From: Planctomycetales bacterium
Lineage (GTDB): Bacteria; Planctomycetota; Planctomycetia; Isosphaerales; Isosphaeraceae
Direction of reading: 5' to 3'
DNA: 36,813 nt
Assembly (NCBI GenBank): GCA_027451885.1
Contig: DAIDHX010000211.1
Coordinates: 1 to 36,813, forward strand
The position numbers and the translations under genes were made by a program. Shown piece by piece: positions 1 through 36,813 of the stretch (position 1 is the stretch's first letter; each line of letters opens with the position of its first letter). Under the pieces are notes generated by a model. It saw nothing but the letters and a program-made list of their open reading frames with translations, had not been told where the DNA came from and did no database searches.

Positions 1-1
1 T

Positions 2-115
2 CGTGCGGCGATCAGCCTGCTGAAGAACGAGAAAACGGCCAAGGTCGGCGTCAAGAACAAACGTCTGAGCGCGGGATGGGATGACAGTTACCTCGAGAAA
101 GTGCTTATGGGATAG
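2..115 (+). CDS. ISAs1-family transposase, C-terminal fragment (cut by window edge)
   Basis: The reading frame enters from the left edge and ends at TAG 113-115. The 37 visible residues contain EKTAKVGVKNKRLSAGWDD followed by YLEKVL. This lysine-rich run ending in K/RLxAGWDxxYLxKVL is the usual tail of ISAs1-type DDE transposases. The catalytic residues lie outside the window, so activity cannot be judged. The probable right terminus of the element follows within 25 bases, so the 3' end of the element looks complete. Family recognition is from memory of the tail motif; another related transposase family is possible. Confidence 0.7.
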   Translation, partial: RAAISLLKNEKTAKVGVKNKRLSAGWDDSYLEKVLMG

Positions 116-121
116 GGGTTA

Positions 122-379
122 ATGGTGCAATCGCCCTGGCCCCCCGTTCTCCAACAAAAAGATTGGCGATCGAGATTCCTTGTTGCAATCACGCATGGAA
201 CTGAGTCTCTCTGCCTCAACGAAGGTACCTTGGCCGAGGAAAGCGAGAGAAGGAGGAAGTCGCGCGAATATTTCGAAGAATATTTCTGGGAACTTCTTAA
301 GGCACCAGCTCCCGTGACTGAGGAGGAGCTTCTAGCAGACCCAGTATTCTGGGAGGATTTTCTAGCAGACCCAGATTGA
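122..379 (+). CDS. Small hypothetical acidic ORF whose start lies in the IS end
   Basis: An 85-residue frame with no recognised family. Its only ATG lies inside the probable IS terminus, so if real it is either a chimera made by the insertion or the surviving 3' part of a longer gene. The C-terminal half is strongly charged (EESERRRKSREYFEEYF) and ends with an imperfect repeat, ELLADPV then DFLADPD. That repeat is encoded by an exact 14-base direct repeat (331-344 and 361-374) spaced 30 bases apart. No clear ribosome-binding site precedes the ATG. It may be non-coding. Confidence 0.3.
   Translation: MVQSPWPPVLQQKDWRSRFLVAITHGTESLCLNEGTLAEESERRRKSREYFEEYFWELLKAPAPVTEEELLADPVFWEDFLADPD
124..138 (+). 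repeat. Probable right terminal inverted repeat of the ISAs1-like element
   Basis: Reading outward, the element appears to finish with TGCAATCGCCCTG. The reverse complement begins CAGGGCGATTGCA, the kind of CAGGG-starting end typical of ISAs1 elements. It sits 9 to 23 bases after the transposase stop, where the terminus is expected. The left end is outside the window, so neither the paired repeat nor the target duplication can be seen. Confidence 0.5.
331..374 (+). repeat. Two direct copies of a 14-base unit, 30-base period
   Basis: TCTAGCAGACCCAG occurs at 331-344 and again at 361-374. The period is a multiple of three, so the reading frame is kept and both copies encode LADP. It looks like a local duplication within the small ORF. 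Confidence 0.7.
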
Positions 380-559
380 GAGCCAGAAGAAGACGCCCAA
401 GGAACAACACAGCAGAAGAAGGCACCCAAGGAACTGGCTGGGGAAGTCAAAACATTTCACCCGATCGTTTGTTGACTTCATTTTCGCTCGTTGACACTCT
501 GTCCACTACTGGCTCTATGACCACTGATTCGGCCTTGGCGAATTCGACATCGGGAACCC

Positions 560-709
560 CTCCTACCTGCCTGTCCGCGTCACGAAATTGTCACCGCCGA
601 GCAGGCCGGGTTCTACCACTGCATCGCACGGTGCGTCCGACGGGCCTACCTCTGCCGCTTCGATCCTGATTCCGGTCGCGATTACGAACACCGCAAGGAC
701 TGGATCCGG
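560..709 (+). pseudogene. Fragment of an IS200-like / REP-associated transposase
   Basis: In the frame containing CGT at 578-580 the translation reads RHEIVTAEQAGFYHCIARCV, then RRAYLCRFDP, then DYEHRKDWIR. This is the N-terminal portion of the planctomycete transposases of the Y1 (IS200-like, REP-associated) type, which typically begin with PRxI...GxYHCIxRCVRRAFLC...YEHRxxWI. Only about 45 to 50 residues remain. The catalytic HxH and tyrosine regions are absent, and the frame runs directly into an RHS-like fragment at about 712. No start codon with a ribosome-binding site is evident. It is a dead remnant. Confidence 0.6.
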
Positions 710-714
710 ACAGG

Positions 715-950
715 GCCGGGAACATGCTCACGGCCACGCAGACGTCGACCGGGGACGCGTGGCCGTATACGTATGATTTCCGGGGTCGGTTGACGAGCGC
801 GGTCGAGAAGAGCGCATCGGGCACTGTGCTGGAATCGGAGAGTTACGTCCACGACCCGTTTGACAACCGAACTGGTACGGTGTCCAATGACCTAACGACT
901 GGGACGCTGCACAAAGGCTCGAGTCTAATCGTGGATTTCAGCTTGAAACG
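715..950 (+). pseudogene. RHS/YD-repeat protein fragment
   Basis: From 715 the frame reads AGNMLTATQ, then WPYTYDFRGRLTSAV, then SYVHDPFDNRTGTV. This matches the YD-repeat pattern (YDxxGRLT...G...Y.YD..GNR) of RHS-family proteins, normally thousands of residues long and displayed or secreted. Only about 75 residues survive, two repeats at most. After about residue 75 the translation becomes arginine and proline rich and loses RHS character. There is no full gene on either side, so this is a displaced shard, joined at its 5' side to the transposase fragment. Confidence 0.6.
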
Positions 951-1187
951 TGAGAGTGCCGAGAAGCCGCCCAGACCTCGCGGCAACCCAGGCCCACTCC
1001 AGCGCGGCGTTCGTTCACGGGCGCCTGGGGCGCGGTTGTCGCCTGGTCCTCGCGGGCTTCCTCATAGACCAGAGCAGTCCGGCTTTCCCTCGCGCCGGTC
1101 GTCACAACGATCCTTTCGCATCCGCCGGACAGGACCGACCGCATGATACCAACTCATCTTCATGCCTTGATCCTTTCACGCGTAGGG
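951..1187. other. Unassigned stretch upstream of the protease gene
   Basis: Open frames cross this stretch on both strands but none has a recognisable domain or a convincing start. It presumably carries the promoter of the protease gene, but I see no clear -35/-10 pair. Confidence 0.4.
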
Positions 1188-2741
1188 ATGCCGGCCGTTT
1201 CACGTCCTCCGGGTAAGGCTCCGCGCGTGCTTTTGCTCCCTCTTCTCATGTTACTTGCGATCGGTTTGCCTGGTCACGCCGGCGAAATCCAGCAAGTACA
1301 ACAGCAAGGCGCGAAGACTGATCCCGATCCGTCCGTAAGATCACTGCTCCCTCCGTCTCCGGGCATCGTCTTGCTGTACAATGAGAACGGGGGACACGGT
1401 ACAGGTTTCGTACTCGATTCCCGAAAGCGCCTGGTCGTTACCGCCGCGCACGTGGCCGACCAGCTTTACACGACGGAGGGCGGGATCAAAGCCTGCCTTT
1501 CGAACGGCCAGAGATACTCAATCAAGCGCGTCTGGTATCACCCAGCGCTCGTAAGACGCTTCGACCACAGGCTCTACAGGAGGTCAATGGAAGCGACGGA
1601 TGGCATGCCAGCCTACCACAGCCCCGACGTTGCGGTCCTGGAACTCGCCGGCGATGGCGCCCTTCCCGATCCGTTCCAGCTCGTCTCCGAAAGAGAGGTC
1701 GCGGCCCCAGGCGACAGGGTCGTGATCGAGGGTTTTCCAGGTGCGCTCCGACCCGACTGGCCGAGAGGACCGGAGCCTCATGCTTCCACGGCGGAGACGC
1801 GGGTTCTGGAGTCCGTGACGGATGCAGGACACCGAGCGGACGTACCCTGGAATCGCTTGAGCACGATCTATCTTCAGGAATCGGGATCCGAGGTTGGGGG
1901 CCAGAGCGGAGCGCCGATTGTGCTGGAGAATGGCCGCGTCCTGGGCGACGTGGCCATGACCGCCTATGGAATCCATGCGAATCGGATTCGGGAGCTTTGC
2001 TGGTTTCACGGTCTACGCTTCGAGGGTTCCGAGGAGGGAAAGCCGGTGGATTTTCCACCGAAGGAATGGCTTCAGGAGGAAAAGCTCGGGCCGATTCGGC
2101 AAGCTGTCGCGCTGGTGCGTGAGGCAGGTGCGTTGCGGCAGGAAGATCAGCTTCAGCCAGCGATCGAGAAATGCTCAGCCGCGCTCAAGATTGTCCCCGA
2201 ATACCCGGCAGCGCTAGCCGAACGCGCATTGGCTTATCTGAGGTTTGCGGACGGAGCGTCCATGGACCGCGACCGGCCGAGTGCCATGATCTATTACCTG
2301 GAGCAGGCCGCGGCCGATGCGGACGAATGCACAGCCGAGTTTCCGGAATGGGTCTGCCCCCATCTCCTTCGAGCGGAGGCGCGGGTTCGCCTTGCACGCC
2401 AGTTGAGGCTTCCGAGTGAATTCAAGAGGACTCTCGCGGACCTTCGCGGATTCCTTGTCGGTCGAGAGGGCGAATCCTCAAGAATGATCGACTGGGAGCA
2501 AGCAAAAGCTCTTGCCCACTGCGCGGAGTGCCACGCCGCGCTCGGGAACAAGACCGAGGCGAAGCGCTTTTTCGACGAGGCTGTCCATGTGTGTCCCTGG
2601 GAGGGCGAATGGTGTCGGCTGCGGGGAGAGTTTGAGCTTTCGATCGGCAATACCGCCCAGGGAACCCGTGACTTTGAGCGGGCGTATTGTCTGGACAACT
2701 GCGATTTCGAGGAGCCGCACGCTTACTTCGCCCCGGGCTGA
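1188..2741 (+). CDS. Exported trypsin-like serine protease with C-terminal TPR region
   Basis: Counting from the upstream in-frame ATG at 1143, a basic N-terminus and the hydrophobic stretch LLLPLLMLLAIGLPGHAG form a signal peptide. The ATG at 1188 gives the more usual signal-peptide length, so I prefer it; neither start has a strong ribosome-binding site. A chymotrypsin-fold peptidase follows with the triad in order: His103 in TAAHVAD, Asp162 in SPDVAVLEL and Ser255 in GGQSGAPI. GHGTGFVLD before the His is the usual family entry. From about residue 310 to the end the protein is helical with TPR character (ALAERALAYLRFADG, HAALGNKTEAKRFFDEA). The product would act in the periplasm or outside. 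No PDZ domain is seen, so it is not a DegP-type protein. The substrate is unknown. Confidence 0.85.
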   Translation: MPAVSRPPGKAPRVLLLPLLMLLAIGLPGHAGEIQQVQQQGAKTDPDPSVRSLLPPSPGIVLLYNENGGHGTGFVLDSRKRLVVTAAHVADQLYTTEGGIKACLSNGQRYSIKRVWYHPALVRRFDHRLYRRSMEATDGMPAYHSPDVAVLELAGDGALPDPFQLVSEREVAAPGDRVVIEGFPGALRPDWPRGPEPHASTAETRVLESVTDAGHRADVPWNRLSTIYLQESGSEVGGQSGAPIVLENGRVLGDVAMTAYGIHANRIRELCWFHGLRFEGSEEGKPVDFPPKEWLQEEKLGPIRQAVALVREAGALRQEDQLQPAIEKCSAALKIVPEYPAALAERALAYLRFADGASMDRDRPSAMIYYLEQAAADADECTAEFPEWVCPHLLRAEARVRLARQLRLPSEFKRTLADLRGFLVGREGESSRMIDWEQAKALAHCAECHAALGNKTEAKRFFDEAVHVCPWEGEWCRLRGEFELSIGNTAQGTRDFERAYCLDNCDFEEPHAYFAPG

Positions 2742-3078
2742 TCGGACCAGGGCCGCCCTTGCCGGGTCTCACGCTTTCACTCGAGCGCGACTGAGTGCGC
2801 CCCGGGGTCGCTGAGCGGTTTTTCATCGATACTATTTTTCATCGACACTAGACCACATCTAGAATCCTTAACTAATCTGAGGCAGACGAGAACATGCCTC
2901 TGGCGGTTGAGCGGGAATGAGAGCAGCCCTGGGAGTGGCGCTGAGTTTCGGCCTGGGGCGTGGTGATTTGCTGGAAACAAGCAGGGCCGCCGCCCCGGCC
3001 GAAGGGAATGAATGCTCGGCCAGGACGGCGGCCCAATCGCGGGAGTGGGCTCCAGAGTATATCAAGCCGCGGTCGCGG
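2742..3078. other. Intergenic region between convergent genes with a tandem 16-mer
   Basis: No gene is supported here. The region holds a tandem pair of a 16-base unit, TTTTTCATCGATACTA at 2819-2834 and the same with one change at 2835-2850, in otherwise AT-richer DNA. I see no canonical GC-hairpin terminator. Confidence 0.5.
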
Positions 3079-4755
3079 TTATTTCCTGTAGCGGGCGTAG
3101 ATTCCAGCACCCTTGTTGTTGAGCGAGGTCAGGGCCTCGGTGTTATACGACGTACCTGAGAGGCCGCCCACAACGGTGCCCGGCCCAGCGATGCCGTTCG
3201 AGTCGTAGGTGTTGTTCACCGGGCGGAATGTGGCCGAGATCACGCTTGAGATCAGGTCGCCCTTGTTGCGGACATGAACCTTGCTTGCGGCACGCGTTCC
3301 CTCGAGACCCGCCACGTAAGATGGGTAATCGAAGCCCGTCTTGATCTCGCTGTAGAGTTGCGAGCCGAAGATCGAGGCGGAATCGATCGAGCCCGAGGTG
3401 ACGATGCTGGCGTTGGTGAGTGCGTAGCCGGGGACTGTGATGTAGGTTGGGTATCCTGGTGCGAAGATCTGGGCGTAGAGCGGATTGGAAGGCGTTTGCA
3501 CGAGCACATTCGCCGGCTTGACGACGAGATTGTGGATCGAGGTCGCCTTGACGGTGCCGCCCAGGAGGTAATTGGCGGGATAACCTGTCGTACCCTGGGG
3601 GATGCCGTAGCTTGTCTGGGGCAGCAGGAGCCCTGTGCCGGCTTGCTCGGCGGTGAAGACGCCGCTCGGGTTGCCGAGCCCGCGTTCGAAGACCAGCGAG
3701 CCGATCGGGCCGTTGACGTCGATTCCGACAGCGTCGGCGTTGCCGCCGAAGGTGGCGTTGTTGAGATACTGGATTCCGCTCGCGGCCGAGGAGAACGGCT
3801 GGGCCGCGCGGGAGACCGTGAAGTTGATGGCCGAGCCGGCCACGTTGAGGTTGTCGACCGCCGTGGCCTGGAGCGACGTTCTGCCTGTCGTGCCCACGGT
3901 GGGGAACTCGAACTGGTAAGCCGCGGGCACCGTTCCCTGCGTGGCCGACACGATGTCGAAATTCTGTACCACGCCGTTGATGACGAACTCAACGGAGGGC
4001 GTGGTGACCGGGCCGCTCGGGATCGCCACGGCCGCGCTATCGTAGACCTGATTGTTGATGTTATTAATATAGATCGAGGGCTTCACCTTGAGGGGAGTAT
4101 TCGCGCTGCCGATCTGGATGATGTAAGGCGCGCTTGAAACCGAGGTATCAATCGGCGCCTGGATGTCCTGGAACGAGAGTGTCTTCACGCCGCCGTAAAG
4201 GTAGATGCCGGTGGGGCTCGTCACGGGCGGCGACACATTCGCCGTCAGCGTGAATCCGTTGAGGATGATCGAGCGCACGCCCGAGGTGGCGATGAGGTCG
4301 TTAAAGTAGACAGTGCCCTGAGTGAGCTCGGTGGGCGAAGCGATCACGTTGCCGGTGACATAGGTCGTTTTGGGGTTCGTGCCCACGAGCTGAATGGTGT
4401 TGATATCGTCGTGGAGCACGCCGTCGTTGGGGGTGGTATCGGTGACGATCGCTCGACCGGGCCCGTGCACGGTGATCGTCCACTGATCCCCTGCCCGGTC
4501 GACGCCGCTGACGATCTTACCGCTATTGCCCAGCAGCGGGCTGTTGGGGTTATTGGGGTTGATCAGGCTCTCGGGATTGACCAGCTCGCGCTGGTGGGTG
4601 ATCGGGTTCTGGACGAAGAGGCCGCTGGGCAGCCAGGGGGAGAGGTAACTCGGATAGGATGAAAGAACCTCGCGTGATTCGAGGATTTCGGGCGCAAGGC
4701 CCTGACGACGACGACGACTGCCGCGCTCCCGGTTCTCTCGCCGTGAGAAGCTCAT
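3079..4755 (-). CDS. Large exported planctomycete surface-type protein, LESREVLSS N-terminus
   Basis: 558 residues from the ATG at 4753-4755. An in-frame upstream start at 4806 exists, but the 4755 start has an AAGGGAG ribosome-binding site at correct spacing. The N-terminus is very basic (SRRENRERGSRRRRQGL) followed by APEILESREVLSS. This LExRxVLS signature recurs at the start of large exported planctomycete proteins and probably replaces or overlaps an export signal. The rest is rich in Gly, Ser, Thr, Asn and short beta-type segments, almost free of Cys and with no membrane anchor. It resembles a beta-helix or adhesin-type extracellular protein. No catalytic motif is recognised, so the function is unknown. 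Confidence 0.8.
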   Translation of the reverse strand: MSFSRRENRERGSRRRRQGLAPEILESREVLSSYPSYLSPWLPSGLFVQNPITHQRELVNPESLINPNNPNSPLLGNSGKIVSGVDRAGDQWTITVHGPGRAIVTDTTPNDGVLHDDINTIQLVGTNPKTTYVTGNVIASPTELTQGTVYFNDLIATSGVRSIILNGFTLTANVSPPVTSPTGIYLYGGVKTLSFQDIQAPIDTSVSSAPYIIQIGSANTPLKVKPSIYINNINNQVYDSAAVAIPSGPVTTPSVEFVINGVVQNFDIVSATQGTVPAAYQFEFPTVGTTGRTSLQATAVDNLNVAGSAINFTVSRAAQPFSSAASGIQYLNNATFGGNADAVGIDVNGPIGSLVFERGLGNPSGVFTAEQAGTGLLLPQTSYGIPQGTTGYPANYLLGGTVKATSIHNLVVKPANVLVQTPSNPLYAQIFAPGYPTYITVPGYALTNASIVTSGSIDSASIFGSQLYSEIKTGFDYPSYVAGLEGTRAASKVHVRNKGDLISSVISATFRPVNNTYDSNGIAGPGTVVGGLSGTSYNTEALTSLNNKGAGIYARYRK

Positions 4756-5038
4756 CGAAGACTCCCTTCCCGGCAGCTCGTGTGGCGTGAGCCCATGCGC
4801 CGCCAACCGTGGCGGCAGGCCCGACTGCTCGAAGCCGCCCTCCCTCTAGTCCATGTCAACGTAGAATTCAGCCAACGGGCCCCCGCCCGAATCGCACCCC
4901 ACGCGGCAACACCACGGGGAGGATCGTCTCCGTACGGAATCCCTTCATGCCAATCTCAATCGGCGGCGCCTCGAAACCATCTTCATCAGCGATGGAAAGA
5001 TAGGGAATCCTGGGTAACGAGGAAATGGGTGGGACGGA

Positions 5039-5401
5039 TTAAGCGGAAGGCACCGGGCGGACCATGGTCAGGGCCTGGGCCTCATTTTCGGCGAGATCGA
5101 AAAAGCGATCGAGTTTCATCACCGCGAGCAGGTCTTTGACGATCGGCTGGATGTTGAAGTAGACGATTTTGCCGCCGCGTGACTCCACGCGCCGCTTGAG
5201 ACCGAGCAGCAGAGCCACGCCGGAGCTGGAGAGATAATCGACGCTGGCGAGATCAGCCACAATGAACGGCTTTTCGTGTTCATCCACGAATTCGTAGAGT
5301 GCGTCGCGGAGGGTATTGTTGCGGAAGTCGTTCAGCCCTGCCGCGGATTCAAAGACGAGTGACAGGGAATCGCCCAGGGAACGGGTAATGAAATTTGACA
5401 T
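5039..5401 (-). CDS. STAS-domain protein, anti-sigma-factor antagonist type
   Basis: 120 residues from the ATG at 5399-5401. A longer in-frame extension to 6037 overlaps the opposite-strand DUF2760 gene and is arginine/proline-rich shadow. One STAS domain fills the protein: FIVADLASVDYLSSSGVALL gives the central strand-loop-helix. The loop LSSSG (residues 57-61) aligns with the DSSG motif of SpoIIAA-like proteins. The Asp is replaced by Ser58, and Ser59 is the predicted phosphorylation site. Such proteins bind anti-sigma kinases or sit in stressosome-like modules in the cytoplasm. No cognate kinase or phosphatase is adjacent. No strong ribosome-binding site precedes the ATG, so the start rests on domain length. 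Confidence 0.85.
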   Translation of the reverse strand: MSNFITRSLGDSLSLVFESAAGLNDFRNNTLRDALYEFVDEHEKPFIVADLASVDYLSSSGVALLLGLKRRVESRGGKIVYFNIQPIVKDLLAVMKLDRFFDLAENEAQALTMVRPVPSA

Positions 5402-5653
5402 GGGGGTCGCTGGAAAGGGCAACGGCGTTTTGAATTTCCTTGTGGGGAAACGCAGGGGGCTGACTGTATCATATCGCACGGGCGGACGGCGATGCAAATC
5501 GAGCCTGGGTCGCGGGATCGCGGCGGCGGGGCCGGCAAGCGCGTTTTCAGGGCCGGTTGGTGACGCTAGACTGATAGATTCTGGTTCGCCTGGCAAGGCC
5601 GAGGGGCGAGCCTGGTACTGGGGTGCGGGATCGGCTTGTGAAGGTGCTTTGCG

Positions 5654-6130
5654 GTGAATCGAATCTGGCTTGCGTTGCGGGTTTTCTGGCGGATTCTGAC
5701 GGCGGCCGAGGTGGCTGGCCGCGCGGAGGGGCTTTTGCGGCCGGCGACGGAAGGGCCGGATCTGCGAATCCTGGCGATTTTGCAGCGTGAAGGGCGTCTG
5801 GTCGACTTTTTGAAGGAAGACCTGGGCGGTTTTAGCGATGCGCAGATTGGTGCCGCCGCGCGGGATGTGCATGCGCGTTGCCGCAAGGTGCTCGAGGAGT
5901 ATCTGACGATCGCCCCCGCGGTGGACCAGGCTGAGGAATCGTCGTTGACGGTTCCCGCGGGATTTGACGCGGGGCGGATCCGGCTGGTGGGGAATGTGGC
6001 GGGTTCGCCGCCGTTCCGGGGCGTGCTCAAGCACCACGGCTGGATTGTGACAGGTACAAGGCTGCCGCAGACATCTGGCAAGGACGGCCCTGTTCCGGTG
6101 CTCGCGCCTGCGGAGGTCGAGCTTTCCTGA
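5654..6130 (+). CDS. DUF2760 domain protein
   Basis: 158 residues from a GTG start at 5654, with GAAGG about nine bases upstream. The core reads ILAILQREGRLVDFLKEDL, then FSDAQIGAAARDVHARCRKV, then SLTVPAGFDAGRIRLVGNV and PPFRGVLKHHGW. This is the full DUF2760 pattern (a helical N-terminal half and a C-terminal half with conserved GxPPFxGxLxHxGW). The biochemical function is unknown. In many proteobacteria and planctomycetes this family sits directly before an Hsp70-like ATPase gene, as here (73 bases upstream, same strand). A joint role with the ATPase is therefore inferred. The N-terminal 15-20 residues are hydrophobic (IWLALRVFWRILTAA) and could be a membrane-associated helix. Confidence 0.9.
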   Translation: MNRIWLALRVFWRILTAAEVAGRAEGLLRPATEGPDLRILAILQREGRLVDFLKEDLGGFSDAQIGAAARDVHARCRKVLEEYLTIAPAVDQAEESSLTVPAGFDAGRIRLVGNVAGSPPFRGVLKHHGWIVTGTRLPQTSGKDGPVPVLAPAEVELS

Positions 6131-6202
6131 GGTCGAGCGGGCTGGCTGGCATGTCGATGCCCCGGCGCCTCCCGTCCAATTTGGGCTCCGAGCGAACGAC
6201 CG

Positions 6203-8011
6203 ATGACACGCTACACAGTGGGACTCGATCTCGGCACCACGAACTGTGCGCTTGCCTACGGCGCCCTTTCGCCGGACGAGGACGCGGCGGCGGCGATATC
6301 GATCCTGGAAGTGCCGCAGCTTGTGGCGGCCGGGGAGGCGGGCGATCGGCCGCTTTTGCCGTCGTTTCTCTATCTGCCGGCGGCGGATGAGTTCGCGGCC
6401 GATGCGCTTGAGCTACCCTGGAAGGCGTCCCGCGAGCGATTCGTGGGGGTCTTCGCCCGCGACCAAGGCGCCCGGGCGCCGGGACGGCTGGTGAGCTCGG
6501 CGAAAAGCTGGCTCTCGCATGCGGGAGTTGATCGCCGCGGGCCGATCTTGCCCTGGACCGCGGCGGAAGGCGTCGCCAGGATCTCCCCGGTCGCGGCCTC
6601 GGCCGCCTATCTGGAGCATCTGCGGGACGCCTGGAACACCCGGATCGCCGGCAAGTCGAGCAAGGATCGGCTCGAGCATCAGGATGTTTTGCTCACCGTT
6701 CCCGCGTCGTTTGACGCCATCGCCCGCGAGCTCACGATCGCGGCGGCGAACGATGCCGGCTTCAAGAATGTGGTCCTGCTCGAAGAGCCCCAGGCGGCGT
6801 TCTACGCCTGGCTCGCCGCCCATGGAGACGGCTGGCGCAAGCAGGTGAAGGTTGGCGATGTGATCCTGGTGTGCGATGTCGGCGGCGGCACGACCGACTT
6901 CACGCTGATCGCCGTGGCGGACCAGGACGGCGACCTTGCCCTCGAGCGGCTGGCGGTGGGGGAGCACATCCTGCTTGGCGGCGACAACATGGACCTTGCG
7001 CTCGCCTACGCCGCGGCCGAGACCTTGCCCCGCGGCATGGAGGGGCTCGATCCGATTCAGCGGGTGGGGTTATTGCACGCCTGCCGAACGGCGAAGGAGA
7101 CGCTGTTTTCGGAACCGAAAAAGGCCGCCGCGCCGGTGGCCGTGCTGGGTCGAGGCGCGCGTGTGATCGGGGGCGCGCTCAAGACGGAGCTAACGCGCGA
7201 GATGCTGAACCGGGTCTTGCTCGAAGGTTTCTTGCCCGAATGCGAGCCGAGCGACCGGCCGCTCCGCGGGCGTAGAGGGGGGCTTACGGAGCTGGGCCTG
7301 CCCTTCGCCGCCGACGCGGCGATCACGCGGCATCAGGCGCGGTTTCTGGGTGAGCACGCCGGCGCGGCGGCGGGCGGAGGCGCATCCCTGGCGCCGACGG
7401 CGGTGCTCTTCAACGGCGGCGTGTTCAAGGCCAGGGAGCTCCGCGAGCGCATTCTGGCGATTCTCTCGCGCTGGGCCGGCCGCGCGGTGCCGGAGCTTCC
7501 CTCCGCCGACCTCGATCTCGCCGTGGCGCGGGGCGCAGCGTATTACGGGCGCGTGCGCCAGGGCAAGGGCGTGCGCATCCGCGGCGGCGTGGCCCGGTCG
7601 TATTACGTCGGGCTTGAAACCGCCGCACCCGCCGTGCCCGGAGTGCCCACTCCCATCAAGGCGCTCTGTGTTGTTCCCATGGGCATGGAAGAGGGAACCG
7701 AGACGGTCGTACCCGCTGCCGAGATTGGTCTGGTGGTGGGTGAGCCGGCGTCGTTCCGCTTTCTGGGTTCGACCACCCGGCGCGACGCGCCTGGCACCAT
7801 TCTTGACCGCTGGAATCCCGACGAGCTCAACGAGCTGGCGCCGCTCGAAACCGCACTTGAACCGCAGGACGGCCGCGCTGGCGAGGCCGTGCCGATCAGC
7901 CTCCATTCGCGCGTGACCGAGATCGGCACGCTCGAGCTCTGGTGCCAAAGCACGCGCGATGATCGCCGCTGGAAACTCGAATTCAACGTGCGGCAAGACG
8001 CGGGCGCCTGA
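6203..8011 (+). CDS. Hsp70-family (DnaK-like) ATPase with divergent C-terminus
   Basis: 602 residues. The actin-like nucleotide-binding signatures are all visible: phosphate-1 motif GLDLGTTNCALAYG (about 7-20), phosphate-2 motif VCDVGGGTTDFTLI (224-237), LGGDNMD (about 258-264) and the adenosine motif VLFNGGVFKA (401-410). The distance between phosphate-2 and adenosine motifs is longer than in DnaK. The C-terminal part (about 460-602) has beta-type segments but no classical DnaK lid or EEVD-like tail, so it is not the housekeeping chaperone. It belongs with the Hsp70 proteins that pair with DUF2760. In other genomes a second Hsp70-like gene often follows; here an oxidoreductase molybdopterin-domain gene follows instead, 31 bases downstream. 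No DnaJ or GrpE gene is nearby. Confidence 0.92.
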   Translation: MTRYTVGLDLGTTNCALAYGALSPDEDAAAAISILEVPQLVAAGEAGDRPLLPSFLYLPAADEFAADALELPWKASRERFVGVFARDQGARAPGRLVSSAKSWLSHAGVDRRGPILPWTAAEGVARISPVAASAAYLEHLRDAWNTRIAGKSSKDRLEHQDVLLTVPASFDAIARELTIAAANDAGFKNVVLLEEPQAAFYAWLAAHGDGWRKQVKVGDVILVCDVGGGTTDFTLIAVADQDGDLALERLAVGEHILLGGDNMDLALAYAAAETLPRGMEGLDPIQRVGLLHACRTAKETLFSEPKKAAAPVAVLGRGARVIGGALKTELTREMLNRVLLEGFLPECEPSDRPLRGRRGGLTELGLPFAADAAITRHQARFLGEHAGAAAGGGASLAPTAVLFNGGVFKARELRERILAILSRWAGRAVPELPSADLDLAVARGAAYYGRVRQGKGVRIRGGVARSYYVGLETAAPAVPGVPTPIKALCVVPMGMEEGTETVVPAAEIGLVVGEPASFRFLGSTTRRDAPGTILDRWNPDELNELAPLETALEPQDGRAGEAVPISLHSRVTEIGTLELWCQSTRDDRRWKLEFNVRQDAGA

Positions 8012-8042
8012 GCGCGAACCCAGGCGGGCAGGGAGACAGGTC

Positions 8043-8540
8043 ATGGCAAGCTGGACGCTCAAAATCGAAGGCTCGGTCGGTCGCCCGCTTTCTTTCGGCT
8101 GGGATGAGCTCGAGCAACTGCCCGCGCAGGCGCGGGTGGAAGACGTGTCGCGGTTTCAGCCCGCGCGGGTGGGCTCAGGGGTTGAGCTCGACGCGGTGCT
8201 CGCGCTGGCGGACCCTGATCCCGCCGCCGACCACGCAACCCTGCACGCCGATCGCGACAATTTCCACGTCTCGATTCCGCTTGCGTTGCTCAAGGGCCAG
8301 GGGGTTCTGGTCTACCGCATCGGCGCGGATCCGCTGCCTGAGGAAAAAGGGGGTCCCGTGCGGCTCGTGATCCGCGACCCATCCGCCTGCCACACCGGCG
8401 AGCTCGACGACTGCGCCAACGTCAAGTACCTGAGCCGAGTCGAGCTCACCCAGGGGCGAGGGCGCGACACCCGGCCCACGAGCGAGCTCGAACACGCCGC
8501 GCTTCATGCCCAGCAGCCCGGCCCCGCGAACGCAGGTTAG
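8043..8540 (+). CDS. Oxidoreductase molybdopterin-binding domain protein (sulfite-oxidase-like fold), short
   Basis: 165 residues from an ATG preceded by AGGGAGACAGG. The pattern SFGWDELEQLPA, then a strand-rich middle (NFHVSIPLALLKGQGVLVYR), then GGPVRLVIRDPSACHTGELD and CANVKYLSRVEL, matches short proteins of the Oxidored_molyb superfamily. These have a partial sulfite-oxidase fold ending in a (C/G)..NVKxxxxIEL motif. The classical molybdenum-ligating Cys context is not evident, so cofactor binding and catalysis are uncertain. It is the last gene of the DUF2760-Hsp70 cluster and is probably cotranscribed with it. A chaperone-linked maturation role is only speculation. Confidence 0.75.
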   Translation: MASWTLKIEGSVGRPLSFGWDELEQLPAQARVEDVSRFQPARVGSGVELDAVLALADPDPAADHATLHADRDNFHVSIPLALLKGQGVLVYRIGADPLPEEKGGPVRLVIRDPSACHTGELDDCANVKYLSRVELTQGRGRDTRPTSELEHAALHAQQPGPANAG

Positions 8541-8543
8541 GCC

Positions 8544-9047
8544 TCAGAGGCTGGCGGTGATCAATTCGACAAGCTTCCCCTGGAGCACCAGCACGGCCAG
8601 AATTCCCGCGCCAATCGCGGCCACCAGCACCCCGGCGTCGGCGATCTCACGCGCCGATTTAAGCCTGAGATCGTTCGCCGGACCGATCGCGGTGGCGAGT
8701 GCATCCACAGCGCTATGAGCCAGCTCAGCGATGAGCACCAGGCATGCCGCCACCACCAGCACGCACCAACCCGTGGCGTTCACGCCCAGCACGGAGGCCA
8801 GCACCGCGAGCAGGGTGCCGCGATAAAAATGCGCAAAGAAGCTGGAATCACCGCGAACCGCCAGCTTGAGCCCGCGCAGACCCGCTGCCGCCTTGCGCCT
8901 GGTGGTGAGCCCGTCAGCGCGGACGATCGGCTCGACGGGATGTTCAAGATCATGCAGGTCGCGCTCGTCGAGGACGCGTTCGACCGGCCAGCGCACCATC
9001 CGTGCCTGGGCTGATTCCACACCGCCTGTGCCGGCTGGCTCGTTCAT
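8544..9047 (-). CDS. Diacylglycerol kinase (DgkA-type) family membrane protein
   Basis: 167 residues from the ATG at 9047. An alternative GTG at 9083 overlaps the stop of the upstream lptD-like gene as GTGA, and either could be used. The C-terminal 110 residues form the small trimeric kinase fold. A lead RKAAAGLRGLKLAVRGDSSF is followed by three membrane segments. The second carries AELAHSAVDAL, which corresponds to the catalytic ExxNSAIExxxD region of DgkA, and KSAREIADAGVLVAA corresponds to the conserved KDxxSAAVL segment. The usual catalytic Asn is His here, so activity is uncertain. The soluble N-terminal 60 residues are an extension not seen in E. coli DgkA. The likely role is lipid recycling at the inner membrane or phosphorylation of a lipid alcohol. 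Confidence 0.82.
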   Translation of the reverse strand: MNEPAGTGGVESAQARMVRWPVERVLDERDLHDLEHPVEPIVRADGLTTRRKAAAGLRGLKLAVRGDSSFFAHFYRGTLLAVLASVLGVNATGWCVLVVAACLVLIAELAHSAVDALATAIGPANDLRLKSAREIADAGVLVAAIGAGILAVLVLQGKLVELITASL

Positions 9048-9079
9048 GGCTGTTCGCGTTCCGTCGTGGCGATCGGCGA

Positions 9080-12000
9080 TCACTGGGTCGGGGCATAGCG
9101 CGTGTCAAGCGAGCTCATGCCCGAGCCCACCCGCGTGCCACCCCCCATCCTGGGCGTGATCTGGATCGCTGCCATGTAGCTTCCTCGCTGCGGATCCACC
9201 GACAATCCCAGCGTTGTCAGATAGTCCGCGCCAATCCGTGTGAACGAAAACATCGACGCCAGCAGGATGGCGTCGCCAAAATCGTACGAAGTTGAATACG
9301 TAGCATACCACTTGGGGCTTAGCCAATAGCTGATCGAGGCATTGAGCGCGGATGTGTGAATCGGACCCGTGTCGATGATCGAGTAGCCCAGGAAGTAATT
9401 GGTCCGCGGCGGCCGGCTGAGCGAAACGCCCGTCGTGACGATCGTCAGCCCGTTCGGGTTGTAGCCCTGCACCAGATTATTGGAAAGCGGCTGGCTCCCC
9501 TGGAGCTTCCAGAAGTCGAACCAGCCGGTTGAGATAATGCTGGTGCGGTCGCCCACGAACCACTGCCAGTTATACATGGCCTGGCCCCAGGGCACGCCGA
9601 AGTTATCGCGTGACGCCGCGGGGAAATAGGTGGTCGTGGCGTCGAGCGTCATGTAATCGACGATCCGCCGCTGGCCGATCGGCCCGCGCTTGGTCTGGAG
9701 CCGCTGATGCACGCCAAGCTGCACGGTCTGGATCGAGCCCTGAATATCGGTCGTCCCGGTGATCGGGGAGAGCGTCTGCCTCAAGAGCAAGTGCCTGGGA
9801 TCGTAGGGCGTGGGTAGAATACCCCCCACGAAGTTGGTGAGCGCCAGGTATCTGCGCACGTATTCGTAAGTATTATCGTCGAGCGTGTCCTGAATGCCGA
9901 TCTGGTTGAGATTCACGTTGGAATAGGCGGCGCGGGCGTCGAGAAACAGGCTGATTTTGTTATTGAGTCCGTGCACGTTGAGCAGCTCGCTTTCAGCCTT
10001 GCGATACTGCTTGTAAGCCGTGATCTCAGCGCGTGTACCGAATGCGCCCCAGACACGCCCCAGTGCGCCTCCAGGCGAATGGCCAAGCGGCCCGCCGCCA
10101 AGCTGGTCGCTCCAGCCCACCGCCTGCCCCTGCACGTACGGCACCATCCGGAAGACGTTGCCGAAATTCAGCGGCAGATCGAGCTCGTGGTTCGTAAAGA
10201 CACGCCCCGATGACCAGACCCCGCTCGTGTTCGAAATCGGGTCGTACGGCATGTAAGCAAACAGGTTCGGATTATTGACCATGATGTCGGTGTGCACAAC
10301 CGCATAGTCAACGCCCGTGTGATTGTAATACACAAGCCGATTGCCCAGGTATGACCCGCCAAGCTTGTAATAATCCAGCCGGGGCAGCCACTGGGTATCC
10401 GTATACCAGTTCTGAAGAACAGCCGAGGTCCACAGCTCGATCGCCTCGTTGTTCTTCTGGTAGATTCCGTAGCCGATGGTTTCCTGATCGGAGCCCGTGT
10501 CGAAGAGCTGCTTGTAGTATTCCTCAATGAAGTTACGATCCGAGGCGTAAGCGACTTCGAACTGGGCTCGGAGCTCTTCGAACTGGTGATCCTCGTCCTC
10601 GGGCAGGAATTGCTGGAAATGCCGGAAGTTGAACCGGCCGCGGTACGTTTGAAACTGGGGGTCGGCCGAGCGCTGAAATCCCGCTCGACCCGCGCCCGGC
10701 GGACCATTGGTGACGATCGCCGGCCCCGAGCCCAGCACGTCCGTGCCCAGGTCCTTGAGGCCGTAGATATCAAAATAGCCGTAATAGTTATGGGTGAAAT
10801 TGTCCTGGGGCGGGCCGTGGTGGTAAGGATCGGTTAGGTCGCGGATCAGGTCGTTGCCGAACCAGCCCATTTCACTGCCGAGTGCAGGGAATTGCTTGGT
10901 CCGCGCGCTGAGGTAATCAACATCGATGTTCCAGATATCGATCCAGTCGGGCTTCTTGACGCCGAGGAAGCGAAAGCCGTTCCAGTCAGCCATGATTTGC
11001 TGGCCGAAGTAGTTGTTTGTGCGGAAGAAGAACTGGCGTAGAGGGGGCTCGAGATCGTCGATATCCGCGACGACGCGCGGCCAGTAAAAGAACGGGATCC
11101 AGCCCGCGAAGTAGAAGTTCTGGCGTGCGTCGATGCGCCAGATGGTCTCTTCGTCGGCCGCGGGATTGCCGGTTGGAGGCGCTTTTTTGCCGGTGTTCGG
11201 ATCGGTGGTGGGGCGTGAATAGCGAGTCAGATCGATGGACTTGTTCCAGAAGATATAGCCTGGATCGGGGAAGCGCGAGCCGGTGGTTGCCGCGCGTTCG
11301 AGCCGGATCTGGGGATATTCCTCGAGCTTGTAGGAGCCGTTGGGCAACTGGACCGGCCTGCGGAACTGATCCAGCCTGGGCGACTTGATTTTCACGGGCT
11401 GCAAGACCCCGGGCGCGAAGACGTTGATCTCGGCGTTGGGTGCGACCACGCGATCGGTCAGGAAGTCGTAATACAACCGGGGTGCGCGAATGGTGCGCTG
11501 ATCCCCCTTGCCGGCGAACTTGTTCTCGTCCTGGCGGAGGATGACATTGCCCTCGAGGTAGACCTCCATGGGCTGGCTGGAGTCGTCGACCCAGAGCTCG
11601 CCATCGGGCCCGGCGACCGGCGTGCCCTTTTCGCGGGTGGGCCCGCGCCAGACGACGGCTTCGTCGGCCTCGATATCGATCACACCCTGCTTGGGGGTGC
11701 GGGTGATGATATTGATGCCGCCGCGGATAATGAAGGTGCGCACGCCTTCGGGCGTGGTGGGGAGTTCGCGGATCGTGAACGGTCGGCCGCTGCGGGGGTT
11801 GATTGTCGTGACCCGCTGGGTTCCCGCGATGATGGGAACGGTGGGAGGCGGGGGCTTCTTTTTGGCCTCCTTGTCCTGGGGCGTCTCGGGCAGCGCGGGC
11901 ACGGTGACGCCCTCGGGTCCCTCCGCCGGCTGGGTGGGAACGGTGCGCGGCCGGGCGGGCTCGTCCAGATTGGGAACCTGGACCTCCGGCGATCCTTCGA

Positions 12001-12199
12001 TCGGGGGCAGATCCACGTTGGGGCGGCCGTCGTCGGGCACTTGCTGCTGTGCGCGCACGACCGCTGGGTCGGCGGTCCGGGCGGTGGCGCCGGTCGGCTC
12101 GTCCGCCGCCGCGAATCCCGCGGCAACAGGCAGTAAGAGCCAGAGTCCAGGCCACAGCCGGCGGGGCCAGTGGCGGCTTGCTCTCCCCTCGTCCGGCAC
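9080..12199 (-). CDS. lptD: LptD/OstA-like outer-membrane LPS-assembly protein
   Basis: About 1,039 residues from a GTG at 12197-12199, which follows GGGAGGGGAC. An in-frame upstream start at 12334 would add an unlikely basic leader. The signal peptide is RRLWPGLWLLLPVAAGFAAA. A proline-rich linker runs to about residue 130. An OstA/LptA-like beta-jelly-roll follows (PMEVYLEGNVILRQDENKF, RTIRAPRLYYDFLTDRVVA), then a long beta-barrel with alternating aromatic strands. WIPFFYWPRVV resembles the LptD entry to the barrel. The product would insert lipopolysaccharide-type lipids into the outer membrane. The LptD cysteine pairs are not evident, so oxidative maturation as in E. coli is not indicated. 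The downstream kinase-like gene overlaps or abuts it. Confidence 0.85.
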   Translation of the reverse strand: MPDEGRASRHWPRRLWPGLWLLLPVAAGFAAADEPTGATARTADPAVVRAQQQVPDDGRPNVDLPPIEGSPEVQVPNLDEPARPRTVPTQPAEGPEGVTVPALPETPQDKEAKKKPPPPTVPIIAGTQRVTTINPRSGRPFTIRELPTTPEGVRTFIIRGGINIITRTPKQGVIDIEADEAVVWRGPTREKGTPVAGPDGELWVDDSSQPMEVYLEGNVILRQDENKFAGKGDQRTIRAPRLYYDFLTDRVVAPNAEINVFAPGVLQPVKIKSPRLDQFRRPVQLPNGSYKLEEYPQIRLERAATTGSRFPDPGYIFWNKSIDLTRYSRPTTDPNTGKKAPPTGNPAADEETIWRIDARQNFYFAGWIPFFYWPRVVADIDDLEPPLRQFFFRTNNYFGQQIMADWNGFRFLGVKKPDWIDIWNIDVDYLSARTKQFPALGSEMGWFGNDLIRDLTDPYHHGPPQDNFTHNYYGYFDIYGLKDLGTDVLGSGPAIVTNGPPGAGRAGFQRSADPQFQTYRGRFNFRHFQQFLPEDEDHQFEELRAQFEVAYASDRNFIEEYYKQLFDTGSDQETIGYGIYQKNNEAIELWTSAVLQNWYTDTQWLPRLDYYKLGGSYLGNRLVYYNHTGVDYAVVHTDIMVNNPNLFAYMPYDPISNTSGVWSSGRVFTNHELDLPLNFGNVFRMVPYVQGQAVGWSDQLGGGPLGHSPGGALGRVWGAFGTRAEITAYKQYRKAESELLNVHGLNNKISLFLDARAAYSNVNLNQIGIQDTLDDNTYEYVRRYLALTNFVGGILPTPYDPRHLLLRQTLSPITGTTDIQGSIQTVQLGVHQRLQTKRGPIGQRRIVDYMTLDATTTYFPAASRDNFGVPWGQAMYNWQWFVGDRTSIISTGWFDFWKLQGSQPLSNNLVQGYNPNGLTIVTTGVSLSRPPRTNYFLGYSIIDTGPIHTSALNASISYWLSPKWYATYSTSYDFGDAILLASMFSFTRIGADYLTTLGLSVDPQRGSYMAAIQITPRMGGGTRVGSGMSSLDTRYAPTQ

Positions 12200-12548
12200 G
12201 TCCCCTCCCACGCAACGGCCAGGGATCGCCGGCTCGAACGGCCGGCAATCCTTTCTTCGCGACTGTTCGACTCCCCGACACCCGCCGGGCTCCGATGGCT
12301 CGCGAAAGGCTTTCACGAGCCGCCAGTGCGGCAAACCACCCGAACGGGAATCGCTGGACGGACCTTCATCCCGCGCAAGACGTGAAGACGCCGGGATGAA
12401 CGGCCGGAAAGGTAGCCCGAAGGGGCAGGAGCGTCAAGGTCGAACGAGGGAACAACGCAAACCGTCGCGGGGCCTGGAGTCAAGCTTGCGGCGGCCTGTG
12501 GGATTCCGGTGAACGCGAGGTTCCCGAGCCCTGGCGAAGGAGCGTGGC
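12200..12548. other. Spacer between the sigma-cytochrome fusion gene and lptD
   Basis: Frames here on both strands are arginine/proline rich and lack domains. The stretch presumably holds the lptD promoter and leader on the minus strand. I see no clear terminator or core promoter. Confidence 0.4.
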
Positions 12549-14912
12549 TTACCGATTCCCCTCCGGCGCGGCGAGCGTGTTCAGGAACGCCACGAGCTGC
12601 CGCTTGCGCGCGGGCGAGAGATCGCTGTAACGCCTTGCGGAGGTTGAGCCCTGGCCGCCGTGGAGCTGGATCGCCTGCTCGATGGTGGCGGCCCGGCCAT
12701 CGTGCAGGAAGGGCCCGGAATCGCGCAGGCCCCAGAGCGGCGGCGTGCGCCATTCCTGGCTCGATGCCCCCGGCGATCGATCCTTCGGCCGCGCGGCATC
12801 CCCCGCGCGCGCACCGCCCCCCACAAACACGCTATACGACTCGGCGTCGGCGAGCTTCGGCCCCATGTCATGCAGGAGCAGGTCGCTGTAGATCCCCTTC
12901 GCATCACCCAGTGTGGGCGTGTGACAATGCGCACACCCTGCCGTGCGAAAGACCTCCTCGCCCGATTTCGCCAGACTCGCTTCCCGGGCATCGACGGGGT
13001 GATGCGCCACGGGCGCAGGGAGCTTGCGCACGAAGCCGGTGAGTGCATCACATTCTTCCTGATTGAGATCCAGCCCGGGCGCGGCGACTCCCGGCGTACG
13101 CGGATCCGCTCCCTGTCGCTGACCAGGGACTTCGAGCCCGATTTCGCCCGCCGCCGCGGAGAGTACAAAATCCTTGAGCGTGGCCGTCTGCGCCTTCCAA
13201 CCAAAGCGCCCGATCCGCCCATCCTTCAAACGGCTGACCCGGCCGCGATAGACCGCCAGATTACCTGACTTCCGCCTCGCGCCGGCCTCGATCGCCGCGT
13301 CGGGAATGGCGTCGATGACTCCCACGCCAAACAGCGGCGGCGTGTTCCGCTCCGAGAGTCGCACAAGGCTCGACCCATGCAGTCCTGGGAAAAACTTGCG
13401 CCAGGCGGCATACTGGGGGTCGGTGCTGTAGAGATGCAAGACAATGCTACGGCCCTCGCGAAAGCCGGGATGGATGGCGGCCGCGACGGCGGGATCGATG
13501 CGTGCCTGCGCGTTCCTGGGAGTGCCCGAGGGAACGCCGAACTGGTATTCAAACCGGCCCCGTTCAAGGTCCATGCTGAACGCATAGGAATACTGGCCGT
13601 ATCCGAACAATCCGTCGATCAAGGTGGCGATCTGGACGTTCTGATCGAGACCTCCCGCGCCGCCCGCGCCCGCCAGGTAATGACATCCAAGGCAGGACGA
13701 TCCATTGAAGACGGGGCCCAGGCCATCGCCGCCATGGCTGCGCGGGTCGCCCTCGCTCCAGACGCGTTCGAACAGCTCGCGCCCGCTGACAGGACCAGGC
13801 GCGAGGCGAGGTCCGCCCGAGGAGGTGGGCGCGGCCGCGCGCTTTCTGTCGTTTCTCTCGGGGATGGGAGCATTCGGTCGTTGGGGAATCGCGGGTTGAT
13901 CGCTTCCCGGCGGGTCGACCGCGGCCAGCCGAGGTTTTTCGTCCGCGGGCCTGGCGGGGGCTTGCGCGTGGGTCTGGATTTGCTGGGCGGGGGGAACGGC
14001 TGGCTCAGCGGTCGGATGCGATGCGGTGACCGCGGGGCGGGAAGCTGGGCGAGACGCAACGAGCAGGAAGGGCGCCAGCAGCGAGATCCCTGTCAAGGCG
14101 ACGGTACCGAGCTGACGGCGCACGATTGAGGCCGCTGTACGGTCGGCAAGTTGCGCCACGCGGGGTGTGACGGTTGCCGCGCCGGTGCTGCCGCGGGCGC
14201 ATTCCACGGCGGCGCGCGCGGTTTCCCGCGCCCAGCCTGCCTCGAGCGACGTCGCGGCATCGCCCGCCTCCGCAAGCGCTGGACCGACCAGCAAGCTGGC
14301 GCCGCCGAAGCCTCTGCGAACCAGCCGCGACCGCAGTCGATCACGGCCGCGATGCAGCCGAATCTGAACCGTGCCAAGCGGCCAGCCAAGCGCCTCGGCC
14401 GCCTCGGCCTGCGTTTGCCCACGCAGGTAGCAAAGCACAATCGGGGCCTTGTATTTCTCCGGCAGCCGATCGACTTCCGCGTGGATCTCCTCGAGGCCCA
14501 GAAAATCGGCCTCGGCGGCGTATGGTTCGCGCTCGCGCATGATCTCGGCCCTTCGCTGCTCGACGACTCGCGCACGAGTTCGGTCGACCCTGGCTCTGCG
14601 CGCCACGCGAAGCGCCACACCGTGGAGCCAGGAGCCGAGCGAGCCCGGCTTGCGGATCGATCGAGCCCGCCGCGCCAGCACCAGGAACACCGCCTGGGCC
14701 GCGTCTCGGGCATCTTCTCGATCGCGGAGGACGTCGAAACAAACCCGATGCACCATCGGGCCGTGGCGCTCGATCAGCGCGGCGAATGCAGACTCGGCTT
14801 GATCGCCCGATCCGGCGAGAAACCGCCGCAGGAGCTGCTCGTCAGGTGTGTAATCCACCGCACCCGGCTGAGAAACCGCCTCGAGCGCCTGGGCTCTCGC
14901 TTGCGTCGGCAT
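12549..14912 (-). CDS. ECF sigma factor fused through a membrane helix to a di-haem DHOR/DUF1111 cytochrome c domain
   Basis: 787 residues from the ATG at 14912, seven bases after GAGAGGGG. A TTG two codons upstream is less likely. Residue numbers count from that TTG. Region 2 of an ECF sigma factor covers about 27-95 (FAALIERHGPMVHRVCFDVL, DARDAAQAVFLVLARRA). Region 4 covers about 145-200 (RLPEKYKAPIVLCYLRGQTQ, AEALGWPLGTVQIRLHRGRD). One membrane helix lies at about 271-290 (VALTGISLLAPFLLVA). A Pro/Ala linker runs from 291 to 370. A di-haem oxidoreductase follows with haem sites CLGCH (409-413) and CAHCH (662-666), SHGGDGLGPVFN before the first site, and RTPPLWGLRDSGPFLHDGRA near the end. 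The frame is uninterrupted. The topology would put the sigma factor in the cytoplasm and the haems in the periplasm. No separate anti-sigma gene is adjacent. Release by proteolysis or redox signalling is inferred. Confidence 0.9.
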   Translation of the reverse strand: MPTQARAQALEAVSQPGAVDYTPDEQLLRRFLAGSGDQAESAFAALIERHGPMVHRVCFDVLRDREDARDAAQAVFLVLARRARSIRKPGSLGSWLHGVALRVARRARVDRTRARVVEQRRAEIMREREPYAAEADFLGLEEIHAEVDRLPEKYKAPIVLCYLRGQTQAEAAEALGWPLGTVQIRLHRGRDRLRSRLVRRGFGGASLLVGPALAEAGDAATSLEAGWARETARAAVECARGSTGAATVTPRVAQLADRTAASIVRRQLGTVALTGISLLAPFLLVASRPASRPAVTASHPTAEPAVPPAQQIQTHAQAPARPADEKPRLAAVDPPGSDQPAIPQRPNAPIPERNDRKRAAAPTSSGGPRLAPGPVSGRELFERVWSEGDPRSHGGDGLGPVFNGSSCLGCHYLAGAGGAGGLDQNVQIATLIDGLFGYGQYSYAFSMDLERGRFEYQFGVPSGTPRNAQARIDPAVAAAIHPGFREGRSIVLHLYSTDPQYAAWRKFFPGLHGSSLVRLSERNTPPLFGVGVIDAIPDAAIEAGARRKSGNLAVYRGRVSRLKDGRIGRFGWKAQTATLKDFVLSAAAGEIGLEVPGQRQGADPRTPGVAAPGLDLNQEECDALTGFVRKLPAPVAHHPVDAREASLAKSGEEVFRTAGCAHCHTPTLGDAKGIYSDLLLHDMGPKLADAESYSVFVGGGARAGDAARPKDRSPGASSQEWRTPPLWGLRDSGPFLHDGRAATIEQAIQLHGGQGSTSARRYSDLSPARKRQLVAFLNTLAAPEGNR

Positions 14913-15018
14913 GGCCAATCCCCTCTCGGTTGCCCGTCCTCTTGAGAGTAGTGCCGCCGCGAGGGTTCTGTCATTTCACTTTTTCGAGATTTTCACGCGC
15001 TTGCCGCAACGTGGCGGC

Positions 15019-15279
15019 TCATGCGTCCGGGCCCGTTTCCTCGTCTTCCTTTTTGATCTCATCCCCATGCCTGGCCTTGATCACATGATGGAGCGAGGGC
15101 TGAATGATCTCCTGGACCGCGACGATGGCGTGGCCCAGCCCTCCGGGCGTGCCGCGCGAGCCCCGCGGCCTGTGCCCGCTCCTGGACCTTGCATACCAGA
15201 CGAACAGTGAGGTGCCCACGACGATGATCGCGGCAAAAACCAGGAACTCGACGCTACTGGCGGGATCTACCGGACCCAT
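15019..15279 (-). CDS. Small single-pass membrane protein
   Basis: 86 residues. The ATG at 15279 is chosen over an upstream in-frame start because AGGAGG sits eight bases before it. One membrane helix is obvious near the N-terminus (VEFLVFAAIIVVGTSLFVWY), followed by a basic Arg/Gly-rich segment and a charged tail (KKEDEETGPDA). No family is recognised. It is about 107 bases upstream of the sigma-cytochrome fusion on the same strand and could be cotranscribed with it. Function unknown. Confidence 0.65.
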   Translation of the reverse strand: MGPVDPASSVEFLVFAAIIVVGTSLFVWYARSRSGHRPRGSRGTPGGLGHAIVAVQEIIQPSLHHVIKARHGDEIKKEDEETGPDA

Positions 15280-15346
15280 GGCATGCGCCTCCTGGGGACC
15301 ATGGGACGCCGGCTGGTCCTCCGCTCGCTGCACGCGCGCCGTTTTC

Positions 15347-15545
15347 TCAGGCCATCCTGTGCCGCGGCTTCGGATCCTTGAAGTGCTGGCGGAACATGAG
15401 GCTCACGCCAGGACGAATCTCCAGACGAGCGGCGAGGATCGGACGAGCCCTACCCGCCCAGAACACGCCCGCGCGACCGCGGTCGCCAGGCCAACGCACT
15501 CGCGCCCACTCAAGGAAACCTGGACGGGCGCTTGCACGCCAACAT
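15347..15545 (-). pseudogene. Orphan reading frame ending in the same C-terminal peptide as the GlcD-GlcF fusion
   Basis: On the minus strand this frame ends RQHFKDPKPRHRMA and a stop (15347-15349). The last 14 residues before the stop are identical to the end of the FAD/Fe-S oxidoreductase at 18176. At the DNA level 15351-15393 matches 18180-18222 with two visible mismatches in 43 bases, in the same orientation. Upstream of the shared part the frame reads PILAARLEIRPGVSLMF and is unrelated. An in-frame stop closes it within about 65 codons and there is no good start. It is either a recombination scar or one copy of a dispersed 3'-end element. Confidence 0.5.
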
Positions 15546-15620
15546 TACGCGTGTTAGTGTTCGGAATCATTAATAGTAACTCATTCGGTGTCCGTGCCAG
15601 TTCATCTCTGGAGTCACAGA

Positions 15621-15921
15621 ATGCGGTTATCGACACGCATGGCAAGCTCGGCGTGAATCAACGGACTGCTCGTTGCCGGGTTTGCCGCTGCGATATCGCT
15701 TCCTTACTGTATTCCAGGCGCCTCACAACCGGCATCGCCCGCGATTGTCATCGGGGCTCAAGACCGACAATTGGGCTCCCGACATCACGCGGTCAGTTGT
15801 ATGCGGAACGGGCGGTTCCTGCTACCTGAACCCAGACACGGACGAGTGCACGCCCATCTCGGGCACATCAAAATGGACCACCTGGATCGATGACGCCGGA
15901 TCGTGCTCGGTCCCCCAGTAA
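15621..15921 (+). pseudogene. Disrupted gene for a small secreted cysteine-containing protein
   Basis: An ATG at 15621 follows GGAG with seven-base spacing. After 11 codons (MRLSTRMASSA) the frame meets TGA at 15654-15656. Past the stop the same frame continues as a signal-peptide-like stretch, GLLVAGFAAAISLPYC, then ASPAIVIGAQD. From about 15755 the coding character moves to another frame reading DNWAPDITRSVVCGTGGSCY, then a Cys-containing tail ending CSVPQ and TAA at 15919-15921. A basic start, hydrophobic core and Cys-rich mature part look like one small exported protein broken by a nonsense codon and a frameshift. No family is recognised. Confidence 0.5.
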
Positions 15922-15971
15922 GTTGTGGATGCATCACGAACGGGCGATCACATTACTCGTGGAGTTGGGCC

Positions 15972-17078
15972 ATGCTGAATCTCGGGATCGTCGTCGCGGT
16001 GGTCGCGGTCGGGTCGGGCGCTTCCGACATTGAGCATTCCCGGCTTCTCGAGATTGTCCGCGAGCGGAGCACAATTCGAACCGGCGAGTTCACAATCACA
16101 ATCAAACAGATTTTGAACAAACGCGACCCCGCGAACGATGGCGTCGAGAGACAGGAACATATTTGGTTCAATGCCGATCGGAGCGCGTACCGTCTCGATA
16201 AGACAGCGAGCCGGGGCGAAAACGGCGAGGAACCAAGGAACTCACGTCACGCGTTCGACGGCAAGTCACATAAACTAATCGACTGGGTTGGCTCGCCGAA
16301 CGCGGCCATGAGGGAGTATACAAGAGGATTCATGCAGCGGAACCCGCCGTTTCTAACCCCCGTCACGGACCCCCGACTTCTGGGGATCTACCCAGCGATG
16401 TACGGCATGCTCTCGAATTACTCGTTGACGGATGTCGAACGGATCGCGACCAGAATCAGCAGATCGGTTCGACAAGAACTCGCAGACGGCTATACCGAGA
16501 CCTACTTCCGGAAGTTGGAGCGAGATGGAAAGTCTCATGAACGAAACGTTGAGTACCAGTATTCCAGGGAAGGACTGCCGAAATCCGTCGTCATCCTTGG
16601 CGGCGGGGAATCGAACCCAATCCGGATCGAGATGAATGAGTTCTACCCACCGGGCGCGACTAGAGCGACCCTCCCATCCTTCATTGAGGTCAAACGACAT
16701 GAGTCGGGGGACCTTGTTCTGCACGAGCAATTGAGCATTGAATCAGCCGAGGTGAACAAGCCGATCGATCCCGCGGTGTACAGTTGGAAGGCGCTCGGCC
16801 CGGTGAAGGGTGCGCCGCTGATGGTGGACGGCGAGCGATTCGACGCGAATAACGATCCAATTCTCCTGGAATGGGACGGCGAGCGCTTTCGACCTGCCCT
16901 CCCCCACTCCCAGCACGCCGCGGTCAAGGCCGCGGTCGCCGCCAAGGCGATCACGCCCGCCGGTGGAAACTCCTTGATGATCTGGGCTTCTTACCTGGTG
17001 GCGCTGGCCTGCGGCCTGGCGCTCGTCGCTCGGCTCCTGTTCAAGGGGCGCGGAGGCAACCCGACCCCTGCGTCCTGA
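15972..17078 (+). CDS. Exported protein with C-terminal membrane anchor, unknown function
   Basis: 368 residues from the ATG at 15972, with GGAG at 15961-15964. There is a short N-terminal hydrophobic segment (MLNLGIVVAVVAVGSGAS) and a C-terminal membrane helix (SLMIWASYLVALACGLALVA) followed by a positive tail. The middle has alternating strands and charged loops (GEFTITIKQIL, HIWFNADRSAYRLDK, LVLHEQLSIESAEVN). This resembles planctomycete exported proteins that read like a lipoprotein-localisation (LolA-type) beta sheet, but I cannot assign a family. It lies 39 bases before a DUF1559 gene on the same strand, so cotranscription is likely. Confidence 0.75.
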   Translation: MLNLGIVVAVVAVGSGASDIEHSRLLEIVRERSTIRTGEFTITIKQILNKRDPANDGVERQEHIWFNADRSAYRLDKTASRGENGEEPRNSRHAFDGKSHKLIDWVGSPNAAMREYTRGFMQRNPPFLTPVTDPRLLGIYPAMYGMLSNYSLTDVERIATRISRSVRQELADGYTETYFRKLERDGKSHERNVEYQYSREGLPKSVVILGGGESNPIRIEMNEFYPPGATRATLPSFIEVKRHESGDLVLHEQLSIESAEVNKPIDPAVYSWKALGPVKGAPLMVDGERFDANNDPILLEWDGERFRPALPHSQHAAVKAAVAAKAITPAGGNSLMIWASYLVALACGLALVARLLFKGRGGNPTPAS

Positions 17079-17117
17079 TCCGGTTCAGAGTTGAATCGCG
17101 AACGAGGAACCGAATCC

Positions 17118-18158
17118 ATGCCCACCCGCGGCCGACGCAAGGCGTTCACTCTGATCGAATTGCTGGTCACTGTGTCGATCATCGGCATTCTCGCCGCGCT
17201 TCTCGTGCCGGCGGTGCAATCGGCCCGAGAAGCCGCGCGGCGGTCGCAGTGCGGTGCGAACTTACGCCAGCTCGCACTCGCGATGCTGGGGTACCACGAC
17301 GCGTTCGGGGCGTTGCCAAGCGGCACGCCCGTCGCGCGTTACCCCGATGTGGGCGTCTTCGCGGGACCCAGTCCATTCGTCGCGGCGCTTCCCTTCGTCG
17401 ATCAAGCTCCCCTCTATGATTCGATTAATTTCAACAAGAACATTTATACGTACGCAAATCAGACGGCCCATGCCACGGGCCTGGAACTGCTCTGGTGCCC
17501 GAGCGACGCTTCCTCGCTGCGTATGGCCACAGCCCATCCCGACGCCTACCTCGACATCCCGGCCGGGCGATTCATCACGGCCCACTCGAGCTATCTGGCC
17601 TGCGCAGGGGTGTTTTATCATCTCACCTTCAAGCTTGGCCTGCTTCCCTCCTTGACAGGTCAGGATAACGGCATGGCATTCGTGAATAGCCACATCAGGA
17701 TCGCGGAGGTCGGCGACGGCACGAGCAATACGCTGCTTCTTGGAGAACGATCTTACGGAGACCTTGGTCCCAGCGATCGTGCCCTGGCGGCCTGGTGGTT
17801 CGACGGTTGGCTGGGCGACACGGTCTTCTGCACGCTGTTTCCGATCAATTCGGCGCGGCGGTTCCCGGCTGTGGAAGGTGCGTTCGGCAGCTCCGATCCC
17901 CTCGACTACGTGGGCATCGGCTCGGCGGGAAGCCGGCACCCTTTGGGTGCGAATTTCGCTTTCGCGGATGGTTCCGTGCGCTTCATCCAGGAGACGATCT
18001 CGAGCTGGCCGATCGACCCGCGGACGGATATGCCGGTTGGGGTCGACGGGGACCTCACCCATCTTTATGTGATGACTCCTGGCGTACGTTACGGCGTTTA
18101 TCAGTCGCTTTCGACGCGGAATGGCGGCGAGGTGGTGTCGAGCGGCGGCTTGCCCTGA
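17118..18158 (+). CDS. DUF1559 pseudopilin-like protein (type IV pilin N-terminal methylation motif)
   Basis: 346 residues from the ATG at 17118 (GAGGAA upstream); a TTG at 17091 is weaker. The N-terminus RRKAFTLIELLVTVSIIGIL is a canonical prepilin leader: cleavage after the residue preceding FTLIE, then a hydrophobic helix continuing to LVPAVQSAREAARRSQCGANL. That last stretch is the hallmark of planctomycete DUF1559 (SBP_bac_10) proteins. Near the C-terminus HPLGANFAFADGSVRFI is the conserved H-x-G-G/A-x-N-x-x-x-x-D-G-S-V motif. These proteins occur in dozens of copies per planctomycete genome and are thought to be type II/IV secretion pseudopilins, but individual roles are unknown. A prepilin peptidase is expected elsewhere. 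Confidence 0.95.
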   Translation: MPTRGRRKAFTLIELLVTVSIIGILAALLVPAVQSAREAARRSQCGANLRQLALAMLGYHDAFGALPSGTPVARYPDVGVFAGPSPFVAALPFVDQAPLYDSINFNKNIYTYANQTAHATGLELLWCPSDASSLRMATAHPDAYLDIPAGRFITAHSSYLACAGVFYHLTFKLGLLPSLTGQDNGMAFVNSHIRIAEVGDGTSNTLLLGERSYGDLGPSDRALAAWWFDGWLGDTVFCTLFPINSARRFPAVEGAFGSSDPLDYVGIGSAGSRHPLGANFAFADGSVRFIQETISSWPIDPRTDMPVGVDGDLTHLYVMTPGVRYGVYQSLSTRNGGEVVSSGGLP

Positions 18159-18175
18159 GCTTGGGCGGGGAGGTC

Positions 18176-21100
18176 TTACGCCATCCTGTGCCTCGGCTTG
18201 GGATCCTTGAAGTGCTGGCGGAGGCTGGGATTGAGGCCGTAGCCGATCGCCAGCAGCTTGAGCGGGTGCAAGGTCCGTTTGGGAACGCCCTGCTCCATTT
18301 GAATCCGGCATGCGCCGCATTCCGTGGCGCCGATTTCGATGTCGTCGTCGCGGAGCCGTTTGACCAGCCCGCGGCCCGCGCGGCGCGACAGCCAGAATCG
18401 ATCCCGCGCAAGTCCGTACGTGCCCCCCATGCCGGAGCAACCGCGATCGATGAAATGCACGTCGAGGCCGAGCACGCTCCGCAGCAGCTCGTATCCTGGC
18501 TTGCCCACGTCGAGCGCACGCATGTGGCACGGCTGGTGATAGCCCACCCGCGCGGCGAAGGGCTCGGACGGCCGGGGCAGAAGCCCGCGCTCGGCAAGCC
18601 CAAGCAGGTACTGGCCCACGTCCATGGTATTGGCCGCAACGAGCCCCGCGTCCAGATCGTCGGTGAGCCGGGTGTATTCGCGCCTGAGCATGAGTGCGGC
18701 GGTTGGCTCGGAGCAAACCACGGTGTAGCCGTCGCGAACGGCGGTTGCGAGCTCGCGTAGATTCACAAGCGCGAGCTCGCGCGCGTGCTCAACGTCGCCC
18801 GCGATCAGGGCCGACATTCCCGAGGCGAGCTGCCTGCGTGGAACATAAACATTCACGTCGGCGAGCTGGAGCACGGAGAGCACCGACTCGGCCAGTTCCT
18901 GGTCATAATAATTGGCGAAGACGTCGACGAAATACGCGACGCGCGCCCCGGGCCGGCCTGGCCGGGGTTTGGTCAGCCCGCGCCTGGCAGCGCGCTCGAC
19001 GAACGAGGTGCGTGCGACGCGTGGCAGGATGCGCCTGCGGGAGAGGCCGAAGAGCCGCTCGAGCAGCCAGCGCGGGGTGCGATTGCCGAGCAAGAGGTTC
19101 GCCAGGTTGGGCAGCCGCGTGCCCAGCCGCGCCCAGATCTCGATCCGCGAGAAGATCCAGTCGCCGAGCGACAGGCCGTGATTCTCCACGTAGGCGGCCT
19201 TGGCCTCGAACATGAGCCGGGAGACGTCGACGCCGGAGGGGCATTCGGATTCGCAGAGTGAGCAATGTATGCACAGATCAGCACGTTCCTTGAGCTCGGG
19301 TGCGCCCCAGAGCCTGGGGTCGACGCGGCCGGCTGCGATCTGGCGGATCAGGTTGGCCTGGCCGCGGGGCGATGCCTCCTCGCGTCTGGTGGCGCGAAAG
19401 CTGGGGCACATGCGCATGGTGGCGTCGAGCGTGCGGCAGGCCCCGCAACCGTTGCATGCCGACGCGGTTTCAACCAGCGACAAATCGGGCCAGCGCATGG
19501 CGGGCTCAAGGATCATTCCAGGCGCGGCCGATTCCCGATCAGGCGTGGCCGCGGCCACCTCGCCTGCGCTGTCGAGAACCACGGCCGGGGTCTCAGCGCT
19601 CGAGGATGCGCTGGCGCTTGGCCCCGAATCAGCGGGGCGCGAAGGCGCCACCCGCGTGCGCAGATCGAGCGAAAAGCCGCGAATGTCCTCCGAGACAACC
19701 TTGCCCGGATTGAGCAGATTCATCGGATCGAACGCGTGCTTGATCTCGTGAAAGACCTGCATCAGGTCGCCGTACTGGATGCGCAGGAACGGCGTGCGCG
19801 AAAGCCCAAGCGCCTGGCTCGACGAGATCGCGCCGCCGGCCTTCACAACGATGTCGTAAACCTCGGCGGCAAGCGGCTCGAGCCGCGCCCGATCTTCCTC
19901 GGCCGAAAGATCAAGGTAGGGGCGGAACTGGAGCCGGCCGTCGCCATGGCCAGAAAAGGTCCAGGTGACGTTTCTGCGTTGGAACAGGTCGCGGAGTCTG
20001 CGTGAGGCGGTGGCGAGCTGCTCGCGAGGTACGGAGATATCGTCGAGAAACGGGATCGGCCGCGCGCGTGTGCGCGGGCGCAGGAGCAGCGGCTCGACCT
20101 GGCGTTTGAGGCTGGCGAGTCGATCGCAATCGGCGCGGCGGAAGCTGGAAAGCGGCGTGGCGTCGAGATAGGGGCTGCGGAGCGCGAGATCGTTCGCCTT
20201 GCGTGCACCCAGGGCCACCTGGGCGGGATCGTCCGACTCGAACACAGCCACCACAACCGCTTCGGACGCCGGCTCCAGCCATTCTCGGAAGAACGGGATC
20301 TTGTCATGGGCGAGCCGGATGGCGCGGCGATCGTGGATGACGACGGACGTCGCGCCAAGGGCCGGGTCAGCGAGATGCGAGGCATGCACGAGCGCCTCGG
20401 ACAGCCGGCCGAACGAGGCCACAGCCGCGGCGATCGCCGCGGGGATTGGCGAGGTGCGCAGAGTGGCACGGAGCAGAATTGCCAGCGTGCCTTCCGATCC
20501 CGCGATCAGGCGCGGCAAGTGAACGCCCTGGTCATCCGCGGCGCGGGCAAGCGCGTAGCCGCCGCGATTGAGCGGGCACGCCGGCGCATTGCGGGCGAGT
20601 CTCACCTTGCTGGAGCGATGGATGGCGTGCAGCTTCTTGGTGATCAACTCCAGGAATGTGCTCGGCTCGGCCTCGTATTCGGGCCAGGGGATGAAACCGA
20701 GTTCGACGGCGTCGGCTTGCGCGAGCACGACCGAGGCGCGCTCGACCTTGTCGCCGATGGAACCGTGGCGCGTGGAGGACGGTCCAGAGGCGTCCACCGC
20801 GATCATGCCGCCGATGGTGGAGACGTCGGAATCCTCTGGCGCGGGGTCGAGCCTGCGGCCCAGCGGCGCGAGCCGAAGATTGATCTCGTCGAGCACCACG
20901 CCCGCCTCGACGGTCACCCGGTCGTCGGCGATTGCGAGCGTCTTGCGGAAGTGGCGGCCAAGGTCGACGACCAGCCCAGGACCAAGCCCGCCGCCGCTGG
21001 AATCGGTCCCCGCCCCGCGCACATGCAGCGGGATGCTGTTCTCAGCAGCGTATCGCACCAGGCTGCAAACGTCTTCCTCCCAGCGCGGGGCGACAACGCC

Positions 21101-21226
21101 CAGCGGATCGATCTCGTGCAGGCCGCCGTCGACGGCGTAAGGAGCCCGCTCGAGGGGCTCGAACCCGAGCTCGCCATCGATCAGACCACGCAGATCATCA
21201 AATATCCGGGCGCGTTGTTCATCCAC
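18176..21226 (-). CDS. GlcD-GlcF-type fusion: FAD-linked oxidase plus Fe-S / CCG domain oxidoreductase
   Basis: 1,016 residues from a GTG at 21226. The N-terminal FAD_binding_4 domain (about 40-185) shows VRGAGTDSSGGGLGPGLVVD and DSDVSTIGGMIAVDASGPSS. The FAD-oxidase C domain (about 240-510) ends HAFDPMNLLNPGKV. A Ser/Ala/Pro linker (about 525-570) leads to two 4Fe-4S ferredoxin sites: C591/C594/C597 with C607-P, and C652/C655/C658 with C662-P. Two CCG (cysteine-rich) domains are marked by YHQPCHMRALD, RGCSGMGGTYG and TECGACRIQMEQG. Such enzymes oxidise glycolate, D-lactate or a related 2-hydroxy acid at the membrane and pass electrons to quinone. The substrate cannot be fixed from sequence. 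The last residues match a nearby repeat. Confidence 0.92.
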   Translation of the reverse strand: MDEQRARIFDDLRGLIDGELGFEPLERAPYAVDGGLHEIDPLGVVAPRWEEDVCSLVRYAAENSIPLHVRGAGTDSSGGGLGPGLVVDLGRHFRKTLAIADDRVTVEAGVVLDEINLRLAPLGRRLDPAPEDSDVSTIGGMIAVDASGPSSTRHGSIGDKVERASVVLAQADAVELGFIPWPEYEAEPSTFLELITKKLHAIHRSSKVRLARNAPACPLNRGGYALARAADDQGVHLPRLIAGSEGTLAILLRATLRTSPIPAAIAAAVASFGRLSEALVHASHLADPALGATSVVIHDRRAIRLAHDKIPFFREWLEPASEAVVVAVFESDDPAQVALGARKANDLALRSPYLDATPLSSFRRADCDRLASLKRQVEPLLLRPRTRARPIPFLDDISVPREQLATASRRLRDLFQRRNVTWTFSGHGDGRLQFRPYLDLSAEEDRARLEPLAAEVYDIVVKAGGAISSSQALGLSRTPFLRIQYGDLMQVFHEIKHAFDPMNLLNPGKVVSEDIRGFSLDLRTRVAPSRPADSGPSASASSSAETPAVVLDSAGEVAAATPDRESAAPGMILEPAMRWPDLSLVETASACNGCGACRTLDATMRMCPSFRATRREEASPRGQANLIRQIAAGRVDPRLWGAPELKERADLCIHCSLCESECPSGVDVSRLMFEAKAAYVENHGLSLGDWIFSRIEIWARLGTRLPNLANLLLGNRTPRWLLERLFGLSRRRILPRVARTSFVERAARRGLTKPRPGRPGARVAYFVDVFANYYDQELAESVLSVLQLADVNVYVPRRQLASGMSALIAGDVEHARELALVNLRELATAVRDGYTVVCSEPTAALMLRREYTRLTDDLDAGLVAANTMDVGQYLLGLAERGLLPRPSEPFAARVGYHQPCHMRALDVGKPGYELLRSVLGLDVHFIDRGCSGMGGTYGLARDRFWLSRRAGRGLVKRLRDDDIEIGATECGACRIQMEQGVPKRTLHPLKLLAIGYGLNPSLRQHFKDPKPRHRMA

Positions 21227-21238
21227 GGAGACGCACGC

Positions 21239-21511
21239 TCACCACGTCCAGTCAGGAATCCCTGCGAAACAGGCAGGCCAGCCACGCTGACCCCAAACCG
21301 CGGGCGAGGACTCTGCGCTGAACCCGCACTCGCGCGACCGACCACGGTAACAGATCACAACGTCAGGCACGATGCGGTAGCCCACAGCTCCCGCCGCGAT
21401 GAACACACCAGACGGCCGCTCGATCCAACCCCGCGCTCGCACGAATTGTAACCGATCCCTGGCCCAGGCGAGCCCCAGCCCAAACACCGCCCCGCCTCCG
21501 CCAAATCTCAC
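21239..21511 (-). CDS. Small hypothetical hydrophobic protein upstream of the oxidoreductase
   Basis: 90 residues from a GTG at 21511, with GGGGA about eight bases upstream. The frame stays open to 21814 but overlaps the next gene on the other strand. Hydrophobic Gly-rich stretches (FGGGGAVFGLGLAWA and VFIAAGAVGYRIVPDVVI) suggest one or two membrane segments, and the tail is Trp-rich (WGQRGWPACFAGIPDWTW). It ends 12 bases before the start of the fusion oxidoreductase on the same strand, so it may be the first gene of that unit. No family is recognised and it could be chance. Confidence 0.4.
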   Translation of the reverse strand: MRFGGGGAVFGLGLAWARDRLQFVRARGWIERPSGVFIAAGAVGYRIVPDVVICYRGRSRECGFSAESSPAVWGQRGWPACFAGIPDWTW

Positions 21512-21695
21512 GAACCAAATTCCCCAGTCGCTGCGATCCAGCCGCTCAGGGTGAATCCGCCACTGAATTCGTGGCGGTTTGCAAGATCGATTGCTAAGAT
21601 CACTCTCTGACGTTTGTTTACGGGGATGATCGGAGCGCCTGGCCAGGCGCGTCGGTCCTCGGCCCGCTCCGTCTCCAACCCGAAGGGTTTTCCTT

Positions 21696-22772
21696 ATGCG
21701 TCGCGATGCCAAGCTCTTCGTGCTGGGCCTCTTGGCCGGCGTGTTGGCGGCCAACTCGGCCCACGCGCTCGACCGCCCCAGCGCAGACATCCTAAAAGAA
21801 CTGGACGCGCTCAAAGCGCCAAGCTTCGATCCCTCCAGGCGCCAGGAACAAGGATACGTTCAGAAGTTCCTGGAAGAGCGTGACAAATACATGGACAAGC
21901 GCGGCGAGCTCGCCATGGAGCTCTTCAAGGCCGCACCCGATAACGCACGCGTTCCCAACCTGCTCAACGAGCGCTGGCAGGCCATGGCCAACAAGGGCAA
22001 ATTCGACGAGCTGCTCAAGGAAGCCGAGGGCATCAGCGCCCATGGCTCGAACAAGCCGCTGCAAATTGCGGCCGCGTTCGCCGTGGCACGCGTCAAGCTG
22101 ATGAAGAGCGAGGACGGCAAGCCCGACCTCTCCGGCATCGACGCCTTCGCCAAGCTCGCGCCGAAGGATCAACGCGTCTCCGGCTTGCTCTACAGCGCAA
22201 CCTTCAGCACCAAGGATGAAGCGGTCAAGAAGAAGCTTGAGGATCGGCTCCTCAAGGACTATCCGGACTCGATGTACGTGAGCTTCATCCAGGGGGCAAG
22301 GCGCCAGCGCGAGCAGATTGGCAAACCCTTCGAGCTCGAATTCAGCGACGCCGTCAAGGGCTCAACCGTCTCCGTCAAGAGCCTCAAGGGCAAGGTCGTC
22401 GTGGTCGACTTCTGGGCGACCTGGTGCGGCCCCTGCGTGGCCGAAATGCCGAAGATGAAGGAAATTTACGCCCAGTATCACGACAAGGGCGTGGAGTTCA
22501 TCGGCGTCAGCCTCGACCAGCCCAAGGACAAGGGCGGGCTCGAAGCGCTGCTGAAGTATGTCGATAAGAACGAGATCAAATGGCCCCAGTACTACCAGGG
22601 CAACGGCTGGGAGAGCGATTTCTCCAAGAAATGGGGCATCAACGCCATCCCGGCGATGTTCGTTGTCGACGCCGAGGGCAAGCTGTACTCGGTTGAGGCG
22701 CGCGGCAAGCTCGAGACCCTGATTCCCGAACTGCTCCAGAAGGCAAAGGACGCAGGCGCAGGCGGCCAGTAA
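21696..22772 (+). CDS. Exported TlpA/ResA-like thioredoxin-fold protein
   Basis: 358 residues with a signal peptide (RRDAKLFVLGLLAGVLAANSAHA). Residues about 27-200 form a helical domain of unknown role (LLNERWQAMANKGKFDELLK). From about 208 a TlpA-like AhpC/TSA-Redoxin domain begins with IGKPFELEF, then the strand VVVVDFWATWCGPCVAEMPK with redox site Cys244 and Cys247 (WCGPC), and the cis-proline loop NAIPAMFVVD (Pro319). The protein should act in the periplasm as a thiol-disulfide reductant, for example in cytochrome c maturation. The helical N-domain resembles those of other planctomycete TlpA-like proteins. A strong terminator follows, so it is the last or only gene of its unit. Confidence 0.92.
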   Translation: MRRDAKLFVLGLLAGVLAANSAHALDRPSADILKELDALKAPSFDPSRRQEQGYVQKFLEERDKYMDKRGELAMELFKAAPDNARVPNLLNERWQAMANKGKFDELLKEAEGISAHGSNKPLQIAAAFAVARVKLMKSEDGKPDLSGIDAFAKLAPKDQRVSGLLYSATFSTKDEAVKKKLEDRLLKDYPDSMYVSFIQGARRQREQIGKPFELEFSDAVKGSTVSVKSLKGKVVVVDFWATWCGPCVAEMPKMKEIYAQYHDKGVEFIGVSLDQPKDKGGLEALLKYVDKNEIKWPQYYQGNGWESDFSKKWGINAIPAMFVVDAEGKLYSVEARGKLETLIPELLQKAKDAGAGGQ

Positions 22773-22798
22773 CGCTGGCTCGGATACCGAAACCTCAC

Positions 22799-22841
22799 CC
22801 GCTCGTTCGCACCCTGGGTCCGGACGAGCGGTTTTTTGTTT
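22799..22841 (+). terminator. Rho-independent terminator after the TlpA-like gene
   Basis: CCGCTCGT (22799-22806) pairs perfectly with ACGAGCGG (22824-22831) around a 17-base loop, and six T follow at once (22832-22837), with three more after one G. It begins 27 bases after the stop codon. It ends just before the 3' end of the convergent folE gene. The minus strand lacks a good T run, so it mainly serves the plus strand. Confidence 0.85.
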
Positions 22842-22845
22842 CAGG

Positions 22846-23523
22846 CTACGATCTCGTACCAAAAATCAGCGACATCACCTCGCTCCGCGTGGCCAGCCTC
22901 TCCTTGAACACGCCACGCATGGCGCTCGTCACGAACGTGCTGTCCGGCTTGTTCACGCCCCGGATCGTCATGCAGCTATGGCTGGCCTCGATCACCACGG
23001 CCACCCCCTTGGCGTCAAGCTCGCGCATCAGCAGGTCGGCCACGTCCTCAGTCAACCGTTCCTGAAGCTGCGGCCGGCGGGCAAGCACGTCGATCACCCG
23101 GGGGATCTTGGAAAGCCCCACGACTTTCCCATTGGGCACATAGGCCACATGCGCCCGCCCCACCACCGGGAGCAAGTGGTGCTCGCAAAAACTCACCAGG
23201 CGAATATCCTTCACCAGCACCATTTCGTCATATTTTTGCGTGAACAACTTGCTCAGATGGACCCGGGGATCCTGGTGCAGGCCCTGGAAGACCTCGGCAT
23301 ACATTCGCGCCACGCGGTCGGGCGTTTCGCGCAGACCCTCGCGCTCGGGATCTTCCCCAACCGCCAGCAAGATCTCGCGGACCGCGCGACGAATTCGATC
23401 CAGATCGACCGGCGAGCGGCGCAGCTTCGCTGGAGCATCGTCCAGATCATCGACAGCGGCGGCAGGCACACCCAGGGAGCCGCCGTTCAACGACATGTGA
23501 TCCAGGGGAGAGTTCGCGGGCAT
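22846..23523 (-). CDS. folE: GTP cyclohydrolase I (type I FolE)
   Basis: 225 residues from the ATG at 23523; an ATG at 23496 is also possible. The whole fold is visible: DLDRIRRAVREILLAVGEDP, REGLRETPDRVARMYAEVF, then the zinc and active-site segment SFCEHHLLPVVGRAHVAYVP (the Cys and following His ligands), GLSKIPRVIDVLARRPQLQE and EASHSCMTIRGV with the second zinc-ligand Cys. It converts GTP to 7,8-dihydroneopterin triphosphate, the first step of folate synthesis and also the entry to the queuosine precursor pathway. A good promoter lies at 23696-23724, giving a leader of about 165 bases. Confidence 0.96.
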   Translation of the reverse strand: MPANSPLDHMSLNGGSLGVPAAAVDDLDDAPAKLRRSPVDLDRIRRAVREILLAVGEDPEREGLRETPDRVARMYAEVFQGLHQDPRVHLSKLFTQKYDEMVLVKDIRLVSFCEHHLLPVVGRAHVAYVPNGKVVGLSKIPRVIDVLARRPQLQERLTEDVADLLMRELDAKGVAVVIEASHSCMTIRGVNKPDSTFVTSAMRGVFKERLATRSEVMSLIFGTRS

Positions 23524-23695
23524 GGAGCGCTCATTCCCACCGCATCGACGAAACGCGCGCCAAGAGAATCGCTCGCGGCCCGTCGATCCCGCACGAATGC
23601 TCGCCCTTCCTGTAAGGCCGAGCATGCCTGTGCAAGAACCCATTGCGGCAATGTAAGTCTTTGAAAACCATTGACTTCCGCTAACAAACGGTCTT

Positions 23696-23724
23696 ATTGT
23701 ATGTCGCTCCAGGGGCAAAATCAA
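23696..23724 (-). promoter_or_regulatory. Predicted sigma-70-type promoter for folE
   Basis: On the minus strand TTGATT (23719-23724), a 17-base spacer and TACAAT (23696-23701) are close to the vegetative consensus. The DNA around it is AT-rich for this GC-rich window. Transcription would begin near 23689, upstream of folE. Confidence 0.5.
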
Positions 23725-23754
23725 GCGGCCAAGGGCAGGCGCTGGCCGGCGACT

Positions 23755-24432
23755 TCAGTTGGCGCTGAACGGCGGCGGATAGAGTCGGCCGCCGGAATTG
23801 CCCGGGTGCAGTTTCTCGAGCAACGCCGTCAGCATGGCGACGCGTTGATCGACCGAGGGCTCCGCGAGAAAGGACTGCTTGACCGCCGGCGGCAAGCCAA
23901 GCGCATGGGCCAGGATGTCTGACAAGGCGCCCAGCGAAAGCGGGGAGTGCAGCACGCTGGCCAGGTCTTCGTCGAGGGGTCTACGCTTTTCGTAAACCGA
24001 GCGGAAGAGCTCGAGTAACCGGGTTCGCCTGGGTTCGGAAGGCGCGTGGGAAGCGATGTCGTCAAGAATCCGGGCATCCGCGATGCGATAGAGCTTCTCG
24101 CTGGGGATCTCCCGCACCAGCCGCACCCGCTTGCATCCGACCAGGAGAATGTTAAACCGCCCGTCTGGCATGATTTCGTGCCGGACGATCTTGCCCACGC
24201 AGGCCACATCCATGATCGGCACCGGCTCCGTCCAGGGCGAATCGCCCGGGGCGGGGCGAATTTGCACCATCGTTACGAGCTGATCGCCATCGAGTGCGTC
24301 GCGCGTCATCTGGCGATAACGTGGCTCGAAGATGTGCAGCGGCAACAGGGCCTGCGGCAACAGAACCAGCCCGGGAAGCGGAAAGAGCCTGCAACGATTG
24401 GAGAAGCCCGGGATTTCGAGGTGCGAATCCAT
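23755..24432 (-). CDS. Lon N-terminal (LON substrate-binding) domain protein
   Basis: 225 residues from the ATG at 24432; in-frame starts at 24459 and 24507 exist. The sequence begins with the diagnostic RLFPLPGLVLLPQALLPLHI then FEPRYRQMTRDAL, continues with CVGKIVRHEIMPDGRFNILL and VGCKRVRLVREIP, and ends in a helical tail. This is the stand-alone LAN domain without the AAA or Ser/Lys peptidase parts of Lon. Stand-alone versions are common in bacteria and are thought to bind protein substrates, but no activity is established. It is transcribed toward folE with 231 bases between them. Confidence 0.93.
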   Translation of the reverse strand: MDSHLEIPGFSNRCRLFPLPGLVLLPQALLPLHIFEPRYRQMTRDALDGDQLVTMVQIRPAPGDSPWTEPVPIMDVACVGKIVRHEIMPDGRFNILLVGCKRVRLVREIPSEKLYRIADARILDDIASHAPSEPRRTRLLELFRSVYEKRRPLDEDLASVLHSPLSLGALSDILAHALGLPPAVKQSFLAEPSVDQRVAMLTALLEKLHPGNSGGRLYPPPFSAN

Positions 24433-24575
24433 CGAACCGCCCGGAAGGTTTTGCCTCATGACTTCAAGCGCGACGAGCGTGAAAAACAGGTTTCGCGAGC
24501 GTCCCATTGATTGGCGACCATCGCGCGGAACAGCCCGTGCAAGGGTCGATTGTCAGGAGCGATTAACTCTGGCAC

Positions 24576-24603
24576 ATTGTATGTTGATTTCGCCGCGCGA
24601 CAA
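24576..24603 (-). promoter_or_regulatory. Predicted sigma-70-type promoter for the Lon-domain gene
   Basis: On the minus strand TTGTCG (24598-24603), a 16-base spacer and TACAAT (24576-24581). The -10 and its flank (CATACAAT) are the same as in the folE promoter. The leader to 24432 would be about 137 bases. Confidence 0.4.
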
Positions 24604-24617
24604 GCCGCGTGCGGACC

Positions 24618-25382
24618 ATGGCGAAGGCACGACGAGTCGCGGGGGCGAAAACGATGGCAACACGCGCACGCAAGGGCACGGACGTGAAGGCGCACACCCG
24701 CAAGGTTCTCCGGGCGCTCGTCCGGGAGTATCCTGACTCACACTGTGCGCTTCTGCATGCCAACCCCTACGAGTTACTGGTCGCGACGATCCTGTCGGCT
24801 CAATGCACCGACGCCAGGGTGAATCTGACGACCCCCGCGCTTTTCAGACGCTATCCCAGCCCACGCGCCCTGGCCGCCGCGGACCCCGCCGAGCTCGAAG
24901 CGCTGATCCGCTCAACCGGATTCTTTCGTTCCAAGGCCAGGAACTTGCTCGCCATGGCGCAGGCCGTCGTTGAAACGCATCAGGGCGAGATCCCCCGCCG
25001 GCTTGACGACCTGGTCACACTCGCGGGCGTCGGCCGCAAGACCGCGAACGTGGTCATGGGCACGGCCTTCGGAGAGCCCTCGGGCGTCGTGGTCGACACC
25101 CACGTCAAGCGGCTTTCCAAACGCCTCGGGCTCACCACCCAACTCGACCCCGTCAAAATCGAGGCCGACCTCATGGCGGTCGTTCCCCGCAAGGAATGGA
25201 TTGACCTGAGCCATCGCCTGATCGAGCATGGGCGCAAGGTATGCCTTGCACGCGCGCCTCGTTGCCAGGCTTGCGCGCTTGCCGAGGTCTGTCCCAAGGT
25301 CGGCGTCACGACCGGCAAAGCTCAGGTAAAAGCCGGCAAACGGAGCTCACGAGCCCGCGCGTCGACTAAAGTTAAAGCGTGA
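24618..25382 (+). CDS. nth: Endonuclease III (DNA glycosylase/AP lyase)
   Basis: 254 residues from the ATG at 24618; ATG 24654 is an alternative, because the first 20 residues are a basic extension. The helix-hairpin-helix-GPD fold shows [35 protein letters not shown] with catalytic Lys141, and [10 protein letters not shown] with catalytic Asp160. The C-terminal 4Fe-4S loop has the exact C-x6-C-x2-C-x5-C spacing (Cys209, 216, 219, 225). The enzyme removes oxidised pyrimidines and nicks abasic sites in base excision repair. A lysine/arginine-rich tail follows the cluster. metF and queG follow on the same strand. Confidence 0.96.
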
Positions 25383-25443
25383 GCGGCTCGGCTTGAATCT
25401 CGTCCGCGCAACCTTGATCCCAGGGAAAGCGATCGGCAGCCTT

Positions 25444-26349
25444 ATGCATATTCAGGACATTTTTCGCGATCAGGCCACCACGTTCAGCTTTGAGTTCTTC
25501 CCGCCCAGGTCGGACCGAGCGTGGGAAGAGCTGTTCCGATCGATCGCGCAGCTCCAGGCGCTTGCGCCATCGTTTGTCTCAGTGACCTACGGCGCGGGGG
25601 GTTCAACGCGTGAGCGGACGTTCGACCTGATTGTGCGAATTCAGCGTGAGACAGCGCTTACGGCGGTGTCGCATTTGACGTGCGTGTGCCACTCGCGGCA
25701 GGATCTCGGAGCGATTCTCGAGCGTTACGAGCAGTCGGGGATCGAGAACATCCTCGCGCTTGGCGGCGATCCGCCGCGGGGGCTGGAGGGCTATGACCGG
25801 GCACAGGACGCATTCCAGCACGCCGAGCAGCTCGTTGATTTCATACGTTCGCGGCCGGCGGGGGGGCGTGGATTCGGCATCGGCGTCGCCGGCTTTCCCG
25901 AGGGACACCCCGCCACGCCCAATCGACTGCGTGAGCTCGACTACCTGAAGCGCAAGGTCGACGCCGGCGCCGATTACATCTGCACGCAGCTCTTCTTCGA
26001 CAACCGCGACTTCTACGATTTTCGCGAACGTTGCGAGCTCGCCGGCGTGAAGGTGCCGATCCTTGCCGGGATCATGCCAATCACCTCCCGGGAGAATCTC
26101 GAACGGATCGCCGAGCTGGCTCTGGGCGCGCGAATCCCCGCTCGGCTCTTGCGCGCGCTCGGGCGCTGCGACGATTCCGGATCCGTTGCCAATGTCGGCG
26201 TCCACTGGGCAACCGAGCAATGCCGCGACCTGCTCGACAACCAGGTGCGAGGCATTCATTTCTATACGTTGAACCGCTCCGACGCCACGCGACGGATCTA
26301 CGACAGCCTGGGGGTCAAGGACTCGCGGGCGCTCGCCCGGCGGCCATAA
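25444..26349 (+). CDS. metF: Methylenetetrahydrofolate reductase (MetF)
   Basis: 301 residues from the ATG at 25444; an upstream in-frame TTG is less likely. The TIM-barrel signatures are present: FSFEFFPPRSDRAWEEL with the catalytic Glu, FVSVTYGAGGSTRERT, LTCVCHSRQDL, NILALGGDPP, IGVAGFPEGHP, GADYICTQLFFDN and VPILAGIMPI. It reduces 5,10-methylene-THF to 5-methyl-THF using FAD and NAD(P)H for methionine synthesis. Length and motif order match bacterial MetF. It lies 61 bases after nth and 16 bases before queG, so a three-gene unit is likely. Confidence 0.96.
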   Translation: MHIQDIFRDQATTFSFEFFPPRSDRAWEELFRSIAQLQALAPSFVSVTYGAGGSTRERTFDLIVRIQRETALTAVSHLTCVCHSRQDLGAILERYEQSGIENILALGGDPPRGLEGYDRAQDAFQHAEQLVDFIRSRPAGGRGFGIGVAGFPEGHPATPNRLRELDYLKRKVDAGADYICTQLFFDNRDFYDFRERCELAGVKVPILAGIMPITSRENLERIAELALGARIPARLLRALGRCDDSGSVANVGVHWATEQCRDLLDNQVRGIHFYTLNRSDATRRIYDSLGVKDSRALARRP

Positions 26350-26365
26350 TTCGACCGAGGATCCC

Positions 26366-27499
26366 ATGGCGGCTGCCGAACTGTCGCGCAGGCTCAAGCA
26401 CGAGGCCATTCGGCTCGGGCTCGATGCCGTGGGGATCGCCCCCGCCGTGACGCCGGCCGGTTATCCCAACTATCTCACCTGGCTCCGCAAGGGACACGCC
26501 GCCGGCATGGCCTACATGGAGCGCGAGCCCTCGCTCCGCGCGCAACCCGAATGCGTGCTTGAAGGCGTTCGATCGGTCATCGTGGCCAGCCTGGTCTATG
26601 GCTCTGCGCACGCGGCTGTTCCGCCGGGACGAGCGAGCGGTCGAATCGCACGCTACGCCCAGGGGGCGGACTATCATCAGGTGCTCAAGGCCAGGCTCAA
26701 CCGCCTGCTCGAATGGCTCGAGCACGAAGCGCCCGGCGCCCGCGGTCGGGCCGTCGTCGATACCGCCCCGATCCTGGAACGCGATTACGCCCAGGCGGCC
26801 GGCCTGGGCTGGATTGCCAAGAACACGATGCTCATCCACCGCCGGCTCGGAAGCTTCACCTTCCTGGGCTGCTTGCTAACCGATCTTGAGCTCGAGTACG
26901 ACGAACCCTCGGCCAAAAGCTACTGCGGAACCTGCACCCGCTGTCTGGACGCATGTCCCACCCAGGCTTTTGCCGGTCCCTATGAGCTCGACGCCAGGCG
27001 CTGTATCAGTTACTGGACGATCGAGCACCGTGGAATCGTGCCTGACGAGACCGCGTCCGCGCTTGGCGGCTGGGCGTTTGGGTGTGACATCTGCCAGGAG
27101 GTTTGCCCCTGGAATCGCAAGGCGCCCGCGGGGGGCGATCCCGAGCTCGAGCCGCGTCCGGAGTGGGCAAATCCCGATCTGATCGCATGGCTTGAGCGCT
27201 CGGCCGCGGAATGGAAGACACGACTCGCCGGCTCAGCCCTCGAGCGAGCCGGGCGCCGTGGGTTGGTCCGAAACGCCGCGCTCGTGCTCGGCGGCCGCCG
27301 CGCTATTGAGGCCGTCGAACCCCTCGCCAAACTCCTGAAATCAACGCAGACCCATCCCGTCGTCCGTGCCGCCGCACGCTGGGCGCTCAAGCAAATCGGC
27401 ACGCCCCGGGCGCTCGAAGCGCTCGCGGATTCCGCCAATGACCAGGCTCAAACCCCAGTAACGCCAGACCGGCGAGTCGCGCTCGACCCGCCGGCCTGA
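26366..27499 (+). CDS. queG: Epoxyqueuosine reductase QueG
   Basis: 377 residues from an ATG preceded by GAGG. The N-terminal cobalamin-binding part contains RYAQGADYHQVLK and VVDTAPILERDYAQAAGLGW with the catalytic Asp132. Two 4Fe-4S sites follow: CGTCTRCLDACPTQAF (Cys187, 190, 193, 197) and CDICQEVCPWN (Cys240, 243, 247, with Cys213 as the likely fourth ligand). The C-terminal 80 residues look like HEAT-type helices (AAARWALKQIG) used for tRNA recognition. The enzyme performs the last step of queuosine synthesis on tRNA, reducing epoxyqueuosine. No tgt or queA is in the window. Confidence 0.96.
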   Translation: MAAAELSRRLKHEAIRLGLDAVGIAPAVTPAGYPNYLTWLRKGHAAGMAYMEREPSLRAQPECVLEGVRSVIVASLVYGSAHAAVPPGRASGRIARYAQGADYHQVLKARLNRLLEWLEHEAPGARGRAVVDTAPILERDYAQAAGLGWIAKNTMLIHRRLGSFTFLGCLLTDLELEYDEPSAKSYCGTCTRCLDACPTQAFAGPYELDARRCISYWTIEHRGIVPDETASALGGWAFGCDICQEVCPWNRKAPAGGDPELEPRPEWANPDLIAWLERSAAEWKTRLAGSALERAGRRGLVRNAALVLGGRRAIEAVEPLAKLLKSTQTHPVVRAAARWALKQIGTPRALEALADSANDQAQTPVTPDRRVALDPPA

Positions 27500-27552
27500 A
27501 ACCTTCGCAATCCGAAGCGCCCCCGGAGGAACAGAGACGCCTCAAGCCTTCC

Positions 27553-28524
27553 TCACGATGTCGGCGAGTACACCACCGGCGAAATCGCACCCGAGATCGA
27601 CTGCCCAAAGCCGTCGACCGTCGTCACGGTGAATGTGTTCGAGCCCTTCACGAGCGGGACCAGGATGCTGTAGGTACCGTTCGCGGCCACCGTGGTGGAC
27701 ACCGACGCGCCACCTTGCTGGTCGACAAAGGTCACCGACGCGCCCGGAGTCGCCTGCCCCGCGAAATGGACCGTGCTGTACGGGCTCGTACGATTCGCGC
27801 CCGGGTCCGACGCAGGATCGAGATTCACCGAGACCACAGGGCTCACCAGCGTCGACGCCCCAAGATCCTGCTGCGCCGTGAGGAAGTCGGCGTGGTTGAT
27901 GACTCCATTACGGTTGACGTCGGCGTCGAAGTTGTAATTCGAGCTCATCGCCGTCATGCCGTTGTCTTTCTTGATCGTTTGCAGGTCGCTCCGCGTCACC
28001 GTGCCGGTCCCCGCAACGTCGCCCGGCAGATAGAAGCCCACCAGATACTGGCCCACCGAATTCTGCGCACCCTTCACAATCACCGAATACTGCCCGGCCG
28101 GCTGGCCGCTTTTGGGCACGGGCAAGGTCACAAGCGCCGCGGTCGTCGACTGATTACCCAGGTGATTCGCCTTGGCAACCTTGCGATCGTAGCGCGTATG
28201 CTCGACGTGGAGCATGTGCCCATTCGCGGTCTCCACGCCCACCACAACCGGCTTGACGGCCACCGTGCTCGCACCCGACGATGACGCCGGCGAGGCGGCA
28301 GCGACGTCGATCCCGATCACAATCTTACCGTGCTTGTTACCCGTGAACAGCGTCGGGTTGATCTGAAAATTGATCGACGAGAACTGTCCCGGCGTGGAAA
28401 TCTTACCGGGCATGATCGCAAACGTACTGCCCTGGCCTGCGCTCAGAACCACCCGGTCTTCGAGGCGATCGAGCGCAAGATGCAATCGGCGCTGGGCTGG
28501 GCGGGGATGATGAGACGGCTTCAT
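27553..28524 (-). CDS. Exported dockerin-containing protein with LEDRVVLS N-terminus
   Basis: 323 residues from the ATG at 28524, which has AAGGAGG five bases upstream. The N-terminus RRLHLALDRLEDRVVLSAG is the LExRxVLS export-type signature of planctomycete surface proteins. A beta-rich region (about 35-160) follows. A type I dockerin pair (about 168-222) has two calcium loops: GDVAGTGTVTRSDL and DADVNRNGVINHADF. The C-terminal about 85 residues (GQATPGASVTFVDQ, GTYSILVPLVKGSNTFTVT) form an Ig-like bacterial domain. Dockerins bind cohesins; no cohesin protein is in the window. Function otherwise unknown. Confidence 0.88.
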   Translation of the reverse strand: MKPSHHPRPAQRRLHLALDRLEDRVVLSAGQGSTFAIMPGKISTPGQFSSINFQINPTLFTGNKHGKIVIGIDVAAASPASSSGASTVAVKPVVVGVETANGHMLHVEHTRYDRKVAKANHLGNQSTTAALVTLPVPKSGQPAGQYSVIVKGAQNSVGQYLVGFYLPGDVAGTGTVTRSDLQTIKKDNGMTAMSSNYNFDADVNRNGVINHADFLTAQQDLGASTLVSPVVSVNLDPASDPGANRTSPYSTVHFAGQATPGASVTFVDQQGGASVSTTVAANGTYSILVPLVKGSNTFTVTTVDGFGQSISGAISPVVYSPTS

Positions 28525-28744
28525 TGGCCCTCCTTGGCCATCGACCAGCGAGATGGGATGATTCGGTCGATCGCGGGTCGACCGCCGGAATCTCGTCCTG
28601 GACCGCAGGCGCACAAGCCGTGGCGATCCGATTCTTCGTTATTATCGTTAAGATCCACCGCCCAACGTCACATTTCCTGAGAAAAATCTGGACCGAATCG
28701 AGCGGGGTGAACTGCGCAGGGAAGCTCGAACGGCCGGGAGACTC

Positions 28745-30109
28745 TCAGGACGCGATCGCACCCTGGGCAACTTCGCCGTAATGCGGCCTGGGCACCGAAC
28801 CAGTCGGAATCTCGCCCGGGTTCGCGACGGTCTCGTTGCGCCGGGCCCAAACACGCCAGGCGACGAAGGCGTAAAGAACCACGCCGGCCCACAGGAACGC
28901 GCCATAGCCCTGCGCGATCTCGTGCGCCTGCCCCTCGCCAAACAGGCCGCCGATGTCGGTGGACGTGGCGGCCATCAGGCAGAACGAGACCGCCCACGAC
29001 CCCACAAGCGCAGCCCGGCCGCGCGGCCCAAGCCGGTTCGAAAAGAACTCGCCCACCAGGTACGCATAGGGCAAAAGCACCGTCACGTAGTGATGCTTCC
29101 AGCTCCGCTCCGAAACAAAGAGCATGGTGAGCACCACAAGCGCCGCCTCGCCCAGTAATCGGGAATCCTTGCGATTCGAGGTCGGCGTGCGGCACAGGAT
29201 CGCAAGCATGATCACCATGCCGATCGCAAGCCCCTTGATCAGCCCCGCCACCGCCCACTTCGGCCACGAGAAAATGTTCAAATCAAAATGGACCTGATAG
29301 CGGCCAGCGCCTGGCGTGAGCTCGGTGAACAGCCGCGAGATCACGCCGGAAAGCGCCTGGTTCGCATCTTGCGAGCTGGTCGCCCCCTTCATCACATAAG
29401 GCGTGATCATGTTGTTCCACCAGGTGCCCAGGCACTCGCCGTTGAACTCAGGCCCGATCACAAGGCTGGGCACAATCAGCAGGAAGATGCCCATGCCAAG
29501 CATGCCCCATGTCAACGTGCGCCACGATCGTTTATATGCGAAATAGACGAAGAAAAGCGCGGGAGTCACCTTGTAGGCCGTCGCAAGCGCAAGCAGCAAA
29601 CCCGCGGTTCGATCCCGGTTCGTGCGCCAGGCGATAAACATGGCCATAACCAGAAACAGGATCAGCAAATTGTTATTACCGTGGTGCAAATCGCCCAGTA
29701 TCGGCCGCAAGCTCAGCAAGAGAACAAGCGATCGGAACATGGGCGGGAACGGGCGCCCCACGGGGCGAACGACTTCAAGACACCAGAAGAGCGTGATCGT
29801 GGTCAGAACGACCTTGATTGCGAACCAGGTCATCGCCCCCGTGACCGTGGGCAAGGTCATGAGGGGATAGAGGGTAATGGGCATGATGGGCGGAGTGGGG
29901 AAATTCATCTTGTTATCATAGATGTTCACCCCCTTCCAGAACTTGAGGACCTGGGGCCGCCAGCGCACGAATGCGCTTCGGTCCTCCGAAGCCTTCGTGT
30001 AATAGAAGGCCGCGGCGATCAAGACAATGACCGCCCAGAGGATGCTGAAGGTCCGGCTCGAGAGCCGCTCGATGCCGGGGTCGCTCGCTGGGGCGTCGAT
30101 CACTGCCAC
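28745..30109 (-). CDS. GT87-type (DUF2029) polyprenol-linked mannosyltransferase-like membrane protein
   Basis: 454 residues from a GTG at 30109 with AAGGGG upstream. Roughly ten hydrophobic helices. The first loop carries YTKASEDRSAFVRWRPQVLK and GVNIYDNKMNFPTPPIMPIT, then LYPLMTLP. The motif FPTPPxxxxLYPLMxLP followed by ILGDLHHGNNNLLILFL matches GT87/DUF2029 proteins, which use polyprenyl-phosphate sugars to build extracytoplasmic glycans. The acidic residues of the first loop would be catalytic. It follows the other membrane gene on the same strand after 59 bases. Donor and acceptor are unknown. Confidence 0.85.
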   Translation of the reverse strand: MAVIDAPASDPGIERLSSRTFSILWAVIVLIAAAFYYTKASEDRSAFVRWRPQVLKFWKGVNIYDNKMNFPTPPIMPITLYPLMTLPTVTGAMTWFAIKVVLTTITLFWCLEVVRPVGRPFPPMFRSLVLLLSLRPILGDLHHGNNNLLILFLVMAMFIAWRTNRDRTAGLLLALATAYKVTPALFFVYFAYKRSWRTLTWGMLGMGIFLLIVPSLVIGPEFNGECLGTWWNNMITPYVMKGATSSQDANQALSGVISRLFTELTPGAGRYQVHFDLNIFSWPKWAVAGLIKGLAIGMVIMLAILCRTPTSNRKDSRLLGEAALVVLTMLFVSERSWKHHYVTVLLPYAYLVGEFFSNRLGPRGRAALVGSWAVSFCLMAATSTDIGGLFGEGQAHEIAQGYGAFLWAGVVLYAFVAWRVWARRNETVANPGEIPTGSVPRPHYGEVAQGAIAS

Positions 30110-30168
30110 CTCATTCCCCTTCCCTGGAGAAAGCCGGCAAAGGCTCGATCCATCTCGTGCGGCGAAGG

Positions 30169-32229
30169 TCAGAATGCCCCCGACACGGGGAACCGAATCT
30201 CGACCTCGTGCACTCCCGCCGGAGGTTGCAAGCGAATCAGAGGCACAGGATCATCCTCTTGACGTTCCTGCGACCATGCAACCGGCGGACGGGTCGTAAG
30301 ACCCGGGGCGGAGTGATACCGCAGCACGAGCGATCCGTCAAGATCGGGGTTGATCTCCTTTAGGCGTAACACACCGGGCGCGGCCTCGACCACGGCTGAA
30401 CCGCGCAAACACTTGCCACCAATGCCCTTAAACCGCCCTAACAGCATCCGGCCGTCGTCTTCCACAATCTCCACCAGGGCGGGATTCTCCTTGCAGATCC
30501 GCCGCGCCCGGGCACTGTGGCAAAGAATGGCGTCGGGACCGTAAAGCCTCGCGTAACGCTCGAGCTCGCCGCGTCCCCAGTCTTTTTTGCCGCAGAGCTT
30601 GCCCTCCCCAAACTGAGTAAAGTTGGTCAAGAGCGACGCATGCAGATAAGGTCCGCCGATCAGCTCAATCCCCAGGAGCTCGGGCAAGAGCCCGCTCAGG
30701 CGCCCGCCCTGGTAGGGATCCGGCTCGCCAGGAACGGCGAAGCCCGACTCCTCGTACAACAAACGCTCGCCCGGCTTGAGATGCTTCTTCAGAACCGCAA
30801 GCACCCAGTTCATCCGCGGGGAGGGCCTGCTTGAAAGAAAAGGCTCGGCGGCAAACGCATTGATGCGGATCAGTTCAACCACGGGGTAACCCAGAATGCG
30901 AATCGCCAGGATCGCGGAGCCCACGACCACCCAGTAATCGAGGCGATCGAAGCCCCAGGGGCCGGCCGTGATCCTCCTGAGAACCTGGTCGACGCACATC
31001 CCGCCCGCGAGCGCAAGCGCGGTATAGAACATGTAGGTGTGCCGGCCGGGCTGGAGAAAATCGAGCGCCCGGCTCGATCCGGAAAGATAGCCCCAGAACA
31101 GGCTCGCGAGCACAAACCCAACAACGGCCCACCCCCGCGCACCATAACGCTTGACCAGCAGCATGAGCCCCGGGATTCCGATCGCGAGCAGGATCGCCTC
31201 GATGGGCGCCTCGGAGTAGAAGATCTGTTTGAGACGCTGGATCGCGCCCTCCGGATGATTGAAGGCGAAATCGCTCGCGCCCTTGGTCGAAGCAAGGGCG
31301 ATTCCCGGCCAAAGCCAGAAGGAGTTGGCGGCAAGTACGAACACGGGCAGGCTCCAGACTCCGACATGGCGCCCCAGCGTGAGCCCTGCGCTCTGCCCCC
31401 GCGGCGTGCGAGACCTGCGTGCCGCCAAGAAGTACGCCAGCAGCGCGGCGGGCGCAAGCACCATCGCGGTCGTCAGGTGAACAAGAAACGCGAGCGAAAG
31501 CCAGAGCCATGCAAGCCCGAATCGCCCCAGCCCGCCCAGCGTGAGATACTGAGCGAATGCCCCAAGCGCAGCGAGGGCAACCGGCCCCGCCAGAAAGTAG
31601 GGGACCATCCCGAAGCTGACGTACTTGATGGGAAAATCGGTCCAGATGTAGGCAAAGTAGCCGATCACGGCAAAGGCCACGCCCCGCGCGGGGATCTTCC
31701 AGAATCGAGCCGCGACCACCAGGATCACAGGAGCGAGCGAGGCGGCAAGAAACAGATAGAGCTTGTAGAGCAGCGCTGGGCGAACTCCAGGGGCGAGCGC
31801 AAACACCAGATCAGGCAACGTCGACGACGACGGATAGACCGCGCTTTTCATGTAGCCGGCCATGAAGCTGGGATCGTAGCCGGCGGTCGTGAACGAATCA
31901 CGCAGAAAGGTTCGCGTCACGAGCGCGGAGTGATAATAGAGCGGGTGATCGTCGCGCCAGGGGGGGAATTCCCCGCCGAACCCGCGCAGACCGCCAAGCC
32001 CAAGCCAGATCAGGCTCCCGTGGAAGACCAGAACTCCCACGGTCACGAGCACCGCGATGAGCGTGCCAGCGCGACCGCTGGGCCTCGCGGCCAGGTCGGG
32101 AGCTATCGCGTAAGACTCGGATTCCTGGCCGCCACCAGGTGCAGCGACGACCGTTGGCTGGGCGCCAACCGTGTCGGCCAGGGGGATCGGGCCCAGGTCG
32201 GATACCGAAGGTGGCCTCGACCTCGTCAC
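30169..32229 (-). CDS. Large polytopic membrane protein, GT-C-like
   Basis: 686 residues from a GTG at 32229. After a cytoplasmic 55-residue N-terminus there are about 12 membrane segments, then a soluble C-terminal region of about 200 residues. The first extracytoplasmic loop carries FPPWRDDHPLYYHSALV, an Asp-Asp context like the metal- and donor-binding loop of GT-C glycosyltransferases, and then AGYDPSFMAGYMKSAVYPSS. The overall architecture resembles PMT/YfhO-like glycan enzymes, but I see no signature that fixes a family. The downstream GT87 gene makes a shared role in cell-surface glycan assembly likely. The tRNA gene ends 71 bases upstream on the same strand. Confidence 0.8.
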   Translation of the reverse strand: MTRSRPPSVSDLGPIPLADTVGAQPTVVAAPGGGQESESYAIAPDLAARPSGRAGTLIAVLVTVGVLVFHGSLIWLGLGGLRGFGGEFPPWRDDHPLYYHSALVTRTFLRDSFTTAGYDPSFMAGYMKSAVYPSSSTLPDLVFALAPGVRPALLYKLYLFLAASLAPVILVVAARFWKIPARGVAFAVIGYFAYIWTDFPIKYVSFGMVPYFLAGPVALAALGAFAQYLTLGGLGRFGLAWLWLSLAFLVHLTTAMVLAPAALLAYFLAARRSRTPRGQSAGLTLGRHVGVWSLPVFVLAANSFWLWPGIALASTKGASDFAFNHPEGAIQRLKQIFYSEAPIEAILLAIGIPGLMLLVKRYGARGWAVVGFVLASLFWGYLSGSSRALDFLQPGRHTYMFYTALALAGGMCVDQVLRRITAGPWGFDRLDYWVVVGSAILAIRILGYPVVELIRINAFAAEPFLSSRPSPRMNWVLAVLKKHLKPGERLLYEESGFAVPGEPDPYQGGRLSGLLPELLGIELIGGPYLHASLLTNFTQFGEGKLCGKKDWGRGELERYARLYGPDAILCHSARARRICKENPALVEIVEDDGRMLLGRFKGIGGKCLRGSAVVEAAPGVLRLKEINPDLDGSLVLRYHSAPGLTTRPPVAWSQERQEDDPVPLIRLQPPAGVHEVEIRFPVSGAF

Positions 32230-32300
32230 ACTCGACGCTCGCGATTCAAAGAATCAGGAAAGCGGGCCCTCGAGAGCCCGCTCGAATCAACTATCGCAAG

Positions 32301-32712
32301 TGCGGCTCGCAGGATTCGAACCTGCAACCAAGGGATTCAAGGGCCCTCGCGTTTCCACGAGGCTTGGACTATCTCACCCTCCCTGCACTCTCGAGCCCCG
32401 ATCCCGGCATTGCCAGAACCTGACGCTCGTGAGACCTGGAGGCCGGGCGCTCAAGGCGGGGATTATTGTTGGGGCTCACCCCGCTAGTCTCTGAACCTTC
32501 CTGGCCACCCGAGCCCGGCCAGGCTTGGCTGCGGATTGCCCTGTCACCCGGTTCCTGACAAAACCCGCCGCTCCAGAGGCAAGCGGCAGGCTCAGCCAGA
32601 ATTCGCCAGGCAATTTAGGTTTCCCGCAATTCACCCGGATCGCGTGCGAAAGTTGCCTTCCGCCGCCACCATTCGCGATGAGTCCCCTGCTCTGCCGTTG
32701 AGCTAGAGCCGC
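32301..32712 (-). tRNA. tRNA with CAT anticodon, interrupted by a group I intron (probably elongator Met)
   Basis: The 5' exon (32712-32678) begins GCGGCTC, has a D-arm GCTC...GAGC and anticodon stem GGGGA, and stops after CTCAT. The 3' exon (32337-32301) begins AATCCCT, has a T-arm GCAGGTTCGAATCCTGC, and ends GAGCCGC plus discriminator A. The two acceptor strands pair perfectly (7 of 7). The anticodon stem GGGGA/TCCCT closes a seven-base loop CTCATAA. The joined tRNA is 72 nt with no encoded CCA. The loop and stem (GGACTCATAATCC-like) suggest elongator tRNA-Met; tRNA-Ile2, whose CAT is modified to read ATA, is not excluded. Confidence 0.93.
32338..32677 (-). ncRNA. Self-splicing group I intron inside the tRNA(CAT) gene
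   Basis: The 340-nt intervening sequence starts after a T (last base of the anticodon) and ends with G, as group I introns require. The conserved core elements occur in order on the minus strand: P, AATTGCGGGAAACC (32618-32631); Q, AATCCGCAGCC (32527-32537); R, GTTCAGAGACTA (32485-32496); S, GAGATAGTCC (32366-32375). A P9-type hairpin with a GAAA tetraloop lies at 32345-32362. An internal guide GTGG (intron 9-12) can pair with TCAT of the exon through a terminal U.G. No homing endonuclease frame is inside. Insertion in the anticodon loop is like the IC3 introns of Azoarcus tRNA-Ile(CAU). Confidence 0.93.
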
Positions 32713-32805
32713 GGATCCAGACGATTCATGCTCGCCGTTTCCGTCGCGAAATTCCAGTGGCCATCGTCCCAGACACGTCCCGCCACCCGGGAGGCACGCC
32801 CGGGC

Positions 32806-33678
32806 TCAGCTCGGGCTGCCCGACAACGATGTCTCGGCGTCACGCACCTTCGGCAAACGAACGTCGTAGGCGATCCGGAAGAACTTCATCACCTGGATCG
32901 CCAGATACGTCATGTCGATCTCCCACCAGGCCATGCCGTGGCGTGCAGAGGTCTGATAGGCGTGATGGTTGTTGTGCCAGCCCTCGCCGTACGTCAGCAT
33001 CGCGACCCACCAGAGATTGGTCGACTTATCACGGGTGACGTGCGAGCGATAGCCCCAAACGTGCGTGGCGGAATTGACCAGCCAGGTCGAATGGAGCACG
33101 AACACCGTGCGCACAAACCCGCCCCAGACCAGCCAGCTCATGCCGCCGGCCAGGTAGAGCGCCGCAAACAACGCCAGAGGCGCGATGAAATGGTACTTGT
33201 CGAGCCAGCGATGAACCGGGTCGCTGTTGAGGTCAGGCGCCCAGCGATCGTAATAAGCGTCGCAGTGATTGTTCTGGTCTTCAACGCGCATCCACCAGTA
33301 CATGTGAGCCCAAAAGAATCCACGCAAGGGCGTATGCGTGTCGTCTTCCTGGTCGGAGAACGCGTGATGGCGGCGATGGTCAGCCACCCAGCCAATCGCT
33401 CCACCTTCCGATGCGGAATTTCCGATGAAGGTCATCACATACTCAAGCCAGGCTGGACGAACCGCGAAGCTGCGATGTGTTAGCAGGCGATGGTATGTGA
33501 GGCAAATCCCAATTCCACCCGTTAGCCAGTGCAGCAACAGGCAGAGCAGGAGCCCCGACCACGAAAAGTATGCGAAGTTAAAGGCCAGCAAGGCGCCGGC
33601 GTGTAAAGCCCCGATCCAGATGAGTGGTCCCCATGCGATTCGGTAGGAAGGTTGGAGGCCAGCGGTCGTCGTCGTCAT
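32806..33678 (-). CDS. Acyl-CoA/fatty-acid delta-9-type desaturase
   Basis: 290 residues from the ATG at 33678, with AAGGG seven bases upstream; a longer in-frame extension to 33867 lacks support. The three histidine boxes are exact: HRLLTH (63-68), HRRHH (101-105) and HNNHH (235-239), separated by two pairs of membrane helices. DQEDDTHTPLRGFFWAHMYW after box 2 is typical of the stearoyl-CoA/acyl-lipid desaturase family. The enzyme is a di-iron membrane protein that inserts a double bond into saturated acyl chains using oxygen and needs an external electron donor; none is nearby. The tRNA gene follows on the same strand. Confidence 0.95.
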   Translation of the reverse strand: MTTTTAGLQPSYRIAWGPLIWIGALHAGALLAFNFAYFSWSGLLLCLLLHWLTGGIGICLTYHRLLTHRSFAVRPAWLEYVMTFIGNSASEGGAIGWVADHRRHHAFSDQEDDTHTPLRGFFWAHMYWWMRVEDQNNHCDAYYDRWAPDLNSDPVHRWLDKYHFIAPLALFAALYLAGGMSWLVWGGFVRTVFVLHSTWLVNSATHVWGYRSHVTRDKSTNLWWVAMLTYGEGWHNNHHAYQTSARHGMAWWEIDMTYLAIQVMKFFRIAYDVRLPKVRDAETSLSGSPS

Positions 33679-34071
33679 GATGGGCCCTTGGGTCCTGAGC
33701 GCCGCCGTACATGGCGAACGCGTGGAGAGAGATCTTGTCCGTGAATGTCTAACCGTGAATGTCGAATTTGGGCGCTGCCGTGAGGGAAACTTGCAACCAA
33801 GCCATGCGCGAGTCGGGCTGCGCCTTCCCAGGTCCCATTTGTTCGACCGATGGCATCGCCACGTCATGGCGCGGACCAGGGGAAATCATCGGTTCAGAGA
33901 GTTTATACAAAATCCCCATTAGATGGACATCGCCCGCAGCCAGAATCGCCGACCATTCCTCGTAATTTTCGGCTCCAGCCCTGCCCTGGGCGCGACAATA
34001 CGTCTTTCGGACCTGCCCTCAACTACCCTAGAATGGGTTTTATCCTTCTCAAAGTAAAGGTCTTGCGGCGG
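33679..34071. other. Divergent intergenic region between desaturase and truD
   Basis: No gene is supported. It should hold both divergent promoters. An 11-base direct repeat, CCGTGAATGTC, occurs at 33739-33749 and 33753-33763 (14-base period), upstream of the desaturase start, and could be an operator. TATACA at 33904-33909 is -10-like for the plus strand but has no matching -35. Confidence 0.4.
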
Positions 34072-35262
34072 ATGAAGCTGAAATGCCAGCCCGAAGATTT
34101 CCAGGTCGAGGAGCTCACCACGGTCGCGCCCTCGGATCACGGAAAATTTACGCTCTACCGCCTCACCAAGCGCAACCTCGGCACGATTGAGGCCCTGGCC
34201 GAAATCCGCAGACGCTGGAACCTGGCGCCCGCGCAGGTTGCTTCCGGAGGGCTCAAGGATCGGCATGCCGTCACCATTCAGTATCTGACCATCGCCGACG
34301 GCCCCAAATCCAGCATCCAGCATCGCGACTTCACCCTCGTCCCCCTGGGCAAATCCACACAGCCCTATTCGCCTCGCTGCTTTCGCGGCAACCGCTTCGA
34401 GCTCGTGATCCGCGACCTCACGGAGGATGCCCTCGCCGCCTGCCAGGCCGAGCTCGCCCAGATCCCCCAGGACGGCTTGCCAAACTACTTCGACGACCAG
34501 CGCTTTGGCTCCGTGGGCCGAAGCGGCCAGTTTCTCGGCGAAGCCTGGTTCAAAGGAGATTATGAACGCGCCCTCAAGCTCGCCCTGGCCGACGAAAACC
34601 CGTTCGATCGCGCCAGCGGCAAGGCCGTCAAACGACTCGTCCAGGAAAACTGGGGGGACTGGAAAAACCTCAAGGCGAAACTCGATCGTTCGTCGACGCG
34701 GAGTATCGTGACCTATCTCGTCGATCATCCATCGGATCATGCCGGTGCGTTCGCAAGGCTTCCGCGGGACCTGCGTTCGCTGCTCTTTTCCGCATATCAA
34801 AGCTACCTCTGGAATGCGGTTCTGGATCGGTTCCTGGTGATGGTGGCGCCGGCGCGTGAGCGTGGCGAGCTCGAGCTCAAGCTGGGCCGATTTGCGTTTC
34901 CGCGAGGGATTTCAACCGAGACGCGCGCCCGGCTGGTGGACGAATCGCTGCCGCTGCCAAGCGCGCGATCGCCGGAACCGCAGGGCCCGCTGGGCGAGGC
35001 CGTGGCGTCCATCCTGGCGCAGGCGGGGCTGAGCTGGCGCGATCTTCGCATCAAAAAGCTTAAAGATGTTTTCTTGTCGAAAGGTTTGCGCAATTGCCTT
35101 TTTGAGCCGGTGGGGCTCGAGCATTCCGCGGAGGCCGATGCGCTTCACCCGCGCAGGCGGGCGCTCCGGCTCCGGTTCGAGCTGGGCAAGGGCTCGTATG
35201 CCACGATCCTGGTGAAGCGGATCACCCAGGCCGCGGGTGCGATCCAGGACGAGGGTCGATGA
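34072..35262 (+). CDS. truD: tRNA pseudouridine(13) synthase TruD
   Basis: 396 residues from the ATG at 34072, giving the standard start MKLKCQPEDFQVEEL; an ATG at 34033 is also in frame. The catalytic motif SGGLKDRHAVTIQYL places the catalytic Asp at 63. NYFDDQRFGSVGRSGQFLGE (from 137) is the second TruD signature, and the insertion domain follows (LFSAYQSYLWNAVLDRFL). It makes pseudouridine at position 13 of certain tRNAs such as tRNA-Glu. The length is a little above E. coli TruD (349). The stop overlaps the start of the next gene as ATGA, implying translational coupling. Confidence 0.95.
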   Translation: MKLKCQPEDFQVEELTTVAPSDHGKFTLYRLTKRNLGTIEALAEIRRRWNLAPAQVASGGLKDRHAVTIQYLTIADGPKSSIQHRDFTLVPLGKSTQPYSPRCFRGNRFELVIRDLTEDALAACQAELAQIPQDGLPNYFDDQRFGSVGRSGQFLGEAWFKGDYERALKLALADENPFDRASGKAVKRLVQENWGDWKNLKAKLDRSSTRSIVTYLVDHPSDHAGAFARLPRDLRSLLFSAYQSYLWNAVLDRFLVMVAPARERGELELKLGRFAFPRGISTETRARLVDESLPLPSARSPEPQGPLGEAVASILAQAGLSWRDLRIKKLKDVFLSKGLRNCLFEPVGLEHSAEADALHPRRRALRLRFELGKGSYATILVKRITQAAGAIQDEGR

Positions 35263-35939
35263 ATCTGGAGATCCTCTACGAGGACAATCATTGCCTGGCG
35301 ATCAACAAGCCGGCGGGGCTGCCTTCGCAGGGGGACAGTTCCGGGGATCGGAGCGTGCTCGAGATCGCGAAGGGCTATCTCAAGCAGAAGTACGGCAAGC
35401 CGGGCGAGGTTTACCTGGGGCTGTTGCATCGGCTCGATCGGCCGACCTCGGGTGTTTTGCTGCTGGCGCGGACCAGCAAGGCGGCGGGCCGGCTCTCAGC
35501 GCAGTTTCGCGAGGGGACGATCCAGAAGAGATACTGGGCGATCGTGGAGGGCATGCCGCCAGGGCCCGAGGGGGATTGGGTCGACCGGCTCGAGAAAGCA
35601 CCGGGGGAAAACCGCACGCGGGTGGTGGGATCCGAGGAGTCCGCTGGCAAGGAAGCGCGGGTCCATTATCGGGTTCTGAGGCGGGCGGCGGCCGGTTCAT
35701 GGCTTGAACTCGTGCCAGCGACTGGGCGTGGGCATCAGCTCCGGGTGCAGCTTGCCCATCGCGGGCTGCCGATTCTGGGCGATCTCAAATACGGGGCAAG
35801 GCGTAGGCTTCGCGCATCGGACGGCGGGTTGCGGATCGCGCTTCACGCCCGCGGGTTGGTCTTTGAGCACCCAACGCTCAGGGAAGCGATTTTGGTCGAG
35901 GCGCCGATCCCGGCAGACTGGCCCGAATCCGGCCCATGA
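35259..35939 (+). CDS. RluA-family RNA pseudouridine synthase
   Basis: 226 residues starting in the ATGA overlap with truD. The catalytic motif LLHRLDRPTSGVLLLAR places the catalytic Asp at 60. NKPAGLPSQGD near the start and ATGRGHQLRVQLAHRGLPIL then GDLKYGA near the end complete the RluA core. There is no S4 RNA-binding domain, so it is the short type, like RluA or TruC. The target could be tRNA or rRNA and cannot be told from sequence. Its last 62 bases overlap the 3' end of the convergent gene on the minus strand. Confidence 0.94.
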   Translation: MNLEILYEDNHCLAINKPAGLPSQGDSSGDRSVLEIAKGYLKQKYGKPGEVYLGLLHRLDRPTSGVLLLARTSKAAGRLSAQFREGTIQKRYWAIVEGMPPGPEGDWVDRLEKAPGENRTRVVGSEESAGKEARVHYRVLRRAAAGSWLELVPATGRGHQLRVQLAHRGLPILGDLKYGARRRLRASDGGLRIALHARGLVFEHPTLREAILVEAPIPADWPESGP

Positions 35940-36813
35940 CCGTGGGCGCGCAGGAACTGCCAAGATACGCGAGCGGGAAGCCAAAGCCTGTGATCAGCAT
36001 GGCGGCGAAGGGTTGCCAGGCGGCCGTGGTTTCCGCGCCGGATTCGAACTCGGCCGGTAGTGGGTCGATGGTCGGCTTGAGCGTCACGGGTGCCGCGGCG
36101 GGATTCGCCGGCCGGGCCGGGGCGGCCGTGGGCTGCGGCTGCGGCTTTGCCGCCGCGGGCCGAGTCAAGGCAGACGGATTCGATTCGACAACTGGTCCTC
36201 GTGGCGCGGCCTGTGACGGCTTCGACGCCGCCTGTGCCTCGGCCCGGCTGGGATCGCTCTGCCCAGTGATGTAATTCGATGCCAGCGTCCGATCGGCCTG
36301 ATCGATCAAGCCGATCTGCTCCGCCTCGCGGCGGGCGGACAGCTCGTCGACCTTATCGACCATGATCCGCCGGATGTACCAGAGAGCCCCCGCGCGGGCG
36401 CCCGTGGCGTCGAAGAAGAACGTCGGCCTGGCTTCACCCGACCCGATCTCGAAGTTGAAGCGGGACACTTGCTTGCCGTCGAGCGTCTTGAGGTCGAGCG
36501 GCAGCGAGACGTAACGCAAGCCGGCGGCGGCGACCTGGGCGATGAATCCGGGGGGCGTTTCAGAGGGCTGGCGCAGGTCGACCAGAGTCCGATAGCCCTT
36601 TTCGGCCAGCCAGGTGAGGCCGGCCTGGCTGGGTGCGGAGCCCGCGGATAGCTTGAGATCCACGGAGACGAACCGATTGATGCCGGGCCCGACGCTGGCT
36701 GAGACAGTTGCGTCGGGAGGCGGGAGCGACGCCGAGGTGAGCTCGGCGTCGAGAGTTTGCGGCGGGCGGGCGGCTCCCGTCTCGAGCCTGGGAGCCGCGG
36801 TGGTTGCCTTGTT
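35878..36813 (-). CDS. Phosphatase-fold (DUF442/DSP-like) protein lacking the catalytic Cys, C-terminal membrane segment; 5' end outside window
   Basis: The frame is open from the right edge (36813) to the stop at 35878, at least 311 residues; the GTG at 36663 is internal. After a Pro/Ala segment, INRFVSVDLKLSAGSAPSQA, then GLTWLAEKGYRTLVDLRQPS, then LRYVSLPLDLKTLDG look like the front half of a dual-specificity or DUF442-type phosphatase. At the P-loop position the sequence is FFFDATGARAGALWYIRR. The expected Cys of C-x-x-G-x-R-(A/S/T)-G is Asp, so it is probably a pseudophosphatase. A low-complexity Ala/Pro linker and one C-terminal hydrophobic segment (AAMLITGFGFPLAYLG) follow. The partner is unknown. 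Confidence 0.7.
   Translation of the reverse strand, partial: NKATTAAPRLETGAARPPQTLDAELTSASLPPPDATVSASVGPGINRFVSVDLKLSAGSAPSQAGLTWLAEKGYRTLVDLRQPSETPPGFIAQVAAAGLRYVSLPLDLKTLDGKQVSRFNFEIGSGEARPTFFFDATGARAGALWYIRRIMVDKVDELSARREAEQIGLIDQADRTLASNYITGQSDPSRAEAQAASKPSQAAPRGPVVESNPSALTRPAAAKPQPQPTAAPARPANPAAAPVTLKPTIDPLPAEFESGAETTAAWQPFAAMLITGFGFPLAYLGSSCAPTVMGRIRASLPGSAPRPKSLP

Follow-up and report, generated by a model that had tools for sequence, protein, structure and literature searches.

A putative self-transcribing, membrane-tethered ECF sigma factor fused to a di-haem domain in the Isosphaeraceae

We describe a planctomycete gene that encodes an ECF sigma factor, a single membrane helix, a linker and a DHOR/DUF1111 di-haem domain in one protein, and that is preceded by a promoter-like element found almost nowhere else in its genome. 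The reading we favor, with somewhat better than even confidence, is that the protein is a membrane-tethered ECF sigma factor that transcribes its own gene, with the outer di-haem domain serving as sensor, product, or both. If this is true, a transcription switch is contained in a single polypeptide, in which a sigma factor is wired across the membrane to a redox-active di-haem domain and has its own gene as its main target. The window analyzed here is the whole stretch of 36,813 nucleotides from contig DAIDHX010000211.1 (assembly GCA_027451885.1); the features of the gene are collected in Table 1, with residues numbered in a 789-aa frame that takes the TTG at 14918 as residue 1.

Table 1. Features of the fusion gene and its upstream region (positions in the window)
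Feature	Residues	Positions	Strand	Remarks
Sigma-helix-DHOR fusion gene		12549..14912	minus	787 aa from ATG 14912
Promoter-like element TGAAAT-N19-CACTA		14949..14978	minus	sole strict-pattern match in window genome; proposed autoregulatory ECF promoter
Ribosome-binding site GAGAGGGG		14920-14927	minus	read from sequence; likely
Sigma70_r2	48-115	14574..14777	minus	Pfam 5.5e-10
Sigma70_r4_2	143-196	14331..14492	minus	Pfam 143-195, 2.3e-13
Single membrane helix	270-288	14055..14111	minus	mean hydropathy 2.07
Pro/Ala-rich linker	289-376	13791..14054	minus	fast-evolving
DHOR di-haem domain	377-787	12558..13790	minus	Pfam 3.7e-25, best stretch 651-782
Haem site 1, CLGCH	409-413	13680..13694	minus
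Haem site 2, CAHCH	662-666	12921..12935	minus
His753	753	12660..12662	minus	aligned with the di-haem peroxidase sixth haem ligand (Met) and MauG position 294; putative ligand

The initial annotation, which was silent on the strand, proposed that sigma regions 2 and 4, a helix, a Pro/Ala linker, and a DHOR domain with two CxxCH sites follow one another in one 787-aa frame. The gene is on the minus strand, and the reading frame, Pfam, and hydropathy all bear this layout out: Sigma70_r2, Sigma70_r4_2, and DHOR each score above the curated cut-off, and we are nearly certain that sigma factor, helix, linker, and DHOR belong to a single protein. The frame is free of stops from 14975 down to 12549, and the ATG listed in Table 1 is the likely start. 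Just upstream, on the same strand, 15019-15333 encodes a small single-helix protein with no Pfam match. Downstream (9080-12334, minus) is a 1084-aa protein that resembles LptD-type outer-membrane proteins, also with no Pfam match, and next to it a diacylglycerol kinase.

The sigma half has the composition of an ECF factor, with regions 2 and 4 present and no Pfam match to region 3 in the fusion protein, and phmmer matches it to the solved ECF factors SigE, SigW, SigH, and RpoE. No anti-sigma or zinc-finger family was matched by Pfam in the extension at E values up to 1. Two Arg immediately precede the membrane helix, whose predicted orientation is N-in/C-out. The linker that follows (∼88-90 aa) is 42% Pro plus Ala. 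Among three relatives from one genus (G029, G062, and G063), dN/dS is ∼0.24-0.29 for the sigma half and the DHOR half alike, while the linker, with a dN of 0.76-1.2, diverges several-fold faster than both. Both halves are thus under purifying selection while the linker drifts, which is what a tether joining two constrained domains looks like. A further helix is predicted between region 4 and the membrane (residues 229-241; window 14196-14234), with T..AA positions conserved across the wider class of sigma-helix proteins discussed below; it is possibly a self-inhibitory element.

The outer domain matches DHOR/DUF1111 (PF06537) at 88.8 bits against a gathering score of 22. In an alignment of 44 DHORs that includes the window sequence, both CxxCH motifs, His683, His739, and His753 are invariant, and the conserved His, Trp, and Gly columns are invariant or nearly so. 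A structure model of the domain reached a pLDDT of 87 (that of the full-length fusion was poor, at 42), and its best matches among solved structures are hydrazine synthase gamma, MauG, bacterial di-haem peroxidases, and BthA (VIA Z ∼14-16, rmsd 3.3-4.3, 221-259 residues). The domain is accordingly modeled as having the MauG/bacterial cytochrome c peroxidase fold. DHOR/DUF1111 proteins have been described as di-haem peroxidases (PMC3143127); like them, MauG, and the bacterial di-haem cytochrome c peroxidases, the fusion has two CxxCH motifs, the same predicted fold, and a conserved C-terminal motif, but those proteins are stand-alone exported enzymes with no sigma part. DHORs also differ from the peroxidases at the sixth ligand of the electron-transfer haem: where the peroxidases have Met, all 44 DHORs have His at the aligned place. 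Because the C-terminal HDG...H segment pairs with the peroxidase HDG...M in profile alignments, and because His753 falls on MauG position 294 (the aligned chain, 3orv, bears a Y294H change), the electron-transfer haem of the DHOR domain is likely bis-His. Haem binding by the outer domain is predicted from its motifs, and the window genome encodes cytochrome c assembly-type protein families, so haem loading is possible.

Our search for the fusion covered 59 related genomes plus 45 genomes of Isosphaeraceae. We found ten intact fusions and one frameshifted copy, in 11 of the 45 Isosphaeraceae genomes, so the layout is intact in nine genomes besides that of the window. No fusions were seen outside the Isosphaeraceae among matches from 398 genomes of the class (two candidates scored per genome). 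The fusions form two sequence groups. Group A, of ∼800 aa, joins the window protein with those of G029 (804-aa frame; 51% identity over residues 24-786), G062 (798), and G063 (803); group B (G006, G011, G016, G028, G030, and G061) has 910-944 aa, with an extra tail of ∼110 aa. This C-terminal tail after DHOR (L036-L040 and L256) is charged and TPR-like. In the frameshifted copy (G025, L042:6182-8612), sigma and helix share one frame and DHOR lies in another, with the switch in the linker near a C6 run (CCCCCC); a sequencing error, decay, and a programmed shift would look the same here. Directly after that copy lies a second tethered sigma gene (L042:9049-11553), whose C-terminal part weakly matches OEP. 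One group B genome, G061, also encodes a DHOR that starts with a membrane helix and has a Pro/Ala linker but lacks a sigma domain (L258:4488-6485). In quick trees, the sigma halves fall at three spots, with a single clade not rejected (p-AU 0.267), and a single clade is weakly rejected for the DHOR halves (p-AU 0.027). The initial annotation had also proposed a switch encoded by a single gene, in which an ECF factor is tethered to the membrane and the outer part is a complete di-haem domain, with no separate anti-sigma partner. The conservation of the fusion across genomes supports this, with the topology taken from prediction, and the fusion neighborhoods contain no conserved neighbor, operon partner, or anti-sigma gene.

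The initial annotation did not include the promoter-like element, which points to the fusion gene itself as the main target. Just before the ribosome site, group A genes carry TGAAAT-N18/19-nACTA and group B genes a TTGAAAT-N18-CCCAGTA-like pair, with TGAAAT-N18/19-nASTA as the form common to the fusion genes. The pattern TGAAAT-N17-19-NASTA is present upstream of seven of eight fusion genes versus none of 71 class siblings (0.01 expected); G025, one of the seven, played no part in defining the element. When a model built from group B sequences only is applied to group A, it locates the element there at the same distance. Across whole genomes, the strict pattern for group A matches once each in G000, G029, and G025, always at the fusion gene; in G062 it matches twice, once at the fusion gene; the strict group B pattern has a lone match, the fusion gene, in G016, G030, G028, and G011. 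The elements of G063, G006, and G061 are diverged and missed by the strict patterns, which may also overlook weaker targets. Relaxed patterns gave no excess over a reversed-pattern control that would indicate a larger regulon, and the few other relaxed matches that were checked lie mostly within reading frames or are followed by no gene that is convincingly conserved. Stand-alone DHOR genes do not appear to be targets, with one weak match in 110 upstream stretches. The simplest reading of these patterns is an autoregulatory ECF promoter nearly private to the fusion gene, and we consider it quite probable that the fusion sigma factor transcribes its own gene, although the element could instead serve another sigma factor or regulator. 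Autoregulation is common among ECF factors generally, ∼55% of which are predicted to be autoregulated (PMC8103513).

How might such a protein work? In our model, the architecture, conservation, haem motifs, predicted fold, and the promoter-like element with its near-uniqueness come from sequence, while we infer the topology, haem loading, use of the upstream promoter by the sigma factor, and redox gating. The sigma part would be cytoplasmic and the single helix a signal anchor. The exported C-terminal domain would receive two c-type haems. By recognizing its nearly private upstream promoter, the sigma part would transcribe mainly its own gene; activation would yield more of the fused di-haem protein, making sensor, switch, and product one gene. 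The redox, ligand, or folding state of the outer domain would probably set sigma activity, coupled either directly through the membrane or by release of the sigma factor through regulated proteolysis as in IutY. M50-family proteases are encoded in the window genome. The more specific proposal that the redox state of the haems gates the sigma factor is tentative, and we would put it at somewhat less than an even chance.

The fusion belongs to a large class of Isosphaeraceae proteins. Most sigma genes gathered by similarity consist of a sigma factor, ∼60 aa, one helix, and a C-terminal part, the whole extension measuring 217-1246 residues. Pfam matches on 63 class proteins include CarboxypepD_reg (12), Big_1 (10), HlyD_D23 (6), redoxin/AhpC (3), polysaccharide export (3), and others, and OmpH, STN, and Ig-like domains were also seen on sigma-helix siblings. 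The shared sigma-helix chassis carries many outer modules, DHOR among them. Many of these modules, such as HlyD, OmpH, and polysaccharide export, are not sensors by family, and therefore the DHOR part may be cargo or product as well as sensor. A rival reading goes further and takes the sigma factor as a device that boosts, by positive feedback, the expression of a peroxidase-like enzyme anchored in the membrane, with the signal sensed elsewhere or nowhere. Siblings of the same layout that bear HlyD, OmpH, polysaccharide-export, STN, or redoxin domains would fit, as would a promoter element that appears private to the fusion gene and the existence of stand-alone DHOR relatives with their own signal-like N-termini. 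However, positive feedback without a gate would become locked in the on state, a sigma factor held at the membrane suggests regulation, and signals gate the known ECF factors that carry membrane extensions (PMC8999054). We consider DHOR as cargo rather unlikely as the full account, though cargo and sensor may both be true.

Other readings would take the fusion apart. Two proteins might be made in practice, the sigma factor as a soluble protein and DHOR as a secreted one, through an internal start or constitutive cleavage: a signal-peptide-like start could arise at a GTG that lies four codons ahead of the helix, and the fast-evolving linker could be cut. This is improbable, since the window has no in-frame start with a Shine-Dalgarno (SD) sequence near the helix, and the few SD-like stretches that other genomes have near the helix occupy no conserved position; cleavage that depends on a signal would be a form of our main model. 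Still less probable is a sigma half that lacks promoter activity and merely anchors the enzyme in the membrane. In a large family whose outer parts can be exchanged, some copies could decay, but here regions 2 and 4 exceed Pfam cut-offs and match solved ECF factors, the sigma dN/dS is ∼0.25, and the upstream element is conserved. That an assembly error or frameshift fused two genes, as the initial annotation cautioned, is extremely improbable: the draft window genome comprises 316 contigs, but the window has no such join, and other genomes carry the fusion. Given the intact homologues and the missing internal ribosome sites, we rejected the artefact and two-gene readings.

ECF factors with transmembrane C-terminal extensions are already known, namely ECF48, 52, 53, and IutY (PMC8999054). 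IutY of Pseudomonas putida (ECF243) is, like the fusion, a single-gene switch that combines an ECF sigma factor and a membrane-spanning C-terminal part with an outer region, and it is released by Prc/RseP proteolysis (PMC8999054). It differs in having a fused anti-sigma factor and belonging to a cell-surface signaling system, whereas the fusion has a di-haem outer part and no recognizable anti-sigma domain by Pfam. The actinobacterial ECF48/52/53, e.g., SCO4117, share a C-terminal extension with a transmembrane helix, an outer domain, and a Pro-rich outer stretch, but they are described with a zinc-finger anti-sigma region and, for SCO4117, a carbohydrate-binding domain, and no haem domain is reported there (PMC8999054). 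By the open literature searched, what is new is a di-haem oxidoreductase extension with a near-private promoter; we found no paper on a sigma-DHOR fusion in that literature, with the main ECF classification papers outside the search. Closer in taxonomy, planctomycete ECF groups with long C-terminal extensions, WD40 or kinase, were reportedly described by Jogler in 2012 and Wiegand in 2020; they have the phylum and the long extensions in common with the fusion.

Self-transcription may extend beyond the fusion. We think it nearly as likely as not that Isosphaeraceae genomes each hold many tethered ECF factors, each with its own outer domain and each mainly transcribing itself from a private promoter whose -10 (CACTA) is shared and whose -35 is individual, which would amount to an orthogonal sigma/cargo library that includes the di-haem protein. 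Of 70 class genes, 24 have ACTA in the 40-nt bin that spans 80-120 nt ahead of the sigma domain, versus 11 in the ten other bins combined. The element of another ortholog set, TGTAGCA-N17-CACTAC, differs from that of the fusion and is likewise nearly private: its genome-wide matches in G022, G028, and G011 lie upstream of the gene itself, apart from one additional site in G011. This suggests that the class holds many insulated self-transcribing sigma genes, but the pattern is only a lead because close pairs can keep upstream DNA by descent alone. If it holds class-wide, planctomycetes have evolved many mutually insulated sigma factor/promoter pairs, which would bear on the question of why their ECF factors are so numerous and would supply natural orthogonal parts. 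In other ortholog sets (L145, L149, L187, and other class genes), the region ∼80-160 nt before the sigma domain has conserved, bipartite promoter-like elements specific to each set, with an A-tract, an individual -35, and often CACTA.
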